Part shown: positions 1-64,000 of the stretch, one piece after another
How the letters are laid out: every line of letters starts with the position of its first letter
Numbering within the stretch: position 1 is the first letter of the stretch
Source: Burkholderiales bacterium
GTDB taxonomy: Bacteria; Pseudomonadota; Gammaproteobacteria; Burkholderiales; Burkholderiaceae_C
NCBI GenBank assembly: GCA_011391155.1
Contig: JAABRA010000220.1
Location: 1-64,000 of the forward strand
DNA length: 64,000 nucleotides
Direction of reading: 5' to 3'
The notes under the pieces: generated by a model
Told to the model about the DNA's origin: nothing
Database searches by the model: none
What the model saw: the letters and a program-made list of their open reading frames with translations, nothing else
Translations under genes and position numbers: made by a program

Positions 1-473
1 AGTGGCCGCCCGGCACAGCCGGACAGATAGGCCAGGACCCGTTCAATACGGGATTTCCCGTCGCGCGCCAGAACCTGGCCGCTGGCGGCGATGGCGCCGG
101 CATTGATCATCGGGTTGAACGGCCGGCCAGTGCCGGCCTGCAGGCTGATCGCGTTGAAGGCATCCCCGGAGGGCTCGACGCCGATGCGCGAGCGCACATG
201 CGCCTCGCCCCGGTCTTCGAGCGCCAGGCCGTAGACCAGCGCCTTCGAGATCGACTGAATGGTGAACGCCTGCCGCGTATCGCCCACCTCGTACAGGTGT
301 CCGTCGCGCGTGGCCATGCAGATGCCGAACCAGTTCCGGTCGGCGTGGGTCAATTCAGGGATGTAGTCCGCCACCTGGCCCTCCTGACAGGGCAAGTAAC
401 GCGCATGCAGCGTTTGCAGGTAGCGCTCGATCGGCGTGACGATGCCCGCAGGGGCAAGAGTGGCTGGAAACAA
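1..473 (-). CDS. glsA: Glutaminase A (partial, runs off left edge)
   Basis: Reverse-strand translation IERYLQTLHARYLP...IQSISKALVYGLALEDRG...RPFNPMINAGAIAASG is glutaminase-like. Start codon uncertain (TTG at 473 used). Confidence 0.75.
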   Translation of the reverse strand, partial: MFPATLAPAGIVTPIERYLQTLHARYLPCQEGQVADYIPELTHADRNWFGICMATRDGHLYEVGDTRQAFTIQSISKALVYGLALEDRGEAHVRSRIGVEPSGDAFNAISLQAGTGRPFNPMINAGAIAASGQVLARDGKSRIERVLAYLSGCAGRP

Positions 474-704
474 GGGGCACCTCGGGAACGACAGGCAACA
501 GGGCGCAGCATGCAAGATTCGTTCCACATCGCGTCCAGCCGCATCAACGCAGCACCATGCCACGTGGCCGGGGTGCGCGGCGATGTGATGCGCCAAACTG
601 ACGCGTGCGTTATCGTTTTCCCGGATACGCGCCCTGCAACGCCGGGGCGATGCGGTTGAAATGCCATACTGGCCCTCCACAGACCTGCCCAGCACTGGAA
701 AACC

Positions 705-2705
705 ATGATCGAGGACGCCTCACCAGACCCGAATCAGGCGTCCGGGATGCGCCCTGCAGAGGGCCTTCTTTCACGCATCGGCAACCGCATCAAGTCGCAT
801 TTCGGCCCGGGCACCCCGCCACCGCCGGATGAACCCGATTCCCTGGCGGACATCGACCCGATGCTGCGTCCGCATGCCGGGAAAGTCTGTACCGCCGAAG
901 CGGCCGTCAGCCATATCCAGCACGGGGACCATGTCTTCGTCGGCACTGCATGCGCCACGCCCCGATCGCTGGTCGCGGCGATGGAGGAGGGGCTCCTGCG
1001 CCGTCCGGCCGATGTCGAACTGGTGCACTTCATCACGGATCATGCGGTGCCGCACGATACCGACGGGCAGGCCACCACGCACTACCGTCACCGCACCTTT
1101 TTCGTCGGCAACGATATCCACGCCGCCGTGAAACAAGGCCTGGCCAAGTACGTGCCCATGTCGATTGCCCGCGTTCCCGCCCTGATGGCGATCGGGCGCA
1201 TTCCCGTGGACGTCGCGCTGATCCAGGTCTCGCTGCCCGATGAATTCGGCTACGTGAGCCTGGGTGTTTCCGTGGACGTCATACCGGCCGCCATCGCCAG
1301 GGCGCGACTCGTGATCGCCGAGGTCAATCCGGCCATGCCCCGTTCCATGGGGGACTCGACCCTGCACATCCGCCAGATTCATCACCTGGTGCCGGTCAGC
1401 ACGCCCGTGATCGAATACCTGCACCCCTCGGTCCCCGGGCCGGCGATGGAGCAGATCGCGCGCTATATCGGCGGCATCATCGAGGACGGCTCCACCTTGC
1501 AGATCGGGCTGGGGCGCGTAACCAACGAAGCCCTGAAGTACCTGGCGGACCGCCAGGACCTCGGCATCCACTCCGACGTCATCACCGACGCGATCATCCC
1601 GCTGTTGGAAAAAGGCATCCTGACCGGGCAGCGCAAGACCCACCAACCGCGCAAGATCGTCACCAGTTTTGCGATGGGCTCCCGGCGCCTGTACGACCTG
1701 ATCGACCGCAACCCGCTGTTTTCTTTCCAGCCGATCGAGGCGGTGTGCCACCCGAACACCATCGCCGCCCAACACAAGATGGTGTCTGTGACGCAGGCCT
1801 TCGCGGTGGACCTGACCGGGCAGGTGTGCGCCGACCAGTTCAATGGCGATTTTTACGGCGGCATCGGCGCGCAAGGGGAGTTCCTGCGCGGCGCCTCGCG
1901 CTCCGAGGGGGGCAAGGCCATCATCTGCCTGGCGTCCACGGAGGATGACGGCGAGACCTCGCGCATCCGGGCGGTTTTGCGGCCTGGCGAGGGCGTCACC
2001 GTCGCGCGCACCGATGTGCACTATGTGATCACGGAGTTCGGCATTGCCTACCTGTTCGGCAAATCGATCGACGAGCGCGCCGTGGCGCTGATCGAGGTGG
2101 CGAATCCGAAGTTTCGCGTCGCGCTGTTCGAGCAGGCGCAGGCGCTGGGCTACCTCCCGCCCGACCAGACCTTGAAGAACATGCGCGCCTATCCGGTGGA
2201 GGAAGAACGCACCGTGAAGCTGAAGGACCAGCGCTCGGTGCTGTTGCGCCCAGCCGGATCATCCGACGGCGATGCCATCCGGACCTTGTTTCACAGCCTT
2301 TCGGACCGTGATGTGTACACGCGATTTTTCCGCAAGGTGCGCGGACTCTCCGGCAAGGATGTGCAACGGCTGTGCAACGTCAACTTCGAGAATGAAGTGG
2401 CGTTCGTGGCGGTGACCGGATCCCGGGAGAACCCGCAGATCGTGGCCCAGTCCTGCTATTTCATCGATCCCTCCACCAACCTGGCGGAGACCGCCTTCAT
2501 GGTCCACCCGGACTGGCAGGGCTCAGGCCTGGGCACGGCCCTGCAGAATCGGATGACGGAGCACGCGAAGGCACGCGGCGTGCGCGGATTCCTGGCCGAA
2601 ATTCTCGCCAGCAACCCCAACATGATCCGCCTGGCCCGAAGCGGGTCTTCCAATGTCAACGTTGAGACAACGAGCGACACCGTTCGCGTGACGGTCCTGT
2701 TCTGA
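705..2705 (+). CDS. Acetyl-CoA hydrolase/transferase with C-terminal GNAT acetyltransferase domain
   Basis: 666 aa ORF; CoA-transferase-like N-terminus (GKVCTAEAAVSHIQHGDHVFVGTACATP, FGIAYLFGKSIDERA) and GNAT-like C-terminus (FMVHPDWQGSGLGTALQNRMTEHAKARG). Confidence 0.85.
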   Translation: MIEDASPDPNQASGMRPAEGLLSRIGNRIKSHFGPGTPPPPDEPDSLADIDPMLRPHAGKVCTAEAAVSHIQHGDHVFVGTACATPRSLVAAMEEGLLRRPADVELVHFITDHAVPHDTDGQATTHYRHRTFFVGNDIHAAVKQGLAKYVPMSIARVPALMAIGRIPVDVALIQVSLPDEFGYVSLGVSVDVIPAAIARARLVIAEVNPAMPRSMGDSTLHIRQIHHLVPVSTPVIEYLHPSVPGPAMEQIARYIGGIIEDGSTLQIGLGRVTNEALKYLADRQDLGIHSDVITDAIIPLLEKGILTGQRKTHQPRKIVTSFAMGSRRLYDLIDRNPLFSFQPIEAVCHPNTIAAQHKMVSVTQAFAVDLTGQVCADQFNGDFYGGIGAQGEFLRGASRSEGGKAIICLASTEDDGETSRIRAVLRPGEGVTVARTDVHYVITEFGIAYLFGKSIDERAVALIEVANPKFRVALFEQAQALGYLPPDQTLKNMRAYPVEEERTVKLKDQRSVLLRPAGSSDGDAIRTLFHSLSDRDVYTRFFRKVRGLSGKDVQRLCNVNFENEVAFVAVTGSRENPQIVAQSCYFIDPSTNLAETAFMVHPDWQGSGLGTALQNRMTEHAKARGVRGFLAEILASNPNMIRLARSGSSNVNVETTSDTVRVTVLF

Positions 2706-2773
2706 TTGCCCGCGATTCAGCCAGCGCTCCGGATTTTTCCATTGATGTCCCGACTGTTGCATGAAGCGCCACC

Positions 2774-4984
2774 GTGCGCCTGCCGCTGATGGCGTCGGGT
2801 CGTCCGTCCGCCATGGCCGGCCTGCCGGGCGCAGCCTGGGGCGGCGGCGCCAATGCGTTCGCCAGCCTGGCCCTGGTGCTGACCATCGGCCTGGTGGCTT
2901 TTTCACCGCTCGGGGCTGCCGCGGCGCCCGTGGGAATCGCGGCGTCCTTTGCGGCGGTCATCGCTGGGGGCTTCGTCTACGCGCTGCTGGGCCGTGTGGC
3001 CGTGCCCTGCGGCGGCCCGAGTTCTGCGACGGCCCTGATTCTGGCCGGCCTCGTGGCCCAACTGGTCCGCGACCCGGCCCTCGACGTGTCCACGGCCGGC
3101 GGGCTGGCAAGCCTGGTCGCCGTGACGGCCGCCACCATCGTCCTGATGGGCGCGCTGCAGGTGATGTTCAGCCTGCTGGGATTGGGTCGGTTCGCCCGGT
3201 TTGTACCGCAGCCGGTACTCGCCGGCTTCATGAACGCCGTCGCGTTGATGATCCTGGTGGCACAAGTGCCCCCCCTGCTGGGCCTGCCGGCACTGGCTGC
3301 GCCGGGCGATGCCACCCCGCTGTCAAGTATTCAGCCCCTGACATTAGCGGTGGGGCTGGCAACGGCGATTTCGCTCTGGGTGATGCGCTGGAAATGGCCG
3401 CACGCGCCGGCGCCGCTGGCGGCCCTGGCGGTGGGGGCTGCCGTCTACGCCGTGCTGGGGGCTGTCATTCCGGGGTCCCAACTCGGCCCGGTCGTGGGCG
3501 CCCTGCCGCAGGGCGTCGCGCTGCCGGACGCCCTGTTCCGGTTTTCGGATCCGGATACCTTGGGCCTGCTGCGTCGTCACGCCAGTGCGGTAGGGCTCAC
3601 GGCGGCGGTGCTCGCGGTCATCGGTTCACTGGAGTCGCTGCTCGCTGCCGCGGTCATCGACCAGCTCACCGACACCCGGCACGACGGTCGCCGTGAGCTT
3701 ATGGCCATCGGACTGGCCAATACGGCCAGCGGCGTCTTTGGCGGCTTGCCCCTGGTGCTGTCCCAGACGCGCGCCATGACGCTGATCGATGGCGGATCGC
3801 GAGGACAGGGCGCGGTTGTCGCCGCGGCCGTGGTCTTTGCCATCCTGTTCGCTGTCGGGGGCCCGCTGATTGCCCTCATCCCCAGGACCGTGCTGGCGGG
3901 CGTCATGCTCACCATCGCTGTGGCCATGGTCGACCGCTGGACCCGGCAACTGGTGCGCCAGTTGTATGCGCGTGAGTTTTCGTCCGATCTGCGGCTGAGC
4001 CTGGTGCTGGTGGCGGCGGTGTGCGCAACGACCGTGGCGATGGGTTTCGTCGCCGGAATTGCTGCTGGCGTGCTCCTGTCGATGGCCGTTTTCATCCGCA
4101 GCATGAACCGATCCCTGGTGCGCGGCCGTTTCAGCGCCGCCGAACGCCCGTCACGAAGGGTCTACGGGCTTGCGCAGGAAGCGTTGCTTGCGCATTCCCG
4201 CCAGCGTGTGACGGTGCTTGAACTGGAAGGTGCGCTCTTCTTTGGAACGGCAGAGCGACTGGCGGTTGAGGCCGGCAGGCTCCCCCCCGATTGCGCCTGC
4301 CTGGTGCTTGACCTGCAGCGCGTCAACATCATCGATGAGTCGGGCGCCGTGCTGCTGCAGGATCTGTCCCGCCGGCTGGCACGACACGGCATCCCGATGT
4401 TGCTCGCCGGGGTGACCACTGACAGCGCGCACGGGCGCCGTCTGCAGGCCTATGGCTGTTTTCGCGAGCGCCCGCGCGAAGACTGGTTCCGGGATACCGA
4501 CCATGCCATCGAGGCAGCAGAACAGCGCTTTCTGGCGCAGGCACACGTCGCCGAGTCGCGCACCGAGGCGCCGCTGGCGCAGTCGCTGCTCCTGCGGGGA
4601 CTGGCATCCGCGCAGGTCGAGCAGGTCCTGAAATTGATGCCCGCGCAACACCTGTCCGCCGGGACCTTGCTGTTTCGCCAGGGTGACCCGGGCGACCGGG
4701 TCTACGTGCTGACGCAGGGTTCAATCTCGATCGTGGGCGGCCGCTCGGAACCCCGGCAGCGCTATGTGAGCTATTCCCCCGGCGTCATGCTGGGCGAAAT
4801 TGCCATGCTCGACGGCGGTGGTCGGTCGGCTGACGCCATCGCCGATAGTGACGCCGTGGTGTTTTCACTGTTGCGCACCGACTTCGATGCACTTTCCGCC
4901 GCTGATCCTGCTCTGGGTGCGCGTCTTCTGCGCAACATCGCCCTGCATCTGGCAGACCGCCTTCGAAGCTCGGCGTCGAGGTGA
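2774..4984 (+). CDS. SulP family anion transporter with STAS and C-terminal cyclic-nucleotide-binding domain
   Basis: 736 aa; SulP-like membrane region, STAS (VLDLQRVNIIDESGAVLLQDL), cNMP cassette (GTLLFRQGDPGDRVYVLTQG...GEIAMLDGGGRSA). GTG start. Confidence 0.87.
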   Translation: MRLPLMASGRPSAMAGLPGAAWGGGANAFASLALVLTIGLVAFSPLGAAAAPVGIAASFAAVIAGGFVYALLGRVAVPCGGPSSATALILAGLVAQLVRDPALDVSTAGGLASLVAVTAATIVLMGALQVMFSLLGLGRFARFVPQPVLAGFMNAVALMILVAQVPPLLGLPALAAPGDATPLSSIQPLTLAVGLATAISLWVMRWKWPHAPAPLAALAVGAAVYAVLGAVIPGSQLGPVVGALPQGVALPDALFRFSDPDTLGLLRRHASAVGLTAAVLAVIGSLESLLAAAVIDQLTDTRHDGRRELMAIGLANTASGVFGGLPLVLSQTRAMTLIDGGSRGQGAVVAAAVVFAILFAVGGPLIALIPRTVLAGVMLTIAVAMVDRWTRQLVRQLYAREFSSDLRLSLVLVAAVCATTVAMGFVAGIAAGVLLSMAVFIRSMNRSLVRGRFSAAERPSRRVYGLAQEALLAHSRQRVTVLELEGALFFGTAERLAVEAGRLPPDCACLVLDLQRVNIIDESGAVLLQDLSRRLARHGIPMLLAGVTTDSAHGRRLQAYGCFRERPREDWFRDTDHAIEAAEQRFLAQAHVAESRTEAPLAQSLLLRGLASAQVEQVLKLMPAQHLSAGTLLFRQGDPGDRVYVLTQGSISIVGGRSEPRQRYVSYSPGVMLGEIAMLDGGGRSADAIADSDAVVFSLLRTDFDALSAADPALGARLLRNIALHLADRLRSSASR

Positions 4985-5080
4985 TCCGTGTGGCTGCTTT
5001 CAGTAAAGCCGGCAATATTTCGCTCTGGAGGCGTTCCGACGGACACTCGCCCCCTGACTTCAAGGCGCAAACCGTTTGCC

Positions 5081-5482
5081 CTAGTTCATCGCCATCTTGT
5101 CGGACACCCCGTTCACGCCATAGGTACGTTTGGTAATCCGGACAGCCAGATCACGTGCGTCAGGATTTCCGGGGCGTCCACCGAGCTCAACAACACCTTT
5201 GGTCACCTGAACCGTCAGCGAACCAGCGGCGGGACCAAGGTTTGCGACGAGTCCATTGCGCACCCGTGCGGCTGTCGCGTCATCCTCGGAGTAGGGAAAG
5301 TACGGAATTGCCCGCGGGTAACCAGGCTGGTGCTCCTCAACTGTGGTGAAGTATGAGGTGACGCGTGAGGTGAGGCCCGAGGCATATGACGTGGCGCCTG
5401 ACGCAAATCCTGTGGTGCAGGCAGACAGATTCAACCCGGCGATCAGCGCACCAGCAAGGGCAAGGGGCTTCAATATCTTCAT
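5081..5482 (-). CDS. BON domain-containing lipoprotein-like protein
   Basis: MKILKPLALAGALIAGLNLSACTTG lipobox-like signal; VTKGVVELGGRPGNPDARDLAVRITKRTYGVNGVSDKM resembles BON. Confidence 0.75.
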   Translation of the reverse strand: MKILKPLALAGALIAGLNLSACTTGFASGATSYASGLTSRVTSYFTTVEEHQPGYPRAIPYFPYSEDDATAARVRNGLVANLGPAAGSLTVQVTKGVVELGGRPGNPDARDLAVRITKRTYGVNGVSDKMAMN

Positions 5483-5632
5483 GCCGTGCATCCTTTCAAA
5501 AAATGGCGAGGAAGACAAAGTATGCAGCAGTCTCGCAGGAAATCCCAGGATGACCGACAAGTCTGAAGGTCGCAGAATATTGAGCGTATTTTCAAAAATA
5601 TACGAGAATGCCATTTTCGAAAGGTCCGTAGC

Positions 5633-6094
5633 ATGAGCAACAGCGTGAAAATATTCAGCGCCCTGATGGTTTGGAGTCTCGCAGCAATGCCACTGATGTG
5701 CCAGGCCCAGGCGGAACCCGTTGGGTACGTGAAGACCGTGAAGGGCTCGGCGTGGGTCACCACCAGTGGGCAACGCGTACCAGCGCAACAGGGCACTGCC
5801 GTGCTGATGGGAAGCCAGCTCAAGACAGCGGCGGGCGCGTCGATGGGTGTGACCTTCAAGGACGACACGGTGATGTCGTTCGGGCCCGACACCGAGCTGA
5901 CGGTGGATGAGTATCTTTATGCGCCGGCAAAAGGCCAGTTAAAGCTGGCAACGCGCCTTGACAAGGGTACCTTGACCTATGTCTCGGGCGTGATTGCCAA
6001 GCTCAAGCCGGACGCGGTGTCGGTCAAGACACCGAGCGGCATTATCGGTGTGCGGGGCACGAGCTTCATGGTCAAGGTGGACGACGTCGAATGA
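5633..6094 (+). CDS. FecR domain protein
   Basis: GYVKTVKGSAWVTTSGQRVPAQQG...VKTPSGIIGVRGTSFMVKV typical of FecR domains; signal peptide. Confidence 0.8.
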   Translation: MSNSVKIFSALMVWSLAAMPLMCQAQAEPVGYVKTVKGSAWVTTSGQRVPAQQGTAVLMGSQLKTAAGASMGVTFKDDTVMSFGPDTELTVDEYLYAPAKGQLKLATRLDKGTLTYVSGVIAKLKPDAVSVKTPSGIIGVRGTSFMVKVDDVE

Positions 6095-6777
6095 ATCGTC
6101 CCATCCCCGGTTCCCTGCCAGGCATCGGACTGCTGCTGGCTGCCTTTTTCACCGGTTGTTCGAGCCAGTTGCCGATACCGGATATCCCAAGCTCCTTCAA
6201 TGTGCGCTCGGAAGAGCCTCGGCCGGAAAAGCCCCAACCGGTGAGGCATCCTCCCTCCTACGTCGTCCTGCTGACCAGCCCGGACGGCACGGTCGGCCGG
6301 GTCATGGTCACCGGGCAGCGCGGCGAGCAGGTGCTTACCCAGGCGCAACAAGGGGCCTGGCTGGACGGAAGCGGCACGCCTTTCACCCTCGACAAGGCGG
6401 CGATTGAGCGTGACTTCAACGCTGCGCTGGCGGCACGCCCCCCCATCCCCGAGCATTTCCTGCTCTATTTCGAAATCGGGGGGACGGTTCTGACGACCGA
6501 GTCCAAGGCCGTGATGAAACGCCTTCTTGACCGGGCTCGCTTGTTTCCAACGCTGGATATTTCGGTCGTGGGTCACACCGATACCCTTGGGAAATCCGAG
6601 GCCAACGAGGCCCTGGCGCTCAGCCGGGCCCGATTGATCGCCAGCGAGCTTCAACGACTTGACGTCAGGAACATGGCGGTCGTCGTTGAATCCCATGGCG
6701 AGCGCAACCTCCTGGTGCCCACAGCGGACGAGACTCCCGAGCAAAGAAACCGGCGCGTGGCCGTGACCTTGCGATAA
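6091..6777 (+). CDS. OmpA family protein
   Basis: LLYFEIGGTVLTTESKAVMKRLLDRA...ISVVGHTDTLGKSEANEALALSRARLIASEL OmpA C-terminal motif; overlaps preceding FecR gene by 4 nt. Confidence 0.85.
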   Translation: MNRPIPGSLPGIGLLLAAFFTGCSSQLPIPDIPSSFNVRSEEPRPEKPQPVRHPPSYVVLLTSPDGTVGRVMVTGQRGEQVLTQAQQGAWLDGSGTPFTLDKAAIERDFNAALAARPPIPEHFLLYFEIGGTVLTTESKAVMKRLLDRARLFPTLDISVVGHTDTLGKSEANEALALSRARLIASELQRLDVRNMAVVVESHGERNLLVPTADETPEQRNRRVAVTLR

Positions 6778-6790
6778 GCCTCAGGGACGT

Positions 6791-8983
6791 CTACTTTTCC
6801 GCCATGGTGATCAGGTCATCCGTGCCCCCTTCACGCAGTTGCCGCAGGTGTAGCAGCACCAGGGGATCTTTCGGATAACGCTTGAACAGCGCCTCAAAAC
6901 TGGCCAGCGCCATCGCCGGCCCTTCGCTTTCGCCGCTGCCCGGCTGCAAGAGACGCATCGCCGCATCATATTCAGCGGGCGTGGCGCACTCGGCCGGATT
7001 CGTGGCCGCCAGCGGCTCATACACCTGCAAGGGATGGCTTTTCCCCTTCAGGACCAGTCGCCCGACCGCCCGTACTGGCACGTCAGGGCAACCGTCCACG
7101 ATGGCCTGCGAGAGGCAGACTCGCGTTCCCAGATGCTTGTTGACACTCTCCAGGCGTGCCGCGGTGTTGATCGGGTCGCCCAGCGCGCGATAATCGAAAA
7201 GGGTCTTCCCGCCGAAATTGCCAACGATCACCTCGCCGCTGTGAATTCCGATGCGGGTGTGCCCCCAGGCGACGCCCTGGGAGCGCAGGCGGGCAGAGTA
7301 GGCCGACGCGAAGGTGTCCATCTCCATGGCGCAATCAAAGGCGCGCTGGCGATGGTCGGGTTGCGGCACCGGTGCCGAGAACAGCACGGCCACCGCGTCG
7401 CCCACGATCCGGTCCAGAGTGCCTTCATGCCTGAAAACAATGGCCAGCATCGCATCCAGGTAATCGTTGAGCAGGGACACCGCCTGCGCCGGGTCGCCGG
7501 ACTCCATCATGCTGGTGAATCCCGCCAGGTCGGTGAATACAAAACTGCAGACCTGCCGCTGTCCGCCAAGCTGGAGCTGTTCCGGATGGGCAACCAGGTG
7601 CGCCACCCGGTTCGGCGAGACATAGCGTGAAAAGGCCTCGCGCACCCATCGCTGCTCGCGTTCGCTGACCAGGTGGTGCAGGCCGCTCCCCAAGGCGAAG
7701 CTGAGGGCTGTGGCCAGCGCCGGATTGGCGGCATCGAGCAACAGGTGCTGGTTCACGAAGGCGTACCAGGCGCCGCCCAGAAGGGCGCCCAGTACCGCGG
7801 CCGCAACCCACGTCGCCCACCAGACCGGCGCGGCGAGCGCGAACAGCCCGACGATCAACGGGCCCAATACCAGCGCCAGGGCCTCTGCGCCGCCGGCCCA
7901 GGGCGGCCGCTGCAGGTGTTGTCCCAGCAAGACTTGCTCCAGCGCCAGCGCATGGGCCTGCACGCCGGGCATCATTTCCCCCATCGGATTGAATCGCAAA
8001 TCCATCAATCCGGCGGCCGAGCTGCCAATCAATATGATGTGGCCCTCCAGCTGGTCGGCGGCGACCTTGCCCTCCAGGACCTGCGCCGCCGAGACATACC
8101 GCGCCGGCTGTTTCTCCGTGTAATGCAACCAGACTTCGCCATGCGCATTGGTGGGTACCGTGACATCCCCAATGCGCACATCCTGCACGCCGGCCTCGTT
8201 GCTGCGCAACACGTGATTGCGGGCGCCCTGCGCCACGCGCAACGCCTCGGCGCTCAAGGTGGGCACGATCTTGTCTCCCAGATGCAGCATCAGCGGCACC
8301 CGCCGGACCACGCCGTCAATGTCAGCAGCGAAGTTCAAGGCGCCCAGCCCGGCAGCATTCGCGCTGAGCAGCGGCAACGGCCAGACCACGTTGTCAAATC
8401 CATGCAGCCACTGCCCCGGTTCAATGGTGCCCGTGCTCACGACCCGGTAGGGCAACGCTGGCGCATCGCGTGTGGTCGCCGCATCGGTGCGGGACTGGCC
8501 GGAACGCGACAGGCTGCTGCCCAGCACCACGTTCCGGTCTTTCATCGCGGCCCCCAACGCGGCATCATGATCGGGCAAGCGCGACAGCGACGCCCGGACC
8601 CGCGCGTCTTGCCAGAGGTCGGCCATGGCCAGCGGCGATGTCCGGTCGGGTTCAGCCAGGATCATGTCGAACACGATCGCTGCGGCGCCAGCTTCATGCA
8701 GGCGCTGCACCAGTTCAGCCACCCGCGTGCGGGGCCAGGGCCATTGCCCGTAGGCCTTCAGGCTGGGCTCGTCAATATCCACCACGCGCACCGCGGCGGG
8801 TTCGTAGGGCCGCGGGAACCAGCGCTGGAACTGATCGAATTGCGCCAGACGCAGACTCTGCAGCGGAATGGGATCGATCAGCCATAACGTCAAGGCCGTC
8901 AACGCAACCGACAGCATCAGGGCCAAGGCCGCGATACTGGACAACGCGCCGGGAAGCAGCCGTGTCCGGAGGTCTGCGAGCAT
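6791..8983 (-). CDS. CHASE2 domain class III adenylate/guanylate cyclase
   Basis: 730 aa; CHASE2-like N-terminus, transmembrane segments, cyclase domain FTDLAGFTSMME...DRIVGDAVAVLFSAP...GIHSGEVIVGNFGG...LGDPINTAARLE. Confidence 0.9.
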   Translation of the reverse strand: MLADLRTRLLPGALSSIAALALMLSVALTALTLWLIDPIPLQSLRLAQFDQFQRWFPRPYEPAAVRVVDIDEPSLKAYGQWPWPRTRVAELVQRLHEAGAAAIVFDMILAEPDRTSPLAMADLWQDARVRASLSRLPDHDAALGAAMKDRNVVLGSSLSRSGQSRTDAATTRDAPALPYRVVSTGTIEPGQWLHGFDNVVWPLPLLSANAAGLGALNFAADIDGVVRRVPLMLHLGDKIVPTLSAEALRVAQGARNHVLRSNEAGVQDVRIGDVTVPTNAHGEVWLHYTEKQPARYVSAAQVLEGKVAADQLEGHIILIGSSAAGLMDLRFNPMGEMMPGVQAHALALEQVLLGQHLQRPPWAGGAEALALVLGPLIVGLFALAAPVWWATWVAAAVLGALLGGAWYAFVNQHLLLDAANPALATALSFALGSGLHHLVSEREQRWVREAFSRYVSPNRVAHLVAHPEQLQLGGQRQVCSFVFTDLAGFTSMMESGDPAQAVSLLNDYLDAMLAIVFRHEGTLDRIVGDAVAVLFSAPVPQPDHRQRAFDCAMEMDTFASAYSARLRSQGVAWGHTRIGIHSGEVIVGNFGGKTLFDYRALGDPINTAARLESVNKHLGTRVCLSQAIVDGCPDVPVRAVGRLVLKGKSHPLQVYEPLAATNPAECATPAEYDAAMRLLQPGSGESEGPAMALASFEALFKRYPKDPLVLLHLRQLREGGTDDLITMAEK

Positions 8984-9009
8984 GATCGACGCCGTCGAAA
9001 GGCGGGGGA

Positions 9010-10908
9010 CTATTCGCCAGCGCGCGCCGCGGCGACCGGGTCGGGTCGTTTCGACCGCGGCAGGAAGGGCTCCAGGTCTGCGGCGCTCATGGCCGACAGG
9101 ACCTCGGCGCCATGCGCATGGCCCTGCTTGACGATGTTGTCAAACTTCTCCCACTGCAACATGCCCACACGATCCAGCGGCGGATTGAAATACAGATCAG
9201 TGATCTTCTGCGCCTCGCGCTGGCGAGAAATGCTGTACAGAATGGTGACGTTCATCAGGTACGCCACCAGGGATGGCAGCTTGTACCGGCGTTTGCTGCG
9301 CGGACGCAGCCGGTCGCGCAGCAGGGCCCAGCTGCCAGGCACCTCCTCGTTTTCAATATGCCGGGGTTTTCGGGGACTCAGGTCCACGCCGATCACCTTG
9401 CCGACGCCGCGCATGCTGCGCATCACATCCACCGGAAAATTGTTGAACGTCCCGCCATCGAACAGGATGTCTCCGCCCTGGATCACAGGCGGCAGCGCGC
9501 CCGGAATCGCGATGCTGGCCAGCATCGCCTTCACCAGGTTGCCCTGATGAAACCGATGCTCGCTGGCCTTGGAGTAATTGCTGGCAACGCAGAAATAGTT
9601 CTTCCACAGGTCTTCGACATTGGCATTCGGGCCCACCAGTTCCTGGATCGCGGTCTCGGCGATGCCGCGAAGGCGCCGTCCGGCAATCAGCGAGATCACC
9701 GGCACCAGGTTGAAATCCCCCGTGGGGTTGGTGCTGAAGGCGCGGCGGGCGATACGCATGACATCTTCGAAGGAGCGATCGGAGGCCACCAGCGCCGCCA
9801 TGACGGAGCCAATGCTGGTGCCGCCCACGAAATCGATCTCGATGCCGCGCTCCTGCAGCGCGTTGAACAGGCCCAGGTGCGCGCAGCCCCTGGCGCCGCC
9901 ACCGGCCAGGACCAGACCCACCGCGGTGCGGCTCTGGATGCGCGCCAGGCGGGCCATGTCCCGGTCCAGGGCGGGACGAATATGGACATGGCTGGTCACG
10001 GGCCTGCGCGCCAGCCAGCGGTGCGTGCCCGAAGGGCAGACCAGATCCGCCGGGTGCAGCAGCACCAGGGTTTCTGCCGCCTCGGCGCGGCCAGCTCGCT
10101 GCATCAGGAGTTCCCGTTCGGTTTCATGCAGCACCGGTTTTTGCGCGGCATCCGCGAGCAACAGCACCTCGTCGCAGCACCGGATGCAGCGCTGCGTCCA
10201 CGGTGTCGGCCCATCGTCGCCGACGAGCAGCACAAAGTCGTGGACCGCTTCGATCCTGTCGAGTTGCAGGGCAATGCGGCGATTCACGTCCGCGTCGTTG
10301 CCGTCGCTCTGGGCCAGTCCTGGCTGCCCGGACTCCTGGTCGATGCAGGCGGCGTCCACAATCCGGACCCGGCCGATGCCCTGCAACTGCTCGGCCAGAC
10401 GCTGCGCGAACGGACCGAGCTGAACCTCCTGCGTGATCGGCAGCAGGGCGATCGTGACGGGCCGCGCCAGTTCGGATCGGCTCTGGGAGTTTTGCAGCCG
10501 CTTGATGATCTGGCGCGTCAATGCGATGGAGACCTGGGCGCTGTTCGACAGCAGGCTGGCGAACTCGCTCTTGGCCAGCCGCACGAGGACCGAGTCACGG
10601 ATCGCGACCACCGTGGCCGATCGGGGGTCGTCCGTGTACAGGCTCATTTCACCCATGATCTGCCCGCGTGCCATTTCGCGCACCACGCGCTCGACCCCAT
10701 CCTCGTCGCGCACATAGACGCGCAACCGGCCGCTGATGGACAGGTACATGGAGTCGCCGGGATCGCCTTGCGCCATCAGCGTCTCGCCTGCCGCAACGGC
10801 GACCCACTCCAGATGCTGGCGCAGCAAATCCAGGGCGGCCTGATCGATGTCGCCGAGAAAGGTCCGGAGATTCTGTTCCAGGAGTTCGTTCTGGTAGTTA
10901 TTCGTCAT
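9010..10908 (-). CDS. cNMP-binding domain patatin-like phospholipase (NTE/RssA-like)
   Basis: cNMP cassette GETLMAQGDPGDSMYLSISG...GEMSLYTDDPRSATV; patatin motifs GGGARGCAHLG, GGTSIGS, FDGGTFNNFP. Confidence 0.9.
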   Translation of the reverse strand: MTNNYQNELLEQNLRTFLGDIDQAALDLLRQHLEWVAVAAGETLMAQGDPGDSMYLSISGRLRVYVRDEDGVERVVREMARGQIMGEMSLYTDDPRSATVVAIRDSVLVRLAKSEFASLLSNSAQVSIALTRQIIKRLQNSQSRSELARPVTIALLPITQEVQLGPFAQRLAEQLQGIGRVRIVDAACIDQESGQPGLAQSDGNDADVNRRIALQLDRIEAVHDFVLLVGDDGPTPWTQRCIRCCDEVLLLADAAQKPVLHETERELLMQRAGRAEAAETLVLLHPADLVCPSGTHRWLARRPVTSHVHIRPALDRDMARLARIQSRTAVGLVLAGGGARGCAHLGLFNALQERGIEIDFVGGTSIGSVMAALVASDRSFEDVMRIARRAFSTNPTGDFNLVPVISLIAGRRLRGIAETAIQELVGPNANVEDLWKNYFCVASNYSKASEHRFHQGNLVKAMLASIAIPGALPPVIQGGDILFDGGTFNNFPVDVMRSMRGVGKVIGVDLSPRKPRHIENEEVPGSWALLRDRLRPRSKRRYKLPSLVAYLMNVTILYSISRQREAQKITDLYFNPPLDRVGMLQWEKFDNIVKQGHAHGAEVLSAMSAADLEPFLPRSKRPDPVAAARAGE

Positions 10909-11112
10909 TGCGTCAGATCCATCCAGCGGCATCAAAAAAAAACCTGGCCTCGATGGAAACACCGGTTTCCTTGAGTTTCAGGGGGAGGGCCCAGTGTAAA
11001 GGGACCATGACCGGGGCGCCAGAAAGGCTGGCGACGCAGACACCCGCGTTGTCAAACTGTGGCGCAGCCGCGACCGCCTGCGCACGCAAGGCGGCGTTTC
11101 GGTACGCCGGTT

Positions 11113-11550
11113 TTACCGGGTGATGACCACCAGCACGCTGCAGGGCGCGTGCTCGATCAGCGCCTTGGAAATGGAGCCGCGCCACCAGCGCGCTGCCCAG
11201 CCGTCCAGGTGCTTGTGGCCCACCACGATCAGGTCGGCCTCGATGCGCTGGGCGCAGCTGACAATTTCGCTCACGGCGTCGCCCGTCACCACTTCGCCGC
11301 GCGCGGCCAGCCCCTTGTCGGCGAGCCGGCGCAGGCCCAGGTCGAGGGTTTCCTGAAAGCGGGTTTTTTCGTCGGTCTGCGCCGCCTCGTCATACACGCC
11401 GCCCTCGGGCCCGATGACGGACAGCGGCAGCGGCATCACCGCGATCAGGGTGAGTTCCGAATGGCTCCATTGCGCGATTTCCTGGCAGTCCAGCAGGGCC
11501 TGCTGTCCCGGCTCGGACCCGTCGTAAGCGAGCAGAATTCGTTTGTACAT
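11113..11550 (-). CDS. Universal stress protein family
   Basis: MYKRILLAYDGSEPGQQAL...ADLIVVGHKHLDGWAARWWRGSISKALIEHAPCSVLVV. Confidence 0.85.
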   Translation of the reverse strand: MYKRILLAYDGSEPGQQALLDCQEIAQWSHSELTLIAVMPLPLSVIGPEGGVYDEAAQTDEKTRFQETLDLGLRRLADKGLAARGEVVTGDAVSEIVSCAQRIEADLIVVGHKHLDGWAARWWRGSISKALIEHAPCSVLVVITR

Positions 11551-11731
11551 GGCGCACCTTTCATGTTGGTCCCGGAATCGATACCGTATTCAGGCGGCAT
11601 CTTAGGCGCTAGACGCGGGAAGCACAAAGGCAAAACCCCCACACGACGGAGACCCAAGTGACCCGCGGCTGCGACGCCCGTGATGCCGCAGTGGGCACGA
11701 CCGGTGCCGTGCCGGCTTCGGCCACCGCACG

Positions 11732-12658
11732 TCAGCGGCCCAGGAGCGCGTCGATCTGCCGGTCCTTGCGCGCCCACAGATCCGCCAGCCAACGGTGCAG
11801 CGTGGCGCGAAATTTGGCATCGCCCTCATAGTCGCCCGTGCAGAAATCGGCGGGAATAGGCAGCTGGCGCGCCCGCACGATCACCCGCGTGGCCCGGCCG
11901 CAGAGAAACTGCCAGAACGTCGGCACGCCATCCGGGTAGACCAGCGTCACGTCGACAAGGGCGTGGAACTGGTGCCCCATGGCGTGCAGCGCCAGCGCCA
12001 GCGCGCCGGCCTTGGGCTTGAGCAGATGCCGGTAGGGCGAGGCCTGGGCCGCGTGCTTGGCCGGCGTGAAGCGCGTGCCCTCGGCAAAGTTCATCACGCT
12101 GGTCGGCACCAGGGCGAACTTCTCGCAGGCGCGCCGCGTGGTCTCGCGGTCCTGCTCGCGCAGGGCGGGGTTCTTGCGCAAGGCCGCCGCGGAATGCCGC
12201 TTCATGAACGGAAAATCGAGCGCCCACCAGGCCAGCCCGATCACCGGCACGAAAAAGAGCTGCTGCTTGATGAAGAACTTGAGCATGGGAATGCGCCGAT
12301 TCATGACATGCTGCAGCACAAAAATATCGACCGCACCCTGGTGGTTGCAGTTCACCAGGTACCAGCCGCGGTAGGGCAGCGTATCGATGCCCTGCACGTC
12401 CCACACCGTGCGCTGGGTCAGCCCCATCCAGCCGCTGTTGCAGGCCACCCAGGCCGTGGCAATCGCGTTGAGCACCGGGTCGATGCGCACGCGCACCGCC
12501 TTGAAAGGCAGCAGCAGCCGGACCAGCGCCAGGGAAAGCAGCAGCGAACACCAGAACAAGGTGTTGATCAGCAGCAGCAGGAAGGCGATGACGCCACGCA
12601 CGACAGGGGGCAGGAATCCGAGCATGTTCAGTCCCGGGACAAAGGTTCTGCGCCGCAT
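11732..12658 (-). CDS. 1-acyl-sn-glycerol-3-phosphate acyltransferase-like (LPLAT)
   Basis: VNCNHQGAVDIFVLQHV (NHxxxxD) and NFAEGTRFTPAKH. Confidence 0.8.
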   Translation of the reverse strand: MRRRTFVPGLNMLGFLPPVVRGVIAFLLLLINTLFWCSLLLSLALVRLLLPFKAVRVRIDPVLNAIATAWVACNSGWMGLTQRTVWDVQGIDTLPYRGWYLVNCNHQGAVDIFVLQHVMNRRIPMLKFFIKQQLFFVPVIGLAWWALDFPFMKRHSAAALRKNPALREQDRETTRRACEKFALVPTSVMNFAEGTRFTPAKHAAQASPYRHLLKPKAGALALALHAMGHQFHALVDVTLVYPDGVPTFWQFLCGRATRVIVRARQLPIPADFCTGDYEGDAKFRATLHRWLADLWARKDRQIDALLGR

Positions 12659-12732
12659 TGTGCCGAAACCGCGGACGGGCCGGCAAGGTGACGCCGCCGG
12701 CAGGCGCGCGGCCCCATTCGGTGCTTGGCAGG

Positions 12733-13734
12733 CTACGCGCCGTCCGGCTTGATCTGTGCGCGCGCGATCACCGGCTTCCAGCGCGCCTGCTCGGCCTTGA
12801 TGAAGGCCTCGAACTCGGCGGCGGTGTTACCCACGGCCAGGGCCGTGTCGTTGGCGAGTTTTTCTTTCACGAGTGTGCTGCGCGTGGCCCGGATGGCCTC
12901 GGCCTCAAGCTTTGCCACATGCGCCTTCGGCCATTTGCTGGGCGCCAGCAGGCCATACCACTGCGTCATCTCGAAGCCCGGGTAGCCCTGCTCGGCCACG
13001 GTGGGCACGTCGGGCAACTGCGGCAGGCGCTGGGTGGTGCCGGTGGCGATGCAGCGCAGCTTGCCAGCCTTGATGAACTGCAACAGCGCGGGCGCGCCAA
13101 CCGAGGCAGCCTGCAGCCGACCGGCCATCAGGTCGGTCAGCATGGGGCCGGTGCCGCGGTAGGGTACATGCAGCACGAAGATGTCGGTGACCATCTTCAG
13201 GTACTCAAACGCCAGGTGACCGGCGCTGCCGTTGCCGGCCGAGCCGTAGTTGAGCTGGCCGGGTTTCGACTTGGCATAGGCCACGAATTCCTTGAGGTTC
13301 TTCACCGGCAGGTCGGGGTGCACCACGTACAGGCTGGGTACCTTGGACACCAGCGTGACCGGCACGAAGTCGCGGGCGGCGTCGTAGGGCAGCTTCGAGA
13401 AGATGAAGGGGTTCACGGCCAGCGTGCCGATGTGGCCCAGGATCAGCGTGTGTCCGTCCGTCGAGTTGGCGACTTCCTGCATCGCGATGTTGCCGGCCGC
13501 ACCCGGCTTGTTGTCCACGAAAACGTTCTGGCCGATGGTCTTGGCCATTTCGCCGGCTACGGCGCGCGCCACGATCTCCGAGCTACCGCCCGGGGCAAAA
13601 GGCACCACCAGGCGCAGCGGTTTGGACGGCCAGTCGGCCTGGGCGCGACCCAGCAGCGGCGTGGTGGCGAGCGCGGCAGCGCCGGAGGCGGCCAGCCACT
13701 GGCGGCGGGTGAGGGCGTGGAGGGAATCGGTCAT
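12733..13734 (-). CDS. Tripartite tricarboxylate transporter (Bug/TctC) substrate-binding protein
   Basis: WPSKPLRLVVPFAPGGSSEIVARAVAGEM...VENKPGAAGNIA-like Bug family motifs; Tat-like leader. Confidence 0.87.
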   Translation of the reverse strand: MTDSLHALTRRQWLAASGAAALATTPLLGRAQADWPSKPLRLVVPFAPGGSSEIVARAVAGEMAKTIGQNVFVDNKPGAAGNIAMQEVANSTDGHTLILGHIGTLAVNPFIFSKLPYDAARDFVPVTLVSKVPSLYVVHPDLPVKNLKEFVAYAKSKPGQLNYGSAGNGSAGHLAFEYLKMVTDIFVLHVPYRGTGPMLTDLMAGRLQAASVGAPALLQFIKAGKLRCIATGTTQRLPQLPDVPTVAEQGYPGFEMTQWYGLLAPSKWPKAHVAKLEAEAIRATRSTLVKEKLANDTALAVGNTAAEFEAFIKAEQARWKPVIARAQIKPDGA

Positions 13735-13766
13735 CGTGAGTTTCCGTGTTGAAAAATGAGAGCGGC

Positions 13767-14786
13767 TTATTCCAGCGTGATGCCGCGGGCCTTGGTCACG
13801 CGCGCCCACAGGGCGATCTGCTGCTGCACAAAGACCTGCGCGGCGTCGGGGCTGCCCTTCTGGATGTCCCCGCCGAGTTGCGCGATGCGCGCCTTGACCT
13901 CGGGCGCGTCCAGCGCCTTCTGCAGCGCCGCCGACAGCTTGCCGACCACCGCCTCGGGCGTGCCGGCGGGCGCCAGCACCACGTTCCATTCGTACACCTC
14001 GGCGCCGGGCACGCCGGCCTCGGCGAGCGTGGGCACGTCCGGCAGGATCGGCGAGCGCTTGCCCGAGGTCACGGCCAGCGCGCGCAGCTTGCCGCTCTGG
14101 ATGTGCTGAAGCGTGGAGGCCAGGTTGCCGAAGAACAGCGGCACCTGGCCGCCGATCACGTCGTTCAGCGCCGGGCCGCCGCCCTTGTACGGCACATGCA
14201 CCATGTCCACCTTGGCGGCGGATTCGAACAGCGCACCGGCCAGGTGCTGCGCCGAACCGTTGCCGGAAGAAGCAAACGAAACAGCGTCTTTTTTGGCCCG
14301 TGCGGCAGCGATCAGTTCGGCCACGTTCTTCGCCGGGAACTGGGCGTTGACCAGCACCACGTTGGGGAACAGTGCGATCACGCCGATGGCACGAAAGGCT
14401 TTTTCGGTGTCGTAGGGCAGCTTGGGGTACAGCGATGGGTTCACCGCGAACGACGAGGCGTCGAGCATCAGCGTGTGGCCGTCCGGCGCGGCCTTGGCCA
14501 CGGCGGCCGCACCGATCTGGCCGCCGGCGCCGGGCTTGTTCTCCACGATCACGGTCTGGCCCAGGGCCTCGCCGAGCTTGGGGGCGATCAGGCGCGCCAT
14601 GGCATCCGCCCCGCCGCCGGGCGGGTAGGTCACGACCAGCGAGATCGGTTTGCTGGGCCAGGGGGCGGCGGTTTGAGCCTGCGCGGCGGCGGTGGTGGTG
14701 GCGCCGGCCACTACCAATGCCATAGCAGACAATGACCAGACGACGCTGGGATAGGCCTTATTTTTCTTTAAATTTGAGTTGCTCAT
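13767..14786 (-). CDS. Tripartite tricarboxylate transporter (Bug/TctC) substrate-binding protein
   Basis: WPSKPISLVVTYPPGGGADAMARLIAPKLGEALGQTVIVENKPGAGGQIGAAAVAKA. Confidence 0.88.
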   Translation of the reverse strand: MSNSNLKKNKAYPSVVWSLSAMALVVAGATTTAAAQAQTAAPWPSKPISLVVTYPPGGGADAMARLIAPKLGEALGQTVIVENKPGAGGQIGAAAVAKAAPDGHTLMLDASSFAVNPSLYPKLPYDTEKAFRAIGVIALFPNVVLVNAQFPAKNVAELIAAARAKKDAVSFASSGNGSAQHLAGALFESAAKVDMVHVPYKGGGPALNDVIGGQVPLFFGNLASTLQHIQSGKLRALAVTSGKRSPILPDVPTLAEAGVPGAEVYEWNVVLAPAGTPEAVVGKLSAALQKALDAPEVKARIAQLGGDIQKGSPDAAQVFVQQQIALWARVTKARGITLE

Positions 14787-14820
14787 GCTGGTCTCCTGGT
14801 TGTAGATCGGGGTGGCAGGT

Positions 14821-15597
14821 TCAGCGGACCTGCGCGGTGTACTGGAAGGCAAAGGCGTCGCCCAGGGTGGTGCGAAGTTCGATGCAGCGGCCCGTCAGGT
14901 CAAACGCGCGGCGGTTCACCTGCACGCAGGGGTGGCCGGCGTCCAGCCGCAACAGCGCGGCCTGTTCGCGATTCAGCAGGCCGAAGCGCAGGTCGTCTTC
15001 GGCCTTGTTAACCGTGACGCCGCACAGGCGTTGGTACAGCGGGTAGAGCAGGTCGCCCCAGGTGGCGGTATCGGAATCCTTGAGCGCATCGAAGGCCGGC
15101 AGTGGCAGCCACAGCTGCTCCAGCAGGCAGGGCTCGCCGGCCAGGCTGCGCAGGCGCTGCAACTCCAGCACGCTGGCGCCCACGGGCAACCCGAAGGCAT
15201 CGGCCGTCTCCGGCCCGGCCGATGCCACCTGGCGCGACAGGATGGTGGAGGTGGGCGTGGCCGTCAGGTCGCCGCCGTGACGGAACCGGAAAAACCGCAG
15301 CATGGACGCACCACCCAGCCCCGCGCGCACAAAGGTGCCGCGCCCGTGTTGACGCTCCAGCAGGCCCTCGGCCACCAGCAGTGCCAGCGCCTGGCGCAGC
15401 GTGCCCAGCGCCACGCCGTGCTCGCGTGCCAGCGCGGCTTCCGCCGGAAGCGCCGTGCCCGGCACCCATTCGCCCTGCGTGATGCGCGCGCGCAGGCTGG
15501 CTGCGAGCCAGCCGTAGCGGCTTTGGCCGGGGGCGGGCTGGTCAGCGTGGGTGCCTGCCAATGCTGGAGAAAAGGCGAAGTCCATTGATTTAGTCAT
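14821..15597 (-). CDS. GntR family transcriptional regulator with UTRA domain
   Basis: Winged-helix GntR N-terminus (LRARITQGEWVPGTALPAEAALAREHGVALGTLRQALALLVAEGLLERQHGRGTFV). Confidence 0.88.
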   Translation of the reverse strand: MTKSMDFAFSPALAGTHADQPAPGQSRYGWLAASLRARITQGEWVPGTALPAEAALAREHGVALGTLRQALALLVAEGLLERQHGRGTFVRAGLGGASMLRFFRFRHGGDLTATPTSTILSRQVASAGPETADAFGLPVGASVLELQRLRSLAGEPCLLEQLWLPLPAFDALKDSDTATWGDLLYPLYQRLCGVTVNKAEDDLRFGLLNREQAALLRLDAGHPCVQVNRRAFDLTGRCIELRTTLGDAFAFQYTAQVR

Positions 15598-15619
15598 CTA
15601 GATGACTAGAATGTAAGCC

Positions 15620-16432
15620 ATGATTCCTGATTTGTCAAAACCGGTGGTGGACGCGCACTTTCATGTGTTTGCGGCGAACAGCGCCCTGCCCGGCGCGCGC
15701 TACACGCCGGGCTACGCCGCGCCGCTGTCCGCGTGGGCCGCCGCAGCCCAGCCACTGGGCGTAAAACGCGGCGTGCTGGTGCAGACCAGCTTCCTGGGCA
15801 CGGACAACAAGCTGCTGCTGGACACGCTGGCGCATCACCCCGACGCGCTGAGGGGCGTTGCCGTGGTCGCACCGACCGCCGACTTGATGACGCTGGCGCC
15901 GCTGCACACGGCCGGCGTGCGCGGCATCCGGCTGAACCTGGCGGGCATCGCGCACGACATGAGCGCCTGGTCCGCCGCCGCCGCGCTGTGGGACGCGCTG
16001 GCAGCACTCGGCTGGCACCTGGAACTGCACACCGACACGGGCAGGCTGCCCGAGGTGCTGGCGCAATTGCCCGCCGCGCTGCCGCTGGTGATCGACCACA
16101 TGGGCAAGCCCGCGGCGGTGGCCGCCGGCGACGCCACCGTGCGTGCGCTGACCGCCCGCGCGCGGCAGACGCCCGTGCACGTGAAGCTCAGCGGCGCCTA
16201 CCGGCTGGGCGGGCTCAACGCCGCTGCGCTGTCGCGCCTGTGGCTGGGTGAACTGGGCCCCGACCGCCTGCTGTGGGGCAGCGACTGGCCTTGCACCAAC
16301 CACGAGGCACAGGCCGACTACCCGGCGCTGCGGCGGGCACTGGACGACTGGCTGGGCGACGCAGCCGCTGCACGCGCCGCACTGGTGATCAACTCGGAGC
16401 GCCTGTACTGGCGTCAGGGAAGCTCGGAATAG
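15620..16432 (+). CDS. Amidohydrolase family protein (TIM-barrel, dicarboxylate lactonase-like)
   Basis: VVDAHFHVF, VIDHMGKP, LLWGSDWPCTNHE. Confidence 0.82.
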   Translation: MIPDLSKPVVDAHFHVFAANSALPGARYTPGYAAPLSAWAAAAQPLGVKRGVLVQTSFLGTDNKLLLDTLAHHPDALRGVAVVAPTADLMTLAPLHTAGVRGIRLNLAGIAHDMSAWSAAAALWDALAALGWHLELHTDTGRLPEVLAQLPAALPLVIDHMGKPAAVAAGDATVRALTARARQTPVHVKLSGAYRLGGLNAAALSRLWLGELGPDRLLWGSDWPCTNHEAQADYPALRRALDDWLGDAAAARAALVINSERLYWRQGSSE

Positions 16433-16440
16433 TCCCCATT

Positions 16441-16496
16441 GAATAGCGCACAATGACCATTCCACGCTGGGTGCGGGCATTTTTTGCTTGAATTCT
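16441..16496 (+). repeat. Dispersed repeat family A, copy A1
   Basis: gaatagcgcacaatgaccattccacgctgggtgcgggcattttttgcttgaattc. Confidence 0.75.
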
Positions 16497-16534
16497 GGGG
16501 GGGGGATCGGCGTTTCGGCGCTCCGCCAACGCCC

Positions 16535-17428
16535 TCACCCCGGCTTGCGGTTCACCAGCACGATGCCGCCGGCCACCAGCGCCAGCGCCGCCAGCAGGCT
16601 GGGGGTCACCGGCTCGCGCAGCCACAGCGCGCCAAACAGCAGCGCAAACAGCGGCGTCAGGAACACGAACACCGAAATCTTCGTCGCCGGGTAGCGGCCC
16701 AGCATCCACATCCATGCCAGGTAGCTGGCGAATGCGCCCACCACCGTCTGGACCAGCAGGGAGATCACGGCAAAGAGGCTGAAATCAAAGCTCCACCGCT
16801 CACCCAGGCCCGCGGACAGCACGGGCAGCGTGAGCGTGCTCACCGCCACCTGGTAGTACAGCAGCTTCTCGGGCGACACGCGGGCCAGCGCCGTGGCGCG
16901 GATCGTCACCGTGGTCAGCCCCCACAGCGCGCCGGCGGCCAGCCCCAGCAGGTCGCCGCGCCAGGTCAGGCCCGCATCCCCGCCCAGGAAGCCCTCGCGC
17001 AGCGCGAACACCACGGCGGCAAACGCGCAGGCCAGCCCGGTCCATTGCAAAGCGCGCAGCCGCTCGGTGTGCACCAGCAGCGGCAGCAGCCCCGCCACCC
17101 AGAACGGTGAGGTGTAGAGAAACACCGTGAGCCGCGAGGCCGAGGTGTGCTGCAGGCCGATGTAGATGCAGGCAAATTCCCCCGCGAACAGGCTGCCCGC
17201 CAGCAGCCCCGGCCACAACGAGCCGTCACGCGTGAACAGCGCCACGCCGCGCCAGCGGCACCAGGCCCACAGCAGCGCCGTGGCCCCGGCAAAACGCACA
17301 GAAGCCTGGAACACCGGCGGCACCTCGGCCAGCGTGGCCTTCACCAGCACCTGCTGGAAGCCCCAGAACAGGCAGCAGGCCAGCAGCAGCGTGGTGGCGG
17401 TGGCGTCGAGGTGGTCTTTGCGGGTCAT
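16535..17428 (-). CDS. EamA/DMT family transporter
   Basis: About 10 TM helices; FWGFQQVLVKATLAEVPPVFQASVRFAGATALL. Confidence 0.85.
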   Translation of the reverse strand: MTRKDHLDATATTLLLACCLFWGFQQVLVKATLAEVPPVFQASVRFAGATALLWAWCRWRGVALFTRDGSLWPGLLAGSLFAGEFACIYIGLQHTSASRLTVFLYTSPFWVAGLLPLLVHTERLRALQWTGLACAFAAVVFALREGFLGGDAGLTWRGDLLGLAAGALWGLTTVTIRATALARVSPEKLLYYQVAVSTLTLPVLSAGLGERWSFDFSLFAVISLLVQTVVGAFASYLAWMWMLGRYPATKISVFVFLTPLFALLFGALWLREPVTPSLLAALALVAGGIVLVNRKPG

Positions 17429-17483
17429 GGCGAGATTTTCTGGAGTCAGGTGCTTTGACGCAGCTGCCGCAGCGGGCGAGCAA

Positions 17484-17894
17484 TCAGTGGGCGCCCGGAC
17501 GGATGCAACAGATGTCGATGCCCAGCGGTTGCGCCATCAGCAACCAGGGCCGGTCAGCGGTCAGGACCGGTGCCTTGAGGCGCTGCGCCACAGCCAGACA
17601 CAGACGGTCACCCAGACTCAGCCCGATTGAGCGGGTTGCCCCGCGCATCCAGCCAGCCTGCGCACCGTCTTCGGCCGTGATGTCTACAACCGTGTAGGCC
17701 AGCTCCGCCAGAATGATCTTGATCGCTTCCGGGTCAGCGCCCCGATCAAGGGATTTCGCGATGACTTCAGCCTGGTTGGCGGCGGTCACCACGCAGGGTT
17801 CCGAATGCAGTGCCTGACGCACCACCTCGTCGCCGGGCTCGCCTTGCAGGAAAGCAATGATGGCCGAAGCATCCAGCAACGTGACCCGGCTCAT
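17484..17894 (-). CDS. PIN domain ribonuclease toxin (VapC-like)
   Basis: LLDASAIIAFLQGEPG...GLSLGDRLCLAVAQRLKAPVLTADRPW PIN acidic motifs; overlaps antitoxin ORF by 4 nt. Confidence 0.87.
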   Translation of the reverse strand: MSRVTLLDASAIIAFLQGEPGDEVVRQALHSEPCVVTAANQAEVIAKSLDRGADPEAIKIILAELAYTVVDITAEDGAQAGWMRGATRSIGLSLGDRLCLAVAQRLKAPVLTADRPWLLMAQPLGIDICCIRPGAH

Positions 17895-18136
17895 TCGGCC
17901 TCGGACGCCGCACGGCGTTCCGCGATGAGTTCGTCGGCCAGCGAAGGTGAATTCCTGGGCACGTATTTCTGGAACAGGTCCTGGGCCTTTTGCAGTTGCG
18001 CGCGCCGCGTTGTCGCGACCAGTTCCCCGTCGCGGGCGCTCCAGATCAATTGATCGCCGTCCTGGATATCAAGCTGCGTACGCAGGGCGGCCGGTATAAC
18101 GGCCCTGCCATTCGATAGGTTGGATGTGGGTTTCAT
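17891..18136 (-). CDS. AbrB/MazE-type antitoxin (VapB-like)
   Basis: LSNGRAVIPAALRTQLDIQDGDQLIWSARDGELVAT swapped-hairpin AbrB motif. Confidence 0.85.
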   Translation of the reverse strand: MKPTSNLSNGRAVIPAALRTQLDIQDGDQLIWSARDGELVATTRRAQLQKAQDLFQKYVPRNSPSLADELIAERRAASEAE

Positions 18137-18146
18137 GGCGTTTTTA

Positions 18147-18164
18147 CATAAATGCTAGTTTATG
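18147..18164. promoter_or_regulatory. Inverted repeat, candidate autoregulatory operator of the PIN/AbrB operon
   Basis: CATAAA-TGCTAG-TTTATG, 10 nt upstream of the antitoxin start codon. Confidence 0.45.
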
Positions 18165-18316
18165 CCATTTTAGATATAAATTTTTCATATTGCCACATTG
18201 ACGACAGGCCTCATATCAAACCATTCTGGCCACTGCGAGGCGGCTCTTCACCGATCTGGCGGTTCACGCCTGACTTCGTCAAGCACCCGGCTTGCCGCCT
18301 CGCCAGGATCAGCCGC

Positions 18317-18754
18317 TCAGCGTTGCATTTTCAGCGCCAGCTTGCCCAGCAGGGCTTTCAAGACACGCACCTCGGCGGCGTTCAGGCAGGTGCGGACACA
18401 CGCCTCGTGCGTCCGCGCCTGCTCCAGCAGCGGCAGCACCTTGTCGCGGCCGGCCGACGTCGCCGCCACCAGCGTGCGACGCTGGTCGGTGGGATCGGCC
18501 TGCAGCGTCAGCCAGCCCTGCGTGCGCATGCGCTGCACCAGCTTGGTCACGGTGGGTTGCCGGCTGAGCACTTCGCGCGCCAGCGTGCTGACCGGTAGCG
18601 CCGCGCCGTCGTGCAGCGTGGCCAGCACGCGCCATTCGATGGCGGTCAGCCCGGCGGCGCGCACATGGGCATCGAAGTCGGTGTACAACGCGTGGCTGGC
18701 CTGGCCCAGCAGGAAGCCCAGGTCGCTGTCGACGAAGCGCGCGCCGGTAGTCAT
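18317..18754 (-). CDS. MarR family transcriptional regulator
   Basis: GLTAIEWRVLATLHDGAALPVSTLAREVLSRQPTVTKLVQRMRTQGWLTLQADPTDQRRTLV. Confidence 0.85.
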   Translation of the reverse strand: MTTGARFVDSDLGFLLGQASHALYTDFDAHVRAAGLTAIEWRVLATLHDGAALPVSTLAREVLSRQPTVTKLVQRMRTQGWLTLQADPTDQRRTLVAATSAGRDKVLPLLEQARTHEACVRTCLNAAEVRVLKALLGKLALKMQR

Positions 18755-18777
18755 GGTCCGCTGGGCGACGCGCGCAG

Positions 18778-19290
18778 CTACAGCGGATGCTCGGTGTAGA
18801 AGCGCCCGCCGTGAAACAGCAGCGGCGACACCCCATCGCGGTGGCAACATCGCTCCACCTCGCCGACGAAGATGACGTGGTCGCCCTCTTCGTAGCGGCT
18901 GCGGTTGAAGCACTCGAAGGTGGCGGCGGCACCGGCCAGCAGCGGGGAGCCGGCCACGCCGTCGCTGAAATCGACGCCGGTCCAGCGGTCCGGCTCCCGG
19001 GCGGCGAAGCGCTCGGCCAGGGCCTTCTGGTCGGCGGCAAGGATGTTGATGGCGTAGTGCGAGCCGGTGCTGAAGGCGTGCATGGACCCCGCCGCGCGCC
19101 CCAGGCTCCACAGCACCAGCGGCGGGTCGAGCGAGACCGAGTTGAACGAATTGGCCGTCAGGCCGACGAGTTCGCCGGTGGCCGTGCGCGCCGTGACGAT
19201 GGTCACGCCGGTGGCGAACATGCCCAGCGATGCGCGAAACTCGCGCGATGAAAAAGCCGGTGGCCTGGCTTTGCGGGGCGGGGTCATCAT
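18778..19290 (-). CDS. Flavin reductase family protein
   Basis: FRASLGMFATGVTIVTARTATGELVGLTANSFNSVSLDPPLVLWSL. Confidence 0.88.
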   Translation of the reverse strand: MMTPPRKARPPAFSSREFRASLGMFATGVTIVTARTATGELVGLTANSFNSVSLDPPLVLWSLGRAAGSMHAFSTGSHYAINILAADQKALAERFAAREPDRWTGVDFSDGVAGSPLLAGAAATFECFNRSRYEEGDHVIFVGEVERCCHRDGVSPLLFHGGRFYTEHPL

Positions 19291-19433
19291 CGGTAATTAC
19301 ATGAAATTTCATAAATAATACTGTTTTGCAGAACCGTCTGTTTTCTGAAGGACAAGCGCTGTTGCGAACGGACCCGGTTCCCCCAGTTGTCGACAACCCC
19401 AGAGCCCGCCGGCCCACAAAACCCCTCGCGACC

Positions 19434-20315
19434 ATGTTCCTGCCCACCTTCACCACGCTCGGTTCCGGCCCGGTCATCCTGATGCTGCACGGCATCGGCG
19501 GCGGGCACCGGGCGTTTGCGCCGCAGGTCGAGACCTTCGCCTCGCTGGGCTACCGGGCCGTGGCCTGGGATATGCCGGGCTACGGCCACAGCGCGCCGAT
19601 CGAGCCCTACACCTTCAAGGGACTGGCGCAGAGCTGCATCACGCTGATCGAGAGCCTGGTCGACGCCAACGGTGAGCGCCGCCAGGCCGCCTCAAGGCGC
19701 GAAAGCCCCCCGGGGGGGCAGCGAGGACACGACCGTGCCGAGCGTGGGGGCTCCATCATCCTGCTGGGCCACAGCATGGGCGCCATGGTGGCGCAGGAGG
19801 TGGTGGCGCGCCGGCCCGGGCTGGTGAACCGGCTGATCCTGTGCGGCACCTCGCCCGCGTTCGGCAGGCCCGATGGCGACTGGCAGCGCGACTTCATCGC
19901 CCGGCGCACCGCGCCGCTGGACGCCGGGCAGAGCATGGCGCAACTCGCCGAGGTACTGGTGCCGCAGATGATCGGCCCGGGCTCGCTGCCCGAAGGCGTG
20001 GCATTGGCCACGCATTGCATGGCTGGCGTACATCCGCCGGCCTACCGCCGGGCGCTGGAGGCCCTCGTCACCTTTGACCGCCGCGCGGCCCTGCCGCTGA
20101 TCCAGGTGCCCACGCTGTTGGTGGCCGGCGAGTTCGACAAGAACGCACCGCCCGCCGTGATGCAGAAAATGGCCGCGCAAATTGCCGGCAGCCGCTACGC
20201 CGAACTGCCCGGCATCGGCCACCTGCAGAACCTCGAAGCGCCCGACGAGTTCGACGCGCTGGTGCTCGGCTTCCTCGCCGATACGGCCGCGGCCGCGCGG
20301 CGCACCCTGCATTGA
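19434..20315 (+). CDS. Alpha/beta hydrolase carrying an in-frame repeat-derived insertion
   Basis: VILMLHGIGGGH, AWDMPGYGHS, ILLGHSMGAMVAQ; about 26 aa insert [26 protein letters not shown] just before the nucleophile strand. Confidence 0.85.
   Translation: MFLPTFTTLGSGPVILMLHGIGGGHRAFAPQVETFASLGYRAVAWDMPGYGHSAPIEPYTFKGLAQSCITLIESLVDANGERRQAASRRESPPGGQRGHDRAERGGSIILLGHSMGAMVAQEVVARRPGLVNRLILCGTSPAFGRPDGDWQRDFIARRTAPLDAGQSMAQLAEVLVPQMIGPGSLPEGVALATHCMAGVHPPAYRRALEALVTFDRRAALPLIQVPTLLVAGEFDKNAPPAVMQKMAAQIAGSRYAELPGIGHLQNLEAPDEFDALVLGFLADTAAAARRTLH
19671..19752. repeat. Dispersed repeat family B, copy B1 (inverted), inside alpha/beta hydrolase gene
   Basis: gtgagcgccgccaggccgcctcaaggcgcgaaagccccccgggggggcagcgaggacacgaccgtgccgagcgtgggggc. 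Confidence 0.85.
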
Positions 20316-20349
20316 AACCGCGGCGTCACAGCATGAATAATCCAGCCTG

Positions 20350-21288
20350 ATGCGCCTGCCTGCCCTGCCCGCTCCACGCCTGACCGCCGGTGCTGCCGCG
20401 CGCCGGGGGCTGGCCCGCCTCGGATGGATTTCATTAGTGATAGCAGTTCATGGCCATTCCACGCTGGGTTGGGCCCAAAATGTTTCATATTTTGTGCCCC
20501 AGAGGCCAGTCGCGACCCCGTGCGATGAACTGGTGCAACGCCTGCCCAATGTGAGCCCGGCCCTGTGTCGCGACGCCTTGCTGGTGGCCGGCCCGGCACG
20601 TTCGGTGCAGGGGCGCCCGATCCTGCTGCGCGACATGCCGGCGCAAGACGCCCAGCTGCGCGTGCTGGTGCTGGGCGGCATCCACGGCGACGAGCTGTCC
20701 TCCACGTCGGTGGCGCTGCACTGGATTGGCCTGGCGCAGGACCAGCCGATGCAGATGGCGCAGCCGGTGCACTGGCGTTTCATCCCCGCGCTCAACCCGG
20801 ACGGCCTGACGGCGCGGCCGCCACGGCGCGTCAATGCCAACGGCGTGGACCTGAACCGCAACTTCCCCACGCCGCGCTGGGACCGCGAAGCCCCGTTCTA
20901 TTGGGAAAAGCGCACCCGCAAGGACCCGCGCCGCTGGCCCGGCCCCAAACCGCTGTCCGAGCCCGAAAGCCGCTACCTGCACGACGAGATGGCGCGCTTC
21001 AGGCCGCACCTGATCGTCAGCATCCACGCGCCCTTCGGCGTGCTCGACTTCGACGGCCCGAGCGTGCCGCCGGCCCGGCTGGGCCGCCTGTACCTCGACC
21101 AGGTCGGCATCTACCCCGGCTCGCTGGGCAACTACGGTGGCGTACACAAGGGCGTGCCGGTGGTGACGGTGGAACTGCCGAACGCCCAGCGCACGCCGCT
21201 GAATGCCGAAATGCGCCAGATGTGGGTCGATCTGTTGCGCTGGATGAGCGAACGGGCCAGCCACGGCCTGGGCGGTCAGAACCGGTGA
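20350..21288 (+). CDS. M14 family zinc carboxypeptidase / murein peptide amidase-like
   Basis: LVLGGIHGDELSST, NANGVDLNRNFPT, VSIHAPFGVLDFDG, VVTVELPNA. Confidence 0.8.
   Translation: MRLPALPAPRLTAGAAARRGLARLGWISLVIAVHGHSTLGWAQNVSYFVPQRPVATPCDELVQRLPNVSPALCRDALLVAGPARSVQGRPILLRDMPAQDAQLRVLVLGGIHGDELSSTSVALHWIGLAQDQPMQMAQPVHWRFIPALNPDGLTARPPRRVNANGVDLNRNFPTPRWDREAPFYWEKRTRKDPRRWPGPKPLSEPESRYLHDEMARFRPHLIVSIHAPFGVLDFDGPSVPPARLGRLYLDQVGIYPGSLGNYGGVHKGVPVVTVELPNAQRTPLNAEMRQMWVDLLRWMSERASHGLGGQNR
20438..20495 (+). repeat. Dispersed repeat family A, copy A2, inside the 5' end of the M14 peptidase gene
   Basis: tgatagcagttcatggccattccacgctgggttgggcccaaaatgtttcatattttg. Confidence 0.78.
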
Positions 21289-21290
21289 AA

Positions 21291-21343
21291 GTTTGAACCA
21301 AAAGTGCCATTCCCCATCGTGGAATGGTCATGGTTTGCTATGA
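21291..21343 (-). repeat. Dispersed repeat family A, copy A3
   Basis: Reverse complement: tcatagcaaaccatgaccattccacgatggggaatggcacttttggttcaaac. Confidence 0.75.
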
Positions 21344-21390
21344 ATTTGTGATTAGTGTCCGGGCCGCCGGCGCCGTCACCCGCCGACCCT

Positions 21391-21969
21391 TCACCCGGCG
21401 GCGCCCCGCGCCAGGCGCTCGCTGCGCCAGTACACGTCGTCGCCCACGGTGCCATCGGTGCGGTGGCGGTTCAGCACACGGGCCAGCACGAACATCAGGT
21501 CGCTCAGGCGGTTGAGGTACTGGCGCGGCGTCTCGTTCAGGGCTTCCTCGTTGCCCAGCGCCACCACGGCGCGCTCGGCGCGGCGCGCCACGGTGCGGCA
21601 GACATGCGCTTGCGACGCCCCGCGGGTACCGGCCGGCAGGATGAACTCCTGCAGACGCGGCAGGTGTTCGTTCCAGGTCGCCAGCGCCTCGTCCAGCGCC
21701 AGCACCGCCTCGGGCTTCAGCAGCTCGAAACCGGGAATGCTGAGCTCCCCGCCCAGGTTGAACAGCTGGTGCTGGATCTCGACCAGCAGCTCCCGCACCG
21801 CATCGGGCATGGGCTCGCACAGCAGCACGCCCAGGTTCGAGTTGAGCTCGTCCACGTCGCCCATGGCGTGCACGCGCAGGCTGTTCTTGCTGACGCGCTG
21901 GTTGTCGCCCAGGCCGGTGGTGCCGTTGTCGCCGGTGCGGGTGGCGATTTGCGTGAGTCTGTTTCCCAT
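21391..21969 (-). CDS. Cob(I)yrinic acid a,c-diamide adenosyltransferase (PduO type)
   Basis: TRTGDNGTTGLGDNQRVSKNSLRVHAMGDVDELNSNLGVL; CRTVARRAERAVV; YLNRLSDLMFVLARV. Confidence 0.9.
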   Translation of the reverse strand: MGNRLTQIATRTGDNGTTGLGDNQRVSKNSLRVHAMGDVDELNSNLGVLLCEPMPDAVRELLVEIQHQLFNLGGELSIPGFELLKPEAVLALDEALATWNEHLPRLQEFILPAGTRGASQAHVCRTVARRAERAVVALGNEEALNETPRQYLNRLSDLMFVLARVLNRHRTDGTVGDDVYWRSERLARGAAG

Positions 21970-22097
21970 GGTCTGAATCCCCTTCTGTCTGTAGATTGTC
22001 GCCGGGACGGGGATACCCATTTTTTTGCATCTGGATACAATTTTGACTTGACCCCCTGCGGCTCATCGCCGCCCCGCGCTCTTTTTCAGGATTCACC

Positions 22098-22754
22098 ATG
22101 GCCAAGAGTCTGCTTTCCGACCAGATCTTTCGCGCCCTGCCTTATGTCTACATCGGTGGTGGCGTGCTGGTCATGCTCGCCCTGCAAAACAAGCTGGCGA
22201 TCTTCAGCGGCCTGCTCCTGATCGCGGTGGGCGGCATCGAACTGTTGCGGCGCACCCGGTTCCGGCGCGAGCTGGAGCTCAGCGAGTCGCGCCTGGCCGA
22301 CAACTCGCGTTTGATGACCACCCACGACGGTCATTCCACCCAGGCGCTCATGCAGATTTCCTGGCGAAAGTCCTTTGAATGCGGGCATCCCGTGATCGAC
22401 CGGCAGCATCGCGAGCTGTTCGAGATTGGCGATGGAGTGATCAAGGCCGTGCTGAAGAACAAGTCGCGCGAGCATATCGAGTTTCTGCTCGACGAGCTGA
22501 CCGAGCACATCCAGAACCATTTCGTCACCGAGGAAGCGGCGATGGCGCGCACACGGTTTCCGCTGTCCGGCGAGCACCGGGCGCAACACGCCGAGCTGCT
22601 TGAAAAAGCCCGGGGCCTGCGCGACCGCTACCGCAGCGGCCTGCTCGACATCAGCGAGCTGGTGGGGTTCATCGCCTACGACGTCATCTCCGAGCACATC
22701 ATCAACCAGGATCTCAAGTTTGCCTTGAGGAAACCCCAGCCGCAGGCGGCCTGA
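22098..22754 (+). CDS. Bacteriohemerythrin-like protein with N-terminal membrane segments
   Basis: SFECGHPVIDRQHRELFEIGD...HIQNHFVTEEAAMARTRFPLSGEHRAQHAELL. Confidence 0.8.
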   Translation: MAKSLLSDQIFRALPYVYIGGGVLVMLALQNKLAIFSGLLLIAVGGIELLRRTRFRRELELSESRLADNSRLMTTHDGHSTQALMQISWRKSFECGHPVIDRQHRELFEIGDGVIKAVLKNKSREHIEFLLDELTEHIQNHFVTEEAAMARTRFPLSGEHRAQHAELLEKARGLRDRYRSGLLDISELVGFIAYDVISEHIINQDLKFALRKPQPQAA

Positions 22755-22885
22755 GCGCCCCGGGCGTCCCTGCGGCGCCAGCATGGCGGGCGGTCTGGCC
22801 GTAAACTGCCCCATGCGAACTTGCAGGACAGACCAGGAGCTACACGCAGTGAACGCTGCTCTGTCCTCAACCCTTTAGGAAGCCC

Positions 22886-24310
22886 ATGAACGCACCGACT
22901 GCCCTCAGCCATCTCGCCCCCGCCATTCACCCGCGTGCGGTGCCCACCGAGCTGATCGACGCGCTGAAAGCCCGCTTCGCCACCCAGTGCTCCACCGCGC
23001 TGGTGGTGCGCGAGCAGCATGGGCGCGATGAATCGTCCTTCACGGTTCCGCCGCCCGCTGCGGTGATCTTTGCCGAGAGCACGCAGGACGTGGCCGACGC
23101 CGTGACGCTGGCCAGCGCGCACAGCGTGCCGGTGATCCCGTTTGGCGTGGGCTCCAGCCTGGAAGGCCACCTGCTGGCCGTGCAGGGCGGCATCAGCATC
23201 GACCTGGGCCGCATGAACCGGGTGCTGTCGATCAACGCCGAGGACCTGACCGTGACGGTGCAGCCGGGTGTGACGCGCAAGCAGCTCAACGAAGCCATCA
23301 AGTCCACCGGCTTGTTCTTCCCGATCGACCCCGGCGCCGACGCCACGATCGGCGGCATGAGTGCCACGCGCGCCAGCGGCACCAACGCCGTGCGCTACGG
23401 CACCATGCGCGAAAACGTGCTGGCGCTCGAAGTGGTCACGGCGAGCGGCGAGGTCATCCGCACCGGCACCCGCGCCAAGAAGTCCAGCGCCGGTTACGAC
23501 CTGACGCGCCTGTTCGTCGGCAGCGAGGGCACGCTGGGCGTGATCACCGAGGTCACGGTGCGCATCTACCCGCTGCCCGAGGCGATCTCGGCGGCGATCT
23601 GCTCGTTCCCGACCATCGACGCGGCGGTGCAGACCACTATCCAGACGATCCAGCTCGGCGTGCCGATCGCCCGCGTGGAGCTGATCGACGCCAACACCGT
23701 GCGCATGGTCAATGCCTACGCCAGGCTGGGCCTGCGCGAGGAGCACCTGCTGTTGATGGAGTTCCACGGCTCGCCGGCCAGCGTGAAGGAGCAGGCGGAA
23801 ACCGTGCAGGAGATCGCCAGCGAGCATGGCGGCCACGCCTTCGAGTGGGCCACCACCCCCGAGGAGCGCACCCGCCTGTGGACGGCGCGGCACAACGCCT
23901 ACTTCGCGGCGATTCAGAGCAAGCCGGGATGCCGGGCCATCAGCACCGACACCTGCGTGCCGATCAGCCGGCTGGCCGACTGCCTGCTCGACTCGGTGGC
24001 CGAGGCCGATGCGTCAGGCCTGCCCTACTTCCTGGTCGGCCACGTGGGCGACGGCAACTTCCACTTCGGCTACCTGATCGACCCCGACAAGCCCGAAGAG
24101 CGCGAAACCGCCGAGGGGCTGAACCACAAGCTGGTGAGCCGCGCGTTGCAGCTGGAGGGCACCTGCACCGGCGAACACGGCGTGGGCCTGCACAAGATGG
24201 ACTTCCTGGTGACCGAGGCCGGCGCGGGCGCGGTGGACATGATGCGCACCATCAAGCGCGCGCTGGACCCCAAGAACATCATGAACCCGGGGAAGATTTT
24301 CACGCAGTGA
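22886..24310 (+). CDS. FAD-binding oxidoreductase (D-lactate/glycolate dehydrogenase GlcD-like)
   Basis: VIPFGVGSSLEGHLLAVQGGISIDL, GADATIGGMSATRASGTNAVRYGTMRENV, GTCTGEHGVGLHK. Confidence 0.9.
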   Translation: MNAPTALSHLAPAIHPRAVPTELIDALKARFATQCSTALVVREQHGRDESSFTVPPPAAVIFAESTQDVADAVTLASAHSVPVIPFGVGSSLEGHLLAVQGGISIDLGRMNRVLSINAEDLTVTVQPGVTRKQLNEAIKSTGLFFPIDPGADATIGGMSATRASGTNAVRYGTMRENVLALEVVTASGEVIRTGTRAKKSSAGYDLTRLFVGSEGTLGVITEVTVRIYPLPEAISAAICSFPTIDAAVQTTIQTIQLGVPIARVELIDANTVRMVNAYARLGLREEHLLLMEFHGSPASVKEQAETVQEIASEHGGHAFEWATTPEERTRLWTARHNAYFAAIQSKPGCRAISTDTCVPISRLADCLLDSVAEADASGLPYFLVGHVGDGNFHFGYLIDPDKPEERETAEGLNHKLVSRALQLEGTCTGEHGVGLHKMDFLVTEAGAGAVDMMRTIKRALDPKNIMNPGKIFTQ

Positions 24311-24314
24311 GCGA

Positions 24315-25400
24315 TCAGGGCGCCGGGTATTTCTGGAACCAGCGGGCCAGCGTTTTGGTGGTCCGGTCCAGGGCATCAAGGGCGGCGGCACTGTAGGCCG
24401 CATTGCTGGTTTCGGCCAGGTTGCGGGAGGCGCTTGTGGCGGCTCCGCCGGCATTGCCCAGACCCGCCAACTTGCCCAACGAGTCGAAAACGCCCTTGAC
24501 CGCCGTGTTGTCCTCGGCGGAGGCCTGCTTCATGCTCCCGAAGACCAGCGGGCTGACCACCGGTGCGGCCAGGTTGAAGCCGCCCTCGTCGCCCTTCATG
24601 ACCACCCCGGAGCGGAACTCGTCGGCCCGGCCGTAATAGCTGGTCAGGGCGGCCACCGACATCGACAGCTCGGCCCCGGTTTGGGCCGTGCGCGAAGTCA
24701 GGCCCGAGGTGTTGCCGCTGCTGCTCATGCGGGCGAAATTGACCACCACCAGCGGGGCAATCACGATGGCATTCCACTTGGCCGAGTACTCGCCCATGCG
24801 ACGGTAGTTGTTCAGGTCGAAGGCGCCACGGTCGCCCCAGCCGGCGTCCAGGTGCGAAAACCACAGTGGCAGGCCGGTCGGGGAGAAAAACGAAACCGTC
24901 TGGCCGTGCTGCTCCTTGCCGTAAGGCTTGCTTTCGGACGTGGGCGTCGCGTCCACGCTGGCAACATAGTCCTTCATGTCGGCCAGCGGCACCACCTCGC
25001 GGCCCGCCTTCTGCAACTCGGTCAGCAGCGTCGCATACGCCTTGTCCGTGACCGCCTGCATGGCCGCCGGATCCACCCCCTGCAAAGCGACGTGCAGCGA
25101 GGAGCGCGCACCACTGCTGTCCCGACCGGGCAGGTAGGACGCGCGGACATTGGCCGTGACACTGTTGTTGGTCACGAAGGCCACCCGGAACCCGACCACC
25201 GCCACGCGCTTGCCAGCGGGCAACACCTCCACGATGTTCTTGCCAAAAGTCCCGCCCATCTTGCCTTTGAAATAGGCATCGGGATCCAGGTCGGCCACGG
25301 CCGGCGCCGTGGTGGATGCGCCAGCCGGGGCGGGCGCATCCGTGCCCTGGGCCAGCGCAGACCCGGCGGCCAGTGCAATAAGTATGGCGAGGAATTTCAT
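24315..25400 (-). CDS. Secreted protein of unknown function
   Basis: Signal peptide MKFLAILIALAAGSALAQ; no domain recognised. Confidence 0.7.
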   Translation of the reverse strand: MKFLAILIALAAGSALAQGTDAPAPAGASTTAPAVADLDPDAYFKGKMGGTFGKNIVEVLPAGKRVAVVGFRVAFVTNNSVTANVRASYLPGRDSSGARSSLHVALQGVDPAAMQAVTDKAYATLLTELQKAGREVVPLADMKDYVASVDATPTSESKPYGKEQHGQTVSFFSPTGLPLWFSHLDAGWGDRGAFDLNNYRRMGEYSAKWNAIVIAPLVVVNFARMSSSGNTSGLTSRTAQTGAELSMSVAALTSYYGRADEFRSGVVMKGDEGGFNLAAPVVSPLVFGSMKQASAEDNTAVKGVFDSLGKLAGLGNAGGAATSASRNLAETSNAAYSAAALDALDRTTKTLARWFQKYPAP

Positions 25401-25554
25401 CTGACGTTGCTCCAGCAGGCTGACAATGGGCCAAAGTGTAGGTTCCTGGCCCCCCGATCCAAACCCCCTGTTCACGGGGCCATCGGTTTGTCGGTCGACA
25501 TCGAAAGGCGATCGCAAACCCCGACGGGCACAACGGTGCCAACGCAATCCGCAA

Positions 25555-26895
25555 TCAACGGCCGAACAAGCCCTTCAGCAGGTTGGCCGGGTTGCCCAGC
25601 GGATTGATCACATCGCCCAGGGAAGGTGATTCAGGGGCGGCGGGCGCCGAATTGCCCTGCCCGTCCGCGCTACTGGAAGGTGCGCCACTGCGGCTGGCAC
25701 GCCCACCGCGCGAACCCTGCTGCTCCTCTCCGAGCATGGCCATGGTGCTGGACTTGACGCGCACGCGCACCGCCCAATCGGGCTCCCATACGGCCTTCGG
25801 GTCAGCCGGGCGGGGCGGATGGGCAAAGTTGCTTTCACTGCCGTAGGCAATCATGCGCAACATGCCGCCAGCATCGCCGCCGCCTTTGGGCGCGAAGATC
25901 CCCCGGGGAACGGCGCACTGGGTGGTCTCGGGCTGCAGCAGCACTTTTTCCCGGATCCAGCGGTCGATGGTGGCGTTGGGCAGGTAGTCGAACAGGCCCA
26001 TGCCGGTGTCAGCCGTCTCGGAACTGGACCACATCACCATGTCGTTCTCGCCGGCCTGACCCATGGCGTGCAGGAAATAGGCGCGGGCGTTGTTGACCGG
26101 GCGCCAGTTCAGCGCGATGCTGTCCTTCGGCGTGCCGCTGCTCTGCAAATCGATGGTGGGCATGACGTCTTGCGCGGCGGCGAGTGCGAACCTGAAATTG
26201 GCTGGCACGCCGTCCCCCTGCACCTGGTGCTCACCGACCAGCGAGCTCTCGCGACTCAGGCTGACGGTATTCTTCTCGTTCGGGAACAGCGCGTGGCCGG
26301 GGCCGACGCGGGCGCCGCGGTCGGGCGCATAACGGCCGGCAAAGGCCTTGCCGAAATCCGCCGGGTTGCCACGGGCCAGGTCGATGATGCGCGGCTGCCC
26401 GGGACGCACCTCGGTGCTGCAGCCCCAGTAGATCAGGATGCGGCCCTTGGGGGTTTCGCGCTGGTATTCCTGCGGCACCTCGGAGGGCTCGGTTTCCCGG
26501 ACCGGCTGGGCCGGCGGGGGCGGCAACAGGGGCAGCCGCTCGCCCATGCGCATGCCGGCGGGAATCACCTGCGACGCCTCGATGCCGGGCTTGAGCCGGT
26601 TGTACAGGGCAATGTCCAGCACGCGCGGCGGCATGAAGCTCATGCCGCGCGCCATGCCGTAGCTGGTATTGCCGCCCGCGCCGCCGCGTCCGCCCATCAT
26701 GCCGCCGAGCATGCCGCCCATCCCGCCCATGGCGGCTGAGTCCATCTCGGGCATGCCGGCCATGCCGCCGGTGGACACGTCCATCCAGAGCTGCGCCTTG
26801 GGTGGTTTGACGTTCTGCGCCAGTGCCAGGCTGGCCAGCGAACCGAGTCCCAGCGCCAGCAGCGCGGCATTCAGGGGGTGCAAAGAGTTCTTCAT
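25555..26895 (-). CDS. Secreted protein of unknown function with Gly/Met-rich segment
   Basis: Signal peptide; segment GGMAGMPEMDSAAMGGMGGMLGGMMGGRGGAGG; no domain recognised. Confidence 0.7.
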   Translation of the reverse strand: MKNSLHPLNAALLALGLGSLASLALAQNVKPPKAQLWMDVSTGGMAGMPEMDSAAMGGMGGMLGGMMGGRGGAGGNTSYGMARGMSFMPPRVLDIALYNRLKPGIEASQVIPAGMRMGERLPLLPPPPAQPVRETEPSEVPQEYQRETPKGRILIYWGCSTEVRPGQPRIIDLARGNPADFGKAFAGRYAPDRGARVGPGHALFPNEKNTVSLSRESSLVGEHQVQGDGVPANFRFALAAAQDVMPTIDLQSSGTPKDSIALNWRPVNNARAYFLHAMGQAGENDMVMWSSSETADTGMGLFDYLPNATIDRWIREKVLLQPETTQCAVPRGIFAPKGGGDAGGMLRMIAYGSESNFAHPPRPADPKAVWEPDWAVRVRVKSSTMAMLGEEQQGSRGGRASRSGAPSSSADGQGNSAPAAPESPSLGDVINPLGNPANLLKGLFGR

Positions 26896-26948
26896 GAAAC
26901 GCTCCGTCGCCAATGGCCGCAGGATCAGCCTCCCTCTGCGCGCCGGCG

Positions 26949-27881
26949 TCAGGCCGCGCGCAGCCGCTCGATCAGGCCATTGAGTTCGTCGAGCGATCCA
27001 AAGTTTATGACGAGTTCACCCATTTCCTCCACCCGGCCATGGCGTTTGACACGCTTTTTTACGCGGACTTCGACCGCCGCCGTCAACAGGTCCGAGAGTT
27101 CTTCCTCCACGCGCCGCAGATCGCGGGACTTTTCTTTCTTGGGTTTCTGCGGCATCAGGTTGAATTCGGCGCCGAGCTTCTTCACCAGGCTTTCGGCCTC
27201 GCGCACCGACATCTTCTTCGCGCTGATCTGGTTGCCGGCCGTGATCTGCGCGGCCTTGTCCAGCGACAGCAGCGCGCGGGCATGGCCCATGTCGATGTCG
27301 CCGGCCATCAGCATGGTCTGCACCGGGTCGGCCAGGTTCAGCAGGCGCAGCAGGTTGCTGGCGGCGCTGCGCGAGCGCCCCACCGCCTGCGCCGCCTGCT
27401 CGTGCGTGAGGCCAAACTCCTTGATCAGGCGCTGCAGGCCCTGCGCTTCCTCCAGCGGGTTCAGGTCCTCGCGCTGCATGTTTTCGATCAACGCCATGGC
27501 GGCTGCGGCCTGGTCGGTCACGTCGCGCACCAGCACCGGCACGCGGTCCAGGCCAGCCAGGCGCGCCGCCCGGAAGCGGCGCTCGCCGGCGATGATCTCG
27601 TACTTGCCGACGTTGTCCCCGGCGGCGAGCTGGCGCACGAGGATCGGCTGCATGATGCCCTGCGCCTTGATCGACTCGGCCAGTTCGTACAGTGCGCCCT
27701 CGTCCATATGGGTGCGCGGCTGGTACGCGCCCGGCACCAGGTCTTCGAGCCGCAGCGAGGCCGGCAGGACGTTGCCGGCGCCCCCCTGCCCGTTCCCGGC
27801 ATCCGCGGCGCTGTCCTGCACCGTGGGGCCGAGCAGGGCTTCGAGTCCGCGGCCGAGGCCCTTGGGTTTTTTGGTGGCCAT
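26949..27881 (-). CDS. parB: Chromosome partitioning protein ParB
   Basis: KKPKGLGRGLEALLG, GAYQPRT, IIAGERRFRAARLAGL, ENMQREDLNPLEEA. Confidence 0.95.
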   Translation of the reverse strand: MATKKPKGLGRGLEALLGPTVQDSAADAGNGQGGAGNVLPASLRLEDLVPGAYQPRTHMDEGALYELAESIKAQGIMQPILVRQLAAGDNVGKYEIIAGERRFRAARLAGLDRVPVLVRDVTDQAAAAMALIENMQREDLNPLEEAQGLQRLIKEFGLTHEQAAQAVGRSRSAASNLLRLLNLADPVQTMLMAGDIDMGHARALLSLDKAAQITAGNQISAKKMSVREAESLVKKLGAEFNLMPQKPKKEKSRDLRRVEEELSDLLTAAVEVRVKKRVKRHGRVEEMGELVINFGSLDELNGLIERLRAA

Positions 27882-27883
27882 GT

Positions 27884-28432
27884 TCAGTCCTTCATGAGTT
27901 CTTGCAGCAGCGCGTGGCCCTCGGGCCAGTCGCCCAGGCCCGAGTCGGCATTGATATGGCCGCCCGGGCCGATGGCGTGCAGCGTGCTGCGCCATTGAGT
28001 GGCGAGCGCGCGGGCATGGTCGAACGTGCCAAAGGGGTCGTCGGTGCTGGCGACCAGCACGCTGTTGAACGGCAGGGGTTCACGCACAATCGGCGCCCAG
28101 CCGGGCAGTTGCTGGCGCAGGTCGTCCCGCTCAGCCTCGGGCGGCGCCACCATCAAGGCGCCCTTGATCCGATGGGTGCTGCGGGAATGGGCGGCCCAGG
28201 CCGCCACCTGCAGGCAACCCAGACTGTGGGCCACGAGCACCGCCGGGGCATCCAGGCCGAGCAGCACCTCCTCCAGCCGGGCGATCCAGTCGCCACGCAG
28301 TGGGCGCATCCAGTCCGATTGTTCGACCCGCCGATAGCCGTACCGCCGCTCCCAGCGGCTTTGCCAGTGGTCCGGCCCGCTGTTTTGCCAGCCGGGCAGG
28401 ATCAGGATGTGAGCGACAGGCAAGGTGGCCAC
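27884..28432 (-). CDS. RBBP9/YdeN-type serine hydrolase
   Basis: ILILPGWQNSGPDHWQSRWE, VLVAHSLGCLQVAAWA, GHINADSGLGDWPEG. Confidence 0.87.
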   Translation of the reverse strand: MATLPVAHILILPGWQNSGPDHWQSRWERRYGYRRVEQSDWMRPLRGDWIARLEEVLLGLDAPAVLVAHSLGCLQVAAWAAHSRSTHRIKGALMVAPPEAERDDLRQQLPGWAPIVREPLPFNSVLVASTDDPFGTFDHARALATQWRSTLHAIGPGGHINADSGLGDWPEGHALLQELMKD

Positions 28433-28479
28433 GGTGTTCGGTCGGTTGAAGCGGTTCAGCCCGGTAGGTACTACGTGTT

Positions 28480-28537
28480 TGATAGCAAACTATGACCGGA
28501 TGACGCTGGGTTCGTGCCAATTTCTTTCGATAATTCA
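28480..28537 (+). repeat. Dispersed repeat family A, copy A4
   Basis: tgatagcaaactatgaccggatgacgctgggttcgtgccaatttctttcgataattc. Confidence 0.75.
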
Positions 28538-28541
28538 GGAT

Positions 28542-29312
28542 TTACATCTTCTGGATGCGTTCCACCATCTCGCGGGCGAACTCCACGAACGCCTGGCTGC
28601 CCTTGGCCGACGGATCAAAAACCACGCCGGGCAGCCCGTAGCTCGGCGCCTCGGCCAGGCGAACGTTGCGCGGAATCACGGTGTTGAACACCTTGTCGCC
28701 AAAATGGCTCTTGAGTTGTTCGGCCACCTGCTGCTGCAGCGTGATGCGTGGGTCGAACATCACGCGCAGCAGGCCGATGATCTGCAGGTCGCGGTTGAGG
28801 TTGGCATGCACCTGCTTGATGGTGTTGACCAGATCGGTCAGGCCTTCCAGCGCAAAGTACTCGCACTGCATCGGCACAATCACGCCGTGGGCCGCGCACA
28901 GGCCGTTGAGCGTCAGCATGCTCAAGGACGGCGGACAATCGATCAGGATGAAGTCATAGTCATCGGCAACCTCGGCCAGCGCCGCTTTCAGGCGCTTTTC
29001 GCGGTGGTCCAGCGCCACCAGTTCGACCTCGGCCCCGGCCAGTTCCCGGTTGGCGCCCAGCACGTGGTAGCGGCACTTTTCCGACAGCACCGCGGCTTCC
29101 CGGATCGAGGCGGATTCCAGCAGCACGTCGTAGACACTCAGGGCCATCTTGCGCTTGTCCACGCCCGAGCCCATGGTCGCGTTGCCTTGCGGGTCCAGGT
29201 CGATCATCAGCACGCGCTGCCCCACCTTCGCCAGGCCGGCGGCGAGGTTGACGGTGGTGGTGGTCTTGCCGACGCCGCCCTTTTGATTGGCAACGCAGAA
29301 AATTTTGGCCAT
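28542..29312 (-). CDS. parA: Chromosome partitioning ATPase ParA
   Basis: MAKIFCVANQKGGVGKTTTTVNLAAGLA deviant Walker A; LIDCPPSLSMLTLNGL. Confidence 0.95.
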   Translation of the reverse strand: MAKIFCVANQKGGVGKTTTTVNLAAGLAKVGQRVLMIDLDPQGNATMGSGVDKRKMALSVYDVLLESASIREAAVLSEKCRYHVLGANRELAGAEVELVALDHREKRLKAALAEVADDYDFILIDCPPSLSMLTLNGLCAAHGVIVPMQCEYFALEGLTDLVNTIKQVHANLNRDLQIIGLLRVMFDPRITLQQQVAEQLKSHFGDKVFNTVIPRNVRLAEAPSYGLPGVVFDPSAKGSQAFVEFAREMVERIQKM

Positions 29313-29351
29313 GAAGGTGTGCGAGTGAAGGGTGGAAACGCGTGGGGAAGT

Positions 29352-29966
29352 TTATCGGGACAGGGCCAGCCTGACGCCGAAGCCGATGAGGAACAGGCCG
29401 GCCACTTTCTCCAGCACGCGGCCGATCATTGGGCTGGCGCGCAGGCGAGCGGCCAGGAAATGGGTGAGCAGCACCACCGCCAAGCCATACAGGAAAGCCA
29501 GCACCGCAATCGTGGCCGCCATCACGCCGAAGGTCAGCAACCCCTGGTGTTTCGCCGGATCGATGAACAGCGGGAAGAAGGCCATGTAGAACACGATCGC
29601 CTTGGGGTTGAGCAGCGTGATGGTGAAGGCCTGCTGGAAATAGTGGCGCGGCTGGATGTTCAGCACCGGCGCGCTGCCGGGTTTGGCGGTCAACATTCTG
29701 AAGCCCAGCCAGGCCAGATAGGCCGCGCCGAGCCACTGCACGGCGGCAAAGGCCGCCGGGTAGGTGGACAGCAGGGCAGCAACACCGGCCACCGCCATCC
29801 ACATCAGCACCTGATCGCCCGCGATGACGCCCAGTGTGGCGCCCATGCCGCCGGCCACGCCGCCCTTGCTGGTCGAGGTGATGAGCGCCAGATTGCCCGG
29901 GCCGGGAATCAACAGAAACACAATCATGGCCGCGACAAACGCGCCGTAATCCGCAATGCCAAACAT
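29352..29966 (-). CDS. LysE family translocator
   Basis: FLLIPGPGNLALITSTSKGGVAGGMGATLGVIAGDQV. Confidence 0.88.
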   Translation of the reverse strand: MFGIADYGAFVAAMIVFLLIPGPGNLALITSTSKGGVAGGMGATLGVIAGDQVLMWMAVAGVAALLSTYPAAFAAVQWLGAAYLAWLGFRMLTAKPGSAPVLNIQPRHYFQQAFTITLLNPKAIVFYMAFFPLFIDPAKHQGLLTFGVMAATIAVLAFLYGLAVVLLTHFLAARLRASPMIGRVLEKVAGLFLIGFGVRLALSR

Positions 29967-30000
29967 TGAAATCCTCGGGGGTTGGAAGAACGAGTTTACG

Positions 30001-30696
30001 TTACGCGACCGGCGCTGCGGTTTCGGCCGCCCGCATCCAGACGATGCAGCGTTCTGCATCCAGCCCGGGCACCTGAAGCGGTTCCACGTGAAACACATTG
30101 ACGCTGGCCGGCAGCGCGGCGATTTCATCGACCGGGCGCTTGCCCTTCATGGCCAGCCAGAGGCCCCCTGCCTCGAGCGCGGCGCGGGAACCATCCACGA
30201 AATCCGCCAGCGACGCAAACGCCCGGGAACTGATGACATCAAAGGGGCCGGTCAGATTCTCGACCCGGGCATGCACGCCGCGCAGGTTGGACAGCTTGAG
30301 CGTGACGGCCACCTGCTGGATGAACGCAGCCTTCTTGGCGACGGTGTCGACGCAGGTCACGTCGATCTCCGGGCAGCCGATGGCGATCACCACGCCGGGC
30401 AGCCCGGCACCCGCGCCCACGTCGAGCAGGCGAATCGGCGCCTCGGGTGCCGACGCCTGCCTCGTGGCCGCGCCTTGCCGGCGCAACGGGGCGATCACGG
30501 CAAGGCTGTCGAGCAGGTGGAGGGTCAGCATGTCGGCCGGGTTGCGCACCGCGGTCAGGTTGTAGACCTTGTTCCATTTCTGGATCAGGGTCAGGTACTG
30601 CAGAAGCAGGTCGGCCTGCGGCTCTGACAGGGGGACGTGCATCTGCTCGGCAGAGCGAATCAGTGCTACTCGCGGATCGATGGCAGTGTCGGTCAT
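30001..30696 (-). CDS. rsmG: 16S rRNA (guanine-N7) methyltransferase RsmG (GidB)
   Basis: KWNKVYNLTAVRNPADMLTLHLLDSLAV, LLDVGAGAGLPGVVIAI, SRAFASLADF. Confidence 0.95.
   Translation of the reverse strand: MTDTAIDPRVALIRSAEQMHVPLSEPQADLLLQYLTLIQKWNKVYNLTAVRNPADMLTLHLLDSLAVIAPLRRQGAATRQASAPEAPIRLLDVGAGAGLPGVVIAIGCPEIDVTCVDTVAKKAAFIQQVAVTLKLSNLRGVHARVENLTGPFDVISSRAFASLADFVDGSRAALEAGGLWLAMKGKRPVDEIAALPASVNVFHVEPLQVPGLDAERCIVWMRAAETAAPVA
30080..30095. other. parS site (GGTTCCACGTGAAACA)
   Basis: 15/16 match to TGTTCCACGTGAAACA; inside rsmG. Confidence 0.85.
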
Positions 30697-30877
30697 GGTA
30701 TCTGGGGCGGGAATAAGGCTTGATTGTGGCCTGTCTCTGCCGGTTTCGGCCTGCCGATCACGGCAACCAGGCCGCGCAGCAGCGAAAGCACGAGACAGGC
30801 ACCAGCATCGCAGCCGGCTTCGTGAGATTCAATCCGCACCCGGCACGGCGTGTGGGCCATTGCACGAATCTTCTTGG

Positions 30878-30893
30878 TGTTTCACGTGAAACA
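30878..30893. other. parS site (TGTTTCACGTGAAACA)
   Basis: Perfect 16-bp palindromic ParB-binding consensus between two ORFs. Confidence 0.93.
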
Positions 30894-30900
30894 CGGGGCG

Positions 30901-31608
30901 TCACCCGCCCTGGTCCCAGCAGTTGGCCTTTGGCGCGGGGCTGTGCACCCAGTAGCGGGTGTAGCCCGTCAAGCCCGGGCCGCGAAGACCCTGCAAACTC
31001 CCATCGCCCGAGCCCTGCGGGCCGTCATGCATGCCGGCCACTCGCCAGCCAGCGCCCAATTCAGTCTCGCAGCGGGCAGACGCCATGGCCTGCGACTCCA
31101 TGACCGCCCCCATCACCGGCTGCGTCGCGCCCAGTGTGCCTCCGTTCGTGGCCCGATCGGCGTTCGCGTCCAGGCCGCTCGGCAAAGGCGAGCTTGCCGT
31201 GCGCACGCAGAGCACCGGCAGGACGGTGCGGCATGAGGTATCGCCTTGAGTCGGGTTGCACACCCCCTGATGGGGCTGGTCAAGCGGAGCGGGCTCGCCG
31301 CTGCAAGCCAGACGCGCTACATCCGCCGGCGCCTTGCCATCGCCAACGACAGCGTAAGTCAGCCCGTGCCCCAGCGGGCGCGGCATCGAGGCCGCGGCCC
31401 CTTCAGCAAGCGTGGCACTGGCCGCCTGTGCAGCTGCGCTAGCGGGGCTGCGGCTCATCGCCAGCTCAGTCTGGTGAACCGCAAGCTCACGGTCGTCACG
31501 CTCCTTTTTGAGGTACACCGGAATGATCAGCATCGCCATCAGGATACCGACGACCAGCAGGGCGCGTGCCATCAGAAAGGCACCGGCTTGTCGGAATGGT
31601 TTGCGCAT
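30901..31608 (-). CDS. Membrane-anchored hypothetical protein
   Basis: N-terminal TM segment FLMARALLVVGILMAMLIIPVYL; cysteine-containing C-terminal region. Confidence 0.65.
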   Translation of the reverse strand: MRKPFRQAGAFLMARALLVVGILMAMLIIPVYLKKERDDRELAVHQTELAMSRSPASAAAQAASATLAEGAAASMPRPLGHGLTYAVVGDGKAPADVARLACSGEPAPLDQPHQGVCNPTQGDTSCRTVLPVLCVRTASSPLPSGLDANADRATNGGTLGATQPVMGAVMESQAMASARCETELGAGWRVAGMHDGPQGSGDGSLQGLRGPGLTGYTRYWVHSPAPKANCWDQGG

Positions 31609-31672
31609 GGACAACATCTCCTTGGCCTGGACCCCTTCACCACCCGTGCGGACTCTGGCTCGACAAGTCCGC

Positions 31673-33679
31673 TCAGGCCTGGCGGGCCACTGCCGCTGCT
31701 CCGCTTGCATCGGCCTCGCCCGAGGGTACGGCATCCCGACCCCGTCCCCCGCCCTTTTTCAGGTGGATCAGCAGCAGTGAAATGCTGGCCGGGGTAATGC
31801 CGGAGATGCGCGAAGCCAACCCCAACGTCTCGGGCCGGTGTTTTGCCAGCTTTTGCCGCGCTTCGATGGACAAGGCGGTGACCTGCATGTAATCCAGATC
31901 CGCGGGCAATTTCAAGCCTTCGTAGTGGGCTGAGCGCTCCACCTCGTCCTTTTGCCGATCGATGTAGCCGGCGTATTTGGCGGCAATCTCGACCTGCTCG
32001 ATCACCGGCGCGCTCAGGTCGCCCAGTGTTTCCCATGAAACATCGCGTGAGGTGAACCGACCACCATCCATGGACACCAGCCCGGCGTAGCCCACGTCGG
32101 GCCGGCGCAGCAATTCAAACAGGTTGTACTCATGGTCGATGGCCTTGCCCAGCACCCGTTCGGACTCGGCCGCCGGCAGGTTGCGCGGGTTGACCCAGGT
32201 CGATTTCAGGCGTTCTGTTTCACGTGAAACCGCATCGCGCTTGCGGCTGAACGCCTCCCAGCGCGCATCGTCCACCAGGCCCAAACGCCGGCCGGCCTCG
32301 GTCAGGCGCAGGTCGGCGTTGTCCTCGCGCAGCTGCAGGCGGAACTCGGCGCGGCTCGTGAACATGCGGTAGGGTTCCGTCACGCCCTGGGTGATCAGGT
32401 CATCGACCAGCACCCCCAGGTAAGCTTCGTCGCGGCGCGGCAGCCAGGCGTCTTCCCCCCTGCACTGCAACGCGGCATTGATGCCGGCGAACAGGCCCTG
32501 CGCCGCGGCTTCTTCGTAGCCCGTGGTGCCGTTGATCTGCCCGGCAAAAAACAGGCCGCCGATCTGCCGCGTCTCGAAGCTGCTTTTGAGCGAACGCGGA
32601 TCGAAGTAGTCGTATTCGATGGCGTAGCCGGGGCGCAGAATGTGTGCGTTCTCCAGCCCTTTCATGCTGCGCACCAAAGCGTACTGGATGTCGAACGGCA
32701 GGCTGGTGCTGATGCCGTTGGGGTAGAACTCGTTCGTCGTCAGGCCCTCGGGCTCCAGGAAGATCTGGTGGCTGTCCTTGTCGGCAAAGCGGTTGACCTT
32801 GTCTTCCACGCTCGGGCAGTAGCGCGGCCCCACGCCCTCGATCTTGCCGGTGAACATCGGGCTGCGGTCGAAGCCGCTACGGATGATGTCGTGGGTGCGC
32901 GCATTGGTGTGCGTCACCCAGCACGGCATCTGCCGCGGGTGCATTGCCGCCTGGCCCATGAAGCTGAACACCGGCACCGTGTCGCCAATGCCGCCGGGCA
33001 TGCCGTCGCCGGGCTGCTCCATGCACTGGCTGAAGTCGATGCTGCGCCCGTCCAGGCGGGGTGGGGTGCCGGTCTTCAGGCGGGCCTGCGGCAGCTTGAG
33101 TTCCTTGAGCCGGCTGGAGAGACTCACCGCCGGCGGGTCGCCCGCGCGCCCGGCGGCGTAGTTGTTCAGGCCGACGTGGATCTTGCCGTCCAGGAAGGTG
33201 CCCGCGGTCAGCACCACGGTGCGGCACCGAAACTTGATGCCCACTTGCGTCACCGCACCCACCACGCGGTCGCCAGTCCCATCCGATTCAACCATCAAGT
33301 CGTCCACCGCCTGCTGGAACAGCCACAGGTTCGGCTGGTTTTCCAGCCGCCGGCGGATGGCGGCCTTGTACAAAATGCGGTCGGCCTGCGCCCGCGTGGC
33401 GCGCACCGCCGGCCCCTTGGAGCTGTTGAGGATGCGGAACTGGATGCCGCCTTCGTCGGTGGCTATCGCCATCGCGCCGCCCAGCGCATCCACCTCCTTG
33501 ACCAGATGGCCCTTGCCGATGCCGCCAATCGACGGGTTGCAGCTCATCTGGCCAAGCGTCTCGATGTTGTGCGACAGCAGCAGCGTCCTGCAGCCCATGC
33601 GCGCGGCGGCCAGGGCCGCTTCAGTGCCGGCATGGCCGCCACCGACCACGATCACGTCGAATTCCTGAGGGTAAAGCAT
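31673..33679 (-). CDS. mnmG: tRNA uridine-5-carboxymethylaminomethyl modification enzyme MnmG (GidA)
   Basis: [53 protein letters not shown]. Confidence 0.96.
32216..32231. other. parS-like site (TGTTTCACGTGAAACC)
   Basis: 15/16 match to consensus; inside mnmG. Confidence 0.85.
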
Positions 33680-33921
33680 GGGCTGTCCGGGAGAGGCACG
33701 CAGGGCGCGCCGGAGGCCAAGGGGGCCGGAAGCCGCGATTTTACCGGCCGACACGTTTTTCGGCCCGGTACGGGGCATACCGCCGGCCCTCCGGCAGGCG
33801 CCCGGAAATCTGCAGGTCATGCGACAAATGCATAAGACCACAGCAAGGCGGCCTTGGACAAGCCGCCGGTACCGGCCTAAGCTTCGGGGTCTGACCCTCC
33901 CAACCCCAAGGAAACACGCTC

Positions 33922-35232
<1,311 letters not shown>

Positions 35233-35240
35233 AAAGGAAT

Positions 35241-35340
35241 TGGCCCCCACGCTCCCCCGCTGCGCGTGGGTCGCTGCCCCCCGAGGGGGCCTTCGCGCCT
35301 GGGGGCGGCCCGGCGGCGCTCACTTGGCCCCCACGCTCCC
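35241..35340. repeat. Dispersed repeat family B, copy B2 (plus the start of an adjacent partial copy)
   Basis: ggcccccacgctcccccgctgcgcgtgggtcgctgccccccgagggggccttcgcgcctgggggcggcccggcggcgctca, followed by a second ggcccccacgctcccc. Confidence 0.85.
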
Positions 35341-35397
35341 CGCGCGGCGGAAACAGGGCACGACGGGGCCGAAGACGAAGCGCGGCACAATGCCGGC

Positions 35398-35991
35398 ATG
35401 AACCCCTCCAACAAACTCCTGGTCTTCGCCGGCAGCACCCGGGCCCACTCCTGGAACCGCAAACTCGCCGGCGTTGCCGCAGACCTGGCACGCACGGCCG
35501 GCGCCGAGGTCACCGCCATCGAACTGGCAGACTTCGAGCTGCCGCTCTACAACGCCGACCTGGAGGCCCGCGGCACGCCGGCCGCCGCGATCCGCCTGAA
35601 GGAGCTGTTCGACGCGCACCCGGCCTGGATCATCTGCTCGCCCGAATACAACGGCAGCTATACCGGCTTGCTGAAGAACACCCTCGACTGGGTCTCCAGT
35701 CCCGTCAAGGGGCACCCCCAGTGGTCCAGCGGCACGCTGCCCTTCGCCGGCAAGGTGGTCGGCCTGCTCAGTGCCTCGCCGGGCGCCCTCGGCGGGCTGC
35801 GCTCGCTGGAACACCTGGCGCCGCTGCTGCTGAACCTGCAGTGCTGGGTGACGCCGAAACAATTTGCGCTGTCGCGGGCCGGCGAGGCGTTTGACGCTGA
35901 CGGCCAGCTCACCAGCGAGGCCAGCCGCGCCAGTGTGCGCGCCGTGGTGGAACAGGCGCTGTGGGCCAGCCGGCAACTGCAGGCCCGGTAA
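35398..35991 (+). CDS. NADPH-dependent FMN reductase family
   Basis: LLVFAGSTRAHSWNRKLAGVAADLA...WIICSPEYNGSYTGLLKNTLDWVS. Confidence 0.88.
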   Translation: MNPSNKLLVFAGSTRAHSWNRKLAGVAADLARTAGAEVTAIELADFELPLYNADLEARGTPAAAIRLKELFDAHPAWIICSPEYNGSYTGLLKNTLDWVSSPVKGHPQWSSGTLPFAGKVVGLLSASPGALGGLRSLEHLAPLLLNLQCWVTPKQFALSRAGEAFDADGQLTSEASRASVRAVVEQALWASRQLQAR

Positions 35992-36022
35992 ACCGGCTGG
36001 ACGCCGGTCACAAGCCCCTCCA

Positions 36023-36083
36023 CAGCAAATCTATGAACGAAATTGGCCTCTTCCCAGCGTCAAATGGTCATTGTAAGCTATGT
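36023..36083 (-). repeat. Dispersed repeat family A, copy A5
   Basis: Reverse complement contains atagcttacaatgaccatttgacgctggg...ggccaatttc. Confidence 0.75.
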
Positions 36084-36099
36084 TTTTAGGACTCCCTGA

Positions 36100-36375
36100 A
36101 TGCCGGTGATCGATTGCCGCCCCGGCTGTGGCGCCTGCTGCACGGCACCGTCCATCAGCTCCCCCATTCCCGGGATGCCCAGCGGCAAAGCGGCTGGGGT
36201 GCGCTGCGTGCAACTTGACGATGCCAACCGCTGCCGCCTCTTTGGCCAGCCCGAACGCCCCGCCGTGTGCCGGCAGCTCCAGCCGTCGGCCGAGATGTGC
36301 GGCACCAGTGCCACCGAGGCACTGGCCTGGCTATTGACGCTCGAAATCGAAACCCGCCCGGCCCCTGACACGTAA
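36100..36375 (+). CDS. YkgJ family cysteine cluster protein
   Basis: [35 protein letters not shown]...[19 protein letters not shown]. Confidence 0.87.
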
Positions 36376-36455
36376 GACGCGCTCCCACGCCGACCCGAGG
36401 CCCGCACAGCCCCGGGGAGCCTGCAGCTCAAGGGTGCGGGGTGGGCGCCGCCCTG

Positions 36456-37910
36456 TCAGAACGGGTAATGCCGCGGCGTGGTCTGCACCGTGATCCAGCG
36501 CAGCTCGGTGAACTCGGCGATGCCGGCCTTGCCGCCGAAACGGCCAATTCCACTGCCTTTGACGCCGCCAAAAGGCATCTGCGCCTCGTCATGCACGGTC
36601 GGGCCGTTGACGTGGCAGATGCCCGAGTCGATGCGCCGTGCCACGTTGAAGGCGCGCGCGATATCGCCGCCAAACACCGCTGACGACAAGCCGTATTCGT
36701 TGTCATTGGCGCAGGCCACGGCCTCTTCCACCCCATTGACACGAACCACGCATTTGACGGGACCGAAGGTCTCTTCCCGGTAGATGCGCATGGCTGGCGT
36801 CACATGGTCCAGCACGGTCGCGGGCATGAGCGTGCTGTCCACCTTGCCACCGCAGAGCAGCTTCGCGCCCTGGGCCAGCGCATCGTCGATCAGCGCGTTG
36901 CAGTGCTCCACGGTGCTCATGCCGATGACCGAACCCAGCACCACCGGCTCGGGCTTGCGGGGGTCGCCTAGCGGCAGCGCGCTGGCCTTGGCGGCGAATT
37001 TCTTCACGAAGTCGTCGGCAATCTTCTGGTCCACGATGATGCGCTCGGTGCTCATGCAGATCTGGCCGCTGTTGGCGAAGCAGCCAAAGGCCGCGCCGTT
37101 CACGGCGTCCTCAATGTTGGCATCGTCCAGGATCACCATCGGCGCCTTGCCGCCGAGCTCCAGCACCACCGGCTTGAGGTATTTCGCGCAGGTCATGGCA
37201 ATGATCCTGCCCACCCTTGTGGAGCCGGTGAAGTTCACGCGCCGCACCGCCGGGTGCGCCACCATGGCCTCCACGACGGCGCCAGCGTCCGCCGGGGCGT
37301 TGGTCAGGTAGTTCACCACGCCAGGCGGGAAGCCGGCGTCCTGGAACGCCTCAACGATCAGCTGGTGCGTGTGCGGGCAGTTCTCCGAGCCCTTGAGAAT
37401 CACGGTATTGCCGCACGCCAGCGGCGTCGCAATCGCGCGCACCCCGAGGATGACCGGCGCGTTCCAGGGCGCAATCCCCAGCACCACGCCGGCGGGCTGG
37501 CGGATGCCCATGGCCAGGCTGCCTGGCACATCGGAGGGAATTACCTCGCCCGCCACCTGGGTCGTCAGCGAAGCAGCTTCGCGGATCATGCCGGCCGCCA
37601 GCATCACGTTGAATCCTGCCCACATGCCGGTGGCACCGGTTTCAGCGGAAACCGCCTCGATGAACTGTGGGGTCTTGGCCTCCAGCGCGTCGGCCGCCTT
37701 GAGCAGCAGCGCACGGCGCGCGCCGGGGCCCGTCTGGCTCCAGGATTTAAAAGCCTCGGCGGCGGCTTCCACGGCAAGCACGGCGTCCGCAGGCGAGGCC
37801 GCCGGCGCGCGCGTGGCGACACTGCCGTCAAGTGGATTGCGGCGCTCGAAGGTGGCGCCGGCTTCGGCCGTGACTTTGAGGCCGTTGATAAGCATGGACA
37901 TATCGGACAT
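36456..37910 (-). CDS. Aldehyde dehydrogenase (vanillin/salicylaldehyde dehydrogenase-like)
   Basis: FTGSTRVGRIIAMTCAKYLKPVVLELGGKAPMVILDDANIEDAV; FANSGQICMSTERIIV. Confidence 0.92.
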   Translation of the reverse strand: MSDMSMLINGLKVTAEAGATFERRNPLDGSVATRAPAASPADAVLAVEAAAEAFKSWSQTGPGARRALLLKAADALEAKTPQFIEAVSAETGATGMWAGFNVMLAAGMIREAASLTTQVAGEVIPSDVPGSLAMGIRQPAGVVLGIAPWNAPVILGVRAIATPLACGNTVILKGSENCPHTHQLIVEAFQDAGFPPGVVNYLTNAPADAGAVVEAMVAHPAVRRVNFTGSTRVGRIIAMTCAKYLKPVVLELGGKAPMVILDDANIEDAVNGAAFGCFANSGQICMSTERIIVDQKIADDFVKKFAAKASALPLGDPRKPEPVVLGSVIGMSTVEHCNALIDDALAQGAKLLCGGKVDSTLMPATVLDHVTPAMRIYREETFGPVKCVVRVNGVEEAVACANDNEYGLSSAVFGGDIARAFNVARRIDSGICHVNGPTVHDEAQMPFGGVKGSGIGRFGGKAGIAEFTELRWITVQTTPRHYPF

Positions 37911-37935
37911 GGAACTCTCCTTGGGGTCGGTGAAA

Positions 37936-38748
37936 TCAGGCAGCGGGCCAGGCCCGCGCGACGGGTTGCACGGATGCGCCTACAGCAGCAGGGACAGGGG
38001 CGCTCGTGGCGCCCAGATAGGCTTCCCGGATCACGGTCGAGCGCGCCAGCAGCGCGGCAGGGCCGCTGGCCACCAGCGCGCCGCGCTCCAGCACATAGCC
38101 GCGATCCGCCACGGCCAGCGCCTTTTTCACGTTCTGCTCGACCATAAGAACGGTCGTGCCGGCATCGGCGATGCGCCGGGCCATGCCCAGCAGTTCAGCA
38201 ACCATCTTGGGCGCCAGGCCCAGCGACGGTTCGTCCAGCATCAGCAGGCGCGGCGCGCTCATCATGGCGCGGGCCACCGCCACCATCTGCTGCTCGCCCC
38301 CGCTCATGGTGCCGGCCAGTTGGCGCGCTCGCTCACGCAGCTTCGGGAAATCGTCGAACGCCTGTTCGAGCCGTTGCGCACGTTCGGCCTTGGGTACCAG
38401 CCAGCCGCCAAGCTCCAGGTTTTCCGTCACCGTCATTTGTGCAAACAGCTGGCGGCCTTCGGCGACCAGTGCCACACCGCGCTGGACGATCTCGTGGGTT
38501 CTGCCGGGCAGCGTTTCGCCATTGAGAAGCACCTCACCCTGGCGTGGAATCAGTCCCGCCAGCGCCTTGAGCAGCGTCGTCTTGCCGGCCCCGTTGGGGC
38601 CCAGAATGACCGTGAGGCCGGGCCGCACCTCCATCGCCAGATCGCGCAGCACGAGAAACGGGCCATAGCCTGCGCTCAAACCCCGCACCGCCAGGTTCGC
38701 ACGCGGGTCGCCACCCAGCGCAAAGGGCGTTGGCTCGTACCACATCAT
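37936..38748 (-). CDS. livF: Branched-chain amino acid-type ABC transporter ATP-binding protein LivF
   Basis: Walker A GPNGAGKTTLLKAL, signature MSGGEQQMVAVARAMM, LMLDEPSLGLAP. Confidence 0.87.
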   Translation of the reverse strand: MMWYEPTPFALGGDPRANLAVRGLSAGYGPFLVLRDLAMEVRPGLTVILGPNGAGKTTLLKALAGLIPRQGEVLLNGETLPGRTHEIVQRGVALVAEGRQLFAQMTVTENLELGGWLVPKAERAQRLEQAFDDFPKLRERARQLAGTMSGGEQQMVAVARAMMSAPRLLMLDEPSLGLAPKMVAELLGMARRIADAGTTVLMVEQNVKKALAVADRGYVLERGALVASGPAALLARSTVIREAYLGATSAPVPAAVGASVQPVARAWPAA

Positions 38749-39509
38749 GCAGGCGCTCCAGCGGGTTCCGCCATCTCATCGCCCAGGTAGGCCTCGATCA
38801 CTTCGGCATTGCGCACCACCTCAGCCGGTGGTCCATCGGCGATCTTGCGTCCCTGATGCAGCACGATCACGCGTTCGACGTGGCGCAGCAAGGTTGTCAC
38901 GGCGTGCTCGATCCACACCACCGTCAGGTCAAGCTCGTCGCGCATGCGCCGGATGAGGTGTGCCATGGTTTCGACTTCAGCCTCGGTCAGCCCGGCGGCC
39001 ACCTCGTCGAGCAGCAGCAGGCGCGGTCGGGTGGCCAGCGCCATGCCGATCTCCAGCAGCCGCTGCTGCGAGGGCGTGGTGGCGCCCGCCGGCAGCTCCG
39101 CCTGGGCCGACAGGCCAATCAGCGCGAGGATGCTGGCCTCATCACGCAGCAGCCAGGGCACCGCGCGGTGCCGGCCCGCGAACTGCAGGCCGAAATCGAT
39201 ATTGGCGGCCACCGTCATGTCGGCGAACACGCGCGGCGTCTGGAAGGTGCGCGCCAGGCCACTGGCGGCAAAGCGGTGCGGCCCCTGGCCCGTGAGGTCA
39301 TGGCCGCTGGCGATCAGCTGGCCTGAGGTGGTGGGCGTCACGCCGGAAATGGCATTGAAGAACGTGGTCTTGCCCGCCCCGTTGGGACCAATGATGCCCA
39401 CCAGCTCCCCCGCGCAAAAGCGAGCGCTCACGGCGTCTACGGCGGTCAGTCCGCCAAAGCGCACCGTGACCTCGCGGGCGTCGAGCAGAAGCTCCTTCTC
39501 GTCAGACAT
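38745..39509 (-). CDS. livG: Branched-chain amino acid-type ABC transporter ATP-binding protein LivG
   Basis: VRFGGLTAVDAVSARFCAGELVGIIGPNGAGKTTFFNAISG. Confidence 0.87.
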   Translation of the reverse strand: MSDEKELLLDAREVTVRFGGLTAVDAVSARFCAGELVGIIGPNGAGKTTFFNAISGVTPTTSGQLIASGHDLTGQGPHRFAASGLARTFQTPRVFADMTVAANIDFGLQFAGRHRAVPWLLRDEASILALIGLSAQAELPAGATTPSQQRLLEIGMALATRPRLLLLDEVAAGLTEAEVETMAHLIRRMRDELDLTVVWIEHAVTTLLRHVERVIVLHQGRKIADGPPAEVVRNAEVIEAYLGDEMAEPAGAPA

Positions 39510-40494
39510 GCGTCTTCTCCGACCGCCCTTTGATGCGATCTCGCAGCAGGCGCCAGCTGCCACGAAGGTCTCGCCCCCAACCCCTGAAGGTGCCCCAGCG
39601 CAGCGACGCCAGGCCACCCGGAAGGTACAACACCGCCAGGATCAGCAGCAGGCCGAGGCTCATCATGTAGATCTGCGGAAACTGCAGACGTAGCGTCTCG
39701 GCCAGCACGCTGAACACGATGGCCGCGATCAACGGCCCCCAGAGCGTGGCTGCGCCACCAATCAACGCGATCAACACCGTCTGGAAACCGATGAAGGGGT
39801 TGAACACCGTGTGCGGGTCGATGTAGGTCCAGCGCACCGACATGGCCGCGCCCACCGCGCCGGCAAACGCCGCCGTCAGGGCAAAGCCGGCAATTTTCAC
39901 GAGCCGCGTGTTAACGCCCAGCGTCTGCGCGCGCTGCTCGTCCGCACCAACGCCCAGCAGGGCCAGACCGAAGCGATGGCGCCGCACGCCGATCGACACG
40001 CCCACCGCCAGCACCGCCAGGCCCAGCACCGTGAGGTAGATCGTGTCGCGTTCGGGCACCACCGTCAGTACCCGTCCCACGGTGCCGGTCACCTGCTTCT
40101 CGAAATAGCTGATGGCGTGGCGGATCAGCTCGGTCATGCCAAAGGTCAACACCGCGAAATAGGTGCCGCGCAGATGCAGCACCGCCGCGCCCATCACTAC
40201 CGCCACCAGCGTCGCAATGCCCGCACCCAGCGCGATGGCCGCGCCCCAGCCCAGCGGCTCCAACGCCAGCGCACTGGTGTAGGCGCCAATGCCGAAGAAG
40301 GCCGAAGTGGCCAGCGACAGATAGCGCGAACTGCCGCAAAACAGCGCCCAGCTCGATGACAGCGCCACGTACATCAGGCAAGTCAAGGCCATCGACACGA
40401 CGAACTCGCTGCCATAGTGCGGCAGGGCCAGCGCCCAGCCCGCAAGGCCGAACAGCACCAGCAGGTCGCGAACCAGCAAGGGACGGTCTTTCAT
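39502..40494 (-). CDS. livM: Branched-chain amino acid-type ABC transporter permease LivM
   Basis: Polytopic; SLATSAFFGIGAYTSALALE; overlaps livG and livH ends. Confidence 0.86.
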   Translation of the reverse strand: MKDRPLLVRDLLVLFGLAGWALALPHYGSEFVVSMALTCLMYVALSSSWALFCGSSRYLSLATSAFFGIGAYTSALALEPLGWGAAIALGAGIATLVAVVMGAAVLHLRGTYFAVLTFGMTELIRHAISYFEKQVTGTVGRVLTVVPERDTIYLTVLGLAVLAVGVSIGVRRHRFGLALLGVGADEQRAQTLGVNTRLVKIAGFALTAAFAGAVGAAMSVRWTYIDPHTVFNPFIGFQTVLIALIGGAATLWGPLIAAIVFSVLAETLRLQFPQIYMMSLGLLLILAVLYLPGGLASLRWGTFRGWGRDLRGSWRLLRDRIKGRSEKTHV

Positions 40495-41366
40495 TTCGCG
40501 AACAAGCCTCTGGGACGCAGCAACAGCACCCCGATAAACACGCAGTAAGACAGCAGCGCCTTGAGCGAGGGATTGGTGAAGTGCATGCCCAGCGCCTCGA
40601 TCACCCCCAGCAACAACCCGCCCGCGAGGGCCCCGCTCATGCTGCCGAAGCCACCCAGCGTGATGACGATCAGCGCCGTCACGGTGTAGGGCTCGCCCAT
40701 CGAGGGGCTGATGGTGTAGGCCATCGACAGCAGGCACCCGGCCACGCCCGACAGGCCCAGGCCGATGCCGAACATCAGCGGGTGCAGCCGCTTCGTATCG
40801 ATCCCCACCAGCTGGGCGCCCACGGGCGACTGCATCAGGGCACGCACGCCCTTGCCCAGCAACGTCATGCGCAGCACGGCAATCAAGGCGCCGCTGAAGG
40901 CCAGCGCAAGGCCGAAAACCAGCAGCTTGTTGCCGGCAAACTGCGCCTCGCCCAGTTTCACCGGATCGGTCAGAAAGTCATAGCCGCGCAAATCGCCGCC
41001 CCATACCATCGAGACAAAGTTCTGCACCAGGAACATCAGGCCGAACGACACCATCAGGCCGCGCGCCTCGAAGATATCCAGATTGGGCGAGGTGGCGGTC
41101 AGCCGCCTGAAGCACAGCCGGTGTACCACCAGCCCCAGCGCCATCAGCAGCCCGAACGACACCGGCACCATCCACAGCGGCGACAACCCGAACGAGGTCT
41201 GCACCATCCAGGTCAGGTAGGCGCCCACCATGAGGAACTCGCCATGCGCGATGTTCAGGATGCGCATCAGCCCGTATTGCAGGTTCAGGCCGAGCGCCAC
41301 GAGCGCATAGATTCCGCCGGTGATCAGGCCGGAGGCAATGAGTTCAAGCCAGGCGGAAAAGGACAT
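40491..41366 (-). CDS. livH: Branched-chain amino acid-type ABC transporter permease LivH
   Basis: LIASGLITGGIYALVALGLNLQYGLMRILNIAHGEFLMVGAY. Confidence 0.9.
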   Translation of the reverse strand: MSFSAWLELIASGLITGGIYALVALGLNLQYGLMRILNIAHGEFLMVGAYLTWMVQTSFGLSPLWMVPVSFGLLMALGLVVHRLCFRRLTATSPNLDIFEARGLMVSFGLMFLVQNFVSMVWGGDLRGYDFLTDPVKLGEAQFAGNKLLVFGLALAFSGALIAVLRMTLLGKGVRALMQSPVGAQLVGIDTKRLHPLMFGIGLGLSGVAGCLLSMAYTISPSMGEPYTVTALIVITLGGFGSMSGALAGGLLLGVIEALGMHFTNPSLKALLSYCVFIGVLLLRPRGLFAK

Positions 41367-41406
41367 GATGTGAAGTGCGAGCGTGACCGCCACTATCGTC
41401 CCGGAT

Positions 41407-41491
41407 GTCATCCCGGCCTTGAGCCGGGATCCATGATCCCGGTCCATGCACGGCACACAAACCATGGTTTCCGGCTCAGGGCCGGAACGAC
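41407..41491. repeat. Intergenic inverted repeat (REP-like), family C
   Basis: gtcatcccggccttgagccgggatccatg (41407-41435) and inverted catggtttccggctcagggccggaacgac (41463-41491). Confidence 0.85.
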
Positions 41492-41524
41492 AGAAACCTC
41501 AAGCCCGCAATGACTAGGTTTTCT

Positions 41525-42724
41525 TTACTTCCAGGCCGGCTTGGCCGGGTTCAGTTTCGCGGTCGCCACTTTCTGCGGCCAGACCACCTCGAACTCGCCG
41601 TTCTGCCACTGGCTTACCGTGCCCGGCGTGGCAGTGTTCTCGCTACCGGTGAACCGGATGTCGCCAATGATGGTCTTGTGCGTGGTACCTGCCACGTAGT
41701 CACGGATCGCCTTGCGGTCCAGGCCGTGTTTCGCCACGGCGGACGTCAGGATCTCCAGACCCGCCCAGGTGGCCCCGCTGGCCCAGCGATCCGGTTCCTT
41801 GCCGGCGAACTTTTTGGTATGTGCGTCGAAGTAGGCCTTGGCGCCCGGGCTGGTCTTGCTGTTCCACGAGCCCATGCCCAGAACCCCCTCGGCGCCGGCG
41901 GGCGTCATGACGTTCCGGTAAAGCTGGAAGGCCGTGCCGACTGAGGCGTAGAAGAATTTCGGGTTGAAACCGACTTCCTTGGCCTGCTTGCTGGCCAGGA
42001 TGGTGTCCGGCGGGTACGTGAAGCCGACAAAGGCGTCGGGGTTCTTGTCTTTCATCGAGCGCAGCACCGGCGACAGGTCCTTCACGCCGCCAGGGTAGCT
42101 CTTGTCCTCCACCATGGTGATGCCACTGCCCTGTAGCGCCACTTTCAGGGCGGCGTAGTTCTCCAGACCGAACAGGTCGTCCACATAGATGCAGGCCAGG
42201 CTCTTCGCGCCGCTGGCCTTGAGCATGTCCACCAGGGCCTCGCACATCGGCTTGGGCTGCTGCAGCAGCAGGAAGAAGTACGGAAGCTTCATTTCGGCAA
42301 GCCGCTTGGACAGGGCGGTGGGCGCCAGGAACGGATAGCCGAAGCGGTTGGCGAGCGGCGCGACGGCGAAGTTGGCGTTGCTGCCCCAAGGCGCCAGGAC
42401 CAGATCAACCTTGTCCGAGCCCATGAGCTTTTCATAAGAGCGCACGCAGGTTTCCACATCGCTGCGGTCGTCAGAACTGATCAACTCAATGGGACGCTTG
42501 ACCCCCTTGACGTCCAGGCCGCCCGCGGCGTTCTGTTGCTCGGCCCACAACAGGTAATTGGGCTCCTGGCTGACTTGCGCGCCGCCCGTCCACGGGCCCG
42601 TGCGGGCCATCGCGTAGCCCACGCGCACCGGACCGGCCTGCGCCAGCAGCCCGGGGGCGATGGACATCGCGCCTACCGTGGCGGCGGCGCCCTTGATCAA
42701 TTGACGTCGTGACGGGTGAAGCAT
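41525..42724 (-). CDS. ABC transporter substrate-binding protein (LivK-like)
   Basis: Tat-like leader RRQLIKGAAATVGAMS; periplasmic binding fold; 5' of livHMGF in the same orientation. Confidence 0.87.
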   Translation of the reverse strand: MLHPSRRQLIKGAAATVGAMSIAPGLLAQAGPVRVGYAMARTGPWTGGAQVSQEPNYLLWAEQQNAAGGLDVKGVKRPIELISSDDRSDVETCVRSYEKLMGSDKVDLVLAPWGSNANFAVAPLANRFGYPFLAPTALSKRLAEMKLPYFFLLLQQPKPMCEALVDMLKASGAKSLACIYVDDLFGLENYAALKVALQGSGITMVEDKSYPGGVKDLSPVLRSMKDKNPDAFVGFTYPPDTILASKQAKEVGFNPKFFYASVGTAFQLYRNVMTPAGAEGVLGMGSWNSKTSPGAKAYFDAHTKKFAGKEPDRWASGATWAGLEILTSAVAKHGLDRKAIRDYVAGTTHKTIIGDIRFTGSENTATPGTVSQWQNGEFEVVWPQKVATAKLNPAKPAWK

Positions 42725-42928
42725 GTTGTGTCTCCTGTTGTTGCGCCAGTGGCATTCCCTGGTCACCCAATACTAGGCAACCCAGCCGCCTGGCGCTGTG
42801 TTTCCCGTGCACAGTCTGCTTGACTGCCGATGCACGGCGCTGCGGGTTATCCCTAAACGAATCGATGCATGAAGCCGTCGCGTCAAGCCCATAATCCGCC
42901 CACAGTCCCCCACCCCACGGAGCCCCAC

Positions 42929-43897
42929 ATGACCGCGTCCACGGTCCTGAGCACTGACGACCTCGCGCCGCGCGACCGCGCGCCACAGTGGCGCGAGTGG
43001 GTGTACCAGCATTTCAGTGGCCTGGACTCCGACCTCTACGGCGACACCGACTTCGACGGCCACATGGCGTCTTCCCGCGCCGGCGACGTGATCCTGACCC
43101 GGCTCGAAGCCAACCGCCACCGCGTGCTGCGCACCCCCCACATGGTGCGCGGCAGCGAAACCGGCTACCTGAAGATCGTCGCGCCCTGGCAGGGCGGCGC
43201 CAGCGTGGAACAGCAAAACCGCCAGGCCAGCGCCCGCTCGGGCAGCTGGGTGATCTACGACACCACCGGCAGCTACGCCGTTGCCAACCCCGAACGCGTG
43301 GCACACCTGATCGTCATGCTGCCCAAGGAGCAGATGGCCGAGCGTGGCGTGCGGCTCGATGACCTGATGGCGCGCCAGGTCGGCACCGCGCAGGGCATCT
43401 CACGCGTGGCGCTGGACACCATGCGCAGCACCTGGCAGGAACTGCCCAACATGAGCGACGACGCCGCGCGTGGCGCCGGCGAACTCATCATGCAACTCGT
43501 GCGCCTGTCGCTGCTGGAGCTGGCCGGACAGGCTACGGCCGTGACCCAGCGCGAGGCCCTGAAGGATCGCATCCGCGCCTTTGTGGCGCGCAATCTGCGC
43601 GACCCGCACCTGTCCATCGACGGCATCGCGCGGGCGCTCAACTGCAGCAAGCGGCATTTGCACAACGCCTTTGCCGGAGACGAAGATACCCTGGCCAGCT
43701 ATATCCTGATCCAGCGGCTCGACGCCTGCATCCGCGACCTGCGTCAGGGCGCTAAGGACAACCGCGCCATCACCGACATCGCGCTGTCCTGGGGCTTCAA
43801 CAATCTGTCGCATTTCAGCCGGGTATTCCGCGAGCACACTGGCTACAGCCCCAGCGAATACCGCACCGCGTCCCAGACGCGACTGCCAGCGTCTTGA
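42929..43897 (+). CDS. AraC family transcriptional regulator
   Basis: C-terminal HTH (LSIDGIARALNCSKRHLHNAF...ITDIALSWGFNNLSHFSRVFREHTGYSPSEYR). Confidence 0.9.
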   Translation: MTASTVLSTDDLAPRDRAPQWREWVYQHFSGLDSDLYGDTDFDGHMASSRAGDVILTRLEANRHRVLRTPHMVRGSETGYLKIVAPWQGGASVEQQNRQASARSGSWVIYDTTGSYAVANPERVAHLIVMLPKEQMAERGVRLDDLMARQVGTAQGISRVALDTMRSTWQELPNMSDDAARGAGELIMQLVRLSLLELAGQATAVTQREALKDRIRAFVARNLRDPHLSIDGIARALNCSKRHLHNAFAGDEDTLASYILIQRLDACIRDLRQGAKDNRAITDIALSWGFNNLSHFSRVFREHTGYSPSEYRTASQTRLPAS

Positions 43898-43934
43898 AAA
43901 CCAGGTGTCATAACTCACTTTTTCCGGAGTCTGC

Positions 43935-44714
43935 ATGCACATCCCCTGCCTCAAAGACATCGTCAGCCCCGAAGAATGGGCGCTGCGCTGCGATCTTGCC
44001 GCCTGCTACCGCCTGGTGGCGCTGTACGGCTGGAGCGACCTGGTCTTCACCCACATCAGCGCCAAGCTGCCGGAATCGGTGTCCGGCGATGACCACCATT
44101 TCCTGATCAACCCCTACGGCCTGATGTTCGACGAGATCACCGCGTCGAGCCTGGTCAAGGTCGACATGGCCTGCAACAAGCTGCACGACACGCCCTTCCC
44201 GGTGAACCCGGCCGGCTTCGTGATCCACAGCGCGGTGCACGAGGCCCGGCCCGAGGCCGGCTGCGTGCTGCACACCCACACCCGCGCCGGCGTGGGCGTC
44301 AGCGCCCAGAAGCACGGCATCCTGCCCATCAGCCAGCAAAGCACCTTCGTGCTGGCCTCGCTGGCCTACCACGACTACGAAGGCGTGGCCTTCCGGGACG
44401 CGGAAAAGCCGCGCCTGCAGGCCGACCTGGGCAGCGCCAACTTCATGGTGCTGCGCAACCACGGCCTGCTGACCGTCGGCCGGACGATTGCCGATGCCTT
44501 CCTGGGCATGTTCACGCTGGAGAACACCTGCCGCATCCAGATCGACGCGCTGGCGGGGCAGGGCGGCATGGACGGCCTGACGCCCGTCAACCCGCTGATC
44601 GTCCAGGGCGTGGCCGAGGCCATGCGGGTGCAGACCGGCGGCCTGGGCGGCGCCTTTGTCTGGCCCGCGCTGATTCGCAAGCTGGAACGTGTGGACGCAA
44701 GCTACAAGACCTGA
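43935..44714 (+). CDS. Class II aldolase/adducin family protein
   Basis: LYGWSDLVFTHISAKLP, HTHTRAGVGVSAQ, LRNHGLLTVGRTIADAF. Confidence 0.9.
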   Translation: MHIPCLKDIVSPEEWALRCDLAACYRLVALYGWSDLVFTHISAKLPESVSGDDHHFLINPYGLMFDEITASSLVKVDMACNKLHDTPFPVNPAGFVIHSAVHEARPEAGCVLHTHTRAGVGVSAQKHGILPISQQSTFVLASLAYHDYEGVAFRDAEKPRLQADLGSANFMVLRNHGLLTVGRTIADAFLGMFTLENTCRIQIDALAGQGGMDGLTPVNPLIVQGVAEAMRVQTGGLGGAFVWPALIRKLERVDASYKT

Positions 44715-44827
44715 GCGCGAACCGGCGTGCGCCAGGGACGGCATCGACTTGATGCGGATCAAGAACGACGCTGGCCATGCGCGCAAAATAGGGCGCATCC
44801 AGCACTCTGCGGAAAAGCGATCCCCTC

Positions 44828-45262
44828 ATGTTCAAGCACATCCTCCTCGCCACCGACGGTTCCGCCAGCGCCGAGCACGCCGCCCGTAAAGCCCTGGAAC
44901 TCGCTCGCATCCACGGCGGGCATGTCGCCGCGGCCTACGTGGTGGACCCCTACCCGTACCTTGGCATCGGCGAAGTCAATCCGATAGCGCTGCAGTCGTA
45001 CATGGCGGCGGCGCAGCACGCGTCGACCCGGGTCTTCGTCCAGCTGGCCGATCAGGCCGCGGCCGCCGGGGTGCAACTCCAGGTGCAACTGGTCGAAAAT
45101 ATGCAGGCCGCGCGCGGCATCGCGCAGCTGGCCGACGATGTAGCGGCCGACCTCATCGTCATCGGCTCGCACGGGCGCAGCGGCGTCGAAAAGCTGGTGC
45201 TTGGCAGCGTCGCGGCCAAGGTGGTGGCGCTGTCCACCCGGCCGGTGCTGGTGATTCGCTGA
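44828..45262 (+). CDS. Universal stress protein family
   Basis: MFKHILLATDGSASAEHAARKALELA...DLIVIGSHGRSGVEKLVLGSVAAKVVALSTRPVLVI. Confidence 0.92.
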   Translation: MFKHILLATDGSASAEHAARKALELARIHGGHVAAAYVVDPYPYLGIGEVNPIALQSYMAAAQHASTRVFVQLADQAAAAGVQLQVQLVENMQAARGIAQLADDVAADLIVIGSHGRSGVEKLVLGSVAAKVVALSTRPVLVIR

Positions 45263-45335
45263 CATCTGCATTCGCCAGGCTTGCCGCGAAAGTCAAGACC
45301 GGGCCCGGCCTGGCCCGGCGGAGCCGCGATCCAGA

Positions 45336-46577
45336 TCAGCCGCTGAGCGGCTTCTGGCGTGACGCGAACATGGCCCCCAGCCACAACGCGCAAGCCGAAA
45401 ACACCAGCCCGCGGGCCAGCCCGCCCGGTCCGTCGGCGATCCAGCCGACGATGGTCGGCCCCACGATCTGCCCGGCGGCAAACACGACGGTGAATGCGCT
45501 GATGCCGGCCGGCCACAACGCCTGCGGCAGGTTGTGGCGCACCAGCGCCGTGGTCGAGGCCACCACCGACAGGAACACACCGCCAAACAGCAGGCCCGAG
45601 GCCAGCACCACGGGCCAGGCCGAGGTCAGCGCGGGCGCTATCGTCGCCAGGCCCAGCAGCGCATTGAGCATGGCCAGCGCCTGCCCGCCGCGGGCGCGGT
45701 CCAGCAAGCCCGCCCAGATGCGCGACGAGGCGATCACCGCCAGCCCCAGCAGCGCATAAAACAGCGTCACCGCGCCACCACTGGCCCCCTGTTCGCGCAA
45801 CAGGGCGATCACGAAGGTCATGTAGCCGATGTAACCCACGCCGAACAGCGAATACCCGGCCAGCGCAAAGCCGAGCCGACGCCACTGAAATCCCGAATTC
45901 CCATTCAAATGGGCACCATCCCAGCGTGGATGGGTCTTTATATGCTCCTGTTTTTGAAAACTCCGGGCAGGTCGACGCAGCACCACGGTGGCCGCCAGGC
46001 ACACGCCGCTCAACGCCCACCAGGCCCAGGCCCAGGCGTGCGGCGCATTACCGGCCGCCGCCAGCGCCGCCGGCACCAGCAGCGCCGAGACGACGATGCC
46101 CAGCCCGGTTCCCCCGTAATACAGCCCGATCAGCAAGCCGCCGCGCCCCGGCTGCAACACCGCCAGCCGCGCCGCCAGCAGCCCGCCCGCGATGAAGACC
46201 CACGCGCTCGCCACCCCGGCCAGCCCACGCTGCACCAGCAGGGGCGCAGCCTGGGAGGAGAAGCCGCCCAGGCCCATGAACACACTGGCGAGCAGCGCGC
46301 CCCACAGCAGCAGGGGTCCCGGCCCGACGCCGCGCAGCAGGCGCGGCGTGACCAGCGCACCACACAGATACCCCAGGGCATTCACCGTGTTCATGGCGCC
46401 GGCCAACGTGTAGCTCCAGCCCAGATCCGCACGCATCGGGGGCAGCAGCAAGCCGTAGGCAAAGCGGGTGATCCCCAGCGACACCGCCGCGCCGAGCGAT
46501 AGGGCCAGCGCGGTCCATACCAGCGCCATGGGTGCAGGAGGCTCCCGATCACCGGAAGTGGGCGTTGGATGAGGCAT
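45336..46577 (-). CDS. YbfB/YjiJ family MFS transporter carrying an in-frame repeat-derived insertion
   Basis: ITRFAYGLLLPPMRADLGWSYTLAGAMNTVNALGYLCGAL; insert around FQKQEHIKTHPRWDGAHLNGNSGFQ. Confidence 0.85.
   Translation of the reverse strand: MPHPTPTSGDREPPAPMALVWTALALSLGAAVSLGITRFAYGLLLPPMRADLGWSYTLAGAMNTVNALGYLCGALVTPRLLRGVGPGPLLLWGALLASVFMGLGGFSSQAAPLLVQRGLAGVASAWVFIAGGLLAARLAVLQPGRGGLLIGLYYGGTGLGIVVSALLVPAALAAAGNAPHAWAWAWWALSGVCLAATVVLRRPARSFQKQEHIKTHPRWDGAHLNGNSGFQWRRLGFALAGYSLFGVGYIGYMTFVIALLREQGASGGAVTLFYALLGLAVIASSRIWAGLLDRARGGQALAMLNALLGLATIAPALTSAWPVVLASGLLFGGVFLSVVASTTALVRHNLPQALWPAGISAFTVVFAAGQIVGPTIVGWIADGPGGLARGLVFSACALWLGAMFASRQKPLSG
45887..45961 (-). repeat. Dispersed repeat family A, copy A6, inside MFS gene
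   Basis: Reverse complement: gagcatataaagacccatccacgctgggatggtgcccatttgaatgggaattc. Confidence 0.75.
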
Positions 46578-46655
46578 GTCAAAGGCATTTTGCGTGACCG
46601 CCCCGAAACCTGTGTACGCTTGGGCTTTCCCCAGACACGAAATCAGGGTTCCGTC

Positions 46656-47759
46656 ATGTCCCCCTTGTTCTCCCCCTTCCAGGCTGGTGCCCTCTCGCTG
46701 GCCAACCGCATCGTCATGGCGCCGCTCACGCGCAACCGCGCGCCCGACGCCATTCCCACGCCGCTGATGGCCACCTACTACCGTCAGCGCGCCGACGCCG
46801 GGCTGCTGATCACCGAGGCCACGGCCATCAGCCCGCAGGCCCAGGGCTATGCCGACGTGCCTGGGCTCTATGGCACCGAACAGCTCGACGGCTGGAAGCG
46901 CATAACCCGGGCGGTCCACGAGGCAGACGGGAAAATCGTGGTGCAGCTCTGGCATGTGGGCCGGGTCTCCCATGTCTCGCTGCAGCCGCACAACCTGCCT
47001 CCGGTGGCGCCTTCCGCCATTCGGGCCAAGACCAAGACCGTGCTGATCCACGACGGCGTGCCGACTTTCACCGACACCTCGGAGCCGCGCGCGCTCGACG
47101 TCGGCGAGCTGCCCGGCATCGTGCAGGACTACCGGCACGCGGCACGCAATGCCATTGCGGCGGGCTTCGATGGGGTAGAAATCCATGCCGCCAACGGCTA
47201 CCTGATCGACCAGTTCCTGAAAACCGGCTCCAACCACCGCACCGATGACTACGGCGGCAGCATCAAAAACCGCGCGCGGCTGCTGCTCGAAGTGGCCGCC
47301 GCCGTGGCCGATACCATTGGGGGTGAGCGCACCGGCATCCGCCTGTCACCGGTCACGCCAGCCAACGACGTGGTCGATGCCCATCCGCAACCGCTGTTCG
47401 AGTACGTGGCGCGGCATCTGGCGCCGCTGAATCTGGCTTATATCCACGTGATCGAGGGCGCCACGGGCGGCGCGCGCGACCTGGCGGACCGGCCGTTTGA
47501 CTACGCCGCCCTGCGCCAGGCCTGGCGCGACGCCGGCGGCACCGGCGCCTGGATGGTCAACAACGGCTACGACCTGACCCTGGCTGAGCAAGCCCTGAAG
47601 GACGGCGCCGACCTGGTCGCCTTTGGCCGGCCCTTCATCGCCAACCCCGACCTGCCCCTGCGCCTGCGCCGCGGCGGCCCGTTCAATACCCCGGACCGCG
47701 CGACCTTCTATGGCGGCGGGGAAAAAGGCTACACCGACTACCCCTGCCTGGCGGACTGA
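46656..47759 (+). CDS. Alkene reductase / old yellow enzyme (NemA-like)
   Basis: IVMAPLTRNRAPDAIPTPLMATYYRQRADAGLLITEATAIS; GFDGVEIHAANGYLIDQFL. Confidence 0.92.
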   Translation: MSPLFSPFQAGALSLANRIVMAPLTRNRAPDAIPTPLMATYYRQRADAGLLITEATAISPQAQGYADVPGLYGTEQLDGWKRITRAVHEADGKIVVQLWHVGRVSHVSLQPHNLPPVAPSAIRAKTKTVLIHDGVPTFTDTSEPRALDVGELPGIVQDYRHAARNAIAAGFDGVEIHAANGYLIDQFLKTGSNHRTDDYGGSIKNRARLLLEVAAAVADTIGGERTGIRLSPVTPANDVVDAHPQPLFEYVARHLAPLNLAYIHVIEGATGGARDLADRPFDYAALRQAWRDAGGTGAWMVNNGYDLTLAEQALKDGADLVAFGRPFIANPDLPLRLRRGGPFNTPDRATFYGGGEKGYTDYPCLAD

Positions 47760-47774
47760 GCCGCCCCGCAAGCG

Positions 47775-48356
47775 CTATTCGCCCAACCCGATGGGTGCGG
47801 GCGCCCGCATCACGATGCGGGTGAACAGGCGGTCGTAGGCGGGATCCGGGGGATATTTGCCTGTCAGCGGGTCGCAGTTTTTCTCGAAAGCGGCGTCGAG
47901 CTCCTTCCAGTCCGCCTCGCTGAGCACCTTCTCGGCCTCGGGCAGGATCACGTCTTCTTCCAGGCGCATGTGCTCCAGGTACGCGTCCACGTACTGCTTG
48001 AAGGCATCGGTGAAGGTCTGGCGCCGCGACTCGCCCAGCAATTCCCAGGACAACAGCAGGTGCTGCACGTCGCGCACCGACTTTTCGCTGTGCATGTGGT
48101 CGCGCTCCAGCCGGTCCACCGTGCCCATGACATGCGGCGAACGCTTGGCGACGCGCGGAAACAGCAAATTCGACTCTTTGGGGTGGTGCAGACGCTCCGG
48201 AAATTCGTCGATGTAGAACAGCATCGCGCGCATGACATCAAAGAAATTCTCGGGTTTGTCGGCTGGGCCCCGCTCCACCATCATGCGCATCGACTGCAAC
48301 ATGGCGGCCAAGGACGCATGTTCGTCGCGGATGATTTGCAAGCTGGTGTGTTTCAT
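47775..48356 (-). CDS. Hemerythrin domain-containing protein
   Basis: IIRDEHASLAAMLQSM...FPERLHHPKESNLLFPRVAKRSP...DRLERDHMHSE...YLEHMRLEEDVILPEAE. Confidence 0.87.
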   Translation of the reverse strand: MKHTSLQIIRDEHASLAAMLQSMRMMVERGPADKPENFFDVMRAMLFYIDEFPERLHHPKESNLLFPRVAKRSPHVMGTVDRLERDHMHSEKSVRDVQHLLLSWELLGESRRQTFTDAFKQYVDAYLEHMRLEEDVILPEAEKVLSEADWKELDAAFEKNCDPLTGKYPPDPAYDRLFTRIVMRAPAPIGLGE

Positions 48357-48457
48357 GGCGGTCTCCTGATCGTGATGGTTGCGCATACCTGGTTGCAAGC
48401 ATGCCAGAGCGGACGATTGCAAACCATGATTCAAGTCAAGATTTGCATCGACGGCGC

Positions 48458-50797
48458 TCAAGCCTCGGGGGGCCGCCAGCGCTTGAGCAGCAAGGCATTG
48501 GCCATCACGCTGACCGAACTCATGGCCATCGCGGCGCCCGCCACCACCGGATTCAGGTAGCCCAGCGCCGCCAGCGGAATACCGGCCACGTTGTAGGCAA
48601 AGGCCCAGAACAGGTTCTGCCGGATCTTGGCCACGGTGCGGCCGGAAATGTCGAGCGCCGCCGCCACCAGCCCCACGTCGCCACGCATCAGCGTGATGCC
48701 GGCCGCATGCATCGCCACGTCGGTGCCATTGCCCATGGCCAGCCCCACGTCGGCCGCCGCCAGGGCCGGGGCATCGTTCACGCCGTCGCCGACCATGGCA
48801 ACGGTAGAGGGATGTGCGCCCCCACGCTCCCCGCTGCGCGTGGTTCGCGGCCCTTCCAGCTTGAGCTTCGCCACCAACGCCGCCTTGTCGCCGGGCAGCA
48901 CCTCGGCCATCACCTCGCCGTCCTCGGGCCGCAGGCCCAACCGGCGCGCCATGGCCTCGGCCGCGCCCCGGTTGTCGCCGGAAATCATCACCGGCTTGAT
49001 GCCGCGCGCCCGCAGCACCGCCAACGCGGCCTGGGCGCCGGGCTTGGGTTCGTCACCGAAGGCCATCAAGGCGCGCAACACATAGGGCCCCCACGCTGGG
49101 CACTGCGTGTCCTCGCTGCCCCCCAGGAGGGCGTTCGCGCCTTGGGACGGCCCGGCGGCGCTCAGCCCGGCCGTGGTGCGCTCGGCCATGACCGACACCG
49201 TGGCCCCCTGCTGCTGCAACGCCGTCGCACGCGCAGCCAGCGGGCCCAGCGCCACGCCGAGCTCTTCCATCCAGCGCAGGCTGCCAATCAGATAACTGCG
49301 CCCGCCGACCTCGCCTTCGCTGCCGCGTCCGGGCACGGCGCGCACGTTGTCAGGCGCGTCAAACACCAGCCCCTTGTCTTTGGCCGCGATCACCACGGCA
49401 CGCGCCAGCGGGTGTTCGCTGCCGCTTTGCAGGCTGGCAGCGGCCTTCAGCAGCGTGGCCTCGTCCACGCCGTCCACCGCCACCAGCGCCGTCAAGGTCG
49501 GCCGGCCCAGCGTCAGGGTGCCGGTCTTGTCGAAGGCCACGATATCCACCTTGTGCGCCAGCTCCAGCGCCTGTGCGTCCTTGATCAGGATGCCGTGTTT
49601 CGCCGCCACCCCGGTGCCGGCCATGATCGCAGCTGGCGTGGCCAGCCCCAAGGCGCACGGACAGGCAATCACCAGCACCGCCACGGCGTGGATCACCGCC
49701 GTCTCGAACGGCGCGCCGGCCCACCACAGCCACGTCAACAACGTGGCCAGTGCCACCACCAGCACCCCCGGCACGAACACCGCCGCCACCTGGTCCACCA
49801 GTCGCTGGATCGGCGCCTTGGCAGCCTGCGCGTCCTCCACCAGCCGGATGATGGTTGAGAGCACGGTCTCGCTGCCCACCGCCGTCACCTGCAGCACCAC
49901 CCGGCCCTCGCCGTTGATCGAGCCGCCCGTCAGCTTGTCGCCCGGCTCGCGCAGCACCGGCAGTGGCTCGCCGGTCAGCATCGACTCGTCCACCTGCGTC
50001 TGGCCCTCCAGCAGGGTGCCGTCCACCGGGAATCGTTCACCCGGCTTGACCACAATCCGGTCGCCGACCAGCACCTCCGCGACGGGCACATCGACCTCGC
50101 CATCAAGTCCGATCAGGTGCGCCACGTCCGGCCGCAGCGCGTGCAGCGCGCGGATCGCCGTGGTGGTCTGGCGCTTGGCGCGGGCCTCCAGAAACTTGCC
50201 CAGCAGCACCAGCGTCACCACCACCGCCGATCCCTCGAAGTACAGGTGCGGCATGGTGCCGGGCGCCGCCGTCAGCCAGAGCCACATCGACAGCGCCCAG
50301 CCCGCCGTGGTGCCAATCGCCACCAGCAGGTCCATGTTGCCGGTCAGCGCCAGCAGCGCGTGCCAGCCCGCCTTGTAAAAGCGGGCGCCCAGGATGAATT
50401 GCACCGGCGTAGCCAGCATGAACTGCACCCAAGCCGGCAGCATCCAGTGCTGCCCGAACAGATCCCCGAGCATCGGCAGCACCAGCGGCGCCGACAGCAG
50501 CAGGCCGATGGCCACCGGGGCAAACCCCGCCCAGGGCGAAGCGTCTTCCACCGCGTCCATCTGCGCGGGCGTGCGCGGCTCATAGCCGGCATCGCGCACC
50601 GCCCGGCGCAGGCGCGCCTCCATCTGCTCGCCCGGTGCGAACGTGATGCGCGCGGACTCGGTCGCCAGGTTGACCGTGGCTTCCTGCACGCCGGGAACTT
50701 TCTTGAGGGCCCGCTCGACCCGTGCCGAACAGGAGGCGCAGGTCATGCCGCCAATGCCGATATCGAGCGAGGAGGTGGTGGTTTCGGGCGTGTTCAT
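48458..50797 (-). CDS. copA: Copper-translocating P-type ATPase with two in-frame repeat-derived insertions
   Basis: MTCASC HMA motif, [29 protein letters not shown]; extra segments [29 protein letters not shown] and [16 protein letters not shown]. Confidence 0.92.
48814..48858. repeat. Dispersed repeat family B, partial copy B3, inside copA
   Basis: tgcgcccccacgctccccgctgcgcgtggttcgcggccc. Confidence 0.75.
49085..49165. repeat. Dispersed repeat family B, copy B4, inside copA
   Basis: gggcccccacgctgggcactgcgtgtcctcgctgccccccaggagggcgttcgcgccttgggacggcccggcggcgctca. Confidence 0.85.
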
Positions 50798-50804
50798 GGT
50801 GCGA

Positions 50805-50835
50805 AGCGTAGTCCTTCCCACGGTGGCAAGGTCAA
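50805..50835 (-). promoter_or_regulatory. CueR-type promoter/operator of copA
   Basis: Minus strand: TTGACC-ttgccaccgtgggaaggac(19)-TACGCT, with the 19-bp spacer typical of MerR-family copper promoters. Confidence 0.75.
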
Positions 50836-50856
50836 GGCCTGCGCTGAAACTCCTGT

Positions 50857-50914
50857 TTAAAGAGCTTACTACGACCATTTCACGCTGGGTAGAGCCCTAT
50901 TTGATCCATAAACT
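50857..50914 (+). repeat. Dispersed repeat family A, copy A7
   Basis: aaagagcttactacgaccatttcacgctgggtagagccctatttgatccataa. Confidence 0.75.
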
Positions 50915-50961
50915 GGCTCGATGAGGCTTTGCAGGCCATTGCGGCGCCCCAACACGACACC

Positions 50962-50992
50962 TTGACATTCCCATCATGGCACGGTTCAGACT
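50962..50992 (+). promoter_or_regulatory. CueR-type promoter/operator of copZ-cueR
   Basis: TTGACA-ttcccatcatggcacggtt(19)-CAGACT. Confidence 0.7.
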
Positions 50993-51027
50993 ATGCTCTC
51001 CCCTTAACTCCGTCATAAGGAATCCCC

Positions 51028-51225
51028 ATGAACCAGACCTTCACCGTTACCGGCATGACCTGCGGCCACTGCGAGATGGCGGTCAAGCGGGCGCTCAGGC
51101 AGGTGGACCCGCAGGCTGAAGTCACCATTGACCGCGCGCAGAACCTCGTCCAGGTGGCATCCAGCCAGCCGCGCGAATCGCTGGCCCAGGCCATCGTTGA
51201 AGAGGGCTATGCCGTCGCCGCCTGA
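51028..51225 (+). CDS. copZ: Heavy-metal-associated (CopZ-like) copper chaperone
   Basis: MNQTFTVTGMTCGHCEMAVKRALRQVDPQAEVTIDRAQNLVQV. Confidence 0.9.
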   Translation: MNQTFTVTGMTCGHCEMAVKRALRQVDPQAEVTIDRAQNLVQVASSQPRESLAQAIVEEGYAVAA

Positions 51226-51670
51226 GCCCGTCGCCACCGCCGGGCGGACGCCCTTCCCCGTCAATATCGGCCAGGCGGCCGCGCTGTCCGGCGTTTCCGC
51301 CAGGATGCTGCGGCACTACGAATCGCTCGGCCTGCTCGGCCAGGTGATCCGCACCGACAACGGCTACCGCCAGTACGCCGAGAGCGATGTGCACACCCTG
51401 CGCTTTATCAAGCGTTCGCGCGACCTGGGATTCTCGATGGCCGAGATCGCCGAACTGGTGAACCTGTGGCACAACCGCCGCAGGGCCAGCGCCAGCGTCA
51501 AGACCATCGCGCAAATGCACCTGGACGATCTGGCCGCGCGCATTGACGCCATGCAGGCCATGCAGCGCGCGCTGCAGAACCTGCTGCGGCATTGTCACGG
51601 CGACGACCGGCCCGACTGCCCGATCCTGGACGACCTGGCGGGCGCGTCGCCACCCGCCGGTCACGCCTGA
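51209..51670 (+). CDS. cueR: MerR family copper-responsive regulator (CueR-like)
   Basis: NIGQAAALSGVSARMLRHYESLGLLGQVIRTDNGYRQYAESDVHTLRFIKRSRDLGFSMAEI; C-terminal CHGDDRPDCPIL metal-binding loop. Confidence 0.88.
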   Translation: MPSPPEPVATAGRTPFPVNIGQAAALSGVSARMLRHYESLGLLGQVIRTDNGYRQYAESDVHTLRFIKRSRDLGFSMAEIAELVNLWHNRRRASASVKTIAQMHLDDLAARIDAMQAMQRALQNLLRHCHGDDRPDCPILDDLAGASPPAGHA

Positions 51671-51753
51671 AAACGAAGCTGCGCGCAGCAGGCCTGATCG
51701 CCGGCCAAAACCCAGAGCCTGCAGGGACTGCCGCGCTGCGGTGTAATTCAGGC

Positions 51754-52674
51754 ATGAACACGCCTGCAGCCTTCAGCCCTGTGCAACAACCCCGCCGCGT
51801 CGAGCGGATCATCACCGGCCAGCCCACCTCCGACGGCGCGGGCGTCAAGCTCACGCGGGTACTCACGCACGACCTGCAACAGCGGCTTGACCCCTTCCTG
51901 ATGCTGGACAACTTCGCCAGCGACGACCCCGACGACTACGGTGCCGGTTTCCCCGATCACCCGCACCGCGGCTTCGAGACCGTCACCTACATGATCGCCG
52001 GGCGCATGCGCCACAAGGACAGCGCCGGCCACGAAGGCCTGCTGCAGAACGGCGGCGTGCAGTGGATGACCGCCGGGCGCGGCCTGATCCACAGCGAAAT
52101 GCCCGAGCAGGAAGCAGGCGTGATGGAGGGCTTCCAGCTCTGGCTGAACCTGCCGGGCAAAGACAAGTTGTGCCCGCCCTGGTACCGCGACATCCAGAGC
52201 GCCGAGATTCCGGAATTCGTGACGCCGGACGGCGTGACCGTGCGCGTCATTGCCGGGGAGAGCCGGGGCGCCGGCGGCCCGGTCCCGGGCGCCATGCATC
52301 GCCCGGCCAGCGCTTACCCGACCGACCCGCTCTACCTCGACCTGCATTTCCCCGCTGCCGCTGCGGCCCCGGCGGCCTTCAGCCAGCCCCTGCCGGCTTC
52401 ACGCAACGCCTTTATCTATGTGTACCGCGGCGCGGTGGAGGTCGTCGATGCGAACGGTGGAGCCATGCCCGTGCCGCTGCACCGGATGGCCATCCTGGCC
52501 AACGAGGGCGACGGCGTGCTGCTGCGCGCCGCGGGGAGCGTCCCTGCCCGGGCTTTGCTGATTGCCGGTCAGCCGCTGGGCGAGCCGATCGCCCAGTACG
52601 GACCCTTCGTGATGAATACGCGCGAGCAACTGATGCAGGCGGTCGAGGACTTCCAGGCCGGCAGGCTCGTATGA
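51754..52674 (+). CDS. Pirin family protein
   Basis: LDPFLMLDNFASDDPDDYGAGFPDHPHRGFETVTYMIAGRMRHKDSAGHEGLLQNGGVQWMTAGRGLIHSEMPE. Confidence 0.92.
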   Translation: MNTPAAFSPVQQPRRVERIITGQPTSDGAGVKLTRVLTHDLQQRLDPFLMLDNFASDDPDDYGAGFPDHPHRGFETVTYMIAGRMRHKDSAGHEGLLQNGGVQWMTAGRGLIHSEMPEQEAGVMEGFQLWLNLPGKDKLCPPWYRDIQSAEIPEFVTPDGVTVRVIAGESRGAGGPVPGAMHRPASAYPTDPLYLDLHFPAAAAAPAAFSQPLPASRNAFIYVYRGAVEVVDANGGAMPVPLHRMAILANEGDGVLLRAAGSVPARALLIAGQPLGEPIAQYGPFVMNTREQLMQAVEDFQAGRLV

Positions 52675-52912
52675 AGGGATTGCGGCGGCGCTCAGTAGCA
52701 CCCGATGCGCCGCAGGCATAGCCCGAAGGGACCGGCCCGTCCGGCCGGGTCGTAGCGCAGCCGGCTGCTTGACAGCACCCCCATGACCGCATCGTTGACG
52801 GGTCGCCAGCCATGGACGGTGGAACGATGGATGGTGCACAAAGCCGATCCTGTCCTGATCCGGCCTCCTGGACATCAAAAAGGCTGAACCTGCGGGGCAA
52901 GGGATTAACTGA

Positions 52913-53281
52913 CTAACTGACCGCCTGACTTTCGACGGGCCCGCTGTCGAGGGCCCGCCTGGCAGTGCGCCCGCGCACGGGTTTCTGGCTGCGTTGTAGG
53001 CTGCGCGTCAGAACCCGGGTGGCCCGGTTGAGCGAGCGGTCCAGCGCAGTACGCCAGTCCCGCGCCAGCGATGCGATCACCAGCGTGCCCGCGCTGACCG
53101 TCTTCAACTCCACCTGGCAGCGCTTGTCCACCCCGCCGCGCGGACCATTGACGTCCGAGAACTGCACCCTGGCGCGCGGCACCAGGGCGCTCAGGCGGCG
53201 CAGCGCGAAGCGCACACGCGCCACGGACAGATCGCGCAACCGGGTGCCGTCGGCAACGCGGGATTCAAAAATGATATGCAT
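52913..53281 (-). CDS. HPF/RaiA-like (sigma-54 modulation family) protein
   Basis: MHIIFESRVADGTRLRDLSVARVRFALRRLSALVPRARVQFSDVNGPRGGVDKRCQVELKTVSAGTLVIAS. Confidence 0.72.
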   Translation of the reverse strand: MHIIFESRVADGTRLRDLSVARVRFALRRLSALVPRARVQFSDVNGPRGGVDKRCQVELKTVSAGTLVIASLARDWRTALDRSLNRATRVLTRSLQRSQKPVRGRTARRALDSGPVESQAVS

Positions 53282-53394
53282 GGTCTTTTCCTGGGTGGGT
53301 TGAAGCAGGCTCAACGATAGGGATCCGGCAAATCTTTAAAAAGCAGATAATTTCGCACGAACCATCTTAAAAAACCTGCCTGTTAGCACCTCCG

Positions 53395-54279
53395 ATGAGC
53401 ACCGCGTTCAACTACAAGCACCTGTACTACTTCTGGGTGGTGGCCAAGGAAGGCGGCATATCGCGGGCGGCGGACAAACTGGACATGGCCGTGCAGACCG
53501 TGAGCGCACAGGTGCGCGAACTGGAGCGTTCCCTGGGCTACGCCCTGTTGAAGCCCGCCGGTCGCGGGCTGGTTCTGACCGATGCAGGCGTGGCCGCGAT
53601 GCACCAGGCCGACCATATCTTTCAACTGGGCGAAGACCTGCCGGCACGCGTGCGGGATGCCGTGAGCACCCCAGCCGTGCGCCTGGCCGTCGGCATCTCC
53701 GACGGCTTGCCCAAATTGGTGGTTCACCGCCTCCTGCAACCCGCGATGACCGAGCCCAATTTGCGGCTGCTGTGTCATGAGGGCGAGCTGGACGATTTGC
53801 TGGGCGATCTGGCGCTGCACCGGCTGGACGTGGTGCTGTCGGACCGCCCGGCTCCGCCCAACCCCAACATCAAGCTTTACAGCCATGCCCTGGGGTCTTC
53901 GCCCATCGCCTGGTACGGCACGGCGGCCATGGTGCAAGCCGCGACCCAGGACTTTCCGCACAGCCTGGCGCAGGTGCCGCTGCTGCTGCCGACGGCCCAT
54001 GCCGCCGTGCGCACCCGCGTCGACCACTGGCTTGAGCAGCGCGCCTTGCGGCCACGCATTGTGGGAGAGTTCGAGGACAGCGCCTTGCTCAAGACGTTTG
54101 GCGCCAGTGGCATGGGCGTGTTTCCAGCGGCTGAATGGGTGCATGACGATCTGCTGGCCCGCTACGCCGTGCAGCGCCTGGGGCCCTGCGAAGGTGTCAT
54201 GGAACACTTCTTCGCCATCGGCACCGAAAAGAAGGTGAAACACCCGCTGGTACACCGTCTGCTGCAGGCGACGCCCTGA
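53395..54279 (+). CDS. LysR family regulator, NhaR-like
   Basis: MSTAFNYKHLYYFWVVAKEGGISRAADKLDMAVQTVSAQVRELERSLGYALLKPAGRGLVLTDAG. Confidence 0.88.
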   Translation: MSTAFNYKHLYYFWVVAKEGGISRAADKLDMAVQTVSAQVRELERSLGYALLKPAGRGLVLTDAGVAAMHQADHIFQLGEDLPARVRDAVSTPAVRLAVGISDGLPKLVVHRLLQPAMTEPNLRLLCHEGELDDLLGDLALHRLDVVLSDRPAPPNPNIKLYSHALGSSPIAWYGTAAMVQAATQDFPHSLAQVPLLLPTAHAAVRTRVDHWLEQRALRPRIVGEFEDSALLKTFGASGMGVFPAAEWVHDDLLARYAVQRLGPCEGVMEHFFAIGTEKKVKHPLVHRLLQATP

Positions 54280-54504
54280 TCCTGGACGTCCCCGGGCCGG
54301 GGACTCGGCGGCTCGAACGCTGCCCCATCGCAGGCGCGGCGCGGCATGGCGCTCGAAAGTCCAGCCTTGCCTCACGATCAACGGCGGTTTTGCGGTGTGA
54401 TTGGGTTCGTAAAAGCGGGAATGTCCCGACGCAATTCCCTGCTTTCTTGTGGTGCCCGGGTTCGGCAGTATCAGATTTCCCCAACGACAAGGCCCGGAGG
54501 CGCA

Positions 54505-54885
54505 ATGCTGGTTTCAATTTCATGGTTTCTGGTTCTGGCCGTCATCGCCGCCTGGTCGGCGGGCGTGTGGGCGCTGCACTTCCTCGTGGTCTGGTCGCTG
54601 TCTGGCGCCGGTGCGCTGGCGGAGCCATCGCAAAAGCTCGAAACCCTGGCGCTTCCCCCGTGGATCGAGGTCTGGCTGCCAGCTGATGGATTGCTGGCGG
54701 TCCAGTCCGCGGTAAAGGTCTTTTTGCCCTGGGTCGAATCCGCACTTGCCGCGTTGCCGCAGGCGGTCGCCTGGCTTTCGCCGCTGGCGTGGCTGGTATG
54801 GGGCTTCGGGTTCCTGATACTCCTGGGCGGTGGCGCTGTCGTGCACGGGCTGATTGCCATGACGCGCAAGGCGGCCACCCGGTGA
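54505..54885 (+). CDS. Small membrane protein of unknown function
   Basis: Two hydrophobic segments; reaches the GTG start of the next gene. Confidence 0.65.
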   Translation: MLVSISWFLVLAVIAAWSAGVWALHFLVVWSLSGAGALAEPSQKLETLALPPWIEVWLPADGLLAVQSAVKVFLPWVESALAALPQAVAWLSPLAWLVWGFGFLILLGGGAVVHGLIAMTRKAATR

Positions 54886-55430
54886 CCGGTGCCGCCGCGT
54901 TTTGGAAGGACCGGCTACGCAACGCCCTGCCCACCCGTGAGGCACTGGCGACACACCCGTGGCTTGCACCGGTCGCCAGCCGGCTGCTCAACCCCCAACT
55001 CTGGCGGATGCAGCATGAGGCGGTGGCGCGAGGGGTTGCCGTCGGCACCTTCTGGGCGTTCGTCATTCCCGTCGGCCAGGTGCTTGTGGCGGCGGTGCAC
55101 TGCACCTGGTGGCGTGCGAATATTCCGGCCGCTGCCGCCATGACCATGGTGACCAATCCGCTCACCCTCGGCTTCTGGCTTTGGCTGGCGTACCAGCTGG
55201 GCATTCTGGTGATGGGGGAGGCCCGGGTCTCCCCAGTGCTGCCAGGTGCCGGCGCCCTGGCAGGGCTGGCTGAACTGGGATGGCCGACCGTGCTCGGCAT
55301 GGGCCTGCTGGCATTGGGCGGGGCGCCGGCGGGTTATCTGGGCGTCAAGCTGATCTGGCGCTTGCGCCTGTGGCTGCGGCGGCGCCCCCGTCGCCACCGG
55401 GCCTGGAGAAAACAGTCCGGCCGGCTATAA
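54882..55430 (+). CDS. DUF2062 domain-containing membrane protein
   Basis: GVAVGTFWAFVIPVGQVLVAAVHCTWWRANIPAAAAMTMVTNPLT DUF2062-like; GTG start. Confidence 0.72.
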   Translation: MTGAAAFWKDRLRNALPTREALATHPWLAPVASRLLNPQLWRMQHEAVARGVAVGTFWAFVIPVGQVLVAAVHCTWWRANIPAAAAMTMVTNPLTLGFWLWLAYQLGILVMGEARVSPVLPGAGALAGLAELGWPTVLGMGLLALGGAPAGYLGVKLIWRLRLWLRRRPRRHRAWRKQSGRL

Positions 55431-55431
55431 T
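55426..55431 (+). promoter_or_regulatory. Candidate -10 box (TATAAT) for infA
   Basis: Consensus TATAAT about 220 nt upstream of infA; no convincing -35. Confidence 0.4.
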
Positions 55432-55648
55432 GGGCGGCTTAGTTCACACTTCGCGTCTTCAAGACGAAGTCCTCTTTTTCTCTCGCCTGGATGCCAGGCG
55501 CAGCACAGTCCAAAGCCCGGATTGCCCAGTGTGAACAGCACACCCCGGTGGCGCTTATCGGCTCGCGTTGCGGCTGACAGGCGCACCGCAGCCAAGCCCG
55601 AACCAGCACCCGGGTGTGACCGATTCGTACTTTGCAGGAGAAGTGGCC

Positions 55649-55906
55649 ATGGCCAAAGAAGAACTGATTGAAATGAGCGGCATGGTCAACGAAGTGCTGC
55701 CCGACTCGCGTTTTCGCGTCACGCTGGACAACGGCCATCAACTGATCGCCTACACCGCGGGCAAGATGCGCAAGAACCACATCCGCATCCTGGCCGGCGA
55801 CAAGGTTTCGCTGGAACTGTCGCCTTATGACCTGACCAAGGGTCGTATCACCTTCCGCCACATCGCCGGCCGCACCCCCTTCGTGCCCACGCCGCGCCGC
55901 CATTGA
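55649..55906 (+). CDS. infA: Translation initiation factor IF-1
   Basis: [71 protein letters not shown]. Confidence 0.96.
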
Positions 55907-55916
55907 TTCCCTGAGG

Positions 55917-55933
55917 CGGGCCGCGCCGGCCCG
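55917..55933 (+). terminator. Hairpin downstream of infA
   Basis: CGGGCC-loop-GGCCCG followed by a weak T-rich tract. Confidence 0.5.
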
Positions 55934-56056
55934 TCCTTCAACTTTACAAACGCTTATCGGGGCGCAATACGCCCGATACATGCCTGGCGCAAACTTGTTT
56001 TCAACCTGAAACCACATCCCGGTCTTCAGGCTTCTTCTCACAAAAAGGAGTTCCCA

Positions 56057-56644
56057 ATGAAACAAGTTCACAAACACCTGCTGATTGCCAGCCTGCTGGC
56101 CACCCTCGGCCTGGGCGCAATGGCCCAGATGCCGCCAGCGGGCGGTTCCGGCCCCGGCGGCCAGGGCCCGATGATGGGTCGCATGGCCCAGGGCGACCCC
56201 GCCAAGATGCAGGCCCAGCGCACCGAGCGTCATGCCCAGAAAATGGCAAACCTGAAAACCCGGCTGCAGATCACCGCGGCCCAGGAAGGCGCATGGACCA
56301 CTTTCGCCAATGGCATGCAGCCGCCCGCGCGCCTCGTCGCGGACCGTGTGCAGTTCCGTGCCGAGATGGAAAAGCTCACCACCCCGGAACGCATCGACAA
56401 GATGCAGGCCCTCAAGGCGCAGCGCGACGCCGCGATGACCCAGCGTGCGAACGCCACCAAGACGTTCTACGCGGTGCTGACGCCCGCTCAGCAAAAAGTC
56501 TTTGACCTTGAATCGATGAACCACGGCCGGATGGGCCAGCACGCCGGCGGACGCCATGGCGGAATGGGTTATGGCCATGGTATGGGCCAGGGCATGGGTC
56601 AAGGTATGGGGCAAGGCCCCGGCATGGGTTACGGTCGAAATTGA
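56057..56644 (+). CDS. Spy/CpxP-like (LTXXQ motif) periplasmic protein with Gly/Met/His-rich tail
   Basis: Signal peptide; FYAVLTPAQQKVFD; tail GQHAGGRHGGMGYGHGMGQGMGQGMGQGPGMGYGRN. Confidence 0.8.
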   Translation: MKQVHKHLLIASLLATLGLGAMAQMPPAGGSGPGGQGPMMGRMAQGDPAKMQAQRTERHAQKMANLKTRLQITAAQEGAWTTFANGMQPPARLVADRVQFRAEMEKLTTPERIDKMQALKAQRDAAMTQRANATKTFYAVLTPAQQKVFDLESMNHGRMGQHAGGRHGGMGYGHGMGQGMGQGMGQGPGMGYGRN

Positions 56645-56650
56645 TAGAAC

Positions 56651-56671
56651 CTTGGGGCGCCATGCCCCAAG
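56651..56671 (+). terminator. Hairpin downstream of Spy-like gene
   Basis: CTTGGGGC-gccat-GCCCCAAG perfect 8-bp stem; no strong U-tract. Confidence 0.5.
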
Positions 56672-56743
56672 ACCTTGCATTCGCCCAGGGCTTGACGCAA
56701 ATCAAGCCCTGCTCAGGGCGGGGCCGGTAAGCTAGCTTTTGCC

Positions 56744-57613
56744 GTGCCCCACTCCGATCCTCCTGCGTTGCCGCCCTACACCCCCCCGGATGACACCGTG
56801 GAGGTGGCTTTGCCGATCATCCGCGCCATCACGCTGGCCCAGCCCCTGCAATGGCTGGCCCGTGGCGGGCGTGACATGGTGCGCTGTGGCTGGCTGAGCG
56901 TCGCGCATGGTGTGGCACTGGCAGCGTTCGGCGCCTTGTTGCTGATACTGGCGCACGACCGTTTCTGGCTCCTGGCCGGCGCTTTCTCGGGGTTCCTGGT
57001 CATCGCCCCGGTGCTGGCCACCAGCCTCTACGCGATGAGTCGTGCGCTCGAACGCGGGGAACCAGTCAACCTGCAACTCATTACCAAGACTTGGACGCGC
57101 TGGCAGTATTCGCGTTTCGTGGTGCGCGGTGGCTACTGGTGCCTCGTGCGTTTCGGCCTGTTGCTGGCACTGGCCGGCACCGGCTGGGTGCTGACCTCCG
57201 CCGCCTTGATCACCCTGCTGGCGCCACAGCCCATCCTGGGACCGACCGATTTCCTGCGCCATGTGGTACTGGCGCACAACAGCTATCTTTTCGAGATCTG
57301 GCTGGTGCTCGGCGGGTTGATGGCCGCCCCGCTGTTTGCCTCCACCGTCATCTCCATGCCCCTGCTGCTGGATCGCCGGGTCAACGTGCTTCAGGCCGTT
57401 CTGGCGAGCTGGCAATGCGTGCTGAAAAACCCCGTGCCTCTGGCACTGTGGGCAACGCTGATCATGCTGCTGACCTCGCTGGGGCTCGGAACGCTGCTCA
57501 TCGGACTGATCGTTGTCATGCCGGTGCTGGGCCACGCCAGCTGGCACGCTTACCGTGACCTGGTCGACCCCGAATCGCTGCCTGAACGCCTCCCGCCCGA
57601 GGGGAGCGCCTGA
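56744..57613 (+). CDS. DUF2189 domain-containing membrane protein
   Basis: ITLAQPLQWLARGGRDMVRCGWLSVAHGVALAAFGALLLILAHDRFWLLAGAFSGFLVIAPVLATSLYAMSRALERGE. Confidence 0.83.
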   Translation: MPHSDPPALPPYTPPDDTVEVALPIIRAITLAQPLQWLARGGRDMVRCGWLSVAHGVALAAFGALLLILAHDRFWLLAGAFSGFLVIAPVLATSLYAMSRALERGEPVNLQLITKTWTRWQYSRFVVRGGYWCLVRFGLLLALAGTGWVLTSAALITLLAPQPILGPTDFLRHVVLAHNSYLFEIWLVLGGLMAAPLFASTVISMPLLLDRRVNVLQAVLASWQCVLKNPVPLALWATLIMLLTSLGLGTLLIGLIVVMPVLGHASWHAYRDLVDPESLPERLPPEGSA

Positions 57614-57822
57614 TGTTTGGTTTCTCGGAGGAGCAGATCGCCGCCTTCGGCCTGAGCTTCGGCGTGGGGGGCTTCATGCTCTACATGGTGTTCATCATCG
57701 GCCACCTCGCCTGGGAATCCAAGGCTGGCAAGTTCGGCACTTTTGTAATCTTCCTCGGCCTGGCGTTCGGCATGGTCGGCTTCGTCGCCAAATACATCAT
57801 CCAGTGGTACATGGAGAAATAG
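57613..57822 (+). CDS. DUF2788 domain-containing small membrane protein
   Basis: MFGFSEEQIAAFGLSFGVGGFMLYMVFIIGHLAWESKAGKFGTFVIFLGLAFGMVGFVAKYIIQWYMEK. Confidence 0.82.
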   Translation: MFGFSEEQIAAFGLSFGVGGFMLYMVFIIGHLAWESKAGKFGTFVIFLGLAFGMVGFVAKYIIQWYMEK

Positions 57823-57893
57823 ACGATCGGCATTGCACTGCGGCTTGACTCGCATCAAACTGCGTCGCCCGGCGGACCGCTACCCTGCGCACC

Positions 57894-59096
57894 ATGGACT
57901 TCGACCTCATCATCTCGGGCGGCGGCCCGGCTGGCCTGTGTCTGGCCCGTGCGCTGTCAGGCAACGGCCTGCGCTTGGCCGTGGTCGAACAGCAGCCGCT
58001 GGCGGCACTGGAAAACCCGTCCTTTGACGGGCGCGAAATCGCGTTGACCCAGCATTCGGCGCAACTCATGCGCACGCTGGGCCTGTGGGAACGCATTGCG
58101 CCACAGGCCCTGTCGCCCCTGCGCGATGCGCGCGTGCTCAACGGACCGTCGCCCTTTGCCATGGTCATTGGCCACGACCTGGGCCAGCACAGCGAGCTCG
58201 GCTGGCTGGTGTCCAACCACCTGATCCGCAGCGCCGCGTTCGAAACGGTCCAACAGTCACAGAGGGACAACGGCGACATCACCCTCATGACGGGGGAAGC
58301 CGTGGCCGGTGTGCGCACCGACCGTGACGCAGCCCACGTCACGCTGGCCAGCGGCGCCACCTTGCAGGCACAACTGCTGGTCGCCGCCGACAGCCGCTTC
58401 TCCACCACGCGGCGCGCCATGGGCATCGCCGCCGACCTGCATGACTTCGGCCGCAGCATGCTGGTGTGCTGCATGACACACGACGTCTCACATGACCATG
58501 CCGCCTGGGAGTGGTTCGGCTACGGCCAGACGCTGGCGCTGCTGCCCATGAACGACGATCCGGCCACCGGCGAGCACCGCTCCTCCGTGGTGCTGACGCT
58601 GCCCAGCCACGAGATCGACGCCCTGGTCACCCTGGCGCCGCCGGCCTTCAACCTTGAGATGGTGCGCCGGTTTGAGCAGCGCCTGGGCGCCATGACGCTG
58701 GCGAGCACGCGCCACGCCTACCCGCTGGTGGCGGTGTACCCGCGCCGTCTGGTCGGGCAGCGTTTCGCCTGTGTGGGCGATGCGGCCGTCGGAATGCACC
58801 CGGTTACCGCGCACGGTTTCAACTTTGGACTGCTCAGTATCGACAACCTGTCCAGCATCGTGCGCGCTGCGCATGCCAGCGGTGCTGATATCGCCGCCCC
58901 TGCCGGCCTGGCACGCTTCGAGCGAACCCAGCGCCGCGCCACGTTGCCGCTGTACCTGGCCACGCAACTCATTATTCAGTTGTACACCCGGGACACCCCC
59001 CCGGCACGTGCGCTGCGCACCCTGGCGCTGCATGTGGGCGAGCGCTTCACACCGTTCAAGCGCCTGATCGCCGCGTCCCTGTCCGGCGGGCGCTAA
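57894..59096 (+). CDS. ubiM: FAD-dependent ubiquinone-biosynthesis hydroxylase (UbiM-like)
   Basis: IISGGGPAGLCLARALSGNGLRLAVVEQQP...GREIALTQHSAQLMRTLGLWERI; CVGDAAVGMHPVTAHGFNFGLLSI. Confidence 0.78.
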   Translation: MDFDLIISGGGPAGLCLARALSGNGLRLAVVEQQPLAALENPSFDGREIALTQHSAQLMRTLGLWERIAPQALSPLRDARVLNGPSPFAMVIGHDLGQHSELGWLVSNHLIRSAAFETVQQSQRDNGDITLMTGEAVAGVRTDRDAAHVTLASGATLQAQLLVAADSRFSTTRRAMGIAADLHDFGRSMLVCCMTHDVSHDHAAWEWFGYGQTLALLPMNDDPATGEHRSSVVLTLPSHEIDALVTLAPPAFNLEMVRRFEQRLGAMTLASTRHAYPLVAVYPRRLVGQRFACVGDAAVGMHPVTAHGFNFGLLSIDNLSSIVRAAHASGADIAAPAGLARFERTQRRATLPLYLATQLIIQLYTRDTPPARALRTLALHVGERFTPFKRLIAASLSGGR

Positions 59097-59175
59097 AAAT
59101 CCAGGCCTCGCTGCAGATAATTTCGCAACCCTCGCGATGAGGGACGCGATGCCAAACGTCGTGTATACTCCTATA

Positions 59176-59235
59176 TAGATAGCAAACATTAGCCATTTCA
59201 CGCTGGGTTAGTGCCAAAAGAACGCTTGAAACCAT
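59176..59235 (+). repeat. Dispersed repeat family A, copy A8
   Basis: agatagcaaacattagccatttcacgctgggttagtgccaaaagaacgcttgaaacc. Confidence 0.78.
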
Positions 59236-59323
59236 CTGCATACCGCGTGGCACCTCTCCTGCGGGCACTTTTCCGTCAGACACCACCTGCCCGACTCGCC
59301 TGCGACGGCACCAGGCACAAACC

Positions 59324-60283
59324 TCAATTGGCAAGAAACCTCTTGACCTGCGCGACCGTGCGTGCCGGGTCTTCTTCGTGCGGCACATGACCCAGATCGT
59401 CGAAGACGACCAGCTTCGAGCCGACGATGTCGCTGGCAAAGCGCTGGGCATGATCCGGCGGGATGAGCTGGTCCCGTCCACCCCAGAGAATCAGCGTGGG
59501 CATCCTGAGCGCCTTGATCTGTGCCACATCGCCGGTGTACCCCTGATCAATCCGCCGTGACAAGGCTTTGCGGTTGCCCGCGCGTAGCGTCATGTCAACA
59601 TACAGGTCCACCAGTTCTGGCGTGACTTTTTCCGGCTGCCCATAGACGCTGCGCACCGACGCTTCCACGATCCCGCGCGGCAGGGTGTAGGCCATCACAT
59701 CACGGGCCACGGGCAAACCCGCCAGGATGAAGCCCAGCGGCGCATTCCGCGCATCCACCCCGTAGCCGCTGGCATCCACCAGGATCAAGCGGGCCACCCG
59801 GTCCGGCAACGCCGCCGCCGTGGCCCAGGCAATCTGCCCCCCCAGTGAATTGCCCGCCAAAACAAACCGCTGGATGCCCAGGCTATTCACCATGGCCGTT
59901 ACAAACTTCACATAGGTGGCAATCGAATAATCGTTCTCCGGATTGGGCCCGGTCAGCCCGAAGCCGGGCAGATCGAAACTCACCACCCGACGCCCGCCAC
60001 GCAAATCCCGGGCCCAGCCCTCCCAGGTGTGCAGACTGGCCGAGGTGCCATGCAACAAAACAATCGGCAAGGCACTGTCCGGCGCACCGGTGTCACGCGG
60101 CCCTTCATCGCGCACATGCACCTGCTGGCCGAGCAGGGTGATGAACTTCGACGGCGGCGGCGCCCAGCGCGCTGCAAGTTCAGTCACCGGCCGATCGGGC
60201 GCCCAAGTCGCCACCAGGCCGGCACCGCCAAAGAACACCACAGCACCCAGGAGCAGCAGCGCCGACTTGTAAAACAGTTTCAT
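59324..60283 (-). CDS. Alpha/beta hydrolase
   Basis: IVLLHGTSASLHTWEGWA, VSFDLPGFGLTGPN, FVLAGNSLGGQIAW, LILWGGRDQLIPPDHA. Confidence 0.9.
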   Translation of the reverse strand: MKLFYKSALLLLGAVVFFGGAGLVATWAPDRPVTELAARWAPPPSKFITLLGQQVHVRDEGPRDTGAPDSALPIVLLHGTSASLHTWEGWARDLRGGRRVVSFDLPGFGLTGPNPENDYSIATYVKFVTAMVNSLGIQRFVLAGNSLGGQIAWATAAALPDRVARLILVDASGYGVDARNAPLGFILAGLPVARDVMAYTLPRGIVEASVRSVYGQPEKVTPELVDLYVDMTLRAGNRKALSRRIDQGYTGDVAQIKALRMPTLILWGGRDQLIPPDHAQRFASDIVGSKLVVFDDLGHVPHEEDPARTVAQVKRFLAN

Positions 60284-60357
60284 GGGTCGGACTCTAAAGG
60301 CGATGATTCGGGCCGTCAAAGCACAAAGCTGTGGACAGTTCCGGCACAAGCAGGTAC

Positions 60358-60366
60358 TTATCCACA
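60358..60366 (+). other. DnaA box (TTATCCACA)
   Basis: Perfect DnaA-box consensus; imperfect boxes at 60330-60338 (minus strand, CTGTCCACA) and 60477-60485 (TTGTCCACA). Confidence 0.6.
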
Positions 60367-60690
60367 GACGCGCACCCATCCGCAAAGTTATGCCTTTTCC
60401 GGGTACACCGGAAAGACGCCCTCACCCACATGGGCTTACAGTGCGCAAGTCCTTGAATGAAAAGGAAAAAGCCGGCTTGTCCACAGAAACCGGTTGCCTT
60501 TACTACTATGACTAATTAGAAATAATACCTATAGAAGAACAAGCAAAAACAGAAGTCACGACCTGGATTCACGTCAGAAACCGGGTAAACCCTGACGAAA
60601 TCACAGCGGAATTGCTTCATATCAAGAACGAACGGGGCTGCCCATAGAACAATGCAGGCAGTTGACCCATAAGACCAACAGGAGACACGC

Positions 60691-61617
60691 TTGTTATCTG
60701 CTTTCATCACGCACCCGGACTGCGCACGTCACGAAATGGGACCCCATCACCCTGAATGCCCGGAGCGCCTGGGGGCCATCAACGACCACCTGCTGGTCAA
60801 GGGCCTGCTCGACTACATGCATACTTTCGAGGCGCCACTGGCCACTGAAGAACAGCTTGGCCGCGCGCATTCGGCGCTTTACGTGCGTGAAATCATGGCC
60901 GCCGCGCCGAAAGCGGGTTATCACCTGGTCGACCCGGACACCAGCATGAACCCGTTCACCCTGAACGCCGCCCGGCGCGCGGCTGGCGCCGCCATCCAGG
61001 CGACCGATCTGGTGCTGTCGGGCGAGGTTCCCACTGCCTTTTGCAGCGTGCGTCCGCCTGGCCACCATGCTGAACATGCGGCGGCGATGGGCTTCTGCTT
61101 TTTTAACAACGTGGCTGTCGGCATCCGTCACGCGCTCGACGTGCATGGCCTGAAACGTGTGGCGTTGATCGATTTCGACGTCCATCACGGAAATGGCAGC
61201 GAGGACATCTTCAAGGGCGACGAGCGGGTGCTCATGTGCTCGATCTTCGAGAAGGGTCTGTATCCGTTCTCCGGCGAAGAGGTCAAAGGGCTGAACATGG
61301 TCAACGTGGGCTTGCCCAGCCGCTCCGGCGGCGACAAGTTCCGGGAAGCCGTCCGTGACTACTGGCTGCCGGCGCTCGATGCCTTCCGGCCAGAACTGAT
61401 TTACGTCTCGGCGGGTTTCGACGCCCACCGGGAAGACGACATGGGCAATCTCGGACTGGTCGAGGCCGACTACGAATGGGTCACCCGCCAACTCATGGCG
61501 GTAGCCAATCGCCACTGCCATGGCCGCATCATTTCCTGCCTGGAGGGCGGCTACGTGCTGAGCCCGCTGGCGCGCAGCGTCGCTGCTCACGTGAAGGTGC
61601 TGATCGGCGCAGACTGA
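60691..61617 (+). CDS. Histone deacetylase family protein
   Basis: HPDCARHEMGPHHPECPERLGAI, CSVRPPGHHAEHAAAMGFCFFNNVAVG, LIDFDVHHGNGSEDIF, YVSAGFDAHREDDMG. TTG start. Confidence 0.93.
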   Translation: MLSAFITHPDCARHEMGPHHPECPERLGAINDHLLVKGLLDYMHTFEAPLATEEQLGRAHSALYVREIMAAAPKAGYHLVDPDTSMNPFTLNAARRAAGAAIQATDLVLSGEVPTAFCSVRPPGHHAEHAAAMGFCFFNNVAVGIRHALDVHGLKRVALIDFDVHHGNGSEDIFKGDERVLMCSIFEKGLYPFSGEEVKGLNMVNVGLPSRSGGDKFREAVRDYWLPALDAFRPELIYVSAGFDAHREDDMGNLGLVEADYEWVTRQLMAVANRHCHGRIISCLEGGYVLSPLARSVAAHVKVLIGAD

Positions 61618-61672
61618 TTTTTTACCCCACGGGCCCTGCCGGCCATGAAGCCCGGGCGCTCAAGAAAGTCTC

Positions 61673-64000
61673 ATGGACAAACACTACCTCACCCCGCTCT
61701 TTTCTCCCGAGTCCATTGCCGTTTTTGCCGGCAAGTGGGACGAACCGGATACCCAGACCTCCCAGGCCCAGGCGTTGCTCACGTCGTTGCGGGCCCAACG
61801 GTTTTCCGGAATCCTGACCTTCGTGGACGTTCACACCACCGGCACCCTGGCTGATCTGGCGCAGACGCGCGCAGACCTCGCCATCATTGCACTGCCGCAC
61901 GACGATGTCGCGGCGGCGCTTGAGATAGCCGGTCGAATCAAGTGCCGTGCCGCGGTGGTGATCTCCAGCGGCATTAACGCCACGCTAGCTGCTGAACTCA
62001 ATCGCGTCGCACGCCGCCACGGCATGTACCTCCTCGGTCCCAACTGCCTGGGTTTTCAGCGGCCCCGCGCCGGACTCAATGCCAGCGTCGCTGGAAAACT
62101 GGCGGCGCCCGGTCCGTTGGCGCTGGTGTCGCAGTCGGGCGCTCTGACCTCGTCGATCCTGGACTGGGCCACCCAGAACGCCGTGGGGTTCTCCACGGTC
62201 GTTTCGTTGGGGCCCAACACCTCGGTCGACATCGCCCAGGTACTCGATTTTCTCGCGTCTGATCCGCAAACCCACAGCATCGTCGTTTATCTCGAAGGCA
62301 TCTCCAGCGCGAGACGCTTCATGAGTGCCTTGCGTGCGGCCGCCAATGCCAAGCCTGTCGTGGTTCTCAAGGCCGGGCGCAAGAAGGCTGGAAACCAGGC
62401 CGCCAAGACCCATTCCGGCGCCATCGTGGGCAGCGACGACGTATTCGATGCGGCGCTGCGGCGCGCCGGTGCTGTGCGGGTGCGCTCGTTTGTGGCGCTG
62501 TTTTCGGCGGCCAAGTGCTTGGCCTCGCGCTACCGGCCGGTCGGAAAACGTCTGGCCATCGTCACCAACGGAGGTGGCCCCGGTGTGCTGGCTGCAGACT
62601 GGATCAGCGAGATCAACCTCCAGCTCGGTCAGCTCCAGCCAGAAGGTGTGGCCGCGTTGAAGCCGGTCCTGCCCCCTCTGGCCTCCCTGTGTGACCTGAT
62701 TGATCTGTCCGAGGAGGCCGCCCCTGAACACTATCGCGCCGCCGTCGAGGCGGCCAGCAAGGAAAGCCAGATCGACGGCGTGCTGGTCATCCATTCGCCC
62801 AAGGCGGGCTGTGACGCCAGCGCTGTGGCGCAAGCGCTGTCTGACTTCAAGCCGCGCATGAGCAAGCCTTTGCTGACGTGCTGGATGGGTGACGCTTCGG
62901 TGGGCGAATCACGCGCCATCCTGAACAACGCGATGATCCCGACCTTTCGCACCCCGGAAGCCGCGGTAGGCGCCTTTGGCAATATTGCTTCTTTTTATCA
63001 GAACCAGCAGCTGCTGCAGCAGACGCCGCCGCCGCTTTCAGCGCTCGCCGCACCCGACATCGAAGGCGCGCGCCTGCTGATCGAGAGCGTGCTGGCCGAG
63101 CGCCGCAACGTGCTGACCGAGATGGAATCCAAGGCGCTGCTGTCGGCCTTCCATATCCCGGTGACCAAGACCATCCTGGCGCGCAGCGCGAACGAGGCCA
63201 TGATGATTGCCACCCAGCTGGGCTTCCCGGTGGCCTTGAAAATAGACTCGCCCGACATCAGCCACAAATCCGATGTCAACGGCGTTGCGCTCAACGTCAT
63301 GAACGCCGTAGGCGTGCGCGACACCTGGAACGACATGATGCAGGCCGTGAAGCGCCAGCAGCCCAATGCACGCATCAATGGGGTGACCATCCAGAACATG
63401 GCGCGTCACCGGCGCGGCCGCGAGATCTACATCGGACTGGTCACGGACGACCCCTTTGGTCCAGTCATCGCCTTCGGCGCCGGCGGCACCATGATCGAAC
63501 TGCTCAACGACCGGGCCATGGAACTGCCACCGTTAAATCAATTCCTGGCACGCCGCCTCATTGACCGTGCCCGCGTCAGCGAGACCCTGGGTGAATGGCG
63601 CGGCGCCAGCGCTGTGGACATGGACGCGCTGGAACATGTGCTGCTGCGCGTCTCGGAAATGGTCTGCGAACTGCCCCAGCTGCGCGAGATGGACATCAAC
63701 CCCATCATCGTGGACGAGTCCGGCGCGGTGGCGGTGGACGCGCGTATCGTCATCGACAACGCGCAGCAGGCGCACGGCGGGCGCACCCGCAATTACAACC
63801 ACCTGGCCATCCTGCCTTACCCGGCGCGGCACGAGCAGGTCTGGCCGATGCGCGGCGGCGGGCAGTACACGGTGCGGCCGATTCATCCTGACGATGCCGA
63901 GATGTTGCAGACGCTGGTGCGTAGCCTGTCATCGGAGAGCCGTTATTTCCGCTTTGTCTCGTCGATGCACGAGTTGCCACCATCGATGCTGTCGCGTTTC
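61673..64000 (+). CDS. Bifunctional acyl-CoA synthetase (NDP-forming)-like / GNAT protein acetyltransferase (Pat-like), partial at right edge
   Basis: Open frame absent from the ORF track because no stop occurs in the window: MDKHYLTPLFSPESIAVFAGK...LLGPNCLGFQRP...LVSQSGALTSSILDWA...KTHSGAIVGSDDVFDAALRRAGAVR...IDSPDISHKSDVNGVAL...YTVRPIHPDDAEMLQTLVRSLSSESRYFRF. Confidence 0.9.
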   Translation, partial: MDKHYLTPLFSPESIAVFAGKWDEPDTQTSQAQALLTSLRAQRFSGILTFVDVHTTGTLADLAQTRADLAIIALPHDDVAAALEIAGRIKCRAAVVISSGINATLAAELNRVARRHGMYLLGPNCLGFQRPRAGLNASVAGKLAAPGPLALVSQSGALTSSILDWATQNAVGFSTVVSLGPNTSVDIAQVLDFLASDPQTHSIVVYLEGISSARRFMSALRAAANAKPVVVLKAGRKKAGNQAAKTHSGAIVGSDDVFDAALRRAGAVRVRSFVALFSAAKCLASRYRPVGKRLAIVTNGGGPGVLAADWISEINLQLGQLQPEGVAALKPVLPPLASLCDLIDLSEEAAPEHYRAAVEAASKESQIDGVLVIHSPKAGCDASAVAQALSDFKPRMSKPLLTCWMGDASVGESRAILNNAMIPTFRTPEAAVGAFGNIASFYQNQQLLQQTPPPLSALAAPDIEGARLLIESVLAERRNVLTEMESKALLSAFHIPVTKTILARSANEAMMIATQLGFPVALKIDSPDISHKSDVNGVALNVMNAVGVRDTWNDMMQAVKRQQPNARINGVTIQNMARHRRGREIYIGLVTDDPFGPVIAFGAGGTMIELLNDRAMELPPLNQFLARRLIDRARVSETLGEWRGASAVDMDALEHVLLRVSEMVCELPQLREMDINPIIVDESGAVAVDARIVIDNAQQAHGGRTRNYNHLAILPYPARHEQVWPMRGGGQYTVRPIHPDDAEMLQTLVRSLSSESRYFRFVSSMHELPPSMLSRF

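Follow-up and report, generated by a model that had tools for sequence, protein, structure and literature searches.

The window analysed here is the whole 64,000-nt stretch from a Burkholderiales bacterium (contig JAABRA010000220.1). It carries, in tandem on the minus strand, a gene for an NTE-type patatin phospholipase (9010..10908; 632 aa) and one for a CHASE2 receptor-type class III nucleotide cyclase (6791..8983; 730 aa; Pfam). Both reading frames are open in the window sequence at the coordinates and on the strand proposed by an earlier, sequence-only reading: the patatin gene (10908-9010) comes first and the cyclase gene (8983-6791) follows after a gap of 26 nt. This gap (8984..9009, minus strand) lies between the patatin stop and the cyclase start and contains no terminator-like site, and the two genes may be co-transcribed. 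There is no clear Shine-Dalgarno sequence upstream of the cyclase gene, which counts against a co-regulated module, and a scan of the locus for promoters and terminators returned chance-level matches only. In its layout, an adjacent and co-directional cyclase and protein with an intact cNMP cassette, the pair is a linked cyclase/cNMP-effector module.

Domains and catalytic residues of the two proteins

The ATG at 10908 is supported as the patatin start, rather than the alternative upstream GTG at 10962, because orthologues align from residue 3-15. Three Pfam domains follow one another on the minus strand: a cNMP-binding domain (residues 37-122; 10543..10800; PF00027, 1.8e-23; Foldseek match to the CRP family), an NTE_Ploop domain (residues 152-318; 9955..10455; PF24179, 1.1e-27) and the patatin catalytic domain (residues 332-495; 9424..9915; PF01734, 6e-27; Foldseek match to PlpD, 5fya). 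This is the domain order of bacterial NTE/PNPLA6-7-type proteins; the P-loop-like domain had not been recognised in the earlier reading. The three motifs cited there, GTSIG, DGG and the phosphate-binding cassette GEMSLYTDDPRSATV (residues 86-100; 10609..10653, minus strand), are all present. The cassette includes E87 and R96, and the Ser-Asp dyad (GxSxG, DG[GA]), formed by S365 (9816-9814) and D484 (9459-9457), is accompanied by an oxyanion glycine stretch. G86, E87, R96, A98 and both catalytic residues are invariant in the alignment of 21/21 patatin orthologues, and a G.S motif with DG or DA occurs in 118/119 patatin loci. The animal form of NTE/PNPLA6-7, with an N-terminal TM segment and three cNMP domains, differs from this protein, which has a single cNMP domain and, by hydropathy, lacks any hydrophobic segment ahead of residue 476 in the 650-aa patatin frame. 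Judged by its sequence, the protein is classed as a bacterial NTE/PNPLA6-7-type enzyme in which the catalytic and the phosphate-binding motifs are both intact.

The cNMP domain could nevertheless serve in structure or localisation and bind no nucleotide, as in human NTE, with the lipase regulated by protein contact or another ligand and the cyclase feeding CRP-type regulators. Nucleotide binding by human NTE has not been shown (PMC6995513), and the CRP base-contact positions are not conserved in the patatin: the adenine contacts T127/S128 of CRP correspond to S141/Q142, which counts against gating by a cyclic nucleotide. However, patatins of the window type, unlike some distant relatives, all keep the phosphate-binding E/R pair, and this reading as a whole is very unlikely.

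The assignment of a CHASE2 sensor to a class III cyclase, also made in the earlier reading, holds. The extracytoplasmic CHASE2 domain (residues 28-373; 7865..8902, minus strand; PF05226, 2.2e-60) has a TM segment at either end (8-41 and 362-411; hydropathy), and the catalytic domain (residues 478-649; 7037..7552, minus strand; Guanylate_cyc, 2e-16) carries the residues that define class III, namely the metal-binding Asp pair D485 and D529 and the Asn/Arg transition-state pair N606 and R610, all four invariant in the orthologue alignment. The substrate-specifying Lys and Asp/Thr of class III adenylyl cyclases are absent; the orthologue group has R525 and R599 at the substrate positions. In the structures 6fht and 2w01, compared with the cyclase, the substrate column is Lys or Glu. 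As arginines replace Lys and Thr/Asp, both the activity of the cyclase and its product are uncertain. EaPycC also has an arginine four positions before the second metal-binding Asp (PMC11224242). R525 was considered as a sign of cCMP synthesis and not adopted, since a lone position is weak grounds for it and the remaining specificity residues do not match.

Neighbouring genes and the question of defence

Directly downstream of the pair, and convergent with it, are two genes that the earlier reading did not mention. The first encodes a FecR-domain periplasmic protein (5633..6094, plus strand; 153 aa; PF04773, 3.6e-10) with an N-terminal signal sequence, and the second, overlapping it by 4 nt, an OmpA-domain lipoprotein-like protein (6091..6777, plus strand; 228 aa; PF00691, 3e-14) with a lipobox-like start, LAAFFTGC. 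FecR, usually together with OmpA, flanks most CHASE2 cyclase orthologues, and the two are conserved partners of the cyclase. Further along lies a gene for a SulP anion transporter with STAS and C-terminal cNMP-binding domains (2774..4984, plus strand; Pfam), a possible second effector; SulP is also close to the patatin at four other loci (L073, L075, L113 and L114). In relatives, the neighbouring genes encode mainly acyl-CoA/CoA enzymes and a SulP transporter; antisense ORFs occur in the neighbour clusters, which were drawn on only once they had been checked against Pfam. At many patatin loci an adjoining gene encodes an acyl-CoA synthetase, a thiolase or a CoA-transferase, an association that is no more than suggestive, as genes of this type are common and their background frequency was not computed.

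These surroundings bear on the earlier suggestion of a role in defence, whereby phage infection would trigger the cyclase and the patatin would destroy the host membrane in an abortive infection like that of Pycsar or CBASS. The combination of a cyclase with a cNMP-domain effector does resemble Pycsar, and the PycC and PycTIR profiles match at the domain level; CBASS has patatin effectors, and Foldseek matches the patatin to AbCapV. However, the best PADLOC matches are confined to the cyclase or cNMP domain that the proteins have in common (that of PycC covers the cyclase domain alone), and the CBASS lipase profile, at 18.8 bits, falls short of its cut-off of 200. Pycsar effectors are TIR or transmembrane proteins with a cNMP domain, and the effector here is a cNMP-NTE_Ploop-patatin protein; CBASS pairs a CD-NTase with a CapV-type patatin, and the cyclase here is of class III. 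None of ten neighbours is a defence protein, the neighbouring genes in relatives are metabolic, and the cyclase senses through a CHASE2 envelope receptor accompanied by FecR and OmpA. The defence role thus finds no support and is very unlikely.

Linkage of patatins to cyclases

Conservation of the exact CHASE2-patatin pair is limited. Orthologues of both genes are present in 14/401 family genomes, where 4.1 would be expected (p = 1.5e-5 with the window left out, kinship between genomes being ignored), and the two are linked in 3/14, that of the window and two more, with a different gene order in each. In these other two (G115 and G042) patatin, CHASE2 cyclase, FecR and OmpA are kept together. 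In the remaining genomes the genes are on separate contigs or are separated by tens to hundreds of kb, which counts against a dedicated pair. Contrary to expectation, the CHASE2-patatin operon proved not to be generally conserved, most relatives being without it.

The patatin is more broadly linked to class III cyclases. Around patatin loci, with the window excluded, cyclase genes reach a density of 54 per Mb within 1 kb versus 2.7 per Mb at 3-7 kb (~20-fold; p = 1.3e-6), the family background being ~2-3 cyclases per genome. The adjoining cyclases differ in their input domains, which are CHASE2, REC, AAA-TPR or polytopic (4-6 TM), and on the patatin tree the linkage needs at least seven independent changes, forced by supported branches. 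Both the E and the R of the cassette are kept in 14/14 cyclase-linked patatins versus 89/105 unlinked ones. The linkage was repeated at 3 loci in additional genomes of the family, and at one of these (L251) a REC-cyclase, a patatin and a cNMP protein form a run with 4-nt overlaps. A linked cyclase accompanies only a minority of NTE-type patatins, which counts against a general circuit, and a separate phylum-wide sample of more distant patatin loci had a nearby cyclase in 0/40; the linkage is therefore to be stated as a property of some lineages. Of the linkage between the two genes that the sequence-only reading had proposed to check across Burkholderiales, the association of the patatin with some class III cyclase stands, beyond chance, and that of the exact CHASE2-patatin pair, which is weaker, is not generally conserved. 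No description of a patatin-cyclase operon was found in the open-access literature.

It might be argued that the two genes are adjacent and form no circuit of their own. The patatin would then be a cNMP-regulated lipase that responds to the cell's global cAMP pool, the FecR-OmpA-CHASE2 module having been inserted alongside by chance. The genes are apart in most genomes that have both, and in many genomes FecR/OmpA accompany the CHASE2 cyclase and the patatin does not. Moreover, at L075 SulP, patatin and CoA-transferase genes lie together with no cyclase module separating SulP from the patatin, so that the module may be an insertion in the lineage of the window. Against this, patatins recurrently adjoin many unrelated cyclases, and the CHASE2 module and the patatin stay together in three different arrangements. 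Such a chance arrangement seems rather unlikely.

A possible envelope-sensing circuit and its known relatives

Because patatin genes adjoin unrelated cyclase genes far above chance, cyclic nucleotides may switch the phospholipase on. The pair is probably a sensor-effector module, in which an envelope signal acts through a cNMP-switched phospholipase on lipid turnover. FecR and the OmpA-type lipoprotein would pass the state of the envelope or surface on to the membrane cyclase through its periplasmic CHASE2 domain, and the cytoplasmic domain of the cyclase would then make a cyclic mononucleotide. Binding of this nucleotide to the single cNMP domain of the patatin would turn on its (lyso)phospholipase activity, and envelope stress would thereby lead to deacylation and remodelling of membrane lipid; the same messenger may also act on SulP-cNMP. 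The order envelope signal, cyclic nucleotide, phospholipase had already been put forward from the sequence and is the best-supported reading, with backing from the recurrence of patatins beside unrelated class III cyclases and from the FecR/OmpA partners of the CHASE2 cyclase. A broader proposal, possible though on balance doubtful, is that bacterial NTE-type patatins are true cNMP-gated phospholipases that have repeatedly recruited dedicated class III cyclases with differing sensors. Here the non-canonical Arg/Arg CHASE2 cyclase, possibly with a messenger other than cAMP, would drive envelope lipid remodelling, and this would represent the ancestral regulation of the NTE/PNPLA6 family.

The best known outputs of bacterial cNMP signalling are transcription factors. 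If correct, the proposed circuit would add a direct lipid-enzyme output and would supply an output for the widespread and poorly understood FecR-OmpA-CHASE2 cyclase modules. Human NTE/PNPLA6 and PNPLA7 are linked to paraplegia and organophosphate neuropathy. Binding of cAMP to human NTE has never been shown, nor has a ligand of the cNMP domains of NTE/PNPLA6 and PNPLA7 (PMC6995513, PMC9319352). A bacterial relative beside its own cyclase offers a simple system for testing whether the family is gated by a cNMP, and by which nucleotide.

A linked cyclase and cNMP effector is a known arrangement, of which the NTE-type phospholipase effector is a new version. In Xanthomonas campestris XC_0250/XC_0249 (PMC3770947), a class III cyclase gene is likewise linked to a gene for a cNMP-binding effector, but the output is GGDEF (c-di-GMP) rather than a phospholipase, and a soluble TPR protein takes the place of the CHASE2 receptor as cyclase. 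Pycsar (PycC with PycTIR or PycTM) is a gene pair of the same kind, a class III-type cyclase with a cNMP-domain effector, whereas here an NTE-type lipase would be the effector, a CHASE2 membrane receptor serves as the cyclase and the context is not one of defence. The cyclase of Pycsar, PycC, makes cCMP or cUMP. Human NTE/PNPLA6 and PNPLA7 share the cNMP, NTE P-loop-like and patatin domains in the same order; unlike the window protein, human NTE has an N-terminal TM segment, three cNMP domains and no linked cyclase. CHASE2 receptor cyclases also act with envelope proteins in Sinorhizobium, where CyaD1, CyaD2 and CyaK work with NsrA (PMC7529298, PMC5498481) and a FecR-domain gene, SMc02177, is close to cyaD1 (PMC5498481), but their output is the CRP-type regulator Clr and no patatin is involved. 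Finally, the Burkholderia BiofilmReg operon similarly pairs a FecR/LysM protein with a CHASE2 sensor (PMC5192318), which in that case is fused to a histidine kinase rather than to a cyclase.

The patatin and cyclase genes and their residues

The two genes lie on the minus strand, 26 nt apart, exactly where the sequence-only reading had placed them. The open reading frame of the patatin (10908 to 9010) gives strong Pfam matches to cNMP_binding, NTE_Ploop (PF24179) and Patatin, and that of the cyclase (8983 to 6791) gives strong matches to CHASE2 and Guanylate_cyc. Its NTE_Ploop domain places the patatin among the bacterial representatives of the neuropathy target esterase (PNPLA6/7) branch, so that it is neither a generic patatin nor CBASS CapV. 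The CBASS lipase profile scores only 18.8 bits for a cut-off of 200. AlphaFold modelled both proteins well (mean pLDDT 87.5 for the patatin and 87.3 for the cyclase): the patatin model matches PlpD and the CRP family, and the cyclase model matches Cya2, CyaB and CyaC over its cyclase domain.

The intact phosphate-binding cassette of the cNMP-binding domain and the Ser-Asp dyad, both proposed earlier, are upheld by an alignment of 21 orthologues in which cassette residues G86, E87, R96 and A98 and catalytic residues S365 and D484 are invariant. The cyclase orthologue alignment likewise shows no variation at metal residues D485 and D529 or in the N606/R610 pair. The positions which usually specify the base are both arginine, R525 (codon 7411-7409) and R599 (codon 7189-7187), throughout the FecR-OmpA-associated CHASE2 cyclase subgroup. 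More distant CHASE2 cyclases carry Lys/Thr, and the first position is Lys or Glu in the closest solved cyclases. In a gapless reading, S141/Q142 of the patatin are equivalent to T127/S128 of CRP. Given these residues, neither side reveals the nucleotide used, and the cyclase product is not predictable.

Neighbouring genes in the window

On the downstream side, and convergent with the pair, a FecR protein is encoded at 5633-6094 and an OmpA-type lipoprotein at 6091-6777. Beyond them are a SulP/STAS transporter with its own C-terminal cNMP-binding domain (2774-4984) and a fusion of an acetyl-CoA hydrolase/transferase with a GNAT domain (705-2705). A SulP-type transporter also occurs near the patatin in L073, L075, L113 and L114. 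The GNAT domain resembles the cAMP-dependent mycobacterial acetyltransferase Pat, and this CoA-transferase/GNAT gene type adjoins the patatin in eight related loci. The 122-aa reading frame between SulP and FecR (4988-5356) has no family match and is probably not a gene. Directly upstream of the patatin, on its strand, is a universal stress protein gene (11113-11550); a mycobacterial Usp binds cAMP (PMC11107214). A YihG-type LPAAT is also encoded upstream on the pair's strand. A PADLOC scan of ten neighbours of the pair revealed no defence protein, SulP being matched via its cNMP domain only.

Linkage of patatins to class III cyclases

Among 401 Burkholderiaceae_C genomes, the patatin occurs in 51, the CHASE2 cyclase in 32 and both in 14, compared with 4.1 expected (p = 1.5e-5, leaving out the window genome and ignoring relatedness). 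The genes are close together in three of the 14: the window genome, G115 (20 nt apart on one strand, with OmpA and FecR on either side) and G042 (patatin, FecR and OmpA share a strand and the cyclase is convergent). In the sister species G787, OmpA, CHASE2 cyclase and FecR are arranged as in G115, without the intervening patatin. L267 (3963-7677) and L081 (7119-12439), from two species of one genus, share an identical OmpA, CHASE2 cyclase and FecR order, and just one has a patatin between OmpA and cyclase. In other genomes FecR, in general together with OmpA, is retained beside most CHASE2 cyclases, without the patatin.

A wider sample comprised 118 non-redundant NTE-type patatin loci, covering 38 family genomes or paralogues, GTDB genomes of several phyla, and the window. 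In 13 of them a class III cyclase is encoded within 1 kb of the patatin, as a rule in the same direction: CHASE2 (window, L081, L178), REC (L076), AAA-TPR (L080, L162), short one-TM (L116, L117) and membrane types with two to six TM (L123, L128, L136, L144, L158). With the window excluded, cyclase gene density falls from 54/Mb within 1 kb to 14/Mb at 1-3 kb and 2.7/Mb at 3-7 kb (near versus far, p = 1.3e-6). Mapped onto the patatin tree, linkage requires 11 changes, of which supported branches force at least 7. All 14 linked patatins (the 13 and L078) retain Glu and Arg of the cassette, compared with 89 of 105 others, a difference which alone is not significant.

In Saccharospirillum (L116, L117, about 5950-7700), the patatin has a divergent short cyclase beside it, and a small cNMP-domain protein follows that cyclase. 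Short cNMP and NTE_Ploop proteins without a patatin domain adjoin a full patatin gene in L121 (6241-7512) and L237 (3204-4472), and could possibly be regulatory subunits or truncated copies.

In 30 further family loci, about 25 of them new relative to the GTDB loci, a cyclase lies within 1 kb in three (L233, L249, L251). Of the patatins found, that of L233 is the one most closely related to the window patatin (69% identity). In L251 (4339-7876), the patatin gene lies between those for a REC-cyclase and a small cNMP-domain protein, all on one strand with 4-nt overlaps; among the loci seen, this apparent operon is the cleanest of its kind. A phylum-wide draw of 40 patatins that are more distant gave none with a nearby cyclase. 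Linkage is therefore a feature of some lineages and is not general to NTE-type patatins.

A possible nucleotide switch and its precedents

In the simplest reading, the patatin cNMP domain would be a working switch which different lineages couple to different sensors via a local cyclase, the window sensor being the FecR-OmpA-CHASE2 module. We infer the steps from signal to lipase activation. A lipid role would fit the enzyme family and the frequent acyl-CoA/CoA enzyme neighbours in relatives, although such genes are generally abundant.

No description of a patatin-cyclase pair was found in the open-access papers searched. For human NTE, nucleotide binding is stated never to have been shown (PMC6995513, PMC9319352), and the main value of the pair is that the NTE cNMP-domain question becomes directly testable in bacteria. 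FecR and CHASE2 are known as partners in the Burkholderia BiofilmReg operon (PMC5192318), and the Sinorhizobium FecR-domain gene SMc02177 is adjacent by number to cyaD1, SMc02176 (PMC5498481). Linked cyclases and cNMP-domain effectors have precedents in XC_0250/XC_0249 (PMC3770947) and Pycsar (PMC11224242), with which the window pair shares this kind of arrangement.
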